A stretch of 64,000 bases of DNA, taken from assembly GCF_000012865.1 (NCBI RefSeq), contig NC_007503.1, forward strand, positions 992,001-1,056,000. Reading direction: 5' to 3'. Below, in pieces: positions 1 through 64,000 of the stretch (positions are counted from its first letter, which is position 1; the number at the start of each line of letters is the position of its first letter). The DNA comes from Carboxydothermus hydrogenoformans Z-2901 (lineage in GTDB: Bacteria > Bacillota > Z-2901 > Carboxydothermales > Carboxydothermaceae). The position numbers were made by a program, and so were the translations under genes. A model generated the notes under the pieces. The model ran no database searches and had not been told where the DNA came from. It saw only the letters and a list, made by a program, of their open reading frames with translations.

Positions 1-689
1 TTTGTTTGGGGGCGCCGTGCCCTGCACACTTTAGAAATAAATCCAAGGGTCGCCGCAAGGTCTTCAAAGGTAGGGTTCCATATGGGCTTTTTGTTTTCAC
101 CGGTGCCCAGTATTACGGTTTTCATTCTATCGGTAAGAACTATATCGGTTACTCCGCCGAAGTATTCAAACCCGTGGATCAAGCAGCGGATGAAGGTACG
201 GACGTCGCAGCGGTTTGTGAATTCCACGTATATGGCTCTGGAGTAGCCCAGCACCATGACGAAGACGTAAAGCTTACGTATTTCACCGGTTTCCTCGTCA
301 ATGTAGGTGTATTCGCCCCAGTCGACCTGGGCTTGCTGGCCAGGCTTGGTTTCATAGCGGCATACGGCAGGGACCTGTTTTGGAGGTCTAAATTGTCTTA
401 CATAGTCCCTTAAAATAGTGCGACCTCCGGTGTAGCCTTCTTCCTTGATTCTTTCATAAATGACTTCGCAATTGAATATCCCCAGATTCATGAGCTCTTG
501 AATAGTATCTTTGTAGGGGTCAAGCTTTGAACCTCTTTTGGGACGGGGCTTCCTTTCAGGAATGCCCTCTGCTCTGAGGTATTTTCTTACCGTATTTCTG
601 GAATGCCCTGTTTCTCGTGCGATTGCACGAATACTCTTGCCTCTTGCTTGTAATTCATGTAACATGATAATAGATCCACTCCCTAGCAT
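1..689 (-). CDS. istA: IS21-family transposase IstA (3' part outside window)
   Basis: Reading the minus strand from an ATG at 689 gives an open frame of 229 codons that leaves the window at base 1. An N-terminal helix-turn-helix (SIRAIARETGHSRNTVRKYL) is followed by a DDE-type integrase core: the first catalytic Asp lies in VDWGEY (bases about 321-326) and the second in LTDRMKT (about 128-130); the third acidic residue would be beyond the edge. This architecture is typical of IstA, the cut-and-paste transposase of IS21 elements. The start is supported by GGAGG eight bases upstream. The IstB ATPase gene expected downstream is outside the window. The visible frame is uninterrupted, so the copy may be active. 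Confidence 0.9.
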   Translation of the reverse strand, partial: MLGSGSIIMLHELQARGKSIRAIARETGHSRNTVRKYLRAEGIPERKPRPKRGSKLDPYKDTIQELMNLGIFNCEVIYERIKEEGYTGGRTILRDYVRQFRPPKQVPAVCRYETKPGQQAQVDWGEYTYIDEETGEIRKLYVFVMVLGYSRAIYVEFTNRCDVRTFIRCLIHGFEYFGGVTDIVLTDRMKTVILGTGENKKPIWNPTFEDLAATLGFISKVCRARRPQT

Positions 690-794
690 TTATTTCCCTC
701 CGATCCTTTGCAGTGGTATCAGAGGGATATTTCGCCAGGGGGTGGGTCATTTCCTTTTCGTTGTTCCTGGGTCAATTATATACCGGCGGTGACA
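690..794 (-). mobile_element. Left end of the IS21-type element (leader and terminal repeats)
   Basis: Upstream of istA, the minus strand begins TGTCACCGCCGG at 794. Two related internal copies follow: AATTGACCCAGG (about 768-779) and AAATGACCCACC (about 742-753). IS21 elements start with TG and carry several transposase-binding repeats at each end, so the element boundary is placed at 794. The other end, and therefore any target-site duplication, lies outside the window. Confidence 0.6.
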
Positions 795-956
795 GATTAA
801 ATATCAACTTAACTTTTGCAGTTCGATTTTGGAAATAAAGCCTTAACATAAAACATGGTTGTGGTGCAGGAAAGAACTGAGCTCAATATAAATTTTAGGC
901 TTTAAGTGTTATAATATTTTTATGATAAAAGATGCACATCAAGAGGAGTGGAGATG

Positions 957-1982
957 ATGGAATATCGAAAAATTGGTAAAAGCGGACTTAAAGTCAGCCG
1001 TCTTGGTTTTGGAGGGATTCCTATTCAAAGGGTGGAACTTCGGGATGTACGGCCGGTTTTGGATGTCTTAAAAGAGGGGGGAGTTAATTTTATTGACTCT
1101 GCCCGGGCTTATACGGTAAGTGAAGGTTTTATCGGTGAGGCGATAAAGCACGACCGCAAAGATTGGATAGTGGCAACGAAGTCAATGGCCAGAACTTATT
1201 CCGAAATGGCCAGGGATATTGATATTTCGCTTGCTGAACTTCAAACCGATTATATTGATATTTATCAGCTTCATAATATCAAAAGTGAGGAAGAGATGGA
1301 CAAGGTTTTAGCACCCGGTGGGGCTTTGGAAGCTTTGGTGGAGGCCAAAAAAGCGGGAAAAATTCGGGCTATTGGGGTTACCACCCATAATAAAGATTTA
1401 TTAAAAAAGCTTTTAGCGGCTTTTAAGTTTGAAACGATGATGTTACCGTTAAATTTGGTGGAAACCGATAAAGAAGATGCGTTTATTCATGCGCAAGAAT
1501 TAGGGGTTGGCACCATTGCTATGAAGCCTTTAGCCGGGGGCTTTTTTGGTGAAAACCGGGAGTTTCCGGCGGATGTGGCTCTTTATTATTTAAAAAACTT
1601 TTCTGCCGTTGATGTTGTTCTGGTTGGGATGGCGGATGTAAACGAAGCCCGGCAAAACCTTGACATATTTAATTCGGAAGTGGATTTAGCGGCGAAGATG
1701 GAAGCTTTAAAAGAAAAAGCTTCCTTTGCTGCCCGGGAGTTTTGTCGCCGCTGTGGCTACTGCCAGCCCTGTCCGGTGGGGATTGGCATTCCTACAATTT
1801 TTGTGTTAGAAACTTATTACGACCGCTACGGCCTTCCTGGCTGGGCAAAGGAACGCTACAAAAATCTAACGGTTAAAGCCGATGCCTGTCAGGAGTGTGG
1901 CCTTTGCGAAGCACGCTGTCCTTATGGACTTCCTATTAGACGGAAACTTAAAGAAGTTCACCGGAAGCTTTCTTTAAAGTAA
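957..1982 (+). CDS. Aldo/keto reductase with C-terminal 4Fe-4S ferredoxin domain
   Basis: 341 aa. The N-terminal 250 residues form an aldo/keto reductase barrel: the tetrad is visible as Asp and Tyr in FIDSARAYTVSE, Lys in DWIVATKSMA and His in YQLHNIK. The C-terminus adds cysteine clusters CRRCGYCQPCP (about 258-268) and CQECGLCEARCPYG (311-324), the ferredoxin-like tail of a large anaerobe family of predicted oxidoreductases. The substrate is unknown. Frames open from GTG 948, but that codon overlaps the AGGAG ribosome site at 944-948; ATG 957 has an 8-base spacing (ATG 954 is also possible). A TATAAT at 910-915 may be the -10 box. The 3' end overlaps the convergent pseudouridine synthase gene by 35 bases. 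Confidence 0.88.
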   Translation: MEYRKIGKSGLKVSRLGFGGIPIQRVELRDVRPVLDVLKEGGVNFIDSARAYTVSEGFIGEAIKHDRKDWIVATKSMARTYSEMARDIDISLAELQTDYIDIYQLHNIKSEEEMDKVLAPGGALEALVEAKKAGKIRAIGVTTHNKDLLKKLLAAFKFETMMLPLNLVETDKEDAFIHAQELGVGTIAMKPLAGGFFGENREFPADVALYYLKNFSAVDVVLVGMADVNEARQNLDIFNSEVDLAAKMEALKEKASFAAREFCRRCGYCQPCPVGIGIPTIFVLETYYDRYGLPGWAKERYKNLTVKADACQECGLCEARCPYGLPIRRKLKEVHRKLSLK

Positions 1983-2853
1983 TTAGGGCTTCTTTAAAAT
2001 CTCGAGGAAGAGGAGCGTATAAACTAATCGTTTTCTTTGTTATGGGGTGCGGGAAGGAAATATAGTAAAGGTGCAATGCCTGGCGCTCAATAAGGTCCAT
2101 TTTGCCCCCATATAAATCGTCTCCTGCTAACGGGTGACCTATTGCAGCAAAATGAGCCCGGATTTGGTGGGTTCTTCCGGTTAAAAGTTCTACTTTTAAA
2201 AGGGTGTGGGTAGGGAAAGCCTTTACTGTTTGATATTTGGTACAGGCGGGCTGGCCACCGGGAACTACAGCCCTTTTAATAATGCTTCCTTCTAAAAGCC
2301 CCAGGGGAAGGTTAATGATTCCACTTTTATCGGCCAGGGGGCCTTCAATTAAAGCCAGATAAATCTTGTTAATTTGCCTTTTTCGTAAGGAATTGTTTAA
2401 CATTTCGGCGATGAGACTAAACTTGGCAATTAACATTGGACCGGAAGTATTCCGGTCCAGGCGATAGATTGGATAAAAGCCCTCAAAAATCCTACCTTTA
2501 TCCCGATAATAAGAAAGGGTAAGCTCCTGCATTGAGGGTGCAAAATGATTTTTTACCGGATGGGCTAAAACCCCTGCCGGTTTATCAATTACAATAAGGT
2601 AATCGTCTTCATATAGAACTTTTACCGGTGCGTTTTGGCTTTGAACCGCAGGGGGTAAGGTGTGGGGAAGTTTTATTACAACTTCTCCGGGAGTGGTAAG
2701 ATGAGAATTTAACGGGACCGGTCTGTTATTAAAAAATACTGCATTTTGAAGTTTTAACTTTCGTAACTGCCGTTTACTTAAACCGTGGCTTTTTAAAAAC
2801 TGAAAAACTGTTTTTCCAATATACTCCTGGTTTACCGGCAAGCTTATTTCCAT
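1948..2853 (-). CDS. RluA-family pseudouridine synthase
   Basis: 301 aa. Converts a specific uridine in rRNA or tRNA to pseudouridine. An N-terminal S4-like RNA-binding region (about 15-65, with LSKRQLRKLKLQNAVFFNN) is followed by the catalytic domain. The hallmark YRLDRNTSG places the nucleophilic Asp at 133, and RTHQIRAHFAAIGHPLAGD is the second conserved motif. The RluA/RluD/YtzF subgroup, and so the target base, cannot be decided by eye. ATG 2853 is preferred because GAGGGG lies eight bases upstream; the frame itself opens further upstream at 2916. It is convergent with, and overlaps, the aldo/keto reductase gene. Confidence 0.88.
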   Translation of the reverse strand: MEISLPVNQEYIGKTVFQFLKSHGLSKRQLRKLKLQNAVFFNNRPVPLNSHLTTPGEVVIKLPHTLPPAVQSQNAPVKVLYEDDYLIVIDKPAGVLAHPVKNHFAPSMQELTLSYYRDKGRIFEGFYPIYRLDRNTSGPMLIAKFSLIAEMLNNSLRKRQINKIYLALIEGPLADKSGIINLPLGLLEGSIIKRAVVPGGQPACTKYQTVKAFPTHTLLKVELLTGRTHQIRAHFAAIGHPLAGDDLYGGKMDLIERQALHLYYISFPHPITKKTISLYAPLPRDFKEALITLKKASGELL

Positions 2854-3004
2854 AACAACCCCTCGTTGAAGCATAATTTTTCTTTTTATTTTTCCGGCTG
2901 AAAATTTAGTTGTCAAGCTTGAAAGTTAACAAATAGATGTTGTAGAATAAAGTAAGCTTTAAATTTACATACTATCTTTGAATTTGCAGAAAGGGGTGTA
3001 ATGA

Positions 3005-3193
3005 ATGCGCGTAACTGTCGACCAAGATTTGTGTGTAAGCTGTGGTTTTTGCGTTGACAACTGTCCGGAAGTATTTTCCTGGAATGATGAGGGTAAATCC
3101 CAGGCGATTGCTGGCGAAGTTCCGGAAGATGTTGAGGAAGCAACCCGGGAATGCATAGAAGGTTGCCCGACCGAAGCAATTAAAGAAATTTAA
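3005..3193 (+). CDS. Ferredoxin with one 4Fe-4S cluster
   Basis: 62 aa electron carrier. Cys10, Cys13 and Cys16 (CVSCGFC) with Cys54 near the C-terminus (CIEGCPTEA) match the ligand pattern of single-cluster ferredoxins such as that of Thermotoga. Cys20 and Cys50 are left over and could form the disulfide known in that family. There is no second CX2CX2C motif, so this is not a clostridial 2[4Fe-4S] ferredoxin. GAAAGGGG precedes the ATG, and a strong terminator follows, so it is probably monocistronic. It could serve as electron partner for anaerobic oxidoreductases; no specific partner is indicated by the neighbours. Confidence 0.93.
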   Translation: MRVTVDQDLCVSCGFCVDNCPEVFSWNDEGKSQAIAGEVPEDVEEATRECIEGCPTEAIKEI

Positions 3194-3208
3194 AAGAATC
3201 AGGCGAAA

Positions 3209-3238
3209 GCCACCCCGGCGGGGGTGGTTTTTTATTTT
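3209..3238 (+). terminator. Rho-independent terminator after the ferredoxin gene
   Basis: A GC-rich hairpin (CCACCCC / GGGGTGG) is followed directly by a run of T. It closes the one-gene ferredoxin transcript. Confidence 0.85.
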
Positions 3239-3280
3239 AACTTTTTTTGATAAGATAAAGATGATACGGGGGTGAGGGTT

Positions 3281-3478
3281 TTGAAAATAATTGTTTGTGA
3301 CCGGTGTAAAACCACCCATACGGAGGGCCTTGTTTGTAAACATTGCGATACGGCCTATTGTTATGATTGTTTGGATTTGTTTCCTAACGGCATAAAGTTT
3401 TGTCAAACCTGCGGTGAATTTATTTGCGATGAATGTTATGAGGGAATGGTGGAGTGTGACCGGAAAAAAAGCACATAA
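3281..3478 (+). CDS. Small cysteine-rich zinc-ribbon protein, unknown function
   Basis: 65 aa with 11 cysteines, ten of them in five CX2C pairs (6/9, 19/22, 27/30, 41/44, 49/52), plus Cys59. This looks like tandem zinc ribbons or a B-box/RING-like fold with no catalytic domain; nucleic-acid or protein binding is a guess. I chose TTG 3281, spaced well from GGGGGTGAGG; GTG 3272 in the same frame sits too close to that site. The 3' end overlaps the start of nth by 23 bases, so the two are probably translationally coupled. Confidence 0.7.
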   Translation: MKIIVCDRCKTTHTEGLVCKHCDTAYCYDCLDLFPNGIKFCQTCGEFICDECYEGMVECDRKKST

Positions 3479-4088
3479 AATTGCTGCAGAGTTAGAAAAA
3501 CTTTTTCCCGTGGCAAAAACGGAGTTAAATTTCCAAAATATTTTTCAGCTGCTTGTGGCAGTGGTGTTATCGGCGCAAAGTACCGACCGGCAGGTAAATA
3601 AAGTAACGGAAAAACTTTTTTTATTTGTAAAGGAGCCCAGGGATTTATTAGATATGGGAGAAGAGGAGTTATCCCGGCAAATTCGTTCTTTGGGTTTGTA
3701 CCGGAATAAAGCGAGAAATTTAATTAAAATTGCTGAAATCCTGGACAGGGAGTATCATGGTCAAGTACCTGATAGTTTTGCTGAACTTCTTAAACTTCCG
3801 GGGGTTGGACCGAAAACTGCGGAGGTTATTGTGGGAGTTGGTTTTAATAAACCTTCCTTTCCGGTGGATACCCATGTTTTTAGGGTAGCCCGGCGTCTTG
3901 GGTTATCGAAAGCCAGAACGCCGGAAGGCGTATCTTTTGATTTGAAAAAAATTTTTCCTCCAAATAGCTGGATAGACTTACACCATCGCTTAATTTTTTT
4001 CGGAAGAAGAATATGTAAGGCCCAAAAGCCAAGCTGCAATATCTGTCCTTTTCCGGAATTTTGCCAAAAGGAGGAGTCCGATGTTTAA
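3456..4088 (+). CDS. nth: Endonuclease III
   Basis: 210 aa DNA glycosylase/AP lyase that removes oxidised pyrimidines in base-excision repair. The helix-hairpin-helix LPGVGPKTA carries catalytic Lys120, and PVDTH carries Asp138. The C-terminal 4Fe-4S loop has Cys187, 194, 197 and 203 with C-X6-C-X2-C-X5-C spacing. With the GTG start at 3456 these residue numbers coincide with those I recall for E. coli Nth, which supports this start over the upstream ATGs at 3414 and 3438; AGGGAA lies about nine bases before it. It overlaps the zinc-ribbon gene upstream and trmL downstream. Confidence 0.94.
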   Translation: MTGKKAHKIAAELEKLFPVAKTELNFQNIFQLLVAVVLSAQSTDRQVNKVTEKLFLFVKEPRDLLDMGEEELSRQIRSLGLYRNKARNLIKIAEILDREYHGQVPDSFAELLKLPGVGPKTAEVIVGVGFNKPSFPVDTHVFRVARRLGLSKARTPEGVSFDLKKIFPPNSWIDLHHRLIFFGRRICKAQKPSCNICPFPEFCQKEESDV

Positions 4089-4542
4089 CATTGTTTTGGT
4101 GGAACCGGAAATACCTTATAATACCGGAAATATTGCTCGCACCTGTGCTGCTACCGGTTCAACCCTCCATCTGGTTAAACCCCTGGGTTTTTCCACTGAA
4201 GATAAATACTTAAAAAGAGCAGGGCTGGATTACTGGGACAAAGTAAGGGTAATTTACCACGAAAACTTTCAGGAACTGAGGGAAAAATACCCGGAGGGTC
4301 GTTTTTTCTACCTTTCGACTAAAGGCAAACGTTATTACCATGAGGTAAGCTATAAGCCTGGGGATTTTTTAGTGTTTGGGAAAGAGACACAGGGACTGCC
4401 GCAGGAGCTTTTAGAAGCCAATAAAGAATTTACCTTTCGTATACCAATGTTGCCCCAAATAAGGTCGTTAAATTTATCAAATACCGTTGCCATTGTGGTT
4501 TACGAAGCTTTGCGTCAATTGCAGTTTCCAGATTTTGTTTAA
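4081..4542 (+). CDS. trmL: tRNA (cytidine/uridine-34 2'-O)-methyltransferase
   Basis: 153 aa, the usual length for TrmL (YibK/CspR), a SPOUT-class methyltransferase that 2'-O-methylates the wobble base of leucine tRNAs with S-adenosylmethionine. The N-terminal signature VEPEIPYNTGNIARTC and the C-terminal knot residues (FGKETQGLP, then RIPM and SLNLSNTVAIVVYEALRQ) are all present. The start overlaps the end of nth by eight bases and uses the AAAGGAGG immediately upstream. Confidence 0.93.
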   Translation: MFNIVLVEPEIPYNTGNIARTCAATGSTLHLVKPLGFSTEDKYLKRAGLDYWDKVRVIYHENFQELREKYPEGRFFYLSTKGKRYYHEVSYKPGDFLVFGKETQGLPQELLEANKEFTFRIPMLPQIRSLNLSNTVAIVVYEALRQLQFPDFV

Positions 4543-4552
4543 GGTGAATTTT

Positions 4553-5152
4553 ATGGTGAAAAAAGCTAAAATGCGCCTTTGGCTGATGTTGGGCTTAACT
4601 TTTTGGGTATTGGCCTCCTGGTTTATTTTAAATATCATCCATTTTAAAAGTTTGAGCAGCACCGGGGGATTTTCCAGTCTTCCAAGACCGATAGGACGGG
4701 AACCGGTACTGGTAACCACCATAGGGCAGGGTATCGATGGTCTGTTGGTGAGTGAGTATTTTCGTGATTTGCATGCCTTTACCACCTTTCGACAGAAGGC
4801 CGATGTGGACGATCTACGTGATATGCATACTCTTGTTTTGGTTGTTGGTACCGAATTTTCAACCTATCAAGGGGTGTATAAACAATTTCAAGAAGAGTTA
4901 GCCCGAGAACAGAGGTTAATAGCTAAAGCCAAACAGCTTAAAATTCCGATTGTATTGGTCTGTTTAAGAAATTACCATAATCAAAACCGTTATGATCGGG
5001 CTTTATTTGCTAAAGCTCTTTTGGCAAGCGATTATGTGCTTTTAGTTGGGAACCGGGCAATGGATGGGCTTGTTAATGGATACAACGGATATTACACCAG
5101 GGTATTACGCTTTCGCGATTTGAAAGTACCATTAAATAGTATTTTAAGGTAA
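4553..5152 (+). CDS. Membrane-anchored protein of unknown function (DUF6305-like)
   Basis: 199 aa. One N-terminal membrane segment (about 9-30, RLWLMLGLTFWVLASWFI) is followed by a soluble domain outside the membrane. The soluble part contains VTTIGQGIDG, a central HTLVLVVGTEF strand and a C-terminal YVLLVGNRAMDGLVNGY, reminiscent of a Rossmann-like alpha/beta fold. From memory it resembles families filed as DUF6305; I could not check. It sits ten bases upstream of a histidine kinase gene, so an accessory sensing role for that kinase is plausible but inferred. Start ATG 4553 follows AAGGTGA. Confidence 0.65.
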   Translation: MVKKAKMRLWLMLGLTFWVLASWFILNIIHFKSLSSTGGFSSLPRPIGREPVLVTTIGQGIDGLLVSEYFRDLHAFTTFRQKADVDDLRDMHTLVLVVGTEFSTYQGVYKQFQEELAREQRLIAKAKQLKIPIVLVCLRNYHNQNRYDRALFAKALLASDYVLLVGNRAMDGLVNGYNGYYTRVLRFRDLKVPLNSILR

Positions 5153-5162
5153 CGGTGGGAAA

Positions 5163-6518
5163 ATGAAGCAAAAAATTATAAAAAAAATATTTTTAGTAAC
5201 TTTGATCGTTGCTGCCATTCTTTTACCCCATGAAGCCACCACTTTGGCACGGTTAACCGACCGTTTTATCATCGATAGTGTTTGGGAAGGACAGAGCTCA
5301 AAAGTATTTCAAGCGGTGTTAATAGGTACGGGTTATTATTTAATGCGGGATATAGGAGCTTTAATTTTCATTTTTTATTTTTTTGAAACGGTAAATAAGC
5401 TAAAACCAATCTTAAAAACCTTTTTATCTTTCTTACTTTTAATTTCCTTTTACGGTTATTTATACTATAAATTTCAAATAGGCGATTTTGTTTTTGGTAT
5501 TTTAATTGGATGCGTTCTGTTTTTTTTATTTTCCGGTTTAAAAACCCCGGAAAATATTTTTTGGAGCAAAAGCTTTTTAGTCCTGCAAGTTCTTCTGGCT
5601 TTTTCCTGGTTGAAATACTCCCCGTTTATAAATAAATTTTTCTATAGCTTTGGCACTCCGGCGGAAGAGGTAAGCTTGGTTGCCCAGTTTTACGGAGCCG
5701 ATACGGCGTTAAATTGGATAACGGTGATTATGTTTTTTATAATTATGATGACGGCTTTAATTTCTACGTTTTTAATATCCATCTACTCCACCCAAATGGA
5801 AATCATATCTCGCCAGAAAGAAAATGAACTGGAAGTAGAAAGGTACCGGCTCCAGGTCCAAGAAGCCCGGGTTTTTCAGGAACTTCACAGTTTAGTTCAT
5901 GACTTAAAAACACCCTTAATGACGATTCAGGGGTTAAGTTCATTAATTGGCTTAATGGTAGATTCTCCAAAATTACAAGAATATGTCCAAAAAATTGAAC
6001 AGGCAGTGGAAAATGTCAATAAAATGATTTCGGAAATCCTCTACGATGATGTTCGGAAGACGATTACCGTTGAAGAATTAATTAATTACGTGCGTGCCCA
6101 TGTTTTTCCCAAGTATACCGGGCAGGGTATCTTTTTTGAGCTTTTGGACCAAAAGGAAAAATTATTGATAAACCACATTCGGGTTGCCCGGTCCCTGATT
6201 AACGTTATCGAAAATGCCTTTGCCGCCACTGCCAATAAACCCGATGGAAGGGTTACCATAAAAACATATAAAGAGGGGAATTACATCTGCTTTGAAATTG
6301 CCGATAATGGGGTCGGAATACCTCCGGAAATACAAGAGGAAATTTGGACCTGGGGATTTAGTTTAAAGGAAAAAAAGTCGGGACTGGGATTGCCCTTTGT
6401 TAAAAGAGTGGTGGAAAACCATAACGGTTATATTCAGCTTCACTCGGAAGTAAATAAAGGAACTACGGTAAAAATATTTTTACCTTTGGGGGGATATGGT
6501 GAGAGTACTCATAATTGA
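5163..6518 (+). CDS. Membrane sensor histidine kinase
   Basis: 451 aa. An N-terminal membrane domain of about 200 residues has roughly six hydrophobic segments and no recognisable extracellular sensor domain. A coiled linker (about 215-240) leads to the dimerisation/phosphoacceptor helix, with His246 in LVHDLKTPL. The ATPase domain shows the N box (NVIENAFAATANK), G1 (DNGVGIPPE) and G2 (GLGLPFVKRVV). The downstream response regulator gene overlaps its 3' end, so this is a cognate pair. The signal is unknown; the upstream membrane protein may contribute. Confidence 0.9.
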   Translation: MKQKIIKKIFLVTLIVAAILLPHEATTLARLTDRFIIDSVWEGQSSKVFQAVLIGTGYYLMRDIGALIFIFYFFETVNKLKPILKTFLSFLLLISFYGYLYYKFQIGDFVFGILIGCVLFFLFSGLKTPENIFWSKSFLVLQVLLAFSWLKYSPFINKFFYSFGTPAEEVSLVAQFYGADTALNWITVIMFFIIMMTALISTFLISIYSTQMEIISRQKENELEVERYRLQVQEARVFQELHSLVHDLKTPLMTIQGLSSLIGLMVDSPKLQEYVQKIEQAVENVNKMISEILYDDVRKTITVEELINYVRAHVFPKYTGQGIFFELLDQKEKLLINHIRVARSLINVIENAFAATANKPDGRVTIKTYKEGNYICFEIADNGVGIPPEIQEEIWTWGFSLKEKKSGLGLPFVKRVVENHNGYIQLHSEVNKGTTVKIFLPLGGYGESTHN

Positions 6519-7116
6519 TGACGATGAAGGCATTCGCTACACTGTGGGGGAAATTATTGCCTTTATGGGCTGGGAAGCGATTAAAGCGGAAAACGGAGCA
6601 ATAGGCATTGAAAAATTTGTGCGGGAAAAGCCGGATATGGTGCTGGTGGATTATCACATGCCAGCGTTAGATGGGTTGGATACGGTGGAAAGGATTCGGG
6701 AAATTGATCAAGGGGTTCCGATAATTGTTCTGACAGTAGATGAACGTCAACAAATTGCCGATAAATTTTTGGAAGTGGGAGCTTCTGACTTTGCTTTAAA
6801 ACCAATTAAGGCACCGGATTTAATTGCAAGGCTAAAAGTACATGCGCGCATGATTGAGATAAATCGCTCGCAGGAGAAAAAAGATCAGGATGGATTTTTG
6901 GCCAAGGGAATTAATAAAAAAACCTTCAATTTAATTGTAGAGTATCTTAAAGAGCAAAAGGAACCGCAAACCATAGAGGAAATTACTGAAGGAGTGGGCC
7001 TTGCCTACCCAACAGTACACCGGTATTTACTGTATATGGTAAATGAAGGTATAGTGAGTATCGAGTGTGACTACGGTCGCATTGGCCGTCCCAAGAATAA
7101 ATATAAATTAGTATAA
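6499..7116 (+). CDS. Response regulator of the CitB/DcuR type
   Basis: 205 aa. The receiver domain has the acidic pocket DDD near the N-terminus, phosphoacceptor Asp51 (LVDYHMPALDG) and the conserved Lys (ALKPI). The C-terminal part is a winged helix of the sort found in CitB/DcuR regulators (VGLAYPTVHRYLLYMVNEG). It overlaps the kinase gene. GTG 6499 is five bases after GGGGGG; ATG 6496 one codon upstream is possible. The adjacent peptide transporter is a possible target, but the hairpin between them shows they are separate units. Confidence 0.88.
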   Translation: MRVLIIDDDEGIRYTVGEIIAFMGWEAIKAENGAIGIEKFVREKPDMVLVDYHMPALDGLDTVERIREIDQGVPIIVLTVDERQQIADKFLEVGASDFALKPIKAPDLIARLKVHARMIEINRSQEKKDQDGFLAKGINKKTFNLIVEYLKEQKEPQTIEEITEGVGLAYPTVHRYLLYMVNEGIVSIECDYGRIGRPKNKYKLV

Positions 7117-7121
7117 ATTTC

Positions 7122-7175
7122 GGGACAGTCCCTAAAATTATACTTAAAGTATAAAAAAGGGGACTGTCCCTTTTT
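7122..7175. terminator. Nested palindrome acting as terminator after the two-component operon
   Basis: GGGACAGTCCC (7122-7132) pairs perfectly with GGGACTGTCCC (7160-7170), followed by five T. The loop itself holds a second perfect inverted repeat, TTATACTT/AAGTATAA (7138-7154). Each GGGAC arm is also close to palindromic. It can terminate transcription on the + strand but looks like a dispersed repeat unit as well. Confidence 0.7.
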
Positions 7176-7259
7176 GTATACAATGAGAAATATGAGAAAA
7201 AATAGAAAATTATTTAATAATGTGAAATAATATTAAAAAAATAAATCGGAGCGAGGGCT

Positions 7260-8249
7260 ATGGAAAAGATTTTGGAAGTAAAAGATTTAAAAACTTATTT
7301 TTACAGTTCAGGGAAAGAAATTCGGGCAGTTGATGGTGTTAGTTTTACCCTGAACCGGGGAGAAATTTTGGGAATTGTTGGTGAATCAGGTTCAGGAAAA
7401 TCGGTTACTTCCCTTTCTATTATGCGGCTTGTTCCTTCACCTCCCGGGAAGATAGTTGGAGGAGAAATTATTTTTGCCGGTGAGGATCTTTTAAAATTAA
7501 GCGAAAAAGAAATGCGCAAAATTCGCGGTGAAAAAATATCCATGATCTTTCAAGATCCGATGACTTCGCTAAATCCCGTTTTTACCATAGAGGAGCAACT
7601 TTTAGAGGTGTTTCGGGTACATAAAAAGTTAAGTAAAAAGGAAGCCCGGGAAAAAGCTGTGGAACTATTAAAAAAAGTTGGAATTCCGGAAGCAGAAAGA
7701 CGCCTTAAAAGTTATCCTCATCAGTTTAGCGGTGGGATGCGCCAAAGGGTTATGATTGCCATGGCCCTAGCCTTAAATCCGGCCCTATTAATTGCCGATG
7801 AACCAACCACTGCCCTGGACGTCACCATTCAAGCCCAGATTTTAGCTTTAATGAAGGAACTGCAGAAAGAGTACGGGACATCCATCATAATGATTACCCA
7901 TGATCTTGGGGTTGTGGCGGAAATGTGCCACAAGGTGCTGGTGATGTATGCGGGAAGACCGGTAGAGTTTGCCGATGTCAAGACTCTTTTTGCCAACCCC
8001 AAGCATCCGTATACCCTCGGGCTTTTAAACTCAATTCCCAGGCTTAAAGAGCAAAAGACCCGTTTAACCCCAATTGAAGGTTCACCACCGGATTTGGGGA
8101 ATTTGCCCAGGGGATGTGCTTTTTATCCCCGTTGCAGTTTTAAACAAGAAGTATGCAGTCAAGTTAAACCGGATTTCCTGGAATTACCGGACCGCAAAAT
8201 TGCCTGTCATTTATACCAGGGGGTTTTGGATGATGCAGCCGCTTCTTGA
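7260..8249 (+). CDS. oppD: Peptide ABC transporter ATPase, OppD type
   Basis: 329 aa. One of two ATPases of an oligopeptide/dipeptide importer. Walker A GESGSGKS, signature FSGGMRQR, Walker B LLIADEPT and the switch His in ITHDLGV are intact. The C-terminal oligopeptide-transporter extension with Cys pairs (CAFYPRCSF ... VCSQV) is typical of OppD/DppD and may bind an iron-sulfur cluster in some members. It is the first gene of a D-F-A-B-C operon; its ATG at 7260 follows GGAGCGAGGG. Its 3' end overlaps oppF by 20 bases. Whether the substrate is di- or oligopeptides (or nickel) cannot be told by eye. Confidence 0.92.
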
Positions 8250-9216
8250 AGTAAGAAACCTCAAAAAATATTTTCCGGTAGGGAAGGGCTTCGGTCCGTT
8301 TAAAGAAAAAAGATGGTTAAAAGCAGTTGATGACGTGTCTTTTACGTTATATAAAGGGGAAACTTTGGGGTTAGTGGGGGAATCGGGATGCGGTAAATCG
8401 ACGACCGGTCGTGCAATTCTGCGCTTAATTGAGCCGACTTCCGGAGAGGTTATCTTTGAGGGAGAGAACATTTTAACATTAACTCAAAAAGAGATGCGAA
8501 AAAAAAGAAGAGAAATGCAAATTATTTTTCAGGACCCTTTTGCTTCATTGGACCCGCGGATGACCGTTGCGGAAATTATTGCTGAACCGTTACGGATTTT
8601 TAAATACAAAGAAAACATTAAAAAAAGGGTGGAAGAATTAATCGAGAAGGTTGGTTTGAGCCGTTCGCATTTGGACCGTTATCCCCATGAGTTTTCCGGA
8701 GGCCAGCGCCAAAGAATTGGCATTGCCCGGGCTTTGGCCCTAAATCCCAAATTAATTGTCTGCGATGAGCCGGTTTCTGCTTTGGATGTTTCCGTTCAGG
8801 CTCAGGTTATCAATCTTTTGGAAGATTTACAAAAAGAATACGGACTAACTTATATCTTTATCGCTCACGATTTAAGTGTTGTCAAACATATTAGCCAGCG
8901 AGTCGCGGTAATGTATTTAGGAAAAATAGTGGAATCAGGACCGGTGGAGCTAATTTTTAATCAACCCAAACATCCGTACACTATCGCGTTACTCTCGGCG
9001 ATTCCGGTACCGGAGCCCGGGGCCAAAAAAGAAAGAATAATTTTAGAAGGAGATGTTCCAAGTCCCATAAACCCTCCAGCGGGCTGTAGTTTTCATCCCC
9101 GCTGTCCTGACAAAAAACCGATTTGTACTGAAGTTATGCCTGAACCTGTGGAACTGGAAAATGGGCACGTGGTGAGGTGCCATTTGTATAGCGGGGAGGT
9201 GAAAAAGGGGATATAG
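8230..9216 (+). CDS. oppF: Peptide ABC transporter ATPase, OppF type
   Basis: 328 aa, partner ATPase of OppD. Walker A GESGCGKS, signature FSGGQRQR, Walker [12 protein letters not shown] and switch His in IAHDLSV are present, with the same Cys-containing C-terminal extension ([14 protein letters not shown]). The frame opens far upstream at 8074, but that region is oppD coding sequence; ATG 8230 follows AGGGGG and gives the usual N-terminus ([14 protein letters not shown]). Translation is coupled to oppD by overlap. Confidence 0.92.
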
Positions 9217-9279
9217 AATATTTTTATAGAGTTTTAGCAAATGCATAAGAAAATAAGCAAAATGGAGGAGGGAAAAGTT

Positions 9280-10881
9280 TTGCGGAAAATTAAGGTAGTA
9301 TCCTTTTTGGTTCTCTTAGCTTTTGTATTTACTTTAACTGCTTGCGGGGGAAATACGGCTAAAAATGAAACTAAAGAAACAAAAGAAAAAGTATTTGTTT
9401 TTGCCAAATCCGGTGATCCGGTAGGCCTGGATCCAGCAAACGTTACCGATGGGGAGTCAATTTATGTAACCCAGCAAATATTTGAAACCCTGGTGAAATA
9501 TAAGGATGACAATACCGAAGTGGTTCCCGGGCTTGCCGAGTCCTGGGAAACTTCTAAAGACGGGCTTACCTGGACTTTTCATCTCCGGAAAGGCGTAAAG
9601 TTCCACGATGGCACACCGTTTAATGCGGAAGCGGTGAAATTTAATTTTGACCGCTGGATGAATAAAAACAATCCTTACCATCACGGAGAGTTTGAGTATT
9701 ACGGTTACATGTTTGGTGGTTATCCTGGAGTGATTAAGGAGGTTAAGGTGGTTGATGAATATACCGTCCAAATTACTTTAAAAACTCCTTTAGCTCCCTT
9801 CTTATCCAACCTGGCAATGCCCAGTTTTGCTATTTCCAGTCCTGAAGCTATTAAAAAATATGGGCAGGATTACTTTAAACATCCGGTGGGTACCGGTCCA
9901 TTTAAATTTGTCGAATGGAAAAAAGATGACCGGGTGGTTTTAGAGCGGTTTGATGAATACTGGGGAGGAAAAGCCAACTTTGCCAAGGTTATTTTCCGTA
10001 CAATTCCCGACAATTCGGCCCGACTCATGGAATTAAAGTCGGGTAATGTGGATGCAATAACTGACATAAATCCTGATGATGTGGAGGCGGTTAAAAATGA
10101 CCCCAACCTGCAGTTACTGTTACGACCTTCTATGAACGTTGGGTACCTTGCGATGAACACTGAAAAGAAACCTTTTGATAATGTTAAAGTTAGACAGGCA
10201 ATTAACTATGCTATTAATAAAAAAGCGTTAGTGGATGCTTTTTACGGCGGTCTTGCCAAGCCCGCCAAGAACCCCTTGCCACCGTCCCTTTGGGGTTATA
10301 ACGATGAAATTCAAGACTACGAATATGATCCGGCCAAGGCCAAAGCTCTGTTAGCGGAAGCGGGATATCCCAATGGCTTTACCACCACCTTATGGGCAAT
10401 GCCGGTGGCAAGACCTTACATGCCGCAACCGAAACAAATAGCAGAAGCAATTCAAAAAGACTTAGAGGCGGTTGGAATTAAAGCAAAAATTGTAACTTAT
10501 GACTGGGCTACTTACTTAAAGAAAGGTGAAAATGGGGAGCATGACTTATATCTCCTGGGTTGGACCGGCGACAACGGCGACCCCGATAACTTCCTTTATG
10601 TATTGCTGGATAAAGACAATGCCAAGAAAGGTTCTGCTTCCAACGTTGCTTTCTATAAAAATGATAAAGTTCATGAATTATTAATAAAGGCCCAGCAGGA
10701 AAGTGACCAGACCAAGCGTGCCGAGTACTACAAAGAAGCTCAAGTAATTATTCATAATGATGCTCCTTGGGTTCCCCTGGTTCACTCAACGCCACCGGTG
10801 GCAGCCAGGAAATCGGTTAAAAACTGGATACCTCATCCCACCGGTAGTGAATGTTTCTTTAAAGTTGATAAAGAAGAGTAA
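9280..10881 (+). CDS. oppA: Peptide-binding lipoprotein (SBP family 5)
   Basis: 533 aa extracytoplasmic solute-binding protein anchored by lipid. The N-terminus is a lipoprotein signal: basic MRKIKVV, a hydrophobic stretch, then the lipobox LTAC. The mature protein has the family 5 features GLDPANVTD, VPGLAESWETS, FHLRKGVKFHDG and RQAINYAINKKALV. TTG 9280 is taken as start because GGAGGAGGG lies nine bases before it and the signal peptide begins there; an ATG at 9241 would add 13 residues without a ribosome site. It lies between the ATPase and permease genes. Confidence 0.92.
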   Translation: MRKIKVVSFLVLLAFVFTLTACGGNTAKNETKETKEKVFVFAKSGDPVGLDPANVTDGESIYVTQQIFETLVKYKDDNTEVVPGLAESWETSKDGLTWTFHLRKGVKFHDGTPFNAEAVKFNFDRWMNKNNPYHHGEFEYYGYMFGGYPGVIKEVKVVDEYTVQITLKTPLAPFLSNLAMPSFAISSPEAIKKYGQDYFKHPVGTGPFKFVEWKKDDRVVLERFDEYWGGKANFAKVIFRTIPDNSARLMELKSGNVDAITDINPDDVEAVKNDPNLQLLLRPSMNVGYLAMNTEKKPFDNVKVRQAINYAINKKALVDAFYGGLAKPAKNPLPPSLWGYNDEIQDYEYDPAKAKALLAEAGYPNGFTTTLWAMPVARPYMPQPKQIAEAIQKDLEAVGIKAKIVTYDWATYLKKGENGEHDLYLLGWTGDNGDPDNFLYVLLDKDNAKKGSASNVAFYKNDKVHELLIKAQQESDQTKRAEYYKEAQVIIHNDAPWVPLVHSTPPVAARKSVKNWIPHPTGSECFFKVDKEE

Positions 10882-10891
10882 CACGGGTTAT

Positions 10892-10925
10892 AAAGAAGGG
10901 GGTAAATAACCCCCTTCTTTTAAAA
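10892..10925 (+). terminator. Intra-operon hairpin between oppA and oppB
   Basis: AAAGAAGGGGG (10892-10902) pairs perfectly with CCCCCTTCTTT (10910-10920), followed by a short weak T tract. It most likely acts as a partial terminator or 3' stabiliser, giving more binding protein than permease. Confidence 0.65.
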
Positions 10926-10942
10926 ATGGAGGTATACTGTGT

Positions 10943-11947
10943 ATGGCCAACTATATAGTGAGAAGATTATTACAACTGATTCCGGTACTCTTCGGGATAA
11001 CCTTTCTTTCTTTTATGCTCATACATTTTATTCCCGGCGATCCGGTGACGGTTATTCTTGGAGAACATGCTTCACCGGAAAGGGCAGCGGAACTACGAGA
11101 GCAATTGGGTTTAAACGACCCTTTATATAAGCAGTATTTAAAGTTTTTGAATAACTTACTCCATGGAGACCTGGGACGTTCGATTATAACCCATGAAAAA
11201 GTCCTAAAAGAATTGGCAACCTTTTTTCCGGCAACGGTCGAGTTAACGCTTGCTGCCATGTTTATTGCTACCATTATCGGAATTGCAGCAGGAATTGTGG
11301 CAGCGGTTAAGCAGTATTCGTGGTTTGATAATTTAAGTATGATTGGAGCTTTAACGGGGGTTTCCATGCCGATTTTTTGGCTGGGTTTGATGCTTATATA
11401 CCTTTTTGCCCAAGTTTTAGGGTGGCTTCCTCCGTCCGCCCGTTTAAGCATTGAATATTCGGTTCCAACTGTTACCAATTTATACTTGATTGATACTTTA
11501 TTGGCGGGCAACTGGGCGGCGTTTAAGGATGCTTTAGCCCACCTAATCTTACCGGCTTTAGCTTTAGGAACAATTCCAATGTCGATTATTGCCCGCATGA
11601 CCCGGAGTTCGATGCTGGAGGTTTTACGCCAGGACTACATCCGTACTGCCCGGGCCAAAGGTCTTGGAGAAGCAACGGTAATTTTAAAACACGCTTTAAA
11701 AAATGCTTTTTTACCGGTAGTAACCGTTATTGGTTTGCAGTTTGGGTACCTTTTAGGCGGGGCGGTCATGACCGAAACGGTGTTTTCCTGGCCGGGGGTA
11801 GGACGGTATATTTATCAAGCCATTATGGCCAGGGATTTTCCCGTGGTTCAGGGTAGTATCACAATTATCGCCTTAATTTTTGTTTTAATTAATTTAATTG
11901 TCGATATTTTATATACGGTAATAGACCCCCGAATCCGGTATCAGTAG
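10943..11947 (+). CDS. oppB: Peptide ABC transporter permease, OppB type
   Basis: 334 aa integral membrane permease with about six membrane segments. The N-terminal motif IVRRLLQLIPVLFGITFLSF and the signature loop DYIRTARAKGLGE (EAA motif) that contacts the ATPases are typical of OppB/DppB. ATG 10943 follows AATGGAGG. oppC begins 14 bases downstream. Confidence 0.93.
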   Translation: MANYIVRRLLQLIPVLFGITFLSFMLIHFIPGDPVTVILGEHASPERAAELREQLGLNDPLYKQYLKFLNNLLHGDLGRSIITHEKVLKELATFFPATVELTLAAMFIATIIGIAAGIVAAVKQYSWFDNLSMIGALTGVSMPIFWLGLMLIYLFAQVLGWLPPSARLSIEYSVPTVTNLYLIDTLLAGNWAAFKDALAHLILPALALGTIPMSIIARMTRSSMLEVLRQDYIRTARAKGLGEATVILKHALKNAFLPVVTVIGLQFGYLLGGAVMTETVFSWPGVGRYIYQAIMARDFPVVQGSITIIALIFVLINLIVDILYTVIDPRIRYQ

Positions 11948-11960
11948 CAGGAGGATAGCG

Positions 11961-12809
11961 ATGGGTAAATTTTGGGAAAAAGACTGGATAAAACGCCTTT
12001 TGCAGAATAAAGCGGCGGTGGTAGGTTTAATTATTGTCTTACTATTACTCTTTGCTGCAATTTTTGCTCCCGTGCTTGCTCCCTATGACCCGATAAAAGA
12101 TGGAAGTTTACAAAATAGGTTAAAACCTCCTTCTTCGGAGCATTTGCTTGGTACCGATAAGCTGGGTAGGGATATTTTAAGCCGCATAATTTTTGGAGCA
12201 CGAATTTCGGTAGAAATTGGCGTGATTTCTGTAGGTTTGGCGTTAATCGTTGGTACGTTAATGGGTTTAATTGCCGGTTATTATGGTGGCTTACTTGACT
12301 CTTTTCTTATGCGGATTGTTGATATTATTTTAGCTTTTCCCAGCATTCTTTTGGCTATTGCCATTACTTCGGTTTTGGGGCCCAGTTTAAATAACGCGAT
12401 GATTGCTGTGGGAATTGTAATGGTACCAAGTTTTGCCCGGGTAGTACGGTCTACGGTGTTAAGTTTAAAAGAAATGGAGTTTGTGGAAGCAGCCCGGGCG
12501 ATTGGGGCCACTGATTTTACCATATTGTTTCGCCATATTTTACCAAACTCCATGGCGCCGATAATTGTTCAGGGTACCATGAATATTGGTACTGCAATAT
12601 TGGATGCCGCGGGGCTTAGCTTTTTGGGGCTTGGTGCCCAGCCGCCAACCCCTGAGTGGGGTGCGATGCTGGTTGATGCCCGGGAACTTTTAGTAAAAGC
12701 CCCTTGGGTTGCCTTCTTCCCGGGATTAGCGATTATGTTAAACGTTCTGGGCTTTAATCTTTTAGGAGATGGTTTAAGAGATGCTCTGGATCCCCGATTA
12801 AAACAATAG
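11961..12809 (+). CDS. oppC: Peptide ABC transporter permease, OppC type
   Basis: 282 aa second permease. It has the N-terminal OppC segment (KAAVVGLIIVLLLLFAAIFAP), LLGTDKLGRDILSRII, and the ATPase-contact loop EFVEAARAIGATD. Start ATG 11961 follows AGGAGG. It ends the operon; a terminator lies seven bases downstream. Confidence 0.93.
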   Translation: MGKFWEKDWIKRLLQNKAAVVGLIIVLLLLFAAIFAPVLAPYDPIKDGSLQNRLKPPSSEHLLGTDKLGRDILSRIIFGARISVEIGVISVGLALIVGTLMGLIAGYYGGLLDSFLMRIVDIILAFPSILLAIAITSVLGPSLNNAMIAVGIVMVPSFARVVRSTVLSLKEMEFVEAARAIGATDFTILFRHILPNSMAPIIVQGTMNIGTAILDAAGLSFLGLGAQPPTPEWGAMLVDARELLVKAPWVAFFPGLAIMLNVLGFNLLGDGLRDALDPRLKQ

Positions 12810-12815
12810 GTTTTT

Positions 12816-12842
12816 AAGCTGCAATTCCTGCAGCTTTTTTTG
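12816..12842 (+). terminator. Terminator of the opp operon
   Basis: AGCTGCA (12817-12823) pairs with TGCAGCT (12829-12835), followed by seven T. A TATAAT at 12845-12850 just after it may start the next unit, but no convincing -35 box is present. Confidence 0.8.
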
Positions 12843-12885
12843 TGCTATAATTAATTGAAAACAGGGAAGTTAAGGAGGGAAATTT

Positions 12886-13758
12886 TTGGAAAATTATCAA
12901 AACCTTCTACAAAAAATGGAAGAAGCGGGGTATTTAACCTCTCCGGAGATTGCCATTCCAGTTTTCTTAGCTTTAAAATTAAACAAGCCAATTTTAGTTG
13001 AAGGACCTCCCGGAGTTGGTAAAACGGAGCTGGCAAAGGTGCTGGCTAAAGTGTTAAATACAGAACTAATTCGCCTTCAGTGTTATGAAGGTTTGGATGA
13101 AGCTAAAGCTTTATACGAATGGAACTATCATAAACAGTTAATTGCCATTCAAAGCAGTAAAAATAACGACGATAAGACTTTTGTTTTTTCCGAGGAGTAC
13201 CTTTTGGAAAGACCTTTACTGAAAGCTCTTCGGGCGCAAAAAAAGCCAGTGCTATTAATCGATGAAATTGATAAAGTGGATGAAGAATTTGAAGCATTTT
13301 TATTTGAGCTTCTTTCGGATTTTCAGGTAACAATACCGGAGCTTGGAACAATTAAGGCCAGGGAGATTCCTTTGGTGGTGCTAACGAGCAACGGAAGTCG
13401 CGAATTATCCGATGGTTTAAAACGGCGAGCCGTTTATTTATATATTGATTTTCCCGATATAAAGTTAGAGACAAAGATAATTCTTAAAAAAGTAAAAGAA
13501 ATTCATCAAGAATTAGCGGAAAAAGTGGCAACGGCCGTTCACTTTCTCCGCCGGGAGATGGATCTTTATAAACCTCCCGCTATTTCCGAGACGTTGGACT
13601 GGGCAAAAACTCTTGCTTTATTGGGGGATGAGCGCTTAACTAAAGAGTTTATCGAAAACACCATTGGGTTTGTTTTAAAAAATAAAGAGGATATTGAGAC
13701 GTTTTATGAAAAAGGGGGGGCAAATCGCTTGCTCCAATATATAGATGAAAATACTTAA
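12886..13758 (+). CDS. MoxR-family AAA+ ATPase (module 1)
   Basis: 290 aa. AAA+ ATPase with Walker A EGPPGVGKTE, Walker B LLIDEIDKVDEEFE, sensor 1 VVLTSNGSRELSDGLKRR. MoxR proteins act as chaperone-like ATPases that, with a VWA partner, mature or insert cofactors into enzymes; the client here is unknown. The partner VWA gene follows 13 bases downstream. A close paralogue of this pair is at 57.0-59.2 kb. TTG 12886 follows GGAGGG. Confidence 0.88.
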   Translation: MENYQNLLQKMEEAGYLTSPEIAIPVFLALKLNKPILVEGPPGVGKTELAKVLAKVLNTELIRLQCYEGLDEAKALYEWNYHKQLIAIQSSKNNDDKTFVFSEEYLLERPLLKALRAQKKPVLLIDEIDKVDEEFEAFLFELLSDFQVTIPELGTIKAREIPLVVLTSNGSRELSDGLKRRAVYLYIDFPDIKLETKIILKKVKEIHQELAEKVATAVHFLRREMDLYKPPAISETLDWAKTLALLGDERLTKEFIENTIGFVLKNKEDIETFYEKGGANRLLQYIDENT

Positions 13759-13771
13759 ATGAGGGAGTAAA

Positions 13772-15007
13772 ATGTTAAAAAATGTCCTGTTTTTTGTGGA
13801 TTTATTAAGGATTCAGGGATTTTCCATTTCCACCGGGGAAATTGAAGATTTGTTAAAAGCCCTGGCGTTAGTCAATCCCCAGAATAATAGCGAGTTAAAA
13901 GCGGTTTTTCAGGCAACATTACTAAAAAGTAGCGGTCTTAAAGATAGTTTTGGTGAAATTTTTGATTTTTATTTTACCGATGATTTTTTAAAACCAGTCC
14001 ACCACCCAAGGCAAAAATGGGAGGATAAAGCCCACAAGGTTAATCAAGCTTTGAAACAGGTCGGTATTTACCGGGAAATTGAATTTAATAATAAGGAAAA
14101 GGAAGTTTTAAACAGTCTTCCGCCGGAAGTTTTCCAAAAGCTATACGAAAAAATTAAGCAATTTTACCCCAATCAAATTGTAGATAGCTTTCCTCTGTTA
14201 GAAAAAACCATAAAGGGAGTCTTAAAATATTATCAAGAACGGATGGTTTTACCGGAGGCGGGAGTTGGTGGTCGGAGAAAAGACCTTTTTACTGCTAATT
14301 TAAAAGATTTAAGCGAACGGGATTACGAAAGGGTGGAAAAATTAATTAAACGTTATGCGGGAAGATTAAATGCCAAAGCTTCGAGGCGCTTGAAAGAAAC
14401 CAGGAGAAAAAAGTATATAAACTTACGAAAAACCATTCGCGCCAATTTATCCCACGGGGGAGTGTTATTTAACTTAAAATACCGGGAGAAGAAAAAAAAT
14501 AAGCCCCAAATTACCCTTTTAATTGATGTTTCGGCGTCGATGGCGATTTACGCTAAATTTGCCCTTTCTTTTTTATTTGCTGTGGCGCGAAGCTTAAAAA
14601 AAATTGAACTCTACCTTTTTGCCGAAGATTTAGAAGTGTTACCGCTTAAAAATTATAACAAGTCTCTTTTGGATTTAAAGCGGCTAATTGAAGATAGCCA
14701 GCAGTGGGGACGCGGAACAAATCTCAATCAAGCCTTAAAAAGTTACCTAAATATTGCCAAAACCAGGAGAAGTTTTCGACAGACGCTTTTAATCTTTTCC
14801 GATGGAAAAACGGTGCAGTTTGCTGAAACGTTAGAAGAGCTTAAGAAAATTTGCCGGCAATACCAGGATGTAAAATTTTTAAATCCGGTACCGGCCAAAA
14901 AATGGCAGGAAGATACTTTACTTAAAAAATTAGCCCAAGAAGTTTCCATGATTGAAACAAACAGCGTAGAACATTTGCAGGCTGTATTCAGTAAAATTTT
15001 GAGTTAA
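13772..15007 (+). CDS. CoxE-like VWA-domain protein (module 1)
   Basis: 411 aa. The N-terminal half (FVDLLRIQGFSISTGEIEDLLKAL) is the helical region of CoxE-like proteins; the C-terminal half is a von Willebrand A domain with a MIDAS metal site: DVSAS (Asp252), a Thr in GRGTNLNQAL and Asp in IFSDGKT. Basic linker RRLKETRRKKYINLRKT lies between them. With the upstream MoxR ATPase it forms the usual two-protein chaperone module. No CO dehydrogenase (cox) structural genes are nearby, so the client is open. Twelve bases separate it from bshB1. Confidence 0.85.
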   Translation: MLKNVLFFVDLLRIQGFSISTGEIEDLLKALALVNPQNNSELKAVFQATLLKSSGLKDSFGEIFDFYFTDDFLKPVHHPRQKWEDKAHKVNQALKQVGIYREIEFNNKEKEVLNSLPPEVFQKLYEKIKQFYPNQIVDSFPLLEKTIKGVLKYYQERMVLPEAGVGGRRKDLFTANLKDLSERDYERVEKLIKRYAGRLNAKASRRLKETRRKKYINLRKTIRANLSHGGVLFNLKYREKKKNKPQITLLIDVSASMAIYAKFALSFLFAVARSLKKIELYLFAEDLEVLPLKNYNKSLLDLKRLIEDSQQWGRGTNLNQALKSYLNIAKTRRSFRQTLLIFSDGKTVQFAETLEELKKICRQYQDVKFLNPVPAKKWQEDTLLKKLAQEVSMIETNSVEHLQAVFSKILS

Positions 15008-15020
15008 GGAGGAAAAATAA

Positions 15021-15728
15021 ATGGAAAAGGTTGATTTTTTAGCTTTTGGAGCCCACCCTGATGATATTGAATGCGGCATTGGTGGAACGATTGCCAAATT
15101 AACCCGGCTTGGTTATAAAGTGGGACTGGTGGATTTAACCCTGGGTGAAATGGCTACCAACGGTACTATCGAACAACGTCAGGATGAAGCGTATAAGGCA
15201 ATGGAAATTTTAGGAGCAAGCTTTCGGATAAATTTAGAAATTCCTGATCGGGGTATTAATTTAACGCCGGAAAATATCGAAAAAGTAGTCGAGATTTTAC
15301 GCAAAGCACAGCCGAAGGTGATTGCTGCCCCCTACTGGGTGGACAGGCATCCGGATCACGAAAGGGCTGGAAGCTTAGTTAAAGAAGGTTTCTTTAGTGC
15401 AGGACTGAACAAAGTGTTACCGGAAATAAAGCCAATTAAAAGACCGGAGAAGTATTTAAGATATTTTTTAACGATTTCAGCTACACCGAGCTTTGTGGTT
15501 GATGTAACCGAATATTATTCCATTAAAAAAAGGGCTGTATTAGCCCATGTTTCGCAGTTTGCGCACCGTCCGGAATTCAGTCAGACATTTTTAAATGAAG
15601 GACAGTTTCTGGGCAGGATAGAAAGCCGGGACCTCTTTTTTGGAGCGCAAATAGGAAAAAGGTACGGAGAAGGTTTTGTCTTACAGGAATTACTGGAGTT
15701 AGAACACCCCCTGGTATTGATTAAGTAG
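15021..15728 (+). CDS. bshB1: Bacillithiol biosynthesis deacetylase BshB1
   Basis: 235 aa zinc deacetylase of the LmbE/PIG-L family that removes the acetyl group from N-acetylglucosaminyl-malate in bacillithiol synthesis. The zinc/catalytic motif AHPDDIE is at residues 11-17, and the second metal His is in DRHPDHERAG. The TLGEMATNGT segment and HVSQF are characteristic of BshB1. Its neighbour bshA encodes the preceding step, which makes the assignment firm. GGAGG precedes the ATG. Confidence 0.92.
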   Translation: MEKVDFLAFGAHPDDIECGIGGTIAKLTRLGYKVGLVDLTLGEMATNGTIEQRQDEAYKAMEILGASFRINLEIPDRGINLTPENIEKVVEILRKAQPKVIAAPYWVDRHPDHERAGSLVKEGFFSAGLNKVLPEIKPIKRPEKYLRYFLTISATPSFVVDVTEYYSIKKRAVLAHVSQFAHRPEFSQTFLNEGQFLGRIESRDLFFGAQIGKRYGEGFVLQELLELEHPLVLIK

Positions 15729-15736
15729 GTGATCCT

Positions 15737-16873
15737 GTGAAAATCGGTATTGTTTGTTATCCCGGTTATGGCGGAAGTGGGGTTGTAGCTGCGGAACTGG
15801 GAAAAGCTTTAGGACAAAAAGGGATTGAAGTCCATTTCATCTGCCTTGAACGCCCTTTTCGTTTGGAAGGAATTCTCCCCGGGATTTATTACCACGAGGT
15901 AGAGCCGGTCGATTATCCGCTTTTTAAGTTTCCGTTATACTACTTACCCCTGGCCGGAAAAATTATTGAAGTTGTTCGAACTTACCATATAGACTTAATT
16001 CATACCCACTATGCTATCCCCCATACGGTGGCAGCCTTGATGGCGAAGGAAATTTTAAGTAGCGAAGGTAAAGAGCTCAAAGTTATTACTACCCTCCATG
16101 GCACTGATGTTACCTTAGTTGGCCAGCGGCGAGAACTTTTTGATGTAACCCGCTGGTCCATACTAAAATCCGATGGTGTTACAGCGGTTTCCGAGTATTT
16201 AAAAAATGTAACCTGTGAGATATTTGCCATAAGTCCCAGGACCATTGAGGTTATCTACAATTTTGTTGATCTTGACGAGTATCGGCCGAAAACGGATGAA
16301 AGTTTAAAAGAAAAATTGGGAGTTCCGGAAAAGCAAAAAGTAATCATACATATTTCCAATTTTCGGCCAGTAAAACGGGCCTTAGATGTTTTAGAAATTT
16401 TTTCTAAAGTGCAAACCGAGGTTGATAGTGTCTTAGTGTACGTAGGTGAGGGACCGGATACCGGAAAAGTTCTCAATGAAGTGCAGAAGAAAAATCTTAC
16501 AAATAAGGTGAAGTTTTTAGGGAAAATGCCCAAAGTCAGTGACGTGTTAAGTATTTCCGATGTACTGTTAATTACTTCCGAAACCGAGAGTTTTGGTTTG
16601 GTAGCTTTGGAAGCGATGGCTATGGAAGTTCCGGTGGTTGCTTACCGGGTTGGAGGTTTGCCGGAGGTAGTTGTTGATGGGCAGACCGGTTACCTGGTGG
16701 ATTATTTGGATCTCGAAAAGGCGGCAGAGGCGGTGGTAAAATTACTTAAGGAGCCTTGGCTTAAAAGGGATTTTGGAAGATGGGGGCGAATTAGAGCAAA
16801 AGAACGTTTTAGTAAAGAAAAACAAGTAATAAACTATTTAAACTACTATGAAAAAATTTTAAAGGGATTATAA
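15737..16873 (+). CDS. bshA: N-acetyl-alpha-glucosaminyl L-malate synthase BshA
   Basis: 378 aa GT4-type glycosyltransferase that joins UDP-GlcNAc to L-malate, the first step of bacillithiol synthesis. The N-terminal YPGYGGSGVVAAELG, the mid segment HTHYAIPHTVAALMA and the C-terminal nucleotide-sugar motif ETESFGLVALEAMA (ESFGL..E) are typical BshA features. GTG 15737 begins eight bases after bshB1. The ligase gene bshC is not in the window. Confidence 0.92.
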   Translation: MKIGIVCYPGYGGSGVVAAELGKALGQKGIEVHFICLERPFRLEGILPGIYYHEVEPVDYPLFKFPLYYLPLAGKIIEVVRTYHIDLIHTHYAIPHTVAALMAKEILSSEGKELKVITTLHGTDVTLVGQRRELFDVTRWSILKSDGVTAVSEYLKNVTCEIFAISPRTIEVIYNFVDLDEYRPKTDESLKEKLGVPEKQKVIIHISNFRPVKRALDVLEIFSKVQTEVDSVLVYVGEGPDTGKVLNEVQKKNLTNKVKFLGKMPKVSDVLSISDVLLITSETESFGLVALEAMAMEVPVVAYRVGGLPEVVVDGQTGYLVDYLDLEKAAEAVVKLLKEPWLKRDFGRWGRIRAKERFSKEKQVINYLNYYEKILKGL

Positions 16874-16893
16874 TAGTAAATAAGAACTATTAT
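16870..16893. promoter_or_regulatory. Inverted repeat, candidate Fur/PerR operator
   Basis: ATAATAGT (16870-16877) and ACTATTAT (16886-16893) form a perfect 8-bp inverted repeat in an AT-rich stretch across the bshA stop codon and 26 bases ahead of the PerR-like gene. Fur/PerR boxes are AT-rich inverted repeats with ATAAT/ATTAT halves, so autoregulation is plausible, though the spacing is longer than the classic 7-1-7 arrangement. Confidence 0.45.
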
Positions 16894-16918
16894 CATAATT
16901 TTTCTTGAGGTGAAACCA

Positions 16919-17320
16919 ATGGCAGCAACCACAAGAATGACCCGACAAAAGAAAGTTATTATTGACATTTTAAAAAATACCAAAAATCATCCAACCGCCG
17001 ATTGGATTTACGAACAGGCGCGAAGAATAATTCCCGATATAAGCCTTGGTACCGTTTACCGGAATTTGAGACAATTAACCCAATCCGGGGAAATTTTAGA
17101 ACTGAATTATGGCAGTTCTTACAGCCGTTTTGACGGAAATCCGGTGCCTCATTACCATTTTGTATGTGAAAATTGTGGCAGGGTTTACGATGTAGATATG
17201 CCCGTCTTAGAGAAGATTGAAAAAGAAGTGGAAAAAAAGATGGGGTTTTCTGTAAAAAATCATCGTTTAGAATTTTACGGAGTATGCAGTGATTGCCAGC
17301 AAAAAGTTAGGGTGGATTAA
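16919..17320 (+). CDS. Fur-family metalloregulator, PerR-like
   Basis: 133 aa. N-terminal winged helix (MTRQKKVIIDILKNTKNHPTAD then LGTVYRNLRQL) and C-terminal dimerisation domain with a structural zinc site formed by CENC and CSDC. The regulatory metal site residues of PerR appear as His in NHPTAD, Asp in RFDGN, His-His in HYHFVC and Asp in VYDVD, favouring a peroxide sensor over Fur. ATG 16919 is spaced seven bases from TTGAGGTG; GTG 16910 is within that site. It follows the bacillithiol genes, a coherent redox-stress neighbourhood, and ends one base before the next gene. Confidence 0.82.
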   Translation: MAATTRMTRQKKVIIDILKNTKNHPTADWIYEQARRIIPDISLGTVYRNLRQLTQSGEILELNYGSSYSRFDGNPVPHYHFVCENCGRVYDVDMPVLEKIEKEVEKKMGFSVKNHRLEFYGVCSDCQQKVRVD

Positions 17321-18628
17321 ATGAGTAATACCAAACATGCAAAATTATTGGCTTATATTCGCAATTTACCTTCCGGTAGCAAAGTGTCGGTAAGATTGTT
17401 AGCCAAAGAATTAAAGGTTAGTGAAGGTACCGCTTACAGGGCAATTAAAGAAGCGGAAGCGGAAGGTTTGGTAAAAACTGTTCCTAAAGTAGGAACGATT
17501 CGCATAACAAATATCGAAAAAAAAGAATTAAAAGATTTAACATTAAATGAAATTATAAAAATAACCGAGTCCCATTTGCTGGTGGGGGAAGATTTGTTAA
17601 ATTACCGTTTTGCAAATTTTTTAATTGGGGCAATGGCTGTTGAAGCTATCGAAAGATTTTTGGTAGAGGGTTGCTTATTTATCGTAGGCAACCGGGAAGA
17701 TGCCCAGTTAAAAGCTTTACAAAGCGGTGCCCACCTGCTGATAACCGGAGGTTTTCCGGTAAAGACGGAACTTTTAGAACTGGCAAGGGAAAATAATTTA
17801 GCGATATTATCATCACCGTACGATACTTTTACGGTAACGTCGCTTTTGCATCAAGCTTTATATGAGCGCTTAAAAGAAAAAGAAGTTATAACCGCAAGAG
17901 ATATTATGGTAAAAAAAGTATTTACCCTTTCTTTAGGGCAAAGGGTGAGGGATTGGCGCCAATTATTTCTCAATACCGGCCACAGCCGTTTTCCGGTGGT
18001 GGATAAGGAAAATCGGGTTTGCGGCATAATCACTGCTACCGATGTTGCCGGTGCCGGGGAAGACGAGTTAGTGGAAAATTTAATGTCAAAAGATGTTATT
18101 TCCGCCAGTCCCGAAACGCCTATTGGTCATATAGCCAGGGTTATGACCTGGGACAGGATTGATTTGGTTCCGGTTGTGGATGAGTCTTTTAAGTTATTAG
18201 GCATTATTAGCCGCCAAAATATTATTGATGCTTTACAGCGGCTGGAAAGACAACCGCATTTTGGCGAAACTTTAGAAGATCTTATTATAAAAAATTTCCA
18301 TGTTGGTGAGGACGAAAACGGGATATTTTTAGAAGGAAAAATAAATGATTTTTTAATAAATGAACTGAGTATGTTAAGTTCCACTGTTCTTTTATCCCTT
18401 TCCATTTTTTATGCCAATCTGATGGTGCGAAAAAAAGTTAAAGCTCCGGTAGTGGTTAATAATTTTTCTTTATCTCTGTTAACTCCCCTAACTTATGGAG
18501 AAACCCTTGTAGTTCGGGGTAAGTTGTTGTACCTGGAAAAAAGAAATGCAAAATTAGAGATAGATTTTTATAGGCAAAGTAACCTGAATGCCAAAGCTTT
18601 AATTGAGGTTCGTTTAATTGAAAAATAA
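17321..18628 (+). CDS. ytoI: YtoI-like regulator: HTH, DRTGG, two CBS and hotdog domains
   Basis: 435 aa. Domains in order: winged HTH (about 1-70, SVRLLAKELKVSEGTAYRAI), DRTGG domain (about 80-185), two CBS repeats (about 190-305; DIMVKKVFTLSLG, NLMSKDVISASPETP) and a C-terminal thioesterase-like hotdog region (about 315-430). This is the layout of Bacillus YtoI. CBS domains usually sense adenine nucleotides; the target genes are unknown. It lies just upstream of dnaE, as in B. subtilis where ytoI and dnaE are close. It begins one base after the PerR-like gene. Confidence 0.85.
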   Translation: MSNTKHAKLLAYIRNLPSGSKVSVRLLAKELKVSEGTAYRAIKEAEAEGLVKTVPKVGTIRITNIEKKELKDLTLNEIIKITESHLLVGEDLLNYRFANFLIGAMAVEAIERFLVEGCLFIVGNREDAQLKALQSGAHLLITGGFPVKTELLELARENNLAILSSPYDTFTVTSLLHQALYERLKEKEVITARDIMVKKVFTLSLGQRVRDWRQLFLNTGHSRFPVVDKENRVCGIITATDVAGAGEDELVENLMSKDVISASPETPIGHIARVMTWDRIDLVPVVDESFKLLGIISRQNIIDALQRLERQPHFGETLEDLIIKNFHVGEDENGIFLEGKINDFLINELSMLSSTVLLSLSIFYANLMVRKKVKAPVVVNNFSLSLLTPLTYGETLVVRGKLLYLEKRNAKLEIDFYRQSNLNAKALIEVRLIEK

Positions 18629-18653
18629 GGCACCCGTCGGAGGTGTCTTTTGG
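18628..18653 (+). terminator. Weak terminator before dnaE
   Basis: GGCACC and GGTGTC flank a six-base loop and are followed by a short T-rich tract. The stem includes a wobble pair, so termination may be partial. Confidence 0.4.
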
Positions 18654-18675
18654 TTTATTATAGGAGGATATGTGT

Positions 18676-21600
18676 ATGAGTTTTGTACATTTGCATACCC
18701 ATAGCTGTTACAGTTTATTGGATGGAGCAGGGAAAATTAAAGACCTGGTAGGAAGGGCAGTGGAATTAAAGATGCCTGCCCTGGCTTTGACCGATCACGG
18801 AAACTTGTTTGGGGTTATTGAATTTTATAAAGAGGCAAAGGCCCAGGGCATAAAGCCTATTCTTGGCGTAGAGGTCTACGTGGCACCCCGGACTCGCTTT
18901 GACAAAACTCCTAAAATTGATGACCAATTAACGCACTTGGTTTTACTTGCCAAAGACCGCACCGGTTATCAAAATCTTTTGCGCCTTGTCTCGCGTTCGT
19001 ATACGGAAGGCTATTATTATAAACCACGGGTGGATAAACAGCTTTTAGCGGAAAACAGCCAGGGTTTAATTGCCTTATCTTCGTGCTTGGCCGGTGAAAT
19101 TCCCGAGTTGATTTTATCCGGGCAAAGGGAAAAGGCGCGGGAAGTTGCGGGCATCTACCGTGATATTTTTGGAAAGGAAAATTTTTACTTAGAGCTTCAG
19201 TACCACGGCATAAGCGAACAAAAAGTGGTGAATCGGGAATTAATTGCTCTTTCCAAACAATTAAATATTCCGCTGGTAGCTACCAATGACGTTCATTACA
19301 TTTTAAAAGAGCATGCCAAAACTCATGATGTGCTTTTAGCAATCCAAACTGGAAAGTCGATTAACGACCCTGGTAGGATGAAATTTCCAACGGAGGAGTT
19401 TTATTTAAAAACCCCCTATGAGATGGAGCTTATTTTTGGCGAGCTGCCAGATGCTTTAAAAAACACCTTAAATATAGCCGAACAATGCAATTTAGAGTTC
19501 GAGTTTGGTAGATACCTTTTGCCTGATTTCCCGGTACCTGAGGGGAAAACTCCTGCGCAATACCTAAAAGAGCTTTGTTTTCAGGGACTTTACAAAAGGT
19601 ACCCAAACCCGGGGGAAGAAGTAAAAACGCGCTTGTTGCATGAATTAAAGATTATTGAGCAAATGGGATTTTCTGGATATTTTTTGATTGTTTGGGATTT
19701 TATCCGTTATGCCAGGGAAAAAGGAATTATGGTGGGACCGGGAAGGGGTTCTGCTGCGGGGAGCTTGGTAGCCTATACCCTTGAAATTACCGATATCGAC
19801 CCGCTTAAATATGGCCTCTTGTTTGAGCGCTTTTTAAATCCAGAAAGAGTTAGTATGCCGGATATTGATGTGGATTTTTGTTTTGAACGGAGGCAGGAGG
19901 TAATCGATTATCTGTACCAAAAGTACGGGGAAGACCGGGTAGCCCAAATTATCACCTTTGGAACGATGGCTGCCAAAGCTGCAGTTAGGGATGTAGGGAG
20001 GGCCCTGGATTGGCCCTACAGTGAAGTAGATAAGATAGCCAAACTTATTCCCAACGTCCTGGGGATAACCTTGGAAGAAGCTATCGAAACCACTCCGGAA
20101 CTTAAAACATTATATCAAAACAACCCCAAAGTCCGTGAGTTATTGGATTTAGCAAGGCAAATTGAAGGTATGCCAAGACATGCTTCGGTTCATGCGGCGG
20201 GTTTGGTAATTGCGCCGGAAGAAATTGATAAACATATACCGCTGTTTAAAACTTCTGAAGGGGTGGTTACCACCCAGTTTGAAAAAGATACGGTCGAGGA
20301 GTTAGGTCTTTTAAAAATTGACCTGCTGGGCTTAAGAACGCTAACCGTAATTGAAAAAGCTTTGGATTTCATTAAAAAGCAAACGGGGAAGGAGATTAAT
20401 TTAAAAGACATTCCCTTGGACGATGAAAAAACTTATAAACTTTTAGGAGAGGGTGACACCGTTGGTGTTTTCCAGTTAGAAAGTCAGGGGATGAGGCAAA
20501 TCCTTAAAGAGCTAAAACCAACCAGTATCGAGGATTTAATTGCCTTGGTGGCGTTATACCGGCCTGGGCCGCTGGGCAGCGGAATGGTGGAGGATTTTAT
20601 CAATCGTCGTCACGGAAGGGTACCGGTGGAATATCCTCATCCGGACTTGGAGCCGATCTTAAGAGAAACTTACGGGGTTATAGTTTATCAAGAACAGGTG
20701 ATGTTAATTGCCAGTGTGCTGGCCGGGTTTTCCCTCGGGGAGGCGGATTTACTCCGCCGGGCTATGGGTAAGAAGAAGCCCGAAATCATTGCTGCCTTAA
20801 AAAACGATTTTATTGAGCGGTCGGTGGCACGGGGTTATCCCCGGGAAAAGGCGGAGGAAATTTTCAATCTTATTGAATATTTTGCCGGTTACGGTTTTAA
20901 TAAGTCCCATAGTGCGGCTTATGCTTTTGTGGCGTATTATACCGCCTGGTTAAAGGCAAATTTTCCGGTTGCCTTTTTGGCTGCTTTGTTAATCAGTGTA
21001 AAAGATAATCTTGATAAAGTAACAGTATATGCAGAAGATTGCCAGAGAAGAGGTATAAAGGTTTTACCACCCGATATAAATTTAAGTGAAGTCGACTTTA
21101 CCATTTCGGGCCAGGAAATTCGCTTTGGTTTAGCTGCTGTAAAAAATGTTGGGGAGGCTGCGGCGGCAAAAATCATTGAAGAACGCCAGAAAGGCCCTTT
21201 TCGTGATTTTAATGATTTCTTACACCGAATAGACAAAAAAACGGTTAATAAACGGGTAATTGAAAGTTTAATTAAAGCTGGGGCTTTTGCGAGTTTTGGC
21301 TTTAATCGCAAAACCCTGTTAAATAACTTGGATGATGCTTTAGAATTTTACAGCAAGAAATCAAATGGCGTTCAGTTAACCCTTGGGGATTTTTTACCGG
21401 AGGCCGACCGCTACAATCTGCGTTTGGAAGAAGAATTTTCAAAATTGGAACTGCTGCGGATGGAAAAAGAGAGCCTGGGGTTGTATTTAACCGGTCATCC
21501 CTTGGCTGGGCTTAGGAGCTTTATCCAAAAGCATTGTAACCTAAAAGAAAACAAAGAAAAAATATACTATCCGGCTATTTTGGCGGAGATAAAACGGACT

Positions 21601-22026
21601 GTAACCCGCAGAGGAGAACCAATGGCTTTTGCCCTGCTGGAAGGATTGAATCAGACCGTTGAAGCAGTAATATTCCCTGACTGCTGGTTAACCTACCGTG
21701 ACCTGCTGCAGGAGGAAAATATCTTATGGTTTTACGGTGCCGTTGAAGAAGATGAGGAAGGTTTAAAGATGATTGTCGAAAGAGTTTACGAGTTAGATAT
21801 GAGCAATGCCTTGGAAGTTTATCTAAAAGTTTCTCCCGGAAATATTCCATTGGTCCAGGGGATTTTACGGAAGTACCCGGGACCAGCACCGGTTTACCTG
21901 TATCCGGGAGGGAAGAAACTTATAAAACTTTCGCAGGAATACTGGATTGATTTAAAAAGTCCTGTCCTCTGGGAGATTAAAAAGCTTTTGGGGGATGAAA
22001 ACGTTAAGACAAAAACCGTTTCTTGA
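18676..22026 (+). CDS. dnaE: DNA polymerase III alpha subunit DnaE
   Basis: 1116 aa replicative polymerase. The N-terminal PHP domain (HLHTHSCYSLLDG, then TDHGNL) is followed by the C-family polymerase core with GPGRGSAAGSLVAY and the catalytic aspartates in MPDIDVDF. YGFNKSHSAAYA and the C-terminal OB-fold region complete it. There is no exonuclease insertion, so it is DnaE and not PolC. AGGAGG at 18662-18667 places ATG 18676 at ideal spacing; ATG 18670 is too close. The dnaE-accDA-pfkA-pyk order matches other Firmicutes. Confidence 0.95.
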   Translation: MSFVHLHTHSCYSLLDGAGKIKDLVGRAVELKMPALALTDHGNLFGVIEFYKEAKAQGIKPILGVEVYVAPRTRFDKTPKIDDQLTHLVLLAKDRTGYQNLLRLVSRSYTEGYYYKPRVDKQLLAENSQGLIALSSCLAGEIPELILSGQREKAREVAGIYRDIFGKENFYLELQYHGISEQKVVNRELIALSKQLNIPLVATNDVHYILKEHAKTHDVLLAIQTGKSINDPGRMKFPTEEFYLKTPYEMELIFGELPDALKNTLNIAEQCNLEFEFGRYLLPDFPVPEGKTPAQYLKELCFQGLYKRYPNPGEEVKTRLLHELKIIEQMGFSGYFLIVWDFIRYAREKGIMVGPGRGSAAGSLVAYTLEITDIDPLKYGLLFERFLNPERVSMPDIDVDFCFERRQEVIDYLYQKYGEDRVAQIITFGTMAAKAAVRDVGRALDWPYSEVDKIAKLIPNVLGITLEEAIETTPELKTLYQNNPKVRELLDLARQIEGMPRHASVHAAGLVIAPEEIDKHIPLFKTSEGVVTTQFEKDTVEELGLLKIDLLGLRTLTVIEKALDFIKKQTGKEINLKDIPLDDEKTYKLLGEGDTVGVFQLESQGMRQILKELKPTSIEDLIALVALYRPGPLGSGMVEDFINRRHGRVPVEYPHPDLEPILRETYGVIVYQEQVMLIASVLAGFSLGEADLLRRAMGKKKPEIIAALKNDFIERSVARGYPREKAEEIFNLIEYFAGYGFNKSHSAAYAFVAYYTAWLKANFPVAFLAALLISVKDNLDKVTVYAEDCQRRGIKVLPPDINLSEVDFTISGQEIRFGLAAVKNVGEAAAAKIIEERQKGPFRDFNDFLHRIDKKTVNKRVIESLIKAGAFASFGFNRKTLLNNLDDALEFYSKKSNGVQLTLGDFLPEADRYNLRLEEEFSKLELLRMEKESLGLYLTGHPLAGLRSFIQKHCNLKENKEKIYYPAILAEIKRTVTRRGEPMAFALLEGLNQTVEAVIFPDCWLTYRDLLQEENILWFYGAVEEDEEGLKMIVERVYELDMSNALEVYLKVSPGNIPLVQGILRKYPGPAPVYLYPGGKKLIKLSQEYWIDLKSPVLWEIKKLLGDENVKTKTVS

Positions 22027-22068
22027 CAGTATTTGGCCCCTATTGTAAGCTAAAAGCGGAGTGGTGGT

Positions 22069-22746
22069 ATGAGCCTGATTATTTTAGTTTTAACCTTCTA
22101 TTTATTGATTTTGATTATGGAAATTGCCGCAATAATTTTAAAATCAACAGGAATGGAAATCGGTAAAGCCCGCTTTCAGGCTTTATCAGCCTTAACTTCC
22201 GTTGGCTTTACCACCCGGGAATCGGAATTAATCGTCCAGCATCCCTTAAGACGCAGGGTAATTTCCGTTTTAATGGTAATAAGTTACCTGGGGATGGCCA
22301 CGGTGGTTGGTTCGGTGTTTGGTTCGTGGACGAAAAAGATTACACCTCATCAGGTATTAATTGCCGGTTCAATTTTTGTGGGAGGTTTTTTACTATTTTC
22401 CAACCGCTATTTAATAAATATTTTTGAGAGAGGTTTGGAAAAGCAAATAAAAAAGTCTTTCCTTCATCACCAAACTTTTTGGGAGGTTTTAAAGCTTTCT
22501 GATGATTATGGGGTGGCGGAGTTTATTCTCCATCCGGACGCACCTCTGGTTGGTCAAAGCATAGCTGGGAGTAAGATAAGGGACAAAGGAATATTTATCA
22601 TGGCCATTTAGAGGGGTAGCAGTTTTATTCACTCTCCCCGGGGAAATGAAGTACTGGAAGCGGGGGATAAATTAATTGTTTACGGCAAAACCGAAAGTAT
22701 AAAAAATTGCCTGTTACAGCAATCAATTTTTCGAGAAGGAGAGTGA
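22069..22746 (+). pseudogene. TrkA-C-domain membrane protein gene interrupted by an in-frame amber codon
   Basis: From ATG 22069 the frame encodes three to four hydrophobic segments (LIILVLTFYLLILIMEIA; VISVLMVISYLG; VLIAGSIFVGGFLLF) and then a TrkA-C-like domain (APLVGQSIAGSKIRDKGIFI). TAG at 22609-22611 (codon 181) stops it, but the same frame stays open to 22746 and completes the domain: GNEVLEAGDKLIVYGKTES is the usual end of TrkA-C. One base change (TAG from GAG or AAG) would restore a 225-aa protein. It is either a recent nonsense mutation, a sequencing error or readthrough. Such proteins are linked to potassium or ion transport and bind nucleotides. A consensus TTGACA at 22023-22028 precedes it, with a poor -10 box. 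Confidence 0.75.
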
Positions 22747-22749
22747 TTG

Positions 22750-22992
22750 GTGGTGTGTGATAATTTTGCTTTTAGCTCGGCAATAAATGCCGAATATATT
22801 GTCGTGAAAGCTTTAGAAAATGGGGTAACAATTATGGGCTTGACCCGCGGAAAAGATACCAAATTTCACCATACAGAAAAATTAGATAAGGGTGAAGTTA
22901 TGGTGGCCCAGTTTACCGAGCATACTTCGGCAATTAAAATTAGAGGAAAAGCGGAAATTTATACCAAGCATGGTGTGATAAAAAACGAATAA
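22750..22992 (+). CDS. mtrB: trp RNA-binding attenuation protein TRAP
   Basis: 80 aa. TRAP is an 11-subunit ring that, when loaded with tryptophan, binds (G/U)AG repeats in trp leader RNAs and causes attenuation. The conserved core [32 protein letters not shown] and IKIRGKA contains the known tryptophan-contact loop and the RNA-binding Lys and Arg residues. GTG 22750 lies eight bases after AAGGAG; TTG 22747 is an alternative. No trp operon is in the window, so it acts in trans. It is just downstream of the broken membrane gene. Confidence 0.93.
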
Positions 22993-23010
22993 AGAGCCGG
23001 AGGGAATTGT

Positions 23011-23196
23011 ATGTGGACTGTGGTTTATATTGCGCCAAATAAAAAAGATGCCTTAAGGGTTCAGGAGGCTTTAGCGAAAGAAGGATTTTTGGTGAAGATT
23101 AAACCAATAGGGATCGAAGGAGACAATTCCACCTATGAAGTTATGGTACCCGAAGCAGAAGTGGAAGAAGCGATGGAAATTTTAAATGAAATGTAA
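23011..23196 (+). CDS. Small conserved protein upstream of accD (DUF2007-like)
   Basis: 61 aa with a ferredoxin-like beta-alpha-beta pattern: WTVVYIAPNKKDALRVQEAL, then EGFLVKIKPIG, then TYEVMVPEAEVEEAMEIL. Similar small proteins precede accD in several Clostridia and are sometimes mislabelled glutamate decarboxylase. No catalytic residues are evident. It sits 12 bases upstream of accD with its own GGAGG, so it belongs to that operon. Confidence 0.7.
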   Translation: MWTVVYIAPNKKDALRVQEALAKEGFLVKIKPIGIEGDNSTYEVMVPEAEVEEAMEILNEM

Positions 23197-23208
23197 AGGA
23201 GTTTTGCT

Positions 23209-24051
23209 ATGTTTGACTTTTTTCGCAAATCGAAGTATGTAACTGTAAAGCCGGAAACTAAACAAAAAGAGATTCCCGATGGTTTGTGGCAGAAATGTCC
23301 CCGGTGTGGGGAAATTATTTTTAACAAGGAATTGGAGAAAAATTTTAAAGTTTGTCCAAAATGCGGGTATCATTTTAAAATTAGTGCCTGGGAAAGAATT
23401 AAACTCTTATGCGATGAAAATAGTTTTGTAGAATTTGGCCGGGAAATTAGTGGGGGCAATCCTTTAAATTTTCCAGGATATGAAGAGAAGTTAGCGGAAG
23501 CCCGGGAAAAAACCGGCTTAAAAGAAGCGGTAGTTACCGGATTGGGAAAAATTAATGGTAGAGAAGTAGTTTTGGCAATAATGGACCCGAATTTTATTAT
23601 GGCCAGTATGGGCACGGCTGTAGGGGAAAAAATATGTTTAGCGATGGAAAAAGCTCTGGAGAAAAAGCTACCGCTTGTAGTCTTTACTGCATCCGGAGGA
23701 GCTCGGATGCAGGAGGGAATTTTTTCTTTAATGCAGATGGCCAAAACGGTTCAACTGGTAAATCGTTTAAATGCAGAAAAAATTTTTTATTTGGTAGTTA
23801 TGACCGATCCTACTACCGGCGGTGTTTCGGCAAGTTTTGCAGCCTTGGGTGATATAATATTGGCTGAACCGGGGGCTTTAATAGGATTTGCCGGACCCCG
23901 GGTTATTGAGCAAACTATCCGGCAAAAGCTTCCCGAAGGTTTTCAACGAGCAGAATTTCTGGAGCAGCACGGTTTTATCGATGCTGTGGTTTCCAGAGAG
24001 CAGCAAAAAGAAGTTATTACAAAACTCTTGGCTTGGCACAGCCAAAAGTAA
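23209..24051 (+). CDS. accD: Acetyl-CoA carboxylase carboxyltransferase subunit beta
   Basis: 280 aa. Forms the carboxyltransferase with AccA, moving CO2 from biotin to acetyl-CoA to make malonyl-CoA for fatty acids. The N-terminal zinc finger has two CX2C pairs (CPRCGE, CPKCGY); the crotonase-fold core shows SGGARMQEG and TTGGVSASFA. AAAGGAG precedes ATG 23209. accA follows directly; the biotin carboxylase and carrier genes are not in the window. Confidence 0.95.
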   Translation: MFDFFRKSKYVTVKPETKQKEIPDGLWQKCPRCGEIIFNKELEKNFKVCPKCGYHFKISAWERIKLLCDENSFVEFGREISGGNPLNFPGYEEKLAEAREKTGLKEAVVTGLGKINGREVVLAIMDPNFIMASMGTAVGEKICLAMEKALEKKLPLVVFTASGGARMQEGIFSLMQMAKTVQLVNRLNAEKIFYLVVMTDPTTGGVSASFAALGDIILAEPGALIGFAGPRVIEQTIRQKLPEGFQRAEFLEQHGFIDAVVSREQQKEVITKLLAWHSQK

Positions 24052-24065
24052 ATTGGGGGCAGCGT

Positions 24066-26002
<1,937 letters not shown>

Positions 26003-26021
26003 TACCGGGGTGAGAATTAAA

Positions 26022-27773
26022 ATGAAACGCACCAAGATTGTTTGTACAATTGGGCCGGCTTCAAACGACGTAGGTATCTTAAAAGAAATGATTATATCCG
26101 GAATGAATGTGGCCAGAATTAATTTTGCTCATGGCAGTCACGAGGAGCACCGGGAGAGAATTGAAAAGGTTAGACGGGCGTCTTTAGAAGTAGGAATCCC
26201 GGTGGCAATTTTAATTGATACAAAAGGTCCGGAAATTCGCATTGGTAAAGTTGAAAACGGAAAAATTGTCTTAAAAGAAGGGGACTTAGTGGTATTTGAT
26301 CCGGATATAGCAGAGGGTCAAGGTTTGAGAGTTCCAGTAAATTATCCGGGATTAGCCCGGGATGTTAATGTCGGAGGAACTATTCTTTTAGATGATGGGT
26401 TAATAGAATTGAAAATCGAAGATATTCAGGGTAATAAAGTTATTGCCCGGGTTATAACCGGTGGTGAGTTATCCAATAACAAAGGAGTAAATTTACCGGG
26501 AGTTAAAGTTAATCTTCCGGCGTTAACCGAAAAGGACCGGAAGGATATTGATTTTGGTATTGAAATTGGAGCGGACTTTATTGCCCACTCTTTTGTCCGA
26601 AAAGCAGCGGATGTGTTAGCTTTACGGCGTTACCTGGAAGAAAAAGGGGCGGATATGGAAATAATTGCTAAAATCGAAAACCAAGAAGGGGTCGAAAACA
26701 TCGATGAAATCATCAAAGTTGCGGATGGGATAATGGTTGCCCGGGGGGATCTGGGAGTAGAAATTCCAACGGAAGATGTGCCTTTGGTGCAAAAGGAAAT
26801 AATTGAAAAGTGTAATAAAAATGGTAAACCGGTAATCACCGCCACCCAGATGTTAGATTCAATGATTAGAAATAAACGTCCGACCCGGGCCGAAGCTACC
26901 GATGTGGCTAATGCTATTTTTGACGGCACCGATGCGGTAATGCTGTCGGGAGAAACGGCTGCCGGGAAATATCCGGTAGAAGCGGTTAAAACAATGGCCC
27001 GGATTGCGGAAAAAGCGGAAGAAAAATTACTCACGTTACGAAAACTAAATAAACCCACCACAAAATCTTTTAAAACTGTAACCGATGCCATAAGCCACGC
27101 CAGTGTTACCACCGCTGAAGAATTGGATGCGGGGGCAATTATCACGCCTACTTCTTCGGGCTATACGGCGCGAATGGTTTCCCGGTACCGCCCGGCGGTT
27201 CCTATTATTGCTGCCACACCGGATATGAAGGTACTTAGAAAGTTGACGCTGGTTTGGGGGGTATTTCCCCTTTTGGTTAAAACCTCCGATTCTACCGATG
27301 AAATGTTAAGTAAAGCAATAGAAGCCTCTTTAGAAAGTGGGCTTTTAAAACCTGGCGATTTGGTGGTGCTTACCGCCGGAGTTCCGGTGGGCGTAAAAGG
27401 GACAACCAACCTTTTAAAAGTCCATGTAGCGGGAAATGTTTTGGCCAAAGGTGTGGGCATTGGAACAAGGCCTATAACCGGAACGGCTCGGGTCTGTCGA
27501 ACCGCCAGGGAAGCAATCGAGCGGATTCAGCCGGGAGATATTTTGGTAACCGAAGCAACCGACAGAGATTTTGTTTCGGCTATTGAAAAGGCCGCGGGAC
27601 TGGTAGTTGAAGCGGGAGGACTTACGTCGCATGCGGCTATTGCGGGGTTAGAGTTTGGGATACCTGTAATAGTTGGGGTCGATGGTGCTACTTCGATAAT
27701 TAAAGATGGGGAAAAGTTAACTCTAGATCCCCAGAGGGGTCTGGTATACCACGGTTCTGCTAAAGTTTTATAA
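26022..27773 (+). CDS. pyk: Pyruvate kinase with extra C-terminal PEP-utilising domain
   Basis: 583 aa. Standard kinase core (KIVCTIGPASND, DTKGPEIR, the catalytic Lys region IIAKIENQEG, and MVARGDLGVE, ATQMLDSM) is followed by about 100 extra residues with TSHAAIAG, the phosphohistidine-like domain found in Bacillus-type pyruvate kinases. ATG 26022 is seven bases after GGGGTGAG; GTG 26010 is part of that site. It is the last enzyme gene of the dnaE-accDA-pfkA-pyk run. Confidence 0.95.
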   Translation: MKRTKIVCTIGPASNDVGILKEMIISGMNVARINFAHGSHEEHRERIEKVRRASLEVGIPVAILIDTKGPEIRIGKVENGKIVLKEGDLVVFDPDIAEGQGLRVPVNYPGLARDVNVGGTILLDDGLIELKIEDIQGNKVIARVITGGELSNNKGVNLPGVKVNLPALTEKDRKDIDFGIEIGADFIAHSFVRKAADVLALRRYLEEKGADMEIIAKIENQEGVENIDEIIKVADGIMVARGDLGVEIPTEDVPLVQKEIIEKCNKNGKPVITATQMLDSMIRNKRPTRAEATDVANAIFDGTDAVMLSGETAAGKYPVEAVKTMARIAEKAEEKLLTLRKLNKPTTKSFKTVTDAISHASVTTAEELDAGAIITPTSSGYTARMVSRYRPAVPIIAATPDMKVLRKLTLVWGVFPLLVKTSDSTDEMLSKAIEASLESGLLKPGDLVVLTAGVPVGVKGTTNLLKVHVAGNVLAKGVGIGTRPITGTARVCRTAREAIERIQPGDILVTEATDRDFVSAIEKAAGLVVEAGGLTSHAAIAGLEFGIPVIVGVDGATSIIKDGEKLTLDPQRGLVYHGSAKVL

Positions 27774-27798
27774 AAAATGTTTATAGGGGGAGAAGGTA

Positions 27799-28062
27799 AT
27801 GCCGGTATTGCGTAATTATACCGAAGAAGTGGTGGATGAAATACTTCAGGAAATTTTGCCCACCCAAGACGTTTGTAAGTGTGAGCGCTGTCTTTTAGAC
27901 ATTAAGGCTATTGCTTTAAACCAACTGCCGCCCAAATATGTTGTTACCGATAAAGGTGAAGTTATTACCCGTTTAAATTTTACCAAAATTGCGGACCGCA
28001 CCGAGGTTCTTACGGCAGTTTTAAGGGCAATAGATAAAGTCAAGAAAAACCCGTCCCATTAA
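27799..28062 (+). CDS. comFB: ComFB-family protein
   Basis: 87 aa. Residues NYTEEVVDEILQEIL, CKCERCLLDIKAIALNQLPPKY match the late-competence ComFB family, with a CX1CX2C zinc-like cluster. In B. subtilis comFB lies between DNA-uptake genes comFA and comFC, but its function is unsettled; some homologues elsewhere bind cyclic dinucleotides. Here it stands alone between pyk and a terminator whose loop includes its stop codon. Confidence 0.85.
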   Translation: MPVLRNYTEEVVDEILQEILPTQDVCKCERCLLDIKAIALNQLPPKYVVTDKGEVITRLNFTKIADRTEVLTAVLRAIDKVKKNPSH

Positions 28063-28078
28063 GACGGGTTTTGTTCTT
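28048..28078 (+). terminator. Terminator at the end of comFB
   Basis: AACCCGTC (28048-28055) pairs with GACGGGTT (28063-28070), followed by a T-rich tract. The comFB stop codon is in the loop. Confidence 0.85.
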
Positions 28079-28128
28079 TTTACCCCTTCCCGGTCGTAAA
28101 ATTATGGTAAAAAGAGGGGAGGGTGGGC

Positions 28129-28818
28129 ATGCGAATCTATATTTTGAAAAAAGCTTTAGCCCTGAGCTTTTTAATTTTAACCTTTATGCTTTGCTTCTAT
28201 TTTGAACGGACCGTGGTGGTTAGCGGCTACATGAATCCCCTATACCAGGGAAACCCGGAAAAAAAACAGGTAGCCTTTTTATGTAATGTTTACTGGGGTG
28301 AGGAAATAATTCCTGAAATGCTGAAAATTTTAGAAGAAGAACAGGTAAAGTTTTCCTTTTTTCTTGGCGGGATTTGGGCCAAAAAACATCCGGAAGTTGT
28401 AAGGCAAATAAAAAATGCCGGCCATGAAATTGGCAATCACGGCTATTTACACAAACATCCGGACCTACTTTCGGTTAAGGAAAATGAGGAAGAAATTCTG
28501 AAAACCGAAAGAGTTATTGAAGAAATTTGCGGTTATAAAACCTATCTTTTTACTCCGCCTTACGGGGAGAGGGGAAAAAATGTTTTACAAGCCGCTACCA
28601 ATCTCAAATATAGGACGGTTATGTGGAGCATTGATACCATTGATTGGCAAAAACCGGGGCCGGGTACAATTATTAACCGGGTTTTGCCAAATTTAAATAA
28701 CGGAGCAATTATTTTAATTCATCCCATGCCGCAAACCTTGGAGGTACTGCCCATTTTAATAAAAAAAATAAAAGCTAAAGGTTACCGGATAGTTACCGTT
28801 GGGGAAATCATAGATTAA
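28129..28818 (+). CDS. ylxY: YlxY-like polysaccharide deacetylase homologue
   Basis: 229 aa. One N-terminal membrane anchor (LALSFLILTFMLCFYF) and a NodB-like domain. The metal-binding His pair is present (GNHGYLHKHPD), as are TPPYGERGKN and IIINHP-like LIHPM. The usual catalytic Asp-Asp after the first strand is replaced by CNVYWGEE, so deacetylase activity is doubtful. Position ahead of a D-Ala-D-Ala carboxypeptidase, ymxG and ymxH genes mirrors B. subtilis ylxY, a sporulation-linked gene. ATG 28129 is set by AGAGGGGAGGG; GTG 28123 is inside that site. Confidence 0.82.
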   Translation: MRIYILKKALALSFLILTFMLCFYFERTVVVSGYMNPLYQGNPEKKQVAFLCNVYWGEEIIPEMLKILEEEQVKFSFFLGGIWAKKHPEVVRQIKNAGHEIGNHGYLHKHPDLLSVKENEEEILKTERVIEEICGYKTYLFTPPYGERGKNVLQAATNLKYRTVMWSIDTIDWQKPGPGTIINRVLPNLNNGAIILIHPMPQTLEVLPILIKKIKAKGYRIVTVGEIID

Positions 28819-28860
28819 TATTTTACGCTTATTTGGCAACAATACAATTGGTGATAATAG

Positions 28861-29838
28861 ATGAAGAGATATTTGATTCCATTGCTTTTATGTTTGTTAA
28901 CGTTACCGGTAAAAGTCCATGGGGAAATAAAGGCAAAAGCTTATTACTTTTTTATACCAACTACTAATCAAATCATTGAGGCCAAAAATCAAGACTTTCC
29001 CCTACCACCGGCAAGTACCACCAAAATTGCTACCGCTTTAACAGCATTGGACCTTTATCCGAGGAATTTTACCTTAACGGTAAAACCAGAAGCGGTGCGG
29101 GTAACGGGTACCAAAATTTACCTTAAACCCAACGAAAAAATCGCTGTAATTGACCTTGTTTACGGATTAATGTTGGAATCGGGAAATGATGCGGCTAACG
29201 CCCTGGCGTGGGTTGTAGGAAAGGAAAATTTTATGTTAATATTAAATTATTATTTAAAACAAATGGGTTTAACCTCGGTTTCTTTTAAAAACCCCTCCGG
29301 CCTTTCTGCCCCGGGTCACAAAATTTCGGCGAAAGACCTATGCGTTTTGACCTTTTACGCATTATTAAAAGATGAATTTGCCGATATATGTAAAACAAAA
29401 CAATATGAGGCGCAAAGTGGCTTTAAGCCAAGGGTATTTCACAATACTAACCGCTTGTTAGCTGTCGATTCCCGGGTAATAGGGGTTAAAACCGGTACAA
29501 CCAATGAAGCGGGTAAATGTTTAGTAGGGGCCTGGCGGGGAAACAGTTTCTTAATTGGTACCGTTTTAAATTGTCCCGATAGGTTTACAGCCGTGTATAA
29601 AACTTTTAAAACAACCGATGAAAAGCTAAGAGAAAAAGTTATCTGGTCCAAAGGCCAAAAAATGTATTTTAAAAAAAATAACTGGTGGACTTTAACAAAA
29701 GACGTTAAAATATTTTCTGTGGGTAATGAACATAAGCTTGTTAAAGTAGTTATTGAAGACAGTGATTCCTTTGTTCGGGCATTATTTTTTTTAAATGGTG
29801 CATTTTTGGCCGAGCAAAATTTACAAAAAGTAAGATGA
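28861..29838 (+). CDS. D-alanyl-D-alanine carboxypeptidase (DacF type)
   Basis: 325 aa exported penicillin-binding protein that trims the terminal D-Ala of peptidoglycan stem peptides. A signal peptide (LIPLLLCLLTLPVKVHG) is followed by the three serine-hydrolase motifs: ASTTK (SxxK), SGND (SxN) and VKTGT (KTG). It is shorter than DacA-type enzymes, with a brief C-terminal domain. By position it resembles sporulation DacF/DacB enzymes involved in cortex synthesis. It follows ylxY after 42 bases. Confidence 0.88.
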   Translation: MKRYLIPLLLCLLTLPVKVHGEIKAKAYYFFIPTTNQIIEAKNQDFPLPPASTTKIATALTALDLYPRNFTLTVKPEAVRVTGTKIYLKPNEKIAVIDLVYGLMLESGNDAANALAWVVGKENFMLILNYYLKQMGLTSVSFKNPSGLSAPGHKISAKDLCVLTFYALLKDEFADICKTKQYEAQSGFKPRVFHNTNRLLAVDSRVIGVKTGTTNEAGKCLVGAWRGNSFLIGTVLNCPDRFTAVYKTFKTTDEKLREKVIWSKGQKMYFKKNNWWTLTKDVKIFSVGNEHKLVKVVIEDSDSFVRALFFLNGAFLAEQNLQKVR

Positions 29839-29850
29839 TGGAGGTTTAGT

Positions 29851-31080
29851 ATGATCCATGTTACCACCTTACCTAACAAAATAACCGTTCTGGTAGAAGA
29901 GATTCCCTACATTCGTTCCGCGGCCATTGGCTTGTGGTTTAAAGTTGGTTCCCGTCATGAACGTAGGGACGAAAGCGGAATTTCTCATTTCATTGAACAC
30001 ATGATGTTTAAGGGCACTGTTAATCGTACCGCAAAAGAAATAGCTGAATCTCTGGACCAGGTAGGCGGACAGTTAAACGCCTTTACTACCAAGGAGTATA
30101 CCTGTTACTATGCCCGGGTTTTAGACGAGCATACCCTTTTGGCCTTAGAAATTCTTCACGATATGGTTTTTAATTCCAAATTTGCCGAGGAAGACATTGA
30201 AAAAGAAAAAAACGTGGTAATTGAAGAAATTAGAATGTATGAAGATGCGCCCGACGAGCTAATTCACGATCTCCTGACCGAAGTAATGTGGAACAACCAT
30301 CCTTTAGGGCGCCCTATTTTGGGTGAAATTCAGGATATAGAGAGTTTAACCCGGGAAAAAGTAGTAAATTATTATAAAAGATACTATACTCCGGATAATT
30401 TAATTATTGCGGTGGCCGGAAGGGTAAATTACCAACAGCTTTTGGATAAAATAATGGAGTTATTTGGGAGTATCCAGGGGGAACAAAAAGGTGATAAAAT
30501 AACGATTCCCGAGTTTAATTTACATAGCTTTAGCCGTCGTAAAGATTCCGAACAGGTTCATTTATGTTTGGGAACGAAAGGCTATGCCATTAATGATGAT
30601 CGGATTTATGGCCTAAACATCCTCAGCACAATTTTAGGGGGAGGGATTAGTTCAAGGCTTTTCCAAGAGTTACGGGAACGACACGGTTTGGTTTATTCCG
30701 TTTATTCTTATACCACAGCTTATCAAGATGCAGGTTTATTTGGAATTTATGCCGGTCTCGGCCCGAATAAAGTAAATGAAGCTTTAGAACTTATCCAAAA
30801 GCAGTTGAAGGAGTTAAAAACCGGTGACATTTCAGCAGAGGAAGTAGAGCGGGCCCGGCAGCAAATTAAGGGTAACCTCTTACTGAGCTTAGAAAGTGTT
30901 ACCACGCGGATGTCCCGTCTGGCTAAATCGTTTTTATATCATGGTAAGATCATTTCTCCTGAAGAAATTGTTGAAAAGGTTTTTAATGTTTCCCTGGAAG
31001 ATATAAAGGCTATGGCTGAGGAAATTTCGGATTTAAACAATTTTACCAAAGTTTCAATAGGTCCGTGGGAAGGCTTTTAA
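29851..31080 (+). CDS. ymxG: M16-family zinc protease (YmxG/MlpA type)
   Basis: 409 aa, one half of a pitrilysin-like clamshell. The inverted zinc motif HFIEHMMF (HxxEH) is at about 46-50, with the third zinc ligand Glu in KNVVIEEIRMYED. SSRLFQELRERHGLVYS marks the second domain. In B. subtilis the homologue MlpA sits in the same place, upstream of ymxH and the dipicolinate genes. GGAGG precedes ATG 29851. Confidence 0.93.
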   Translation: MIHVTTLPNKITVLVEEIPYIRSAAIGLWFKVGSRHERRDESGISHFIEHMMFKGTVNRTAKEIAESLDQVGGQLNAFTTKEYTCYYARVLDEHTLLALEILHDMVFNSKFAEEDIEKEKNVVIEEIRMYEDAPDELIHDLLTEVMWNNHPLGRPILGEIQDIESLTREKVVNYYKRYYTPDNLIIAVAGRVNYQQLLDKIMELFGSIQGEQKGDKITIPEFNLHSFSRRKDSEQVHLCLGTKGYAINDDRIYGLNILSTILGGGISSRLFQELRERHGLVYSVYSYTTAYQDAGLFGIYAGLGPNKVNEALELIQKQLKELKTGDISAEEVERARQQIKGNLLLSLESVTTRMSRLAKSFLYHGKIISPEEIVEKVFNVSLEDIKAMAEEISDLNNFTKVSIGPWEGF

Positions 31081-31135
31081 TTTAGGTTCTAAGGCTTTTG
31101 GGGCAGGCATAAAATAAAACCGGAAGGGGACCTTT

Positions 31136-31441
31136 ATGCTTGCCTTTTTACTTATTTTAATTATTTTTTTATTTTTTTTAAGGCAGTATAAACGAGGTAT
31201 AAGGAGTGAATTTAGATTAGGAAGTTCCGTAAAACAGCTTTTAACCGGTGCGGGGGCGATATATTTAAGTCTTGATGCAACCCTAAAATTTCTGGGGATA
31301 AAAATTCCCGAAAAAATTGTCATAGGTGATGTTGCCTTAAAACCCCTTCCTGCTGTTTCTTTGCTTCTTGCTTTATTAGAACCGGTTGGGGAGGGAATTG
31401 TAAATGCGCTTAGAAGAGCTTGCCGGCAAAGAAATAATTAA
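31136..31441 (+). CDS. Small hydrophobic protein of unknown function
   Basis: 101 aa. A strongly hydrophobic N-terminus (MLAFLLILIIFLFFL) is followed by a basic patch (RQYKRGIRSEFR) and two further moderately hydrophobic stretches. GGAAGGGGA lies upstream of ATG 31136, and the 3' end overlaps the ymxH homologue by 38 bases in another frame. I do not recognise the family. The overlap and ribosome site suggest a real, coupled gene. Confidence 0.6.
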   Translation: MLAFLLILIIFLFFLRQYKRGIRSEFRLGSSVKQLLTGAGAIYLSLDATLKFLGIKIPEKIVIGDVALKPLPAVSLLLALLEPVGEGIVNALRRACRQRNN

Positions 31442-31649
31442 CGTTAAAACCGGAAGCCGCCTTGGAGTAGTGGAGGGAGTGGATTTTCATATTATACCAG
31501 AAACCGGTGAAATTGTTAGTGTTATCATGCCGGGGAAAGGGGGGATTTTTTCCTTTTTTAAAGAAAATATACCAAAAGAAATTCCCTGGCATGCGGTTAA
31601 ATTAATTGGTAGCGAAGTAATTTTAATTGAATTAGATAATACATATTAA
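31404..31649 (+). CDS. ymxH: YlmC/YmxH-family PRC-barrel sporulation protein
   Basis: 81 aa. Matches the YlmC/YmxH family: LEELAGKEIINVKTGSRLG at the N-terminus and IPWHAVKLIGSEVILIE at the C-terminus form a PRC-barrel-like beta fold. The family is restricted to spore formers; the molecular role is unknown. Its position between ymxG and the dipicolinate/lysine cluster is the same as in B. subtilis. Confidence 0.9.
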   Translation: MRLEELAGKEIINVKTGSRLGVVEGVDFHIIPETGEIVSVIMPGKGGIFSFFKENIPKEIPWHAVKLIGSEVILIELDNTY

Positions 31650-31670
31650 ACCGGGAAGACCGGTTTTTTT
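31648..31670 (+). terminator. Terminator after ymxH
   Basis: AAACCGG (31648-31654) pairs with CCGGTTT (31660-31666), followed by more T. It separates ymxH from dapB. Confidence 0.85.
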
Positions 31671-31671
31671 C

Positions 31672-31698
31672 TTGACAGAAAGGGCATTTAAATAGAAA
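31672..31698 (+). promoter_or_regulatory. Candidate sigma-A promoter of dapB
   Basis: A consensus TTGACA at 31672-31677 follows the terminator at once; the nearest -10-like hexamer is TAGAAA at 31693-31698 with a short 15-base spacer. The leader to dapB is too short for a lysine riboswitch. Confidence 0.4.
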
Positions 31699-31740
31699 AT
31701 AATTAAAAATGTGTTTTTATACAAATTAAGGAGGATTTTT

Positions 31741-32532
31741 ATGGCGCGAATAGTTATGCTTGGGGCTTGTGGTAAAATGGGAAGAGAAATAAGTAAAAAC
31801 CTTCTAATGCATTCCGAACATGAGTTAGTTGGATTTGTTGACGTGGTAAATGTGGGGCAGGATTTCGGTGAAATTTTGGGTATTTCCCGGTTGGGTAAAA
31901 CGGTGGAGGATAACCTAAAAGAGGTAATTTTAAAAACGAACCCCGAGATTGTTTTGGATTTTTCGCGGGCTTCCGGAGCATTTACTAACATTTTAATAGC
32001 GTTAGAAAACAAGGTAAGAGTGGTCTCGGGTACTACCGGTTTTTCCCAGGAGCAGATTAAAAAAATTGAGGATGTGAGTAATGCAAATAACCTGGGTTGT
32101 ATCATAGCTCCCAATTTTTCTATTGGTGCCTTATTATTGATGAAGTTGGCGCAAATGGCAGCAAAATATTTTTCCCATGTAGAAATAATTGAATACCACC
32201 ATAATTTAAAAGTTGATGCTCCATCCGGAACTGCCATAAAAACTGCAGAACTCCTTAGCTCTATCCGGGAAAATCAGCCCAGCGCAATTCAAGAAGAAGA
32301 AAAAATTCCCGGGAGCCGTGGCGGAGACTACAGGGGTATAAAAATACATAGTGTTCGTCTTCCCGGGTTAGTTGCCCACCAGGAGGTAATATTTGGGGGC
32401 AGAGGCCAGAGTCTAACGTTGAGGCATGATGTTTACAGCCGGGAAAGCTATTTGGATGGAATCTTATTTGCTCTTAAAAAGGTTTTGGAATTGGATAGGT
32501 TTGTGTTTGGTCTGGATGAATTATTGTTTTAA
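31741..32532 (+). CDS. dapB: 4-hydroxy-tetrahydrodipicolinate reductase
   Basis: 263 aa. NAD(P)H-dependent reduction of the DapA product on the way to diaminopimelate and lysine. GACGKMGREI is the nucleotide loop, DFSRASG and GTTGFS follow, and EYHHNLKVDAPSGTA holds the catalytic His and Lys. The strong AAGGAGG sets ATG 31741. It begins the amino-acid part of the spoVF-dap cluster; DapB and the spore enzyme SpoVFAB compete for the same intermediate. Confidence 0.95.
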   Translation: MARIVMLGACGKMGREISKNLLMHSEHELVGFVDVVNVGQDFGEILGISRLGKTVEDNLKEVILKTNPEIVLDFSRASGAFTNILIALENKVRVVSGTTGFSQEQIKKIEDVSNANNLGCIIAPNFSIGALLLMKLAQMAAKYFSHVEIIEYHHNLKVDAPSGTAIKTAELLSSIRENQPSAIQEEEKIPGSRGGDYRGIKIHSVRLPGLVAHQEVIFGGRGQSLTLRHDVYSRESYLDGILFALKKVLELDRFVFGLDELLF

Positions 32533-32545
32533 ACTTTAGGACAAG

Positions 32546-32574
32546 CACCGCCCAACTCCCATGTTCATATACTG
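32546..32574 (+). promoter_or_regulatory. Candidate sigma-K promoter of spoVFA
   Basis: CACC (32546-32549) and CATATACTG (32566-32574) are 16 bases apart. The sigma-K consensus is mACm, 16-17 bases, CATAnnnTA, so there is one mismatch. The spoVF operon of B. subtilis is transcribed by sigma-K in the mother cell, which makes the match meaningful. Confidence 0.45.
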
Positions 32575-32602
32575 CTATTAGCTTTTAACCACTGGGGGTT
32601 GG
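32552..32602 (+). promoter_or_regulatory. Inverted repeat reaching the spoVFA ribosome site
   Basis: CCAACTCCCA (32552-32561) can pair with TGGGGGTTGG (32593-32602) over ten bases with one G-U pair, ending at the GGAG of the spoVFA ribosome site. In a transcript coming from dapB it could lower spoVFA translation; a transcript starting near 32581 would lack the left arm. Confidence 0.4.
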
Positions 32603-32606
32603 AGCG

Positions 32607-33515
32607 ATGAAACAGGTCTTGCTGGGAATTAATCTTACAATTTTAGGAGGGGATCTCCGAAACGTTTATTTGATTGACGAGTTAGAAAAACTTGGAGCAT
32701 TTATTAAAGTCTTAGGTTTACCGGTTGCCCGCCGTTCGAAGGTCGTTTTATGTCATTCCTTAGAGGAAGCGCTCAAAGATACTGATGTAGTTGTATTACC
32801 CATGCCGGGGGTAAATCACCAGGGGAAGCTGTTTGCGCCTCTTTGTGAGGAAAGTTATTACCTTACTCCAGAACTCAAGGACAGCATTAAAGGAGAGGTT
32901 TTATTTGTCGTTGGCTTTGCCAACAGCTATTTAAAACAATTGGCGGCGGATTTGGGTGTAGAGCTTGTTGAAATTGCCGAAATGGACCATGTGGCAATTT
33001 ATAACTCCATTCCCTCGGCCGAAGGGGCTATCCAAATGGCCATGGAAATGATTCCCATAACCATCCATGGAAGCAATGCTTTTGTTATAGGATTTGGCCG
33101 TACCGGTCAAACTTTAGCCCGGATGTTAGCTGGAATTGGGGCACGGGTATTTGTGGCAGCCCGGAAACCTAAGGATTTGGCCAGGATTTATGAGCAATGC
33201 TATATTCCCGTTACCTTTAAGGAGTTAGAAGTAAAAATTGTCGAGGCGGATATTGTCTTTAATACCGTTCCTGCTCTGGTTTTACCGGCAAATTTACTGC
33301 AAAAACTTAAGAAAGATGCGGTTATAATTGACCTTGCCTCCAATCCCGGTGGAGTTGATTTTGAAGCGGCAAAATCCCTTGGTATCCAGGCGGTTTTAGC
33401 ACCGGGACTTCCCGGTAAAGTGGCTCCCAAAACTGCTGGAAAACTTTTAGCCAAGGTTTTACCTGAATTAATCCTTAAGCACTGTAAGGTGCGGGATTGG
33501 AGGGATTTGGGATGA
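32607..33515 (+). CDS. spoVFA: Dipicolinate synthase subunit A
   Basis: 302 aa. With SpoVFB oxidises dihydroxy-tetrahydrodipicolinate to dipicolinic acid, the calcium-chelating compound of the spore core. The C-terminal half is a Rossmann domain (AFVIGFGRTGQTLARMLAGIG), and the N-terminal part (LTILGGDLRNVYLIDEL) is family-specific. It overlaps spoVFB by four bases, and is followed by asd, dapG and dapA as in B. subtilis. Confidence 0.95.
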   Translation: MKQVLLGINLTILGGDLRNVYLIDELEKLGAFIKVLGLPVARRSKVVLCHSLEEALKDTDVVVLPMPGVNHQGKLFAPLCEESYYLTPELKDSIKGEVLFVVGFANSYLKQLAADLGVELVEIAEMDHVAIYNSIPSAEGAIQMAMEMIPITIHGSNAFVIGFGRTGQTLARMLAGIGARVFVAARKPKDLARIYEQCYIPVTFKELEVKIVEADIVFNTVPALVLPANLLQKLKKDAVIIDLASNPGGVDFEAAKSLGIQAVLAPGLPGKVAPKTAGKLLAKVLPELILKHCKVRDWRDLG

Positions 33516-34084
33516 TTAAAGTTGGTTTTGCTTTTACTGGATCTCACTGTACATTACCCGGTTTACTCGGGGTTTTGGAAAAATTGGCCGGAAAATTTGA
33601 TATTACTCCGATTTTTTCGGAAAGTGTACAAAATACCATTTCGCGTTTTGGTGACGGGAAAGAATTCATGCAAAAAGTAGAAAGCATTACCGGGAAAAAG
33701 GGTATAACAACCCTAACGGAAGCGGAGCCTATCGGTCCGCAAAAACTTTTTGATGTATTGGTGATTGCTCCCTGCACCGGTAATACTATGGCAAAGCTGG
33801 CCAACGGGATAACCGATTCGGTTGTGTTAATGGCTGCTAAAGCCCACTTAAGAAACCAAAAGCCTTTAATTTTAGCAATATCCACCAACGATGCTTTGGG
33901 TATGAATGCCAAGAATTTAGGGTTATTATTAAATGCAAAAAATATATTTTTTGTACCGTTTGGGCAGGATAATCCCAAAGATAAGCCGAATTCTTTAATT
34001 GCAAACTTAAATTACTTAGAAGACACTATAAATGAAGCGTTAAAGGGAAGACAAATTCAACCAATGCTTATTACCTATTCTTAA
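33512..34084 (+). CDS. spoVFB: Dipicolinate synthase subunit B
   Basis: 190 aa flavoprotein-like subunit. VGFAFTGSHCTL at the N-terminus and VIAPCTGNTMAKLANGITDS are typical of the SpoVFB branch of the flavoprotein (decarboxylase-like) fold. GGAGG at about 33499 and ATG 33512 give overlap with the spoVFA stop, so the subunits are translated together. The frame is also open from TTG 33497, which lies in spoVFA. Confidence 0.94.
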   Translation: MIKVGFAFTGSHCTLPGLLGVLEKLAGKFDITPIFSESVQNTISRFGDGKEFMQKVESITGKKGITTLTEAEPIGPQKLFDVLVIAPCTGNTMAKLANGITDSVVLMAAKAHLRNQKPLILAISTNDALGMNAKNLGLLLNAKNIFFVPFGQDNPKDKPNSLIANLNYLEDTINEALKGRQIQPMLITYS

Positions 34085-34107
34085 TAACAAATTTGGAGGT
34101 GTTATTT

Positions 34108-35127
34108 TTGAGCTATAATGTGGTAGTAATTGGAGCTACCGGTGCGGTAGGAGGAGAAATTCTAAAAATTTTAGAGGAAAGAAACTTTCCCGTAAAAGAA
34201 CTTCGACTGGGGGCAACTTCCCGTTCTGCCGGTAAAGAAGTGGTTTTTCGGGGAGAAACGTATAAGGTGTTAGAAACAACACCGGAAATATTTGATGGTA
34301 TGGATATTGCCTTATTTGCCGGGGGTTCTGCCAGTAAAGAATTTGCCCGCATTGCTGCAGCAAAAGGGGTAACGGTAATTGATAATAGCAGTGCTTTTCG
34401 TTTAGAGCCGGACGTACCATTGGTGGTTCCTGAAGTAAATCCCGAGGATGTTAAATGGCACAAAGGTATAATTGCCAATCCCAATTGTTCGACAATCCAG
34501 ATGGTTGTGGCGTTAAAGCCTTTGCATGATTATGGAAAAATTAAACGGGTGGTTGTTTCGACCTATCAAGCAGTTTCCGGTGCTGGCATTGAAGCCATAG
34601 AAGAATTAAAGCAGCAGGTTAAGGCGTATTTAAACGGTGAAGAGGCGGTACCCAACGTCTTTCCGTATCCTATTGCTTTTAATTTAATTCCTCACATCGA
34701 TGTATTCCAGGATATGTATTATACAAAAGAAGAATGGAAAATGGTTTTAGAGACGCAAAAGATAATGCATGATCCGGAAATTAAAGTAACCGCCACAACT
34801 GTAAGGGTACCGGTCTTTAGAAGTCACTCGGAAAGCATTAACATTGAAACGGAAATTAAAATTACCCGGGAGAAAGCTATTGAGCTTTTGAAAAAGGCTC
34901 CGGGGGTAAAAGTAATTGACAATCCTGAAGAAAAGCTGTACCCAATGCCCTTGTATGCCTCGGACCAGGATGAGGTTTTTGTGGGAAGAATCCGGGAAGA
35001 TAATACAATTTCCAATGGCTTAAATCTTTGGGTTGTTGCGGACCAATTACGGAAGGGTGCAGCTACAAATGCTGTTCAGATTGCTGAACTACTAATAAAG
35101 TACGGGTGTGTGAAGCAAAATGGCTAA
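34108..35127 (+). CDS. asd: Aspartate-semialdehyde dehydrogenase
   Basis: 339 aa. Reduces aspartyl phosphate to the semialdehyde, feeding lysine, diaminopimelate and dipicolinate (and threonine/methionine). The NADP loop VIGATGAVGGE, active-site Cys in ANPNCSTIQ and the His in FRSHSESI are present. TTG 34108 is six bases from GGAGGTG; TTG 34093 upstream includes the site itself. It overlaps dapG by eight bases. Confidence 0.95.
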   Translation: MSYNVVVIGATGAVGGEILKILEERNFPVKELRLGATSRSAGKEVVFRGETYKVLETTPEIFDGMDIALFAGGSASKEFARIAAAKGVTVIDNSSAFRLEPDVPLVVPEVNPEDVKWHKGIIANPNCSTIQMVVALKPLHDYGKIKRVVVSTYQAVSGAGIEAIEELKQQVKAYLNGEEAVPNVFPYPIAFNLIPHIDVFQDMYYTKEEWKMVLETQKIMHDPEIKVTATTVRVPVFRSHSESINIETEIKITREKAIELLKKAPGVKVIDNPEEKLYPMPLYASDQDEVFVGRIREDNTISNGLNLWVVADQLRKGAATNAVQIAELLIKYGCVKQNG

Positions 35128-36352
35128 AAAGTTTATCATTTTAAAGTTTGGCGGAACAAGTTTAAAGACGGCGGAACTCCGGGAAAAGGTAGCCCAAAAA
35201 ATAATTAATACTTTTGAATCTGGCTATCAACCGGTGGTGGTGGTATCGGCTATTGGCCGGAAGGGCGACCCTTATGCTACCGATACTTTGTTAAACTTTG
35301 CCTACGAGGTAAATCGGGATTTGCCACCTCGGGAAGCGGATTTATTAATGGCGTGCGGGGAAATAATTAGCGGTGTAATTATGGTTAATACCCTGGCCAA
35401 AATGGGGTATAAAGCAAAACTGTTTACCGGTGCTCAGGCTGGAATTATCACTGATGATAACTTTACCTCGGCATCGATTTTAAAAGTTAAAGCCGATAAG
35501 ATTTTAAAAGCGGTGGATGAAGGTTTTATCCCTGTGGTTTGCGGATTTCAGGGAGTAACGGAAGACGGCGAGGTTACCACTCTGGGACGGGGCGGAAGCG
35601 ATACTACCGCTGCGGCTTTGGGAGTTGCTTTGAAGGCCGAGTTTATTGATATTTACACCGATGTGGAAGGAATCAAAACGGCCGATCCGCGAATAGTTGA
35701 GGATGCTAAAACCTTAGAGGTGGTGACTTATAACGAAATTTCCCAGCTGGCGCATGAAGGGGCTAAAGTTATTCATCCCCGGGCGGTGGAAATTGCGATG
35801 CAAAAAAATATCCCTCTGCGCATTAAATCAACCCTGACCGACGGTGAAGGAACACTTGTCACCTCCCACGCTGAAGTTTACGGCGAAGTAATTGAAGTAA
35901 TTCGGGACCGGATTATAACCGGTATTGCCCATATTCCCGGGGTAACCCAGATAAAAATTTTAAGGGAAGATACCCCGGAAATTGTGAATTTAGCCCAAAA
36001 GGTGTTTAAAGGCTTAGCTTTGGCGGAAATAAGCGTGGATTTTATTAATATAAGTCCCGAGGGCTTGGCGTTTACCGTTAAAGGGGAAGTGACGGAAAAA
36101 GCGGTGGATGTTTTAGAAAATATGGGTTTTACCCCGAGAATACGCCGAAATTGTGCTAAGATAGCTGCGGTGGGGGCCGGGATGACCGGTGTGCCGGGGG
36201 TTATGGCTAAAATTGTGGAAGCCTTAACGCGGGAACAAATTGAAATTCTCCAATCCACCGACTCGTACACTACCATCTGGGTACTGGTGGATGGGGAAAA
36301 TATGGAAAAAGCTGTTAGGGCTATTCACAAAGCTTTTAAACTAAACGAATAA
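35120..36352 (+). CDS. dapG: Aspartate kinase (DapG/LysC type)
   Basis: 410 aa. First step of the aspartate family. [11 protein letters not shown] binds [16 protein letters not shown] and [15 protein letters not shown] bind aspartate. Two ACT domains follow (about 265-405), the site of feedback control. By its place in the spoVF-asd-dapG-dapA cluster it matches diaminopimelate-controlled DapG of B. subtilis; the actual effector cannot be read from the sequence. Confidence 0.93.
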
Positions 36353-36374
36353 AAAATTAAAAGAAGGTGAAAAG

Positions 36375-37256
36375 ATGGCAGTGTTTGGACGATTGTTAAC
36401 CGCTATGGTAACCCCTTTTGATCGGGATGGGAAGGTTAACCTGGAGCAGGCACAAAAATTAGCCAGTTTCTTGGTGGAAAACGGTTCTGATGGTATTGTG
36501 GTGGCGGGGACTACCGGTGAATCACCAACTTTATCCTTTGAAGAAAAAGTAGACCTTTTTAAAGCTGTTGTCGAAGCGGTAGGTGGAAAAGCAGCAGTTA
36601 TTGCCGGAACGGGATCCAATGCAACGGAAGCTTCGATTAAACTTACTAAAGCTGCGGAAAAGGTCGGAGTAGATGGGGTTATGCTGGTAGCTCCGTACTA
36701 TAACAAACCTTCCCAAAAGGGGCTTGTCGAACATTTTCAGGCGATTGCCAGAGCCACCAGCTTACCGGTTATGATTTATAACATTCCCGGTCGCACAGGG
36801 GTTAATATCTTACCCAAGACGATGGCTAAAATTGCCGAACTGGAAAATGTTGTAGCAATTAAAGAAGCTGCGGGAAGTGTTGATCAGGCAACCGAACTAA
36901 TAAGAATTTTACCGGAAAGGGTAAAGGTATTTTCCGGAGATGACAGCTTGACCCTGCCCATTTTAGCGGTGGGAGGTTACGGAGTTGTTAGTGTGGCAAG
37001 TCACCTTGTTGGTCTAAAAATAAAAGAAATGATCGATCAGTTTCTTTTAGGAAATGTGGCGGTGGCAGCTCGCCTCCACCAGGAGCTTTATCCTTTAATT
37101 AAAGCATTATTTATAACAACTAATCCGGTACCAGTAAAAACTGCGCTGAATTTAATGGGACATAAAGTTGGTGGTTTTAGACTTCCGCTGGTGGATATGA
37201 CCGAGGAGGAAAAGGAGGAACTGGTACGGGAATTGAAAAACCTTAATTTGTTGTAA
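36375..37256 (+). CDS. dapA: 4-hydroxy-tetrahydrodipicolinate synthase
   Basis: 293 aa class I aldolase that condenses pyruvate with aspartate semialdehyde. GTTGESPTL, catalytic Tyr in [10 protein letters not shown] and Schiff-base Lys in AIKEAAGS are conserved. Its product is the branch point between DapB (lysine, peptidoglycan) and SpoVFAB (dipicolinate). It is the last gene of the cluster and is followed by a terminator. Confidence 0.96.
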
Positions 37257-37272
37257 ATTAAAAAATCTTTGG

Positions 37273-37306
37273 GGAAGGCTATTTTCACTTGTCCTTCCTT
37301 TTTTTA
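37273..37306 (+). terminator. Terminator after dapA
   Basis: GGAAGG (37273-37278) and CCTTCC (37293-37298) with a 14-base loop precede seven or more T. Confidence 0.65.
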
Positions 37307-37385
37307 TTTTTTATAATTACAATAGATTGTAAAAAGCTAACAAATGGGCGGTTTAATATAAATCAAAAATTAAGCAGGAGGTGTA

Positions 37386-39050
37386 TTGCCAATTAAAGAT
37401 GGAAGACTTCAAATTATACCATTAGGCGGCCTTGGAGAAATCGGGAAAAACATGATGGTCATCAAATATAACGATGCCATTATAGTGATCGATGCCGGAC
37501 TGATGTTTCCCGAAGAAGAACTGTTAGGTATTGACATGGTTATTCCCGACATGTCTTATCTCATAGAAAACAAAGAAAAAGTTAAAGCGGTGCTTTTAAC
37601 CCATGGTCACGAGGACCACATTGGTGGGATGCCTTATTTTTTGAAACAATTTGATGTTCCGGTTTACGGAACAAGGCTGACTTTGGGGCTTTTAAGTGCC
37701 AAGCTTAAAGAAGCGGGGATTCCCAGAGCCAGCTTAAATGTTGTGGCTCCGCGGGATGTTTTAAATATTGGGCCGTTTAAGATTGAATTTATCAAAGTTT
37801 CTCACAGTATACCGGATACTGTAGGAATTGCGGTACATACTCCTGTGGGGACAGTAGTCCACACCGGCGATTTTAAACTGGATCCTACTCCAGTTGATGG
37901 GAAGGTTACGGATTTTTATAAGTTAGCGGAACTTGGAGAAAAAGGCGTTTTAGTTTTAATGTCGGACAGCACCAATGCCGAAAGGCCCGGCTTTACCTTG
38001 TCGGAAAAAACCGTGGGTAATACCTTTGAAGAAACGTTCAGGGTGGCGGAAGGTAGAATTATCATTGCAACTTTTGCCTCAAATGTTCATCGTTTGCAGC
38101 AAGCAATTTATACCGCCCATAAATTTAAAAGAAAAGTGGCCATTGTTGGCCGAAGCATGTTGAATGTGGTAGAAATTGCCAACGAGCTGGGCTATCTGGA
38201 TATTCCCGATGGACTGTTAATTGATGTGGATGAAATAAACCGCTACCCTCATAAACAAGTCGTTATACTAACTACGGGAAGCCAGGGAGAACCAATGTCA
38301 GCGCTTACCCGCATGGCCATGTCTGAGCACCGTCAGGTGGAAATTGTAGCAGGAGATACGGTTATCATTTCTGCAATGCCGATTCCGGGAAATGAGAAGT
38401 TGGTCTCCAGAATTATTGACCAGTTATTTAAATTGGGTGCCAAAGTTATTTACGAGGCGGTTTCAGGGATTCATGTCTCTGGACACCCCAGCCAGGAAGA
38501 ATTAAAATTAATGATCAACCTTTTAAAACCAAAATACTTTGTTCCCATTCACGGAGAATACCGCCATTTAATTAAGCATGCGGAAATTGCGCGGGAGTTA
38601 GGCATAAAACCCCAAAACATCTTTGTGGTGGAGAACGGTCAGGTTTTGGAATTCACGAAAAAATCCGGACGTCTTGCCGGAAAAGTACCGGCCGGCCGGG
38701 TATTGGTTGATGGACTCGGAGTGGGGGATGTCGGGAATATTGTGTTAAGGGACCGTAAACAACTGGCCCAGGATGGTATTATTATTGTCGTGCTTACTTT
38801 AAACCGGGAGTCCGGAGAGATTGTTGCCGGTCCAGACATTGTAACCCGGGGATTTGTCTACGTCCGGGAGTCGGAACAGTTAATCGATGAGGCCAAACAG
38901 AAGGTTACCGAAGCTTTAAATAAATGTTTTAATCACGGCTTGTTAGAGTGGTCTGCCATAAAAAGTCAGGTTAGAGATGCGTTAGGAAAATATCTATTTG
39001 AAAAGACCCGCCGTCGTCCAATGATTTTACCGATTATAATGGAAATTTAG
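37386..39050 (+). CDS. rnj: Ribonuclease J
   Basis: 554 aa metallo-beta-lactamase/beta-CASP nuclease with 5'-exonuclease and endonuclease activity in mRNA decay. IPLGGLGEIGKNM, zinc motif THGHEDHIGG, SDSTNAERPG and the beta-CASP residues (GSQGEPMSAL, HVSGHPSQEE, PIHGEYRHL) are complete. The start is TTG 37386, only four bases after AGGAGG; no better start is in frame. It follows dapA as in B. subtilis (rnjB/ymfA), but a single J enzyme subtype cannot be assigned. RNase Y is encoded 12 kb downstream. Confidence 0.94.
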   Translation: MPIKDGRLQIIPLGGLGEIGKNMMVIKYNDAIIVIDAGLMFPEEELLGIDMVIPDMSYLIENKEKVKAVLLTHGHEDHIGGMPYFLKQFDVPVYGTRLTLGLLSAKLKEAGIPRASLNVVAPRDVLNIGPFKIEFIKVSHSIPDTVGIAVHTPVGTVVHTGDFKLDPTPVDGKVTDFYKLAELGEKGVLVLMSDSTNAERPGFTLSEKTVGNTFEETFRVAEGRIIIATFASNVHRLQQAIYTAHKFKRKVAIVGRSMLNVVEIANELGYLDIPDGLLIDVDEINRYPHKQVVILTTGSQGEPMSALTRMAMSEHRQVEIVAGDTVIISAMPIPGNEKLVSRIIDQLFKLGAKVIYEAVSGIHVSGHPSQEELKLMINLLKPKYFVPIHGEYRHLIKHAEIARELGIKPQNIFVVENGQVLEFTKKSGRLAGKVPAGRVLVDGLGVGDVGNIVLRDRKQLAQDGIIIVVLTLNRESGEIVAGPDIVTRGFVYVRESEQLIDEAKQKVTEALNKCFNHGLLEWSAIKSQVRDALGKYLFEKTRRRPMILPIIMEI

Positions 39051-39064
39051 AAAGGGAGAGGACA

Positions 39065-39850
39065 TTGAACTCATTTCAAGCTTTAATTTTAGGACTTGTT
39101 CAGGGTTTAACCGAGTATTTACCCGTTTCCAGTTCCGGGCATTTAGTTTTATTGCAAAAAATCTTTGGCTTAAAGGAAAATGTCTTGCTCTTTGATATTT
39201 TGGTCCATTTAGGAACTCTTGTTCCCCTTTTAATTATTTTTCGCGATGAAATTTTGGCGATTATCAAAAAACCCTGGGGGCGATTACCTCTTCTTATAAT
39301 TGCCGGTACCGTTCCTACAGCTTTAATTGGCCTTGGATTTAAGGACTTCTTTGAACGGCTTTTTGTCTCAGGTTCTACTTTAGGAATTGAATTTATTATT
39401 ACCGGACTAATCCTGTGGCTGGCCGAACGGCAGAAAAGCGGTCGAAAAAATCTCGAAAAAACAACTTTTTTGGATGCAATTTTTGTAGGTGTAGCTCAGG
39501 GATTGGCCATTTTGCCGGCAATTTCCCGGTCGGGGTTAACCATTTCCGGGGCTTTAATAAGAGGTTTAAACCGCGAATGGGCTGCAAAATTTTCCTTTTT
39601 ACTATCTATTCCTGCCATCTTGGGAGCTGCAGTTTTGGATTTAAAAAGTTTTGTCGAGCAAAACGCAAATTTAGCGGGGATTGATTTGATGCCGTTTATT
39701 GTTGGGTTTTTTGCAGCAATGCTTTCAGGATACTTTGCGGTAAAATTTATGTTAGAGATCTTGCGTAAAGGAAAGTTAACCTGGTTTTCCTATTACGTCT
39801 GGATTTTGGGAGTAACAATTTTGGTGTTACAGGCGGCAGGTAAATTTTAA
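39065..39850 (+). CDS. uppP: Undecaprenyl-diphosphatase UppP (BacA)
   Basis: 261 aa integral membrane phosphatase with about seven to eight hydrophobic helices that recycles the undecaprenyl carrier for cell-wall synthesis. QGLTEYLPVSSSGHLVL and the second repeat AISRSGLTISGAL are the two catalytic motifs. TTG 39065 follows GGGAGAGG. Its 3' end forms one arm of a strong terminator. Confidence 0.95.
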   Translation: MNSFQALILGLVQGLTEYLPVSSSGHLVLLQKIFGLKENVLLFDILVHLGTLVPLLIIFRDEILAIIKKPWGRLPLLIIAGTVPTALIGLGFKDFFERLFVSGSTLGIEFIITGLILWLAERQKSGRKNLEKTTFLDAIFVGVAQGLAILPAISRSGLTISGALIRGLNREWAAKFSFLLSIPAILGAAVLDLKSFVEQNANLAGIDLMPFIVGFFAAMLSGYFAVKFMLEILRKGKLTWFSYYVWILGVTILVLQAAGKF

Positions 39851-39863
39851 CCTGCCGCTTTTT
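39833..39863 (+). terminator. Terminator overlapping the uppP stop codon
   Basis: GCGGCAGGT (39833-39841) pairs perfectly with ACCTGCCGC (39850-39858), followed by five T. The left arm is uppP coding sequence. The ftsK ribosome site follows straight after. Confidence 0.88.
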
Positions 39864-39874
39864 GGAGGGATTGA

Positions 39875-42079
39875 ATGGCAAAATACAAGAATACCAAGCA
39901 GAAAAATAAAAAAAGTTTTACCGGTGAATTGTTGGGAATTTTTTTAATGCTCTTGGGAATGATTGGAGTCGTCAGTATTTTCTCGGATAAAACCGGCTCG
40001 ATAGGATTGTTTTTCCGGCACTGGTTTACCGTTTTTGCCGGTCAGGGGAGTTTTCTTTTACCATTAATTATTTTTGCTATTGGTTTTAAACTTTCTTTTG
40101 GTCATACTATTAAACACTTTGGTAAAAAAGAAGCGGGTTTACTTGTCCTCGTGGCAGCATTTTTGATTTTTTTAACGATAAAACTACCGTTAAGCGTAAT
40201 GTTTACCATGGCCTGGCAGGGTGACGGGGGAGGAGTAATTGGGGCGCTCCTAACTTATGGTGCCTTAAAATCTCTGGGATTAGTAGGCACCTACCTTTTG
40301 CTCCTAACCCTTATTTTAATTGGATTTTTACTAATTTTGGATTTATCTTTTAAAGAATTTATGCAAAATCTCATTGGCGGTCTGAATAAAATAAAGGCTT
40401 TTGTGGTGGAAAGCATCTTTCCGTTGTTTATTGAGGAAGAAGAACTCAAGCCCAAAAAGCAAAGAAAAGAGCCCGTAATTATTGAGATGCCGCCACCGCC
40501 TGAACCTGTTTTTAATTTTCAATCGGAAAGCTTTCCGGTCCATGTAGAGGCAGAAGAAAGGGCTGCCCAAAAGGAGAAAGAAAATAAGAAAACCATAAAG
40601 GAAAACGACGAAAATATAACTTCCTTTGAACAGCTAAGTCTTAAAGATTTTGAAAAGTACCAACTGCCACCAATATCTCTGTTAAATCGGCCTAAATCAT
40701 CCCGCAATCAAATGAATCGGGATATTTCCGAGAATATCAAAATCCTGGAAGAAACCCTTGAAAGTTTTGGGGTTCAAGCCACTGTTAAGGAAGTTTCCTG
40801 CGGACCGGCGATAACCCGCTATGAATTGGAACCTGCCCCAGGGGTTAAGGTTAGTAAGATAGTAAGCTTAGCTGACGATATTGCTTTAAAATTAGCGGCA
40901 GCGGATGTCAGAATTGAAGCGCCAATTCCAGGAAAAGCCGCGGTTGGAATTGAAGTTCCCAACAAAGAAATAAATATGGTGGTATTAAGAGAAATTATCG
41001 AAACTCCTGAATTTCAGAATCAAGCTTCACCCCTTGCTTTTGCCCTGGGCAAGGATATTGCCGGTAAACCAATTGTGGCCGATCTCCAAAAAATGCCTCA
41101 TTTACTCATTGCTGGAGCAACAGGATCGGGGAAAAGTGTTTGTTTAAATACCCTGATTTCCAGCATTTTATTCCGGGCAACTCCACAGGAAGTAAAGTTT
41201 CTGATGATCGACCCGAAAATGGTCGAGCTGGTTACTTTTAACGGCATTCCCCATTTAATTAGCCCGGTAGTTACCAATGCCAAAAAAGCAGCCATTTCTC
41301 TCCGCTGGGCTGTGAGAGAAATGGAGCGGCGCTATGAACTTTTTGCCAAGTACGGAGTTCGGGATATAACGCGCTTTAACAGCTTAGTTTTAACTAAAGG
41401 TGGCGAGGATTTAAGTTATTTGCCTTACATCGTTATTATTATTGATGAGCTGGCCGATTTAATGATGGTTTCTCCAGCAGAAGTGGAGGATTCTATCTGC
41501 CGGTTAGCACAAATGGCGCGAGCTGCCGGGATGCATTTGGTTGTAGCAACTCAACGTCCTTCGGTGGACGTAATAACCGGTTTAATAAAAGCCAATATTC
41601 CTTCACGGATATCGTTCGCGGTTTCCTCGCAGACCGATTCCCGTACTATCTTGGACATGGCTGGTGCGGAAAAACTTTTAGGAAAAGGAGATATGCTGTT
41701 TTTTCCGGTTGGCGCCTCCAAACCCATTCGCGTTCAAGGAGCTTACATGTCCGATAAAGAAGTGGAAGCGGTGGTGGAGTTTTGGAAAAAACAGGGGGAC
41801 CCCGAATTTTCGTCCGAGTTCGAGCAGGAACTGGATGTCGAAGAAGATTCACAGTTGGAAGAAGACGAGTTATTGCCGCAGGCGGTGAAAATTGTCATGG
41901 ATGCCGGGCATGCCTCGATTTCCCTTCTCCAAAGACGTCTTAGAATTGGATATGCCCGGGCAGCTCGTTTAATTGACCAAATGGAAAGAAAAGGAATTGT
42001 TGGGGGCTATGAAGGAAGTAAACCGCGGTCTGTGTTAATTTCATACGAACAATATAAAGAAATGTTTAAGGACCTTTAA
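39875..42079 (+). CDS. ftsK: DNA translocase FtsK/SpoIIIE
   Basis: 734 aa. Pumps DNA through the division or sporulation septum. The N-terminus has four membrane helices (about 15-165), then a charged linker with EEERAAQKEKENKK-type repeats. The motor domain carries Walker A GATGSGKS at about 413-420 and Walker B VIIIDELADLMMV. The C-terminal gamma winged helix (SISLLQRRLRIGYARAARLIDQME) reads polarity sequences. ATG 39875 follows GGAGGG. Position after rnj in the dap cluster matches spoIIIE of B. subtilis. Confidence 0.95.
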   Translation: MAKYKNTKQKNKKSFTGELLGIFLMLLGMIGVVSIFSDKTGSIGLFFRHWFTVFAGQGSFLLPLIIFAIGFKLSFGHTIKHFGKKEAGLLVLVAAFLIFLTIKLPLSVMFTMAWQGDGGGVIGALLTYGALKSLGLVGTYLLLLTLILIGFLLILDLSFKEFMQNLIGGLNKIKAFVVESIFPLFIEEEELKPKKQRKEPVIIEMPPPPEPVFNFQSESFPVHVEAEERAAQKEKENKKTIKENDENITSFEQLSLKDFEKYQLPPISLLNRPKSSRNQMNRDISENIKILEETLESFGVQATVKEVSCGPAITRYELEPAPGVKVSKIVSLADDIALKLAAADVRIEAPIPGKAAVGIEVPNKEINMVVLREIIETPEFQNQASPLAFALGKDIAGKPIVADLQKMPHLLIAGATGSGKSVCLNTLISSILFRATPQEVKFLMIDPKMVELVTFNGIPHLISPVVTNAKKAAISLRWAVREMERRYELFAKYGVRDITRFNSLVLTKGGEDLSYLPYIVIIIDELADLMMVSPAEVEDSICRLAQMARAAGMHLVVATQRPSVDVITGLIKANIPSRISFAVSSQTDSRTILDMAGAEKLLGKGDMLFFPVGASKPIRVQGAYMSDKEVEAVVEFWKKQGDPEFSSEFEQELDVEEDSQLEEDELLPQAVKIVMDAGHASISLLQRRLRIGYARAARLIDQMERKGIVGGYEGSKPRSVLISYEQYKEMFKDL

Positions 42080-42108
42080 AGGAAAAAACCTTTAAAGGTC
42101 CTTTTTTT
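42068..42108 (+). terminator. Strong terminator after ftsK
   Basis: AAGGACCTTTAAAGG (42068-42082) pairs over all 15 bases with CCTTTAAAGGTCCTT (42089-42103), loop AAAAAA, then T5. The left arm includes the last ftsK codons and stop. Confidence 0.92.
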
Positions 42109-42138
42109 GTATAAACTTACCGTAAAATAAGAAAACTA
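42109..42138 (+). promoter_or_regulatory. Possible sigma-G promoter of sleB
   Basis: GTATA (42109-42113) fits the sigma-G -35 consensus GHATR, and AAAACTA (42132-42138), 18 bases on, matches five of seven positions of CATACTA. sleB-ypeB is sigma-G controlled in B. subtilis. The leader would be very short, so this is tentative. Confidence 0.28.
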
Positions 42139-42158
42139 TGATTACAGGTGGTGAGAAA

Positions 42159-42641
42159 ATGACAAAAACTAAAACAAAACTAAAACTTATAGCGGTAGTA
42201 GCCCTGGTAATTTTCTGGGCGGGTAGCGTAACTTACTATTACAATCAGGTTTTGGCCGCCAAGCCGAAAGCGTACACTTATTCGGGAATTAGCGATCTTT
42301 ATCTTTTAGCCCGGATTATTCGGGCGGAAGCGGAAGGGGAACCGTATGCAGGAAAGGTTGCCATAGCTGCGGTTATTTTAAACCGGGTACGGCACCCCGG
42401 ATTTCCCAACACCATTGCCGGGGTAATTTTTCAGCCTGGTGCTTTTGAATCGGTTGCCAACGGGCGTTTTTGGTCGCTACTGCCGAACCGGGAAAGTATT
42501 AAAGCTGCCTATGATGCTCTGCGCGGTTGGGATCCAACATATGGTGCTCTATTTTTCTGGAATCCGGCCAAAAAGGTTTCCCGGTGGATTTGGACCAGAA
42601 AAATCATAGCAAGGATTGGCAAACATGTTTTCGGGAGATGA
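42159..42641 (+). CDS. sleB: Spore cortex-lytic enzyme, SleB-type hydrolase
   Basis: 160 aa. An N-terminal signal/anchor (LIAVVALVIFWAGSVTYYY) precedes a SleB catalytic domain: LLARIIRAEAEGEPYAGKVAIAAVI with the catalytic Glu, VILNRVRHPGFPNTIAGVI, and FWNPAKK. The peptidoglycan-binding repeats of Bacillus SleB are missing, so it is a minimal lytic transglycosylase. ypeB follows, the usual partner in germination. ATG 42159 is preceded by AGGTGGTGAG; the ATG at 42138 has no site. Confidence 0.88.
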   Translation: MTKTKTKLKLIAVVALVIFWAGSVTYYYNQVLAAKPKAYTYSGISDLYLLARIIRAEAEGEPYAGKVAIAAVILNRVRHPGFPNTIAGVIFQPGAFESVANGRFWSLLPNRESIKAAYDALRGWDPTYGALFFWNPAKKVSRWIWTRKIIARIGKHVFGR

Positions 42642-42645
42642 TGGA

Positions 42646-44013
42646 ATGAAAAGGACTATTGCCGTTATCCTGGGCAGTTTATTGTTAGTAGGTTTATTTA
42701 TCTGGGGTTACGATCAAAGTCAAAAAAAGAATCGGCTTTACTGGGAATTAAATAGTCAGTACCGTAGGGCTTTTGAAGAATTATACGGACACAGTAAAAC
42801 CTTGGAAGCCCAGGTGGGAAAAACATTGGTTTCCATGTCACTGCAGCAAAATTTAAAGCAGGCGGCCAAGGGGTGGCGGCAGGCTTATGCTGTTGTGGAA
42901 GATTTGGGACAACTGCCGGTAACTACTTTTTCCCTGGAAAAAACAAAAGCATTTTACAATCAGCTTGGAGACTTTACCTATACCGTTGCCATTAAAGATA
43001 CCGAAGGTAAATCGTTGAGCCCTGAAGAAAGAAAAACCCTGGCAACCTACTATAATGAGCTGAAAAAAATTAACAATAAACTGGAAAAAGCGGTAGATAT
43101 CTTAAAAAATCAACCGATTATGATAACTAAAGAAACCAAACTATATTCCCTCCGGGAAGATTTGATGCCGGAAGCGATAGTTAATGCCTTGCGAGATGTG
43201 GAAAACAATGTTTTAGATCTGAGAAATAAAAAGGTTGCTTACGAAGGTGATTTTGTCAACATTAATCCCTACCCTTTAGGAATAAAAGGTAAACCGGTTT
43301 CCATGATTGAGGCGAAAACAATAATTAAAGATTTCTTGGGGCAGGAAGCTGCTGGCAGGATGATTTTGCCGGTTACCAGGGTCAATGGTTTAATTCCGAC
43401 GTATTTGTACGAAGTGATCGACCGTCAAGCTAAAACGAAAATTTATTATAATGTTTCCGTTAACGGGGGCAAAATTCTTAGCTTTTTGACTACAAGGCCA
43501 ACCTCTTCTCCTTCTTTAACGGTTAATGAATGCGTTCAAAAAGCAAAAAAATATCTTCTTAAGTTCGGTTTTGGAAACATAGAGCCCACGGAGATAGATA
43601 AAATAGATAACGAATTAAGTATTACCTTTGTTAGTAAAGTAGGTGATATATTATATTACCCCAAAGTTATTAAGGTAAAAGTGGGAATGGATAAAGGAGA
43701 TGTTACGGCTTTTGAAGGAACCCAGTATTACATGTACGATAGGCCACGACCGCTTAATAAACTCCTTTTAACTGAAGCTAAAGCTAAAAAAAATATTAAC
43801 CCGCATTTAAAGATTTTACGAACCCGCAAAGCCGTAATTTTAAATGACAGAAACCAGGAGATCTTAACGTACGAGTTTTTAGGTGAATTGCTGGGGGAAA
43901 AATATTTAATTTACGTAAATACCGAAACGGGTAAGGAAGAAAAGATTGTGAGGTTAAAGGAATTTAAAATAACTCCGGCAAAGGATGCGGAAACGGTTTT
44001 TAACTACGAATAA
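42646..44013 (+). CDS. ypeB: Germination protein YpeB
   Basis: 455 aa. N-terminal membrane helix (TIAVILGSLLLVGLFIWGY), a long helical region, then PepSY-like repeats (SMIEAKTIIKDFLG; TVNECVQKAKKYLL; LLTEAKAKKNINPHL). YpeB protects and localises SleB in the spore inner membrane. ATG 42646 is four bases after the sleB stop; GGGAGATGATGG provides the ribosome site. The two genes form one transcript that ends at the hairpin downstream. Confidence 0.9.
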   Translation: MKRTIAVILGSLLLVGLFIWGYDQSQKKNRLYWELNSQYRRAFEELYGHSKTLEAQVGKTLVSMSLQQNLKQAAKGWRQAYAVVEDLGQLPVTTFSLEKTKAFYNQLGDFTYTVAIKDTEGKSLSPEERKTLATYYNELKKINNKLEKAVDILKNQPIMITKETKLYSLREDLMPEAIVNALRDVENNVLDLRNKKVAYEGDFVNINPYPLGIKGKPVSMIEAKTIIKDFLGQEAAGRMILPVTRVNGLIPTYLYEVIDRQAKTKIYYNVSVNGGKILSFLTTRPTSSPSLTVNECVQKAKKYLLKFGFGNIEPTEIDKIDNELSITFVSKVGDILYYPKVIKVKVGMDKGDVTAFEGTQYYMYDRPRPLNKLLLTEAKAKKNINPHLKILRTRKAVILNDRNQEILTYEFLGELLGEKYLIYVNTETGKEEKIVRLKEFKITPAKDAETVFNYE

Positions 44014-44016
44014 TTC

Positions 44017-44040
44017 ACCGGGCGGATGCCCGGTTTTTAT
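44017..44040 (+). terminator. Terminator after ypeB
   Basis: ACCGGGC (44017-44023) pairs with GCCCGGT (44028-44034) around a GGAT loop, followed by T-rich sequence. Confidence 0.88.
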
Positions 44041-44042
44041 TA

Positions 44043-44071
44043 TTGACCGGAAAAATTGCCGGTGTTATACT
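44043..44071 (+). promoter_or_regulatory. Sigma-A promoter of selU
   Basis: TTGACC (44043-44048) and TATACT (44066-44071) are exactly 17 bases apart, just after the ypeB terminator and 39 bases before the selU ATG. Confidence 0.75.
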
Positions 44072-44109
44072 TAATCGAGACTCTTTCATTAGCTTACGGG
44101 TGATACTCC

Positions 44110-45150
44110 ATGAAAAGCGTAACTTTTTCCGACGTAAAAAATTTAAAAAATCCGGTGTTTGTTGATGTCCGTTCTCCTAAAGAGTTTATTGAGGATCACA
44201 TTCCCGGCGCCCTGAATTTACCGCTTTTTAGTGATTGGGAAAGGGAAGTTATAGGTAAAATATATAAATTTCAAGGCGTAAGCCAGGCAAAATTAGCAGG
44301 ATTAAATTTTTTATCTCCAAAGCTTCCCCGCATGGTGAATGAAATCCTTAAATATAAAGAACAGGGAGATGTCGTAATTTATTGCTGGCGGGGAGGTTTA
44401 AGAAGTTTTGTTTTGGCAGAAATTCTGAGGATGGTTGATATCTATGTTTACCGTTTAGAAGGGGGCTATAAAAGTTACCGCAGAGAAGTAGTTAAATTCT
44501 TTGAAACAGTTGAAAATTTGCATCCTATTGTTCTCTACGGAATGACCGGGGTTGGGAAAACAAAAATTTTAGAAAACTTACAACGGCAAGGATTACCGGT
44601 TTTAAACTTAGAAAAACTTGCCAATCACCGGGGTTCGGTTTTTGGACATTTGGGGCTTGAGCCCCAGCCCTCCCAAAAATTTTTTGAATCTAAATTATAC
44701 GAAGTTTTAAAGGATTTGCAGGGAATCCCCTTTTTAACGGAAGGAGAAAGCCAAAAGATCGGAAAACTTTTTATTCCCAGAGGATTGTTTAAAAAGATGC
44801 AGAAAGCACCGGTGGTATTGTTAGAATTGCCGGAAGAAAAGCGTATTGAAAACCTCATGTTTGAATATAAAGCGGAAAAAATTGATATTGAATTGTTTAT
44901 AAAAGCTTTGCAAAGTATTACACCCTATTTGGGCAGAGCAAAGGTGGAAAAGCTTATAGAAGATTTAAGAATGCGAAGATTTTATGATTTTACTAAGACT
45001 CTGCTTCTTGACTATTATGACCCTCTTTATAAAAAATCCACGGCCTATTTACAAAATATAAAAAAGGTTATTTCCGGAAAAGATATTGATGAACTAACCG
45101 CAAAAGTAGGGGAATTTTGGAGGGAAGTGGCAGGAGGGAAACAAAAATGA
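44110..45150 (+). CDS. selU: tRNA 2-selenouridine synthase
   Basis: 346 aa. Exchanges sulfur for selenium at the wobble uridine of certain tRNAs using selenophosphate. The N-terminal rhodanese domain holds catalytic Cys92 (YCWRGGLRS), with FVDVRSPKEFIEDHIPGALNLPL before it. The C-terminal domain has a P-loop GMTGVGKT (about 144-151) and binds the geranylated intermediate. It implies a selenophosphate synthetase elsewhere. The stop TGA overlaps the ATG of the next gene. Confidence 0.93.
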   Translation: MKSVTFSDVKNLKNPVFVDVRSPKEFIEDHIPGALNLPLFSDWEREVIGKIYKFQGVSQAKLAGLNFLSPKLPRMVNEILKYKEQGDVVIYCWRGGLRSFVLAEILRMVDIYVYRLEGGYKSYRREVVKFFETVENLHPIVLYGMTGVGKTKILENLQRQGLPVLNLEKLANHRGSVFGHLGLEPQPSQKFFESKLYEVLKDLQGIPFLTEGESQKIGKLFIPRGLFKKMQKAPVVLLELPEEKRIENLMFEYKAEKIDIELFIKALQSITPYLGRAKVEKLIEDLRMRRFYDFTKTLLLDYYDPLYKKSTAYLQNIKKVISGKDIDELTAKVGEFWREVAGGKQK

Positions 45151-45839
45151 TTGGGGAAAAATTAAGAAAACGCCGGGAACAATTAGGTTTAACCATAAAA
45201 CAAGTGGAAGAAGAGATTAAGATCCGTAGTAAGTATCTACAAGCTTTGGAAGAGGAAAGGTTTGATGAACTTCCTGGGAAAGCTTATATAAAACCTTTTT
45301 TACAAAGCTATGCCCGCTTTTTAGGTGTAACGATCGAGCCCGAAGATTTGCCAACAATCGTGGTAAATACAGAGCAATCTATCTCGGAGCAGACAAAACA
45401 AGTTAAGGCTTTTAAAGAAGAAAAAAAATTTTTTCTACCATTAAAAACTGTCTTTATTACGTTGTTCTTTCTTATTATAACCAGTGCCTTGGTTTATACT
45501 TTTATAAGCGGCAGAATAACCAAAGAACCCAGTAAGGCCATCAAACCTCCTGTTCCCGGTAAAGTTTATCAAAAACAAAGCCAAAGGGTACTGCCGGTGA
45601 AAAGCTTTGAAAAAACGATTATTGTTAGGGCCGTTTACGGGCCTTGCTGGTTAGAAGTTAAAGAAGAAGATAAGGTTGTCTTTACGGGTAAAATCAATCC
45701 TCCTGCCGAAAAACAATTTATTTCGACCAAACCCGTTAATATAAAATTTGGCAATGCCGGAGCGGTAGTGGTAACTGTAAATGGAGTGACCTACGGAACC
45801 CCAGGAAAGATGGGCCAGGTGGTTAAAATAACATATTAA
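45147..45839 (+). CDS. rodZ: RodZ-like helix-turn-helix membrane protein
   Basis: 230 aa. N-terminal Cro-type HTH (LRKRREQLGLTIKQVEEEI, then AYIKPFLQSYARFLGV), one membrane helix (about 103-122), a Pro/Lys-rich linker and a C-terminal beta-rich domain (DUF4115-like). RodZ links the MreB cytoskeleton to cell-wall synthesis; the B. subtilis homologue YmfM lies near recA too. ATG 45147 follows GGAGGG inside selU and overlaps its stop. Confidence 0.85.
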   Translation: MIGEKLRKRREQLGLTIKQVEEEIKIRSKYLQALEEERFDELPGKAYIKPFLQSYARFLGVTIEPEDLPTIVVNTEQSISEQTKQVKAFKEEKKFFLPLKTVFITLFFLIITSALVYTFISGRITKEPSKAIKPPVPGKVYQKQSQRVLPVKSFEKTIIVRAVYGPCWLEVKEEDKVVFTGKINPPAEKQFISTKPVNIKFGNAGAVVVTVNGVTYGTPGKMGQVVKITY

Positions 45840-45858
45840 GGGTAAGAGGTGAAAGTAG

Positions 45859-47175
45859 TTGAAATATTTTATCCTTTCCTTGGGCTGTACCAAAAATCAA
45901 GCGGATAGTGAAGTAATAATGGGAATCCTGGAAAGTAAAGGGTATGTGCGCTCTTTAAATCCGGAAGAAAGCGATTTATTAATTGTAAATACCTGTGGTT
46001 TTATTGCTGCGGCCATTGAAGAAAGTATTGAGGAAATTTTAAATCTTGTTCACCTGAAAAAACCCGGACAAAAAATCCTGGTTGCCGGTTGTTTGGTCCA
46101 AAGGGAGGGTAAAGAGTTAGCAAAACATTTACCGGAGGTTGACCTATTTTTTACTCCCCGGGAAATAAATAACCTTGATAAACTTTTAGCTGATTTAGGA
46201 GAAAATAATAAGTTAGTTTTAAGCGAGCCGGGATTTTTAAACTTGGAAAAAAAACCGCGAGCTAAAAGCAATGAGGTCTATCGTTATATCAAGATTGCCG
46301 ATGGCTGTGATAACCGTTGTACCTATTGTACTATACCGGCAATTCGGGGTAAATACACCAGCAGGCCGCTTGATGATATTTTAGAAGAAATTAAAGATAC
46401 CCTAAAACAGGGAATTAAAGAAATCATTTTGGTAGCTCAGGATACCACCGCGTACGGTATTGATCTTTATGGGGAGTTTAAATTGGTTGAACTTTTAAGA
46501 AAAATTGGCAGCATTAAAGGAAATTTTTGGGTAAGGTTGATGTATCTTTATCCCGATAAAATTACTCCCGAATTAATTAACGAGATTAAAGAAAATCCCA
46601 AGGTAATTAAGTACGTCGATGTACCGTTACAGCATATTCATCCCGAAATTTTAAAGAAAATGGGAAGGAAGGGAAGTAGTGAAGAAATTATATCAACCTT
46701 AGAAAGGCTCCGAAAAGAAATACCGGATATAACTATAAGGACTACCTTTATAGTTGGATTTCCGGGAGAGACGGAAGAACAGTTTAACTATCTTTTAGAT
46801 TTTGTTAAAAAGTTTAAATTTAATCGCCTCGGGGCTTTTCCCTATTATCGCGAAAAAGGTACTCCCGCAGCAAAAATGAAGGGCCAAATACCGAAAAAAG
46901 TTAAGGAGCAACGTTATGAGAAATTAATGGAGGTGCAGCAAGAGATTTCCCTTAACTTAAACAAAGCTTTGGTAGGCAAAAAGATTCCCGTCATTGTTGA
47001 AAAAAAGATAAGAGGAGAAAACCTTTACCTTGGGCGAACCTATATGGATGCCCCCGAAATTGACGGAATAATTGAAATTAAAGCGGAAAAAAGATTGAAA
47101 AAGGGTCAAATTATTAATGTTTTAATAACCGATTATGATATATACGATTTAAAAGGAGAGTTTATAAATGATTGA
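45859..47175 (+). CDS. rimO: Ribosomal protein S12 methylthiotransferase RimO
   Basis: 438 aa radical-SAM enzyme that methylthiolates the conserved Asp of S12. The N-terminal UPF0004 domain binds a second cluster (SLGCTKNQADSE, NTCGFI, VAGCLVQR); the radical-SAM motif is CDNRCTYC in residues about 150-157; a C-terminal TRAM domain follows (about 370-438). The SLGCTKN and DGCDNRC signatures favour RimO over MiaB. TTG 45859 is set by AGAGGTGA. It overlaps pncC by eight bases. Confidence 0.92.
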   Translation: MKYFILSLGCTKNQADSEVIMGILESKGYVRSLNPEESDLLIVNTCGFIAAAIEESIEEILNLVHLKKPGQKILVAGCLVQREGKELAKHLPEVDLFFTPREINNLDKLLADLGENNKLVLSEPGFLNLEKKPRAKSNEVYRYIKIADGCDNRCTYCTIPAIRGKYTSRPLDDILEEIKDTLKQGIKEIILVAQDTTAYGIDLYGEFKLVELLRKIGSIKGNFWVRLMYLYPDKITPELINEIKENPKVIKYVDVPLQHIHPEILKKMGRKGSSEEIISTLERLRKEIPDITIRTTFIVGFPGETEEQFNYLLDFVKKFKFNRLGAFPYYREKGTPAAKMKGQIPKKVKEQRYEKLMEVQQEISLNLNKALVGKKIPVIVEKKIRGENLYLGRTYMDAPEIDGIIEIKAEKRLKKGQIINVLITDYDIYDLKGEFIND

Positions 47176-47659
47176 TAATACTTTATTTTCTTTGGCCCAA
47201 GAAGTGCAGCGGTTGTTTATTGCTAAGAATTTAACTTTGGCAACGGCTGAATCGTGCACCGGCGGACTTTTAGGAGCGGTAATTACTGCTGTTCCCGGAA
47301 GTTCTCAATATTATTTTGGAGGGGCAGTAGTTTATGCCAATGAAGCCAAAGAAATCTTAACCGACGTGGATAAAGACCTTTTACTTAAAAAAGGTGCGGT
47401 AAGCCCCGAAGTTGCTCAAGGCTTAGCGTTGGGAATAAAAAATAAGCTTAAAACAACGGTAGGAGTGGGTATCACGGGAATTGCCGGACCTTCTGGGGGT
47501 ACACCGGATAAACCCGTTGGCTTGGTATATATCGGTATTGCGAATGTTCAGGATGTTAAAGCTTTTAAATATCAATTTAACGGTGATAGGCAGGAAATTA
47601 GAACGCAAACGGTAAAGGAGGCATTAAAACTTTTAATTCAAAATTGTTTTGACAATTAA
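47168..47659 (+). CDS. pncC: Nicotinamide-nucleotide amidase (CinA C-terminal domain only)
   Basis: 163 aa. Contains only the amidohydrolase domain of Cin[17 protein letters not shown] and [18 protein letters not shown]. It deamidates nicotinamide mononucleotide in NAD recycling. The N-terminal molybdopterin-binding-like domain seen in full CinA upstream of recA in many Firmicutes is absent and its place is taken by rimO. recA follows after a promoter. Confidence 0.92.
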
Positions 47660-47678
47660 ACCGGCGAAAAGTTATAAT
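47649..47678 (+). promoter_or_regulatory. Sigma-A promoter of recA
   Basis: TTGACA (47649-47654) and TATAAT (47673-47678), both consensus, are 18 bases apart. The -35 box overlaps the last codons of pncC. Confidence 0.88.
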
Positions 47679-47683
47679 AAACA

Positions 47684-47697
47684 CGAACAAATGTTTT
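47684..47697 (+). promoter_or_regulatory. LexA (SOS) box of recA
   Basis: CGAACAAATGTTTT fits the Gram-positive LexA/DinR operator CGAAC-N4-GTTYG with one mismatch in the last position. It lies at the expected transcription start, where LexA would block recA. Confidence 0.75.
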
Positions 47698-47712
47698 ATG
47701 GAGGGAGCTTTT

Positions 47713-48744
47713 ATGAATGATAAACTAAAAGCCTTAGAGCTTACCATTTCCCAAATTGAAAAGCAGTTTGGGAAAGGCTCAATTATGCGCCTGGGTGAAA
47801 ACACCGGAAAATTTCAGGTGGAAGTAATTCCTACTGGTTCTCTGGCTCTGGATTTAGCCTTAGGGGTAGGTGGAGTTCCCAGAGGCCGGGTGGTTGAAAT
47901 TTTTGGCCCCGAATCTTCCGGAAAAACTACCGTGGCTTTGCATATTATAGCGGAAGCGCAAAAAATGGGTGGTATCGCAGCATTTATTGATGCCGAACAT
48001 GCGTTAGATCCGGTTTATGCCCAAAAATTAGGAGTTGATATTGAAAATCTCTTAGTTTCCCAGCCCGATACCGGCGAACAGGCTTTAGAGATAGCCGAAA
48101 GCTTGGTGAGAAGCGGTGCGATTGACGTGATTGTGATTGATTCGGTGGCTGCTTTAGTTCCGCGGGCGGAGATTGAAGGAGAAATGGGTGATGCTCATGT
48201 CGGTTTACAGGCCCGCCTTATGTCTCAGGCTTTAAGAAAGCTCACCGGGGCCATAAGTAAATCAAAAACTGTGGCGATCTTTATCAACCAAATGCGGGAA
48301 AAAGTAGGGGTTATGTTTGGAAACCCGGAAACTACTCCCGGAGGACGGGCCCTGAAATTTTATGCGTCAATTCGCATGGATGTTCGGAAGATAGATGTCA
48401 TAAAACAAGGAAATGATATTATTGGCAGCCGCACGCGGGTAAAAATCGTTAAAAACAAAGTTGCCCCTCCTTTTAAACAGGCGGATTTTGATATTATGTA
48501 CGGGGAAGGGATTTCCAAGGAAGGAAGTTTGTTGGATGTTGCTGTTGAGTTAAAAATTGTTCAAAAGGTCGGGTCTTGGTATTCTTACAATGATGAGCGA
48601 TTGGGTCAGGGCCGGGAAAATGCCAAAGAGTTTTTACGGCAGAACCCGGAAATTTACAGAGAAATTGAGCAAAAGATCCGGGAGCAAGTATTGAACTCTC
48701 CAGAATCGTCGAGTTTTAAAAATTCCGAGGAGTTTGAGGAATAA
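47713..48744 (+). CDS. recA: Recombinase RecA
   Basis: 343 aa. ATP-dependent strand-exchange protein and LexA co-protease. Walker [10 protein letters not shown], the MAW motif, [13 protein letters not shown], and loop regions [20 protein letters not shown] (L2) are intact, with the acidic C-terminal tail. ATG 47713 follows GGAGGGAG; TTG-type alternatives upstream are in the ribosome site. recX follows after two bases. Confidence 0.97.
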
Positions 48745-48746
48745 TT

Positions 48747-49190
48747 TTGAGTAGTCGGGCTTACCAAAAAGCCTTAAACTACCTTTCCCGTGCCCTGCGG
48801 ACAACTGCAGAAGTGCGCCAGTATCTTTCAAAAAATGGTTTTTCCGATGAAGAAATTGAAGAGGCGATTTCCAGGCTTACTGCTATCGGTTATTTAGATG
48901 ACAAACGGTACGTGGAAAATTATCTTTTAAGTGGAAAGGCTTTAAGATACGGAATATACCGAATAAAATCTAAGCTTTTGCAAAAAGGAATAGATTTGGA
49001 ACTTTTAAATAATTTGCCGGTGGACGAAGAGGAGGAAGTTATTAAAGCAAAGGAGATTTTATTAAAGAAGTATAAACAGCTTGACCCAGAGGATTATGGC
49101 AAATATTACCGATTTTTGGTGGGACGTGGTTTTTCGCCGGCGGTGGCGCGAAAAGCAGTTTTCTTGACAGATGATAAGGAGAACGGGTAA
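48747..49190 (+). CDS. recX: RecA regulator RecX
   Basis: 147 aa helical-repeat protein that binds RecA filaments and limits their growth. ALNYLSRALRTTAEVRQYL, IEEAISRLTAIGYLDDKRYVENYL and GRGFSPAVARKAV are the three helix-triple repeats of RecX. TTG 48747 directly after recA implies co-transcription. Its 3' end contains the promoter of the next short transcript. Confidence 0.9.
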   Translation: MSSRAYQKALNYLSRALRTTAEVRQYLSKNGFSDEEIEEAISRLTAIGYLDDKRYVENYLLSGKALRYGIYRIKSKLLQKGIDLELLNNLPVDEEEEVIKAKEILLKKYKQLDPEDYGKYYRFLVGRGFSPAVARKAVFLTDDKENG

Positions 49191-49193
49191 AAT
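49164..49193 (+). promoter_or_regulatory. Sigma-A promoter at the end of recX
   Basis: TTGACA (49164-49169) and TAAAAT (49188-49193) are 18 bases apart. Transcription should start near 49200, giving a short leader or small RNA ahead of rny. Confidence 0.7.
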
Positions 49194-49199
49194 ATGGAT

Positions 49200-49290
49200 A
49201 GGTGAAAGTAGAATGGGACCTGCCGATTGGTTTTGGCCTGTTGGTAGGTTTCTTATTCTATTTCAGCCGAGTAGAAACTCGGTTTTTTTT
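49200..49290 (+). ncRNA. Candidate leader/small RNA upstream of rny ending in a terminator
   Basis: After the promoter, a long hairpin can form: AGAAT and ACCTGCC (49210-49214, 49218-49224) with GGTAGGT and ATTCT (49243-49249, 49255-49259). A terminator follows: CCGAGT (49267-49272), loop AGAA, ACTCGG (49277-49282), then eight T. The predicted transcript is about 90 bases and either ends there as a small RNA or reads on into rny. No known riboswitch class is recognised. Confidence 0.55.
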
Positions 49291-49317
49291 ATTAGCTACC
49301 CGATAGTAAGGAGGTGA
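49213..49317 (+). CDS. Possible 34-aa leader peptide upstream of rny
   Basis: ATG 49213, preceded by GGTGA at 49201-49205, opens a 34-codon frame that begins [17 protein letters not shown] and ends in a TGA lying within the AGGAGGTGA ribosome site of rny. The frame crosses both the hairpin and the terminator, as in translation-controlled attenuators; Trp-Phe-Trp codons lie in the hairpin loop. I know no homologue. It may be chance, but frame, spacing and stop position are suggestive. Confidence 0.35.
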
Positions 49318-49321
49318 AAAA

Positions 49322-50863
49322 TTGAATTTAATAACCGACATAATTATTGCTGTTGCTGGAGTTGGGGTTGGGGTTGCTGCAGGTTATGTTATCAGAAAAA
49401 ACATTGCTGAGGCAGCCATCGGTTCCGCAGAAGCTCAGGCTAAAAAAATAATTGACGAAGCAACAAAAGCCGCTGAAGCCAAGAAAAGAGAAGCGGTTTT
49501 AGAAGCAAAAGAAGAAATTTTAAAAATGAAAAATGAAGTAGAAAGAGAACACCGGGAAAGACGCCAGGAATTGCAACGTTTAGAGCGCAGGCTTCTTTCC
49601 AAGGAAGAAACCTTGGATCGGAAAATAGAAAGTTTTGAGAGAAAAGAAGAGCAGTTAGCCAAAAAGGAGCAGGAAATAGAGAATTTGCGGCAAAGCTTAG
49701 AGGAGACGCTGCAAAAAGAATTGGCTGAGTTAGAACGGATTTCGGGACTTTCTACCGAGGAGGCAAGGGAGCTCCTTCTAAAACAAGTGGAAGAAGAAGT
49801 TCAACAAGAAATGGCCTTATTAATCAAGGAAATTGAAACAAAGGCCAAAGAAGAGGCCGAAAAAAGAGCCAGGGAAATTATTACATTAGCAATTCAAAGA
49901 TGTGCTGCTGATCATGCGGCCGAAACCACAGTTACGGTTGTTGCCCTCCCCAATGATGAGATGAAAGGAAGAATAATAGGGCGTGAAGGTCGGAACATAA
50001 GGACTTTTGAATCTTTAACGGGTGTTGATTTAATTATTGATGATACCCCCGAGGCTGTTATTCTTTCCGGGTTTGATCCAATCCGCCGGGAAATCGCCCG
50101 ACGAGCCCTGGAAAAGTTAATCCAGGATGGGAGAATTCACCCGGCGCGTATTGAGGAAATGGTGGAAAGGGCTACCAAAGAAGTAGAGCAAGATATAAGG
50201 GAAGCTGGTGAACAAGCAGCTTTTGAGGTTAACGTTCACGGTTTACATCCCGAGATTATTAAACTACTTGGTAGGTTAAAATTTAGAACAAGTTACGGAC
50301 AAAATATTTTAAAGCATTCTATTGAGGTTGCCCACTTAGCCGGCTTAATGGCTGCTGAGTTGGGAGCTGATGTTGCTTTAGCAAAACGGGCTGGGCTTTT
50401 GCACGATATCGGGAAAGCCGTTGACCATGAAGTGGAAGGATCCCATGTGGAAATTGGGGTTGAGCTTGCTAAAAAATACCGCGAGCATCCGGAAGTTTTA
50501 CATGCAATTGCCACCCATCATGGTGATGAAGAGCCAAAAACAGTGGAAGCAGTACTTGTGCAAGCTGCCGATGCCATTTCTGCCGCAAGACCCGGAGCAA
50601 GGCGTGAAACTTTGGAAGCCTATCTTAAACGGCTCGAAAAATTAGAAGGAATTGCTAATGAGTTTGAAGGTGTGGAGAAATCTTATGCTATCCAGGCTGG
50701 CCGGGAACTAAGAATCCTGGTAAAACCTGAAAAGATAGATGACCTGGCTTCCGTTCGTTTAGCTCGGGAGATTGCTAAGAAAATTGAAGAAGAGGTGGAA
50801 TATCCCGGGCAAATAAAAGTTACCGTTATACGGGAAACCAGGGCAGTCGATTACGCAAAATAG
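49322..50863 (+). CDS. rny: Ribonuclease Y
   Basis: 513 aa membrane-anchored endoribonuclease that starts mRNA decay. N-terminal helix ([19 protein letters not shown]), long coiled coil (about 30-190), KH domain ([20 protein letters not shown]) and HD phosphohydrolase domain ([22 protein letters not shown]). TTG 49322 follows a strong AAGGAGGTGA. The rny-ymdB-spoVS order is that of B. subtilis, here with one gene inserted. Confidence 0.95.
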
Positions 50864-50867
50864 GCAA

Positions 50868-50895
50868 AAAAACGACCCGCAGGGGTCGTTTTTAA
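50868..50895 (+). terminator. Terminator after rny
   Basis: AAAAACGACCC (50868-50878) pairs with GGGTCGTTTTT (50883-50893), a T-tailed hairpin that is nearly symmetrical. Confidence 0.88.
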
Positions 50896-50952
50896 TTATA
50901 GAAGGAAAAAATGGTTTTGTGGTAGAATTAATTTATGGTGGGTGAGATAGCA

Positions 50953-51447
50953 ATGAAAAATCCTGCGAAATCCGTTAAAAATGAAACCATTGTAAATCTT
51001 CTCACATCAATCTTCCTTTTACATCCCGAGCTGGCAGCGATACAAATTGATTCCAATGCCAAGCAAGTTAAATTAAAATACTTTATTGAAAGCCAGAAAG
51101 ATGTTACCCAAAGGCTTAAGAAGACCGAGTATTTATGGAAAAGTTATTTAGACTTAAAAAAGATGGGGAAATATACGTTAGAGATAAAATGCAGTTCCCT
51201 GGAAAACTATGTTATGATAGAAGTATTCAGGGATTTAAATACCTTTCATTTAGGGGAATTAAATTTTGCAGTTCAGGTGGGAAAAGGGTTAGGTTTTAAT
51301 TACCTTACCGATGAATTTAACGATGTTCTTGATTTTATCGAAGTTGACGAGCAGCATATAAGTTTACTTTTAGAAAATACCAAACGAAGTTTTTATAACA
51401 CGGTATTTGCGTTCCGTGAGGAAGGAAGAGTTGTGATAGCTAATTAG
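50953..51447 (+). CDS. Conserved-looking protein of unknown function between rny and ymdB
   Basis: 164 aa soluble protein, mixed alpha/beta, with no motif I recognise. Features: ETIVNLLTSIFLLHPELAAIQID (N-terminal helix and strand), LEIKCSSLENYVMIEVFRD in the middle and FNDVLDFIEVDEQHISLLL near the end. Cys is almost absent and there is no signal or membrane segment. A TGGTAGAAT extended -10 box lies at 50920-50928. ATG 50953 is preceded by GGTGAG; ATG 50935 upstream has none. It is 17 bases from ymdB. Confidence 0.65.
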   Translation: MKNPAKSVKNETIVNLLTSIFLLHPELAAIQIDSNAKQVKLKYFIESQKDVTQRLKKTEYLWKSYLDLKKMGKYTLEIKCSSLENYVMIEVFRDLNTFHLGELNFAVQVGKGLGFNYLTDEFNDVLDFIEVDEQHISLLLENTKRSFYNTVFAFREEGRVVIAN

Positions 51448-51464
51448 AAACGGAGGATATGGCT

Positions 51465-52241
51465 TTGAATATTTTAATACTCGGGGATATAGTAGGACGG
51501 GTGGGACGCCGAGGGGTTAAAGAGGTTATTCCCCGGATACTGGAAAAGCATATGGTAGATTTTATCATTGCCAATGGGGAAAACGCGGCGGGAGGAAATG
51601 GTTTAACCCCGGAAATTGCTCAAGAACTATTTGCCGCAGGAATTAACGTTTTAACGATGGGAAACCACACCTGGGATAAAAAAGAAATATTTACCATAAT
51701 CAATGATGAAGCGCGCATTATTCGTCCGGCGAATTACCCTCCCGGGACCCCGGGACAGGGGTATGGGATTTTTAGGGTTAATGGGAAAAATGTTGCGGTA
51801 GTTAACTTAATGGGACGGGTATTTATGGCCGAGTTGGACTGTCCCTTTCGCAAAATGGACGAAATACTTTTAGAACTGCAAGATGTTGATTACATAATTG
51901 TAGACTTTCATGCCGAAGCTACTTCGGAGAAAATAGCCCTTGGCTGGTATCTGGATGGCAGGGTTTCTTTAGTTTTTGGCACCCATACCCATGTTCCGAC
52001 GGCCGATGAACGGATTTTACCCGGGGGAACCGCCTATATTACCGACGTGGGGATGAGTGGGCCGTTAAATTCGGTGATTGGAGTTAAAACTAATTTGGTA
52101 CTCCAAAAGTTTTTAACGCAAATGCCTCAAAGATTTGAAAGTGCCAGCGGTCCCTATATTGTTTCCGGAATTTTGGTATCCCTGACGGAGGATGGTAAAG
52201 CAGAGAATATAACCCGTATTCAGTATATTGAGGGAGAGTAA
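51465..52241 (+). CDS. ymdB: YmdB-family metallophosphoesterase
   Basis: 258 aa. Calcineurin-like fold with ILGDIVGRVGRRG, NGENAAGGNGLT, MGNHTWDKKEI, DFHAEATSEK and FGTHTHVPTADE, all family-diagnostic metal ligands. B. subtilis YmdB hydrolyses 2',3'-cyclic nucleotides and affects biofilm and nanotube behaviour. TTG 51465 is eight bases from GGAGG; ATG 51459 is only two bases away from it. Genomic place between rny and spoVS is conserved. Confidence 0.93.
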   Translation: MNILILGDIVGRVGRRGVKEVIPRILEKHMVDFIIANGENAAGGNGLTPEIAQELFAAGINVLTMGNHTWDKKEIFTIINDEARIIRPANYPPGTPGQGYGIFRVNGKNVAVVNLMGRVFMAELDCPFRKMDEILLELQDVDYIIVDFHAEATSEKIALGWYLDGRVSLVFGTHTHVPTADERILPGGTAYITDVGMSGPLNSVIGVKTNLVLQKFLTQMPQRFESASGPYIVSGILVSLTEDGKAENITRIQYIEGE

Positions 52242-52285
52242 AGGGGAAATTCCCAGTAAAAATTTAAAAAAAATTTAAAAATAAA

Positions 52286-52312
52286 AAAGGAAATTTCCCT
52301 AAAATAGCGAAT
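52286..52312 (+). promoter_or_regulatory. Sigma-H promoter of spoVS
   Basis: AAAGGAAAT (52286-52294), 11 bases, AGCGAAT (52306-52312) matches every position of the sigma-H consensus RnAGGAwWW-N11/12-RnnGAAT. spoVS is a sigma-H gene in B. subtilis. A weaker sigma-A-like pair (TTGATA 52316-52321, TATACA 52339-52344) overlaps downstream. Confidence 0.75.
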
Positions 52313-52362
52313 ATATTGATATACCAGATATAGTAAAATATACAAACTAAGGAGGTTTGCTA

Positions 52363-52623
52363 ATGGAAGTGTTGAAAGTTTCAGCAAAGTCTAATCCAAA
52401 TTCGGTAGCCGGTGCTTTAGCTGGGGTTATCCGGGAAAGAGGCAGCGCGGAGTTACAAGCTATTGGTGCAGGGGCGATTAATCAAGCGGTGAAAGCTGTG
52501 GCGATTGCCCGTGGTTATGTAGCGCCCAGCGGCTTGGATCTGGTATGCATCCCTGCCTTCACCGACATCGTTATCGACGGTGAAGAACGGACTGCCATAA
52601 AATTAATTGTTCAGCCCCGTTAA
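52363..52623 (+). CDS. spoVS: Stage V sporulation protein S
   Basis: 86 aa, the fixed length of this highly conserved Alba-like small protein. VLKVSAKSNPNSVAGALAG, GAGAINQAVKAVAIARG and FTDIVIDGEERTAIKL are near-invariant. Needed for passage through stage V; it probably binds nucleic acid. ATG 52363 follows AAGGAGG; the frame also has a TTG at 52357. It has its own promoter and terminator. Confidence 0.97.
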   Translation: MEVLKVSAKSNPNSVAGALAGVIRERGSAELQAIGAGAINQAVKAVAIARGYVAPSGLDLVCIPAFTDIVIDGEERTAIKLIVQPR

Positions 52624-52636
52624 AAAGTTTTAAGTG

Positions 52637-52676
52637 AAATGCCTGTTTATCTTTACGATAGACAGGCATTTATTCT
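52637..52676 (+). terminator. Terminator after spoVS
   Basis: AAATGCCTGTTTATC (52637-52651) pairs with GATAGACAGGCATTT (52657-52671) with one G-U pair, followed by a T-rich tract. Confidence 0.85.
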
Positions 52677-52696
52677 TTCTAAGGAGAGTGAAATGA

Positions 52697-53584
52697 TTGA
52701 TGATTATCGACTGTCATCTGGATTCTTTAGTATTTTACTATAATAAGGGTTTAAATTTTTTTAAGGAAATTGATCCAGAAGCTCAAACCAGCTGGAGAAG
52801 TTTAAAAGAAGCAGACGTTGTACCATTTTTAGCTATCTACATTGAAGAAAAATTTAAACCCGATGGAGCCTGGGAAAGATTTATCCAGATCTATAATTTT
52901 TATCAGAATTATTTAAATAGCTTGTTTAACCACGAGAAAACTTCCTTTTACTTAAGTGTGGAAGGTGGGGAAGTAATAGATAATCTTTTGCGAATTGTAC
53001 ATTTAAAGCAACTGGGGGTAGCTTCTCTTACCCTTACCTGGAATTATAAAAATTTAATTGCCGACGGTGTTTTAGAAAATAACCCCCAAGGCCTTACTAC
53101 TTTTGGCCGGAAGGTGGTGCGGGAATTAAACGAGAAAAAAATTCTGATAGATGCTGCCCATCTTGCTGAACCCGGATTTTGGGATTTAATAGATTTATCG
53201 GAAAAACCTTTTATTGTCTCCCATGCCAACTGCCGAAGCCTTTGTGACCATCCCCGTAATCTTAGCGACCGGCAAATAAAAGCTTTAGCGGCAAAAGGCG
53301 GGGTAATTGGAATTAGCTTTGTCCCGGACTTTATATCTGCCGAATTTCCCACCTTAGAAAAGTTAGTGGCCCATTTTATCCACGTTGCTGAAATTGCAGG
53401 GGTTAATGTATTAGCAATTGGTTCTGATTTTGATGGAATGGAGAAAAGAGCTGAAGGAGTAGAAGATTGTAGCAAGTACGAAAATTTAAAGGAAGCGTTA
53501 CTGAGGGCCGGATTTTTACCCGGTGAGGTTGAAAAAATATTTTACCAAAATATTGATAGAGTTTTAAAAGAAGTGTTATATTAA
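52697..53584 (+). CDS. Membrane-dipeptidase-like peptidase, family M19
   Basis: 295 aa TIM-barrel metallohydrolase. Zinc-ligand signatures: IDCHLDSL at the N-terminus, SVEGGEVI (bridging Glu), LIDAAHLAE, PFIVSHANCRSLCDHPRNL and GSDFDGM. Family members cleave dipeptides, including D-amino-acid ones. TTG 52697 follows AAGGAGAGTGA; the ATG at 52700 is an option. It starts a small run with an aminotransferase and a DUF3842 gene. Confidence 0.9.
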   Translation: MMIIDCHLDSLVFYYNKGLNFFKEIDPEAQTSWRSLKEADVVPFLAIYIEEKFKPDGAWERFIQIYNFYQNYLNSLFNHEKTSFYLSVEGGEVIDNLLRIVHLKQLGVASLTLTWNYKNLIADGVLENNPQGLTTFGRKVVRELNEKKILIDAAHLAEPGFWDLIDLSEKPFIVSHANCRSLCDHPRNLSDRQIKALAAKGGVIGISFVPDFISAEFPTLEKLVAHFIHVAEIAGVNVLAIGSDFDGMEKRAEGVEDCSKYENLKEALLRAGFLPGEVEKIFYQNIDRVLKEVLY

Positions 53585-53611
53585 TTTTAAAAATTAAAAG
53601 GTGGGTAGGGG

Positions 53612-54763
53612 ATGAAATTTTCAACCGGTATTTTTGACGAATTATCGATGCTGATTAAAAAAGTATCTAAAGAGCGCGACGTGATAAATTTAAGCATCGG
53701 AAGTCCCGATTTACCGCCACACCCTAAAATAATTGAAGTGTTGGCCAAAGAGGTACAGGATTTCCAAAACTATGGATATACCTTAAATCCAGGCTTAGAG
53801 GAATTAAGAGAAGGTTTAATTGCCTGGTATCAAAAAAAGTATGGAGTTAATTTAAAAATTGATGAAACCCTTGTATTACTCGGCTCGCAAGAGGGCTTGG
53901 CTCATTTACCCCTTTCTTTCTTGAATCCGGGAGATCTGGTGTTAGTACCAAATCCCGGTTATCCTATATATGAAGCGGCAGCAAAACTTGCGGGAGCAAA
54001 GATTTATTATTACCCTTTATTAGAGGAAAATAATTATCGTTTGGACATTGAAAAGATTCCTTATGATATTTTACGGACGGCAAAAATTATTTTTCTTAAC
54101 TACCCTAATAACCCTTTGACTGCCATGGCCAATTACGAATTTTTTGAAAAACTTGTATTTTATGCCAAAAAATATGGTTTTATCTTAGTTAATGATTTGG
54201 CTTATGGAGAATTAACTTTTGATGAGACCAGAAGTATTAGTCTTTTAGAAATTCCTGAAGCAATTGACGTTGCAGTTGAATTTTATTCCGTTTCAAAATC
54301 ATTTAATTTAGCGGGAATCAGGGTAGGTTTTGCTGCCGGTAATCAAAAGGTTATTTCCGCTTTAACAATATTAAAATCAAATATTGATTACGGCGTTTTT
54401 AAGCCTTTGCAAAAAGCGGCTTTAGAAGCGTTTAAGCTTAGAGAGGTTATTATCCCGGATTTAGTTAAGACTTATGAAAAAAGGAGAAATGTTCTTATTA
54501 AAACTTTATCCGAGTATGGCTGGCAAGTAAAACCTCCTTTAGCTACAATGTTTGTCTGGGCCCAGCTTCCTGATGGAATAAAAGATTCAAGAAAGTTTTC
54601 TTTAGATCTTCTCACCAATGCTGGTGTAGCAGTAACTCCGGGTATCGGATTTGGAGACCTCGGTGAGGGGTACGTTCGAATTGCCCTGGTGGCGGACGAG
54701 GATAAACTTGCGGAAGCAGGAAAAAGAATCGGTGAATATTTGCAGTACAGGAGGGTAGTATGA
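53612..54763 (+). CDS. Class I aminotransferase (possibly LL-diaminopimelate aminotransferase)
   Basis: 383 aa PLP enzyme. The internal aldimine Lys is in YSVSKSFNLAGIRVG; VINLSIGSPDLPPHP, NPGYPIYEAAAKLAG and NYPNNPLTAMA are family features. It looks like the DapL/alanine-type subgroup of fold type I. An LL-diaminopimelate aminotransferase would complete the lysine route begun by dapA/dapB, but substrate cannot be set by eye. Overlaps the next gene by four bases. Confidence 0.82.
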   Translation: MKFSTGIFDELSMLIKKVSKERDVINLSIGSPDLPPHPKIIEVLAKEVQDFQNYGYTLNPGLEELREGLIAWYQKKYGVNLKIDETLVLLGSQEGLAHLPLSFLNPGDLVLVPNPGYPIYEAAAKLAGAKIYYYPLLEENNYRLDIEKIPYDILRTAKIIFLNYPNNPLTAMANYEFFEKLVFYAKKYGFILVNDLAYGELTFDETRSISLLEIPEAIDVAVEFYSVSKSFNLAGIRVGFAAGNQKVISALTILKSNIDYGVFKPLQKAALEAFKLREVIIPDLVKTYEKRRNVLIKTLSEYGWQVKPPLATMFVWAQLPDGIKDSRKFSLDLLTNAGVAVTPGIGFGDLGEGYVRIALVADEDKLAEAGKRIGEYLQYRRVV

Positions 54764-55185
54764 GAATTGCGGTTATTGATGGTCAGGGCGGAGGCATTGG
54801 GAAGTACATTATTGAAAGAATACGTAAAGCTTTTGGCCAGGAGATTGAAATAATCGCTATTGGAACCAACAGTCATGCAACTTACAGCATGTTAAAGGCA
54901 GGAGCAAATGAGGGGGCAACGGGCGAATCTGCTCTTATTTATAATTTGTCCCGGGTTGACATCATCTTGGGCCCGATTGGAATTGCTTTTCCCTACGGGA
55001 TGCTTGGGGAGATTACACCGGAAATGGCAAAAGCTTTTTCCTTGGCCAATATTAAAAAAATTTTGTTACCACTGGCCCGGGAAAATTATTTATTTGCGGG
55101 AATTGGTGACCTGCCTCTTCCCCATATGGTTGATGACTTGTTAGAACTCTTAGCCAAAGAAATACAAAAAAGAAGTGGTAATTAG
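54760..55185 (+). CDS. DUF3842 family protein
   Basis: 141 aa. IAVIDGQGGGIGKYIIERI is a nucleotide-binding-like glycine loop; IAIGTNSHATYSMLKAGAN and LGPIGIAFPYGMLGEITPEMA are conserved in the DUF3842 family of Clostridia. No function is known. ATG 54760 overlaps the aminotransferase stop codon, so the two are coupled. It ends in a hairpin shared with the opposing spore-protein gene. Confidence 0.85.
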   Translation: MRIAVIDGQGGGIGKYIIERIRKAFGQEIEIIAIGTNSHATYSMLKAGANEGATGESALIYNLSRVDIILGPIGIAFPYGMLGEITPEMAKAFSLANIKKILLPLARENYLFAGIGDLPLPHMVDDLLELLAKEIQKRSGN

Positions 55186-55196
55186 CTACCACTTCT
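55171..55196. terminator. Two-way terminator between convergent DUF3842 and spore-protein genes
   Basis: AGAAGTGGTA (55171-55180) and TACCACTTCT (55187-55196) form a perfect 10-bp stem that contains both stop codons. Flanking AAAAAA on the left gives a U-tail for the minus-strand transcript; the plus direction lacks a good tail. Confidence 0.75.
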
Positions 55197-55461
55197 GTTG
55201 TAATTGCTGTTCTGCCAAGGCAATTAATTTTTTTACCATGTTACCACCAATTTTTCCACCAAGCCTTCCACCAACCCGGCCGCATTCCCGGGATGGAACT
55301 TCACCCCAGTAGCCGTCTTTAACTTGGTCATAAATACCGATTTCCCTGGCGGCTTCGATTTTCATTTTTTCTAAGTTTTGTCTGTAGGTGGTGTCGTCGG
55401 TGCCGATGCCCAGTTCCCCGGCAACCTCATATTTAAGTTTTTCCAATGGTGATTTCACCAC
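55186..55461 (-). CDS. Small acid-soluble spore protein, alpha/beta type
   Basis: 91 aa DNA-binding spore protein. SPLEKLKYEVAGELGI is the N-terminal helix with the germination-protease site region; GRVGGRLGGKIGGNMVKKLI is the second DNA-binding helix, with the typical Gly-rich turn. It is longer than the usual 60-70 aa because of a 20-residue insert (NLEKMKIEAAREIG). GTG 55461 lies eight bases from GGAGG; an upstream TTG at 55476 overlaps that site. No convincing sigma-G promoter was found. It is the only minus-strand gene in its neighbourhood. Confidence 0.93.
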   Translation of the reverse strand: MVKSPLEKLKYEVAGELGIGTDDTTYRQNLEKMKIEAAREIGIYDQVKDGYWGEVPSRECGRVGGRLGGKIGGNMVKKLIALAEQQLQQKW

Positions 55462-55552
55462 TGTCACCACCTCCAATTATATTTTTTGTCAAATTAAAAT
55501 AATTATTCGAACAATTATTGGGGTATAAGTATAAATTTTGCAAAATTGATAA

Positions 55553-57876
<2,324 letters not shown>

Positions 57877-57904
57877 TATGTTCCCTCCTGAAAAGGTGAT
57901 TGAC

Positions 57905-59197
57905 ATGATGGAACCTTTACTTGATTTTATTAATTATCTGCGGCGTCAGGGTATTACCTGCTCTCTTGCCGAAACCATAGACTTTTTTAACGCCCTCAGC
58001 GCTTTAGAACGACCTTTAACTATCCAAAACTTCAAGAATATTGTTAAAATTACTCTGGCCAAAACTCCCGAACAGCAAAAAATTTTAGACGATATTTTTT
58101 CCTACCTTCTAATTGAAGATTATAACTTAAATTTACCAACTTTAAAAGATAAGGGTGAGGATGCGGGGGATTTAGGCTTACCGTCGGGGCAAATTGGTAA
58201 TGAGGAAAGTTTATATTTTTTACTCCGCATTAACAACGAAGAAGCCATAAAAAAGCTTTTAGGCAGCCAGGAAAATTGGTCGGCGGAGATTAAAGAGTTT
58301 TTAGCTAACGTTAAACGGAAGATAAATTGGTATGAAAATCTTTATAAGATTGAAAAAGAATTTGGAATTGATGTGCGTAAACTAACTGAAGAAGAGTTAG
58401 AAAAATATTTAGTATATCTTTATAAAAATAAAAACCAAAATTTTAAAACCAAGCCTCTCCAAACAACCCTTGACCTGACGGAAAAGGATCTTTTAGAAAT
58501 AGACCCGCTGGAAAAAGCGGTATTGGATGGTTATCTTAAAAAAATTGCTCAAAATTTAGCCTGGAAAAAAAGTTACCGAAAAAAGCTGGCAAGGCGCGGA
58601 GTTTTTAATGGCCCAAACACTTTCCGGTTAACCCTAAAAACCGGCGGAGTTCCCACGCAAATAGTTTGTCATCAGTATAAATTAAAGCCGGCGGAAATTA
58701 TTCTGTTACTGGATATAAGTGGTTCCATGGCAGATTACTCCAGCTTCTTTTTAAAATTCACCTATCATATTGCCGCACGGTTTCAAAAAATTAATTTATT
58801 CTTATTTGTGGATAAAGTAACCGATGTCACCAACCTTTTAAATTTGCCCTACCGGGAATTTATTGAAACTTTGGAGAAGGAAAAGTTAAGTTATACAGGC
58901 TTTTCTGATTACCGGAGAGCTTTTTTAGAGTTTTTGCAAAATAAACCCAAGCTTTTAAACAGGCAAAAAGTATTGATAATTTTGGGAGATGCAAAAAATA
59001 ACTGGCAGGATTCCGGTGCGGAATATTTAAAGGAAATTAAAAAAAGGGTAAAAAAAATCTTTTGGTTAACCCCTTTAACCATGGAAGAAACAAGTAAAAC
59101 CGATTGTGTAATTCATGAATACAAACCTTTTATTGATAAAATATTTTTATGCCGAAGCTTAAAGGATATCGAAAAATTTTACCGGGACCTGTTTTAA
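57905..59197 (+). CDS. CoxE-like VWA-domain protein (module 2)
   Basis: 430 aa paralogue of the VWA protein at 13.8 kb. N-terminal helical region (LDFINYLRRQGITCSLAETIDF) and C-terminal VWA domain with MIDAS DISGS (Asp270), an acidic/Thr segment (YTGFSDYRRAF) and Asp in LGDAKNNW. ATG 57905 follows AAGGTGA. It is divergent from its MoxR partner, with only 28 bases between start codons. A TTGACG at 59210-59215 after its end may promote the next gene. Confidence 0.85.
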   Translation: MMEPLLDFINYLRRQGITCSLAETIDFFNALSALERPLTIQNFKNIVKITLAKTPEQQKILDDIFSYLLIEDYNLNLPTLKDKGEDAGDLGLPSGQIGNEESLYFLLRINNEEAIKKLLGSQENWSAEIKEFLANVKRKINWYENLYKIEKEFGIDVRKLTEEELEKYLVYLYKNKNQNFKTKPLQTTLDLTEKDLLEIDPLEKAVLDGYLKKIAQNLAWKKSYRKKLARRGVFNGPNTFRLTLKTGGVPTQIVCHQYKLKPAEIILLLDISGSMADYSSFFLKFTYHIAARFQKINLFLFVDKVTDVTNLLNLPYREFIETLEKEKLSYTGFSDYRRAFLEFLQNKPKLLNRQKVLIILGDAKNNWQDSGAEYLKEIKKRVKKIFWLTPLTMEETSKTDCVIHEYKPFIDKIFLCRSLKDIEKFYRDLF

Positions 59198-59274
59198 ATT
59201 TGTTTTATCTTGACGAAAGGTTTTTTTATGACTAACAATTTTCGCGGCAGGAAAAAAATGCCAGAAAATTGAAT

Positions 59275-59312
59275 AATACTACCATCAAAATAAGATCTGA
59301 GGTGGTAGTATT
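59275..59312 (+). promoter_or_regulatory. Hairpin covering the ribosome site and start of the unknown gene at 59311
   Basis: AATACTACCA (59275-59284) pairs over all ten bases with TGGTAGTATT (59303-59312). The right arm includes part of the GAGGTG ribosome site and the first two bases of the TTG start, so the hairpin would block translation when formed. As DNA it could also be an operator. Confidence 0.55.
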
Positions 59313-60204
59313 GCGCCTTGCCAAAAACTTAAACTCATTAACCGATATTTTAAAAACGGTTCTGTGTTATTTTCCCTGTATGTCGGAAGAAGAGCTGGTT
59401 GGCTATGTCCGGGCAAAAATGTTAAAGGAATTTTCCTATAAAGAAATTCTGGAGAAAACCCGTAACTGTCTAAAGCAAAATCCCTGTTTTTACCAGAATG
59501 AAGAAGGCTTCTGGGCGGTGCGCAAAGAGGGGATTCGGGAGAACGATTCTTTTTTTAAGCAGGTATTAATAAGCAAAAAGCCCCAGAAATATACGTTAAA
59601 AGATAAAAAAAATAAGAAAGTTCAGCAATTAAGCCGGGACAGTCGGTTTGTGCAGTTAGATGATGGCTCATGGGCTTTGACTTACTGGGTAATAAATGAA
59701 AGTGACTTTTTGTTGCGGGAAAAAATTGCCCGAGAGCTTATGATTGAAGAGTTAACATTAGAGGAATTAGCCAAAAGAGTAAATACCTCGCCGGAAAAAG
59801 TCTTAAAAATTTTAAAAAAATACCCTTTTTTTGAGCAAAACGGTTATGGTTATTATAAATTGGACCTGAGACTAAAAAAAGTATATGCTCAGGCTTCGCT
59901 GAAATATATGGATGCCCTTAAAAAGTTAAAAAAGTTTTATGCAGATAAAAAAGGTAAAGTTAGTGCCGAAGTTTTAGCACAAGCCCGGGAAGCTTTAGAG
60001 CAAGCTGCGGCGGTCCAGTTATTGCAGAGAAAAAATCAAGAAGAAATCAATGAGCTTTCGGAAAAAATTGCGGAAAAAGATTTTCTTTTGGCTTTACGGC
60101 GGGAAGAATTAATCCGGATGAGCCGGGAAAATGAAAAGCTAAGGCGAAAGGCAGACAGTATCTTATACCAGTGCCGCTCTGGCATGCCCGCTATCAGCGG
60201 ATAA
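59311..60204 (+). CDS. Unknown protein: two winged-helix-like domains and a coiled coil
   Basis: 297 aa, family not recognised. The N-terminal domain (MSEEELVGYVRAKMLKEFSY, then NEEGFWAVRKEG) looks like a HARE/RpoE-type winged helix ending in a beta-wing, and a second one follows (LTLEELAKRVNTSPEKVLKI, then QNGYGYYKLD). From about residue 185 on it is a charged coiled coil (EEINELSEKIAEKDFLLALRREEL). The C-terminal residues overlap the next frame. TTG 59311 is preferred, six bases after GAGGTG, and is inside a hairpin. A TTGACG...AACAAT promoter at 59210-59239 is possible. Confidence 0.6.
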   Translation: MRLAKNLNSLTDILKTVLCYFPCMSEEELVGYVRAKMLKEFSYKEILEKTRNCLKQNPCFYQNEEGFWAVRKEGIRENDSFFKQVLISKKPQKYTLKDKKNKKVQQLSRDSRFVQLDDGSWALTYWVINESDFLLREKIARELMIEELTLEELAKRVNTSPEKVLKILKKYPFFEQNGYGYYKLDLRLKKVYAQASLKYMDALKKLKKFYADKKGKVSAEVLAQAREALEQAAAVQLLQRKNQEEINELSEKIAEKDFLLALRREELIRMSRENEKLRRKADSILYQCRSGMPAISG

Positions 60205-60644
60205 TCCGGGATAAAGAAGAACTATTGGTGATTAAAGAAAAACTGGAAAATTCCGTGGTAAATATGTTTCAAAAGTTAAACGCTTACCGGGAAAAAGATA
60301 AGGAAAACCGGAAAAAACTTTTTGAACTTAAAAACACCTTTGAGGAAAAAGTGGCTAAGCTTGAAAAGGAAGTAATTGAAGTGCAAGAGCAGTTAAAAAA
60401 AGCGGAGGAAAACTGGCAGAAAAAAGAGAAGAAATTAAGGCAGGAATTAGAGCGGTACTCCCTTGATTTAGGATTCCTTTTAAATGAAAAGGAATCCCTG
60501 GAAAAGCGAGAAAAAGAGCTTTTAGAAGAAATCGAAAAGCAAAAGGAAATCATTAAACACCAGGAAAATCTTTTAAAACTGCCGGTAATAAGTATTTTAT
60601 GTAAGATAGTAACCTGGTGGCGGACGGTAAATTTAAATATTTGA
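60171..60644 (+). CDS. Coiled-coil protein of unknown function, overlapping the previous gene
   Basis: 157 aa made almost wholly of charged heptads (LEKEVIEVQEQLKKAEENWQ; SLEKREKELLEEIEKQKE) with a short hydrophobic C-terminus (LPVISILCKIVTWW) that could touch membrane. GTG 60171 lies 34 bases inside the upstream frame, with no clear ribosome site. The coiled coil of the upstream protein seems to continue here, so it is either a coupled partner or the second half of a frameshifted gene. Terminator follows. Confidence 0.55.
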   Translation: MPLWHARYQRIIRDKEELLVIKEKLENSVVNMFQKLNAYREKDKENRKKLFELKNTFEEKVAKLEKEVIEVQEQLKKAEENWQKKEKKLRQELERYSLDLGFLLNEKESLEKREKELLEEIEKQKEIIKHQENLLKLPVISILCKIVTWWRTVNLNI

Positions 60645-60646
60645 AT

Positions 60647-60670
60647 GCTCCCGTGATGGGAGCTTTTTTT
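60647..60670 (+). terminator. Terminator after the coiled-coil genes
   Basis: GCTCCC (60647-60652), loop GTGAT, GGGAGC (60658-60663), then seven T. Confidence 0.9.
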
Positions 60671-60703
60671 CTGAAATCATACTAATTCACACCAAACAGG
60701 ATT

Positions 60704-61036
60704 TCCGACATCGAACGTTTTTATGTCGCCGGAGGCTTTGGCCAGTATCTTAACCTTGAATCGGCTATTACCATTGGTTTGTATCCAGACTTACCCCGGG
60801 ATAGGATGATACGCCTGGGTAACTCTTCCGGAGAAGGGGCCCGACTGGTACTTTTATCCAAGCAGAAACGGGTCGAGGCTGAGGCCATTGCGCGTAACAT
60901 TACCTACTTCGAGCTTAATGCCAGCCAGGCCTTTATGAATAAATTCGTCGGCAGCATGTTTTTGCCTCATACTAATCTCGACTATTTCCCTACAGTGAAG
61001 GAAAAGTTAATCCAGCGAGGACTGGTAGAAGGATAG
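60704..61036 (+). pseudogene. C-terminal remnant of a corrinoid-protein reductive activator (DUF4445/RACo type)
   Basis: From 60704 the frame reads DIERFYVAGGFGQYL, then AITIGLYPDLPRDRM, GNSSGEGARLVLLS, AEAIARNITYFEL and FLPHTNLDYFP to a stop at 61034-61036. This is the last 110 or so residues of the ASKHA-type activators that reduce corrinoid proteins in methyl transfer (RACo, RamA-like). The frame is closed upstream by a stop at 60683, and the ferredoxin and main ATPase parts are missing. It is a decayed or transposed fragment. Confidence 0.8.
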
Positions 61037-61091
61037 GGTAAAAAAAAGACCTTGCTTTACCCAAACGGTTCTATTTCTTAGCGCAAGCATT

Positions 61092-61118
61092 CCTGCTTTT
61101 TCAAGCAGGTTTTTTCTT
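61092..61118 (+). terminator. Terminator in the scar region
   Basis: CCTGCTT (61092-61098), loop TTTC, AAGCAGG (61103-61109), then seven T. It probably ended the ancestral activator gene. Confidence 0.8.
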
Positions 61119-61179
61119 TTTAGAGGAATTTTGGGAAAGATGCCGAATAAGGAAACAGAAAGGACCAAAGGAGAAGAAA

Positions 61180-61352
61180 AAGGCTTTCCAAGTCCATACC
61201 GTTACCTTAAATGGTATTAATGGGAAATAGGGAAGGTGGATATAAACCGCGGGCTGCCGGGGATGCAGGTAGTAGGCATCCCCAATACGGCGGTCAAGGA
61301 AGCCCGGGAACGGATAAATTGGCGAAAAAAACTTGGAGATAAGAGGCAGTGA
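61180..61352 (+). pseudogene. N-terminal remnant of a ComM/YifB-type Mg-chelatase-like gene, frameshifted
   Basis: In one frame, 61183-61227 reads FQVHTVTLNGINGK, and after a frame break 61230-61352 reads KVDINRGLPGMQVVGIPN, then AVKEARERI. Together they match the first 50 residues of ComM/YifB (VEVDI.RGLP...VGLPD.AV.E.RERV). The break and the lack of a start codon and of the ATPase show that it is a relic. Its TGA overlaps the ATG of the next gene. Between the terminator and this relic I see nothing else. Confidence 0.65.
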
Positions 61353-62608
61353 TGAAAATGGATGTAGTTAGGTTTTACAGCAATATTATTAAAAGAAATA
61401 TGGATAAACCTGAAAAAATAAATAAACTTATAAATTTTGGACTTACTACTGCTTATTACTATGTAAGCATTTTTAAAGATAAAAGGGGACCCAATTCTTT
61501 ACATTATCTAACTAAATACTGTATAAAAAGTATAAAAGATTCATTAGAAAATCCTCAAAATTCTGCCTGGGTAAACATTTTTTCACCCTGTGAGTTTTTA
61601 ATTGCTCTGGATATAAAGCCCTTATTTATTGAAGCATATTCTTCTTTTATGTCAGGTTTTTTTATTGAAGATTATCTTATTGATACTGCCGAATCCAGGG
61701 GGATAGCAAATACTTTATGCAGTTATCATAAAACTTTTATCGGTGCCAATGAGCTTAAAATTCTTAAAAAGCCTGAATTTATGCTAACTACTTCCAGCAT
61801 TTGTGATGCAAACGTACCTACCTTCAGGTATCTTTCTAAAAAACAAAACGTTCCCTTATATATTATCGATGTGCCTTATAAGTACTCTAAAGAAGCCGTA
61901 GCCTATGTAAAAAACCAGCTTATAGAAATGGTGGAAAATCTTGAAGAAGTTTTTAAGAGAAAGCTTGATCTTGATAAATTAAGGGAAGTTGTAAAAATTG
62001 AAAATAAGACAAGAACCCTCATAAATAAGTATTTAAATTATTTAAAAGAAAAAACCCTTTTGGTTCCCATGACTTTTGAAATGTATATGCTTTTTGCATC
62101 ACATATATTTATTGGGAGCAAAGAGATGTTAAAGTTTTATGAAATGCTGCTTGACGATATAAAAAATGCTCCCCCAAGAAGTGGAAAAAGTATATTTTTT
62201 GTCCACCTTCTCCCTATATTTGAGAAAAATTTTCAAGATTATTTTAATTTTAGTAATAAATTTCATATTGCTGGAAGTGATTTAAATTTTGATTATCTTG
62301 ACGAAATTGACGAAAAGGACCCTTTTCGCGGAATTGCTGAAAAACTTATTTTAAATACTTTCAATGGTGAAATGGAGAGAAAAGTTACCAGAATTAGAGA
62401 ATTAATTGAAAAGATAAAACCAGACGGAATAATACAGTTTTGCCACCTTGGCTGCAAGCAGTCCATAGGTGGAACATTTATCATTAAAGATCTTGCAACA
62501 AAAATGGGTATCCCATTTCTTTATTTAGATGGCGACTGTGTAGATAAAAGAAATAACCAGGTGGGGCAGAACAGGACAAGGCTGGAAGCTTTTCTTGAAA
62601 TGCTTTAG
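61352..62608 (+). CDS. 2-hydroxyacyl-CoA dehydratase-like subunit, possible double-cubane cluster protein
   Basis: 418 aa of the HgdB/FldB/BcrB superfamily. Six cysteines fall in conserved-looking places: Cys80 (FSPCEF), Cys123 (NTLCSYH), Cys151 (SSICDAN), then Cys364 and Cys368 (FCHLGCKQS) and Cys396 (DGDCVD). Classical dehydratase subunits bind one 4Fe-4S cluster through about three Cys; six, with the xxGCKQ and DGDC motifs, recall double-cubane proteins (known from Carboxydothermus) that reduce small substrates with an ATP-driven activator. The activator domain is in the next gene. ATG 61352 is five bases after GAGG. Confidence 0.8.
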   Translation: MKMDVVRFYSNIIKRNMDKPEKINKLINFGLTTAYYYVSIFKDKRGPNSLHYLTKYCIKSIKDSLENPQNSAWVNIFSPCEFLIALDIKPLFIEAYSSFMSGFFIEDYLIDTAESRGIANTLCSYHKTFIGANELKILKKPEFMLTTSSICDANVPTFRYLSKKQNVPLYIIDVPYKYSKEAVAYVKNQLIEMVENLEEVFKRKLDLDKLREVVKIENKTRTLINKYLNYLKEKTLLVPMTFEMYMLFASHIFIGSKEMLKFYEMLLDDIKNAPPRSGKSIFFVHLLPIFEKNFQDYFNFSNKFHIAGSDLNFDYLDEIDEKDPFRGIAEKLILNTFNGEMERKVTRIRELIEKIKPDGIIQFCHLGCKQSIGGTFIIKDLATKMGIPFLYLDGDCVDKRNNQVGQNRTRLEAFLEML

Positions 62609-62631
62609 TAATGCCCGTAGGGGGTGAAAAC

Positions 62632-64000
62632 TTGGTAGGTTACGTTTGTAAATATACTCCGGTGGAAATTATCGAAGCCTTTGGAGAAAAACCGGTAAGG
62701 ATTGAATCAGGATGTAAGTCTTATGAACGTGCCGAAGCCCTGCTTCATACAAATACGTGCAGTTTCGTGAAAGGAGTCTTGGAAAATATTATTGAAAATA
62801 ATATTGAAGAAGTGATTTTAACCAGCTGTTGTGACAGTATAAAAAGACTTTATGATGTTTTAAAAGAAAGATTAAAATTTATTTATATTCTGGACCTCCC
62901 CAGAAAAAAAGATACTTTTGCGGTAGATGTTTTTTATAAGGAAATTATTAAATTTATAGATGCGTATAAAGCATTTAAAAATAAAGGCTTTGCTATAGAA
63001 AATTTCTTGAAAATTTTAGAAGATAAATCATCCTTCAGAAAGATGCAAGAACCATCTGAAAGTATTGCGATTTTAGGTGCAAGACTCAAAGATGATGTTG
63101 TAGAAAAAATTAAAAATTCCTGCTCAGTAAATATTATAAATTTTACATGTACAGGTGAAGACAGAATATTCAATATTGAATCAGAAGATAATTTATTAAA
63201 AGGCTATGCGGCGTCGCTTCTTAATTTAACGCCCTGCATGAGAATGGCGGAAGATCGGAGTAAGTTCTTCAATAAAGACTTCAAGGGTATAATTTACAAC
63301 ACTATAAAGTTCTGTGATTATTATTCTTATGAGTATGCTGAAATGAAAAGTCAGTTTAATATTCCTTTTTTAAAAATTGAAACTGACTATACTGATTCTA
63401 ACAGTGGACAGATTTTAACAAGGATAGCTGCTTTTTTTGAAGCAACTGACATCAAAAAAATGGAACAAAAAAAAGCCAAAAAAGGATATTTTGCAGGAAT
63501 TGACAGTGGTTCTACTTCTACAAATGTCGTGATTATTGATGAAAATAAAAATATAATATCATATTCTATTATACCAACGGGGCCTAAGGCGTTAGAGAGT
63601 GCCTTTAAAGCTTTTGAAATAGCATTAAACAATGCAGGAATTAAAGAAAAGGATATAACATCAATAGTAGCTACAGGATATGGAAGAGTAAGCATCCCCT
63701 TTGCAGATAAAATGGTCACCGAAATTACCTGTCACGGTAAAGGGGCATTTTTTATAGACAACAGGGTGAGGACCGTTATCGATATAGGGGGACAGGATAG
63801 CAAAGTAATAAGGCTTGATGAGAGCGGCAATGTTATTGATTTTGTAATGAATGATAAATGCTCCGCCGGGACAGGCCGGTTTTTAGAAGTGATGTCAAGG
63901 ACTTTAGGTATTTCAATAAATGAAATGGCCAAAGTACATGCGGAAGTAAAAGAAAATATCACAATTACCAGTATGTGTACAGTATTTGCGGAATCGGAAG
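62632..64000 (+). CDS. Fused dehydratase-like subunit and ASKHA activase (3' end outside window)
   Basis: 456 codons visible, running off the right edge. Residues 1-280 form an HgdB-like domain (YVCKYTPVEIIEAFGEKP, HTNTCSFVKG, TSCCDSIKRLYDVL, KFCDYYSYEYAE). From about 284 an activase of the HgdC/BadF type begins: GIDSGSTSTNVVIID (ATP), DIGGQDSKVI, then Cys410 (CSAGTGRFLE) and Cys449 (MCTVFAE). The 39-residue gap between these two Cys equals that of the bridging-cluster ligands of HgdC (Cys127/Cys166 as I recall). It would feed electrons by ATP hydrolysis. TTG 62632 follows GGGGGTGA; ATG 62611 has no site. Confidence 0.85.
   Translation, partial: MVGYVCKYTPVEIIEAFGEKPVRIESGCKSYERAEALLHTNTCSFVKGVLENIIENNIEEVILTSCCDSIKRLYDVLKERLKFIYILDLPRKKDTFAVDVFYKEIIKFIDAYKAFKNKGFAIENFLKILEDKSSFRKMQEPSESIAILGARLKDDVVEKIKNSCSVNIINFTCTGEDRIFNIESEDNLLKGYAASLLNLTPCMRMAEDRSKFFNKDFKGIIYNTIKFCDYYSYEYAEMKSQFNIPFLKIETDYTDSNSGQILTRIAAFFEATDIKKMEQKKAKKGYFAGIDSGSTSTNVVIIDENKNIISYSIIPTGPKALESAFKAFEIALNNAGIKEKDITSIVATGYGRVSIPFADKMVTEITCHGKGAFFIDNRVRTVIDIGGQDSKVIRLDESGNVIDFVMNDKCSAGTGRFLEVMSRTLGISINEMAKVHAEVKENITITSMCTVFAESE

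Follow-up and report, generated by a model that had tools for sequence, protein, structure and literature searches.

A conserved hairpin between promoter and start codon of rny in Bacillota: a candidate termination and autocontrol element of the RNase Y gene

In the 64,000 nt stretch of Carboxydothermus hydrogenoformans Z-2901 DNA analysed here (the window), the genes recA, recX and rny follow each other in this order. Between the end of recX and the start of rny, which encodes RNase Y, we located the following features:

48747–49190, + strand: recX, the upstream gene containing the promoter (ORF)
49164–49193, + strand: sigma-A type promoter TTGACA-N18-TAAAAT within the 3′ end of recX (−35 at 49164–49169, −10 at 49188–49193; 11/12 consensus positions)
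49202–49306, + strand: overlapping GTG frame (ORF list)
49203–49265, + strand: long 5′-terminal leader hairpin predicted by RNA folding, restricted to the genus
49213–49317, + strand: 34-codon ATG frame with its TGA within AAGGAGGTGA, judged not to encode a conserved peptide
49243–49260, + strand: GGTAGG and TTTCT motifs 5′ of the rny-leader hairpin, here inside the 3′ arm of the long hairpin
49265–49292, + strand: rny-leader hairpin AGCCGAGU-AGAA-ACUCGGUU (stem 49265–49284) followed by a U8 tract (T8 in the DNA), a predicted terminator (terminator scan)
49309–49321, + strand: rny ribosome binding site and spacer (sequence)
49322–50863, + strand: rny, RNase Y, 513 aa, TTG start at 49322 (TIGR03319 above cut-off, E = 1.4e-243)

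The initial annotation had proposed a TTGACA-18-TAAAAT promoter, a long hairpin and an eight-T terminator for this region, and all three were found where it had placed them. The 34-codon frame with its stop codon in the rny ribosome site is present as well; it is preceded by a Shine-Dalgarno-like AGGTGA, and its coordinates confirm that the terminator lies inside it. The 94 bases from the predicted transcription start to the T-run (49199–49292) fold with −40 kcal/mol, corresponding to z = −7 against dinucleotide shuffles. The promoter-leader unit is present in a single copy in its own 2,401,520-bp genome, and a repeat element was rejected on this ground. Another promoter, a perfect 12/12 match (TTGACA-18-TATAAT, 47649–47678) again with a spacer of 18, is located just 5′ of recA.

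We aligned the window leader with those of two congeners. In comparison with the more distant one (G002), identity was 96/101 (95%) in the leader, exceeding that of recX (70%), rny (83%) and the post-terminator spacer (6/16, 37.5%), and therefore the leader itself is under strong selection; judged by this conservation, the region is more than a chance arrangement. The promoter is kept in three congeners. Two of the five leader differences in G002 fall in loops and three in stems, all three stem changes still pair via G-U, and the two versions are predicted to fold alike. In the 34-aa frame of G002 we observed F→S and R→G replacements and a stop at codon 18, so the leader-peptide reading fails. 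Control by the Trp/Phe-rich peptide, suggested initially as a possibility, was thus not borne out, its frame being broken in G002 while the changes at paired bases preserve the RNA structure. The overlapping GTG frame resembles a one-helix membrane peptide and shows two silent and three replacement changes in G002. The long hairpin was not seen in the rny upstream regions of other families; one guess is that this genus-specific structure shields the 5′ end of the transcript from RNase J.

The sequence upstream of rny was then read in 76 other loci and in the genomes of relatives, 166 upstream regions in all. In 90 of these regions (70 non-redundant), a CCGAG-loop-CUCGG hairpin immediately precedes rny; its carriers include the Desulfotomaculum group, Thermincola, Carboxydocella, Sporomusa and its relatives, and many further Bacillota families. 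The terminator hairpin is thus a feature wider than the genus. The pair outside the stem, which had not been used in selecting the hairpins, was A-U in 33, G-C in 27 and G-U in 10 leaders and thus paired in 70/70. Covariation was assessed on the hairpins together with six variants, e.g., CCAAG/CUUGG and GUCAAG/CUUGAC. Compensatory changes, sought in the stems upstream of rny, were found for the terminator hairpin: two-sided changes occurred in 8/9 pairs, a result equalled by 0 of 500 shuffles, and the paired fraction was 92.5%, in comparison with 28–49% in slid-partner controls (42–49% for a one-base slide). Across leaders the loop ranges in length from 4 to 11, which favours an RNA element over a DNA operator; the dyad was rejected as an operator because such a loop is unlike the fixed spacing of an operator. 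The recA/recX order precedes rny in the hairpin loci. We are highly confident that an rny-specific RNA element exists, and by its predicted fold and distribution it is a conserved structured 5′-leader element specific to an RNase gene.

A plain pattern search (CCGAGT..CTCGG..TTTT) in 101 genomes returned matches in 24 genomes, nearly all of them at rny. With a covariance model of 28 positions (R1), the top 20 matches in the same 101 genomes were all judged, by comparison of coordinates, to lie directly upstream of rny. Because this genome set overlaps the training sequences of R1, the search was widened to 398 genomes of the phylum, about 300 of them further ones, and the 62 top matches outside the training set were checked in the order of their E-values. 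For 52 of the 62, rny was contained in the fetched stretch, and in 50 of these the hairpin immediately precedes the gene; the other two are a match at the rny 3′ end and a locus (L239) with a hairpin that the simple pattern missed. One more of the 62 matches follows recA-recX on a contig stretch that ends before rny. In two members of family f19, G020 (C60:1347-1374) and L225 (from G288), R1 matches a CCGAG-type hairpin at the rny 3′ end and not upstream of the gene.

Searches against Rfam gave no match at gathering score for the window and chance-level matches only for nine related loci and the local stretch. OmrA-B was rejected as an identity, since its 17.8 bits, against a gathering score of 40, are at chance level. 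RF00040, which we take to be the autoregulatory rne 5′ UTR leader (rne5) of enterobacterial RNase E, was considered as a relative by descent and gave no Rfam match at the rny leader. The leader thus matches no Rfam family, in agreement with the initial remark that it is unlike any described form of riboswitch. A description of the hairpin was not found in the literature searched, outside of which most subscription journals fell.

In 37 of the 70 non-redundant leaders, a promoter matching at least 10/12 consensus positions precedes the hairpin by 24–153 nt, against 2.95 expected from shuffles, and 33 leaders have an 11/12 promoter in front of the hairpin. Nearly all of these 33 promoters possess the full TTGACA and deviate solely in the third base of the −10 element (TACAAT, TAAAAT or TAGAAT). 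The hairpin and the rny match are separated by 33–176 bases, often <60; the shortest distances, down to about 33 nt, therefore leave no room for an intervening promoter. The layout in the window, with a promoter in the end of recX followed by leader, hairpin and rny, is by these predictions the general one. Among 93 non-redundant leaders, two motifs are enriched in the 45 nt preceding the hairpin: the G-rich TGGTAG (13 observed against 1.0 expected), located around −24 to −11, and the U-rich TTTCTA (15 observed against 2.0 expected), located around −16 to −5. A pseudoknot between the loop and upstream bases (AGAAC/GUUCU in two families, GUUUCU/AGAAAC here) was rejected, as it had a mean z of −0.2 against shuffles and is broken in G002. 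Taken together, the comparisons demonstrate, at the level of sequence, an rny-specific hairpin with the compensatory changes of an RNA stem, located between a predicted sigma-A promoter and rny and following G-rich and UUUCUA motifs.

The window and most other leaders share with intrinsic-terminator attenuators a GC stem followed by a U-tract between promoter and gene. At least six T among the nine bases after the stem are present in 53/70 leaders, and this group of about three quarters should terminate transcription. The other 17/70 have five or fewer, for instance the Sporomusa leader CUUUACCC, which retains stem and promoter despite a broken U-tract; promoters also remain in many of the leaders with a broken U-tract. 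Since the stem is kept where the U-tract is broken, termination is not its sole function. For the 33 leaders whose promoter is clear, the predicted probability of hairpin formation is 0.98 (0.94 in shuffles), the 5′ arm of the hairpin is paired before the 3′ arm emerges with a value of 0.47 (0.51 in shuffles), and no competing antiterminator was detected. The shortest leaders have about 17 bases 5′ of the hairpin. An upstream-sensor switch is therefore unlikely, given the high probability of the hairpin, a 5′ arm as free as in shuffles and such short leaders. The rny leader thus differs from typical attenuators of this kind in that no upstream sensor or antiterminator was found and the hairpin outlasts the loss of the U-tract.

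RNase Y initiates bulk mRNA decay in most Gram-positive bacteria, and how it chooses its sites is debated. In Bacillus subtilis, RNase Y controls its own mRNA by cutting within the 164-nt 5′ UTR and the early coding region, at positions scattered in AU-rich RNA that follow no defined motif (PMC10303841). The present leader would resemble this system in a control by RNase Y exerted partly through 5′ UTR cuts; unlike the scattered cuts in B. subtilis, it holds a sequence-conserved hairpin common to many families. In Staphylococcus aureus, cutting by RNase Y is governed by the triplet immediately following the cut, NUN triplets such as CUA being among the best, and by a hairpin located a few bases further on, of which the base pairs and the sequence matter but the loop does not (PMC11321564). 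In Ruminiclostridium, a single stem-loop is both a processing signal and a terminator, and its specificity resides in the stem sequence (PMC10311766). The S. aureus gapR and saePQRS sites and the Ruminiclostridium cip-cel sites share with the rny hairpin a GC-containing stem of which the sequence is important, preceded by unpaired bases, and the cip-cel stem-loop is also a terminator, as the rny hairpin often is. However, these sites process the operons of other genes, whereas the present hairpin is located in the leader of rny itself. At rne, contrasted with rny before (PMC10303841), the gene for a major decay endonuclease likewise has a 5′-leader stem-loop suited to sensing the activity of its own enzyme; enzyme and RNA are unrelated in the two cases, the rny hairpin is in many leaders a terminator as well, and autocontrol through it is putative.

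The mechanism at the rny leader that we infer from these comparisons is as follows. The rny mRNA would start at the sigma-A promoter and pass through the hairpin, which, where a U-tract is present, would end most transcripts early (after about 90 nt in the window) and so keep the level of rny low. On read-through mRNA, the stem together with the preceding G-rich/U-rich strand would form a putative recognition or cleavage site for RNase Y, and an excess of the enzyme would destroy its own message through this leader site. By analogy with the systems above, we favour an action of RNase Y on its own leader, and the stem may instead be conserved for another RNA-binding factor. Deep mutagenesis of the B. 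subtilis cggR and glnR sites indicates that the downstream hairpin mainly stabilises the product and does not direct cleavage (PMC11780869). This result counts against recognition of the hairpin by RNase Y. We favour, at about even odds, the reading of 49164–49292 as the rny promoter and 5′ leader with a cis-acting hairpin as its key part, acting as a partial terminator in many species and as an RNase Y recognition and autocontrol site. Somewhat more tentative is the extension that the stem is an ancient, sequence-specific rny-leader element that allows RNase Y or a partner to sense its own level and that became uncoupled from termination in some lineages. If this extension is true, the element would correspond, for RNase Y, to the leader of RNase E, and it would provide a natural consensus substrate for an enzyme of poorly defined specificity. 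The conserved hairpin in the own leader offers a natural consensus for what RNase Y or a termination factor recognises, RNase Y autocontrol becomes testable outside Bacillus, and a widespread RNA element is added that is absent from the Rfam release searched.

The strongest competitor of the dual element, although we consider it rather unlikely, is a hairpin that acts as a transcription attenuator only, i.e., a weak terminator, constitutive or aided by NusA/NusG, that holds rny at a low level without any involvement of RNase Y. Such a function is in line with the U-tract in 53/70 leaders and with the near-certain hairpin and the missing antiterminator in the predicted leaders, but it does not explain why the hairpin, and in many cases the promoter, is retained in the 17 leaders with a broken U-tract, and termination does not require a conserved CCGAG/CUCGG stem sequence. 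The same sequence conservation across families would not be expected of an ordinary operon terminator and makes it improbable that the hairpin simply ends the recA-recX unit and insulates rny, which would then have another promoter. Although recA is found upstream in all hairpin loci with enough upstream sequence, as such a terminator would have it, strong promoters precede the hairpin and the 33-nt distances exclude one between hairpin and rny.

Two further readings concern the unit in the window itself. The production of a stable, trans-acting small RNA of ~90 nt would fit the very stable fold and the preservation of promoter, long hairpin and terminator in the genus, where the leader is 95% identical and the spacer to rny is not kept. 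Against it, hardly any bases of the folded leader are left free to pair with a target, the long hairpin is confined to the genus, and only the hairpin adjoining rny is kept across families; because this hairpin remains linked to rny, the free-standing small RNA of about 90 bases suggested initially is very unlikely. Ribosome-controlled attenuation through a Trp/Phe-rich peptide had been suggested by the open frame with AGGTGA in front and the terminator inside, and we regard it as the most improbable of all explanations, given the replacements and the codon-18 stop in the congener and the absence of a detectable antiterminator in the 33 leaders. We also know of no link between rny and the supply of Trp or Phe. 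What stands of the initial interpretation is a leader of rny that has a promoter of its own and a hairpin of the terminator type; control by a peptide does not.

Many clostridial rny genes are not preceded by the hairpin. The Ruminococcus-type rny leaders (L061–L067 and L071) are without the CCGAG hairpin, and in most of them GGCACCUUUGAGCUGAUU pairs with the rny ribosome site AGGAGGUGUC; by its predicted pairing, this leader type would be a different structure that hides the ribosome site. In three Lachnospiraceae-type leaders (L052, L054 and L056), a short perfect hairpin immediately 5′ of the start codon, AGGAG-GUG-CUCCU, contains the ribosome site.
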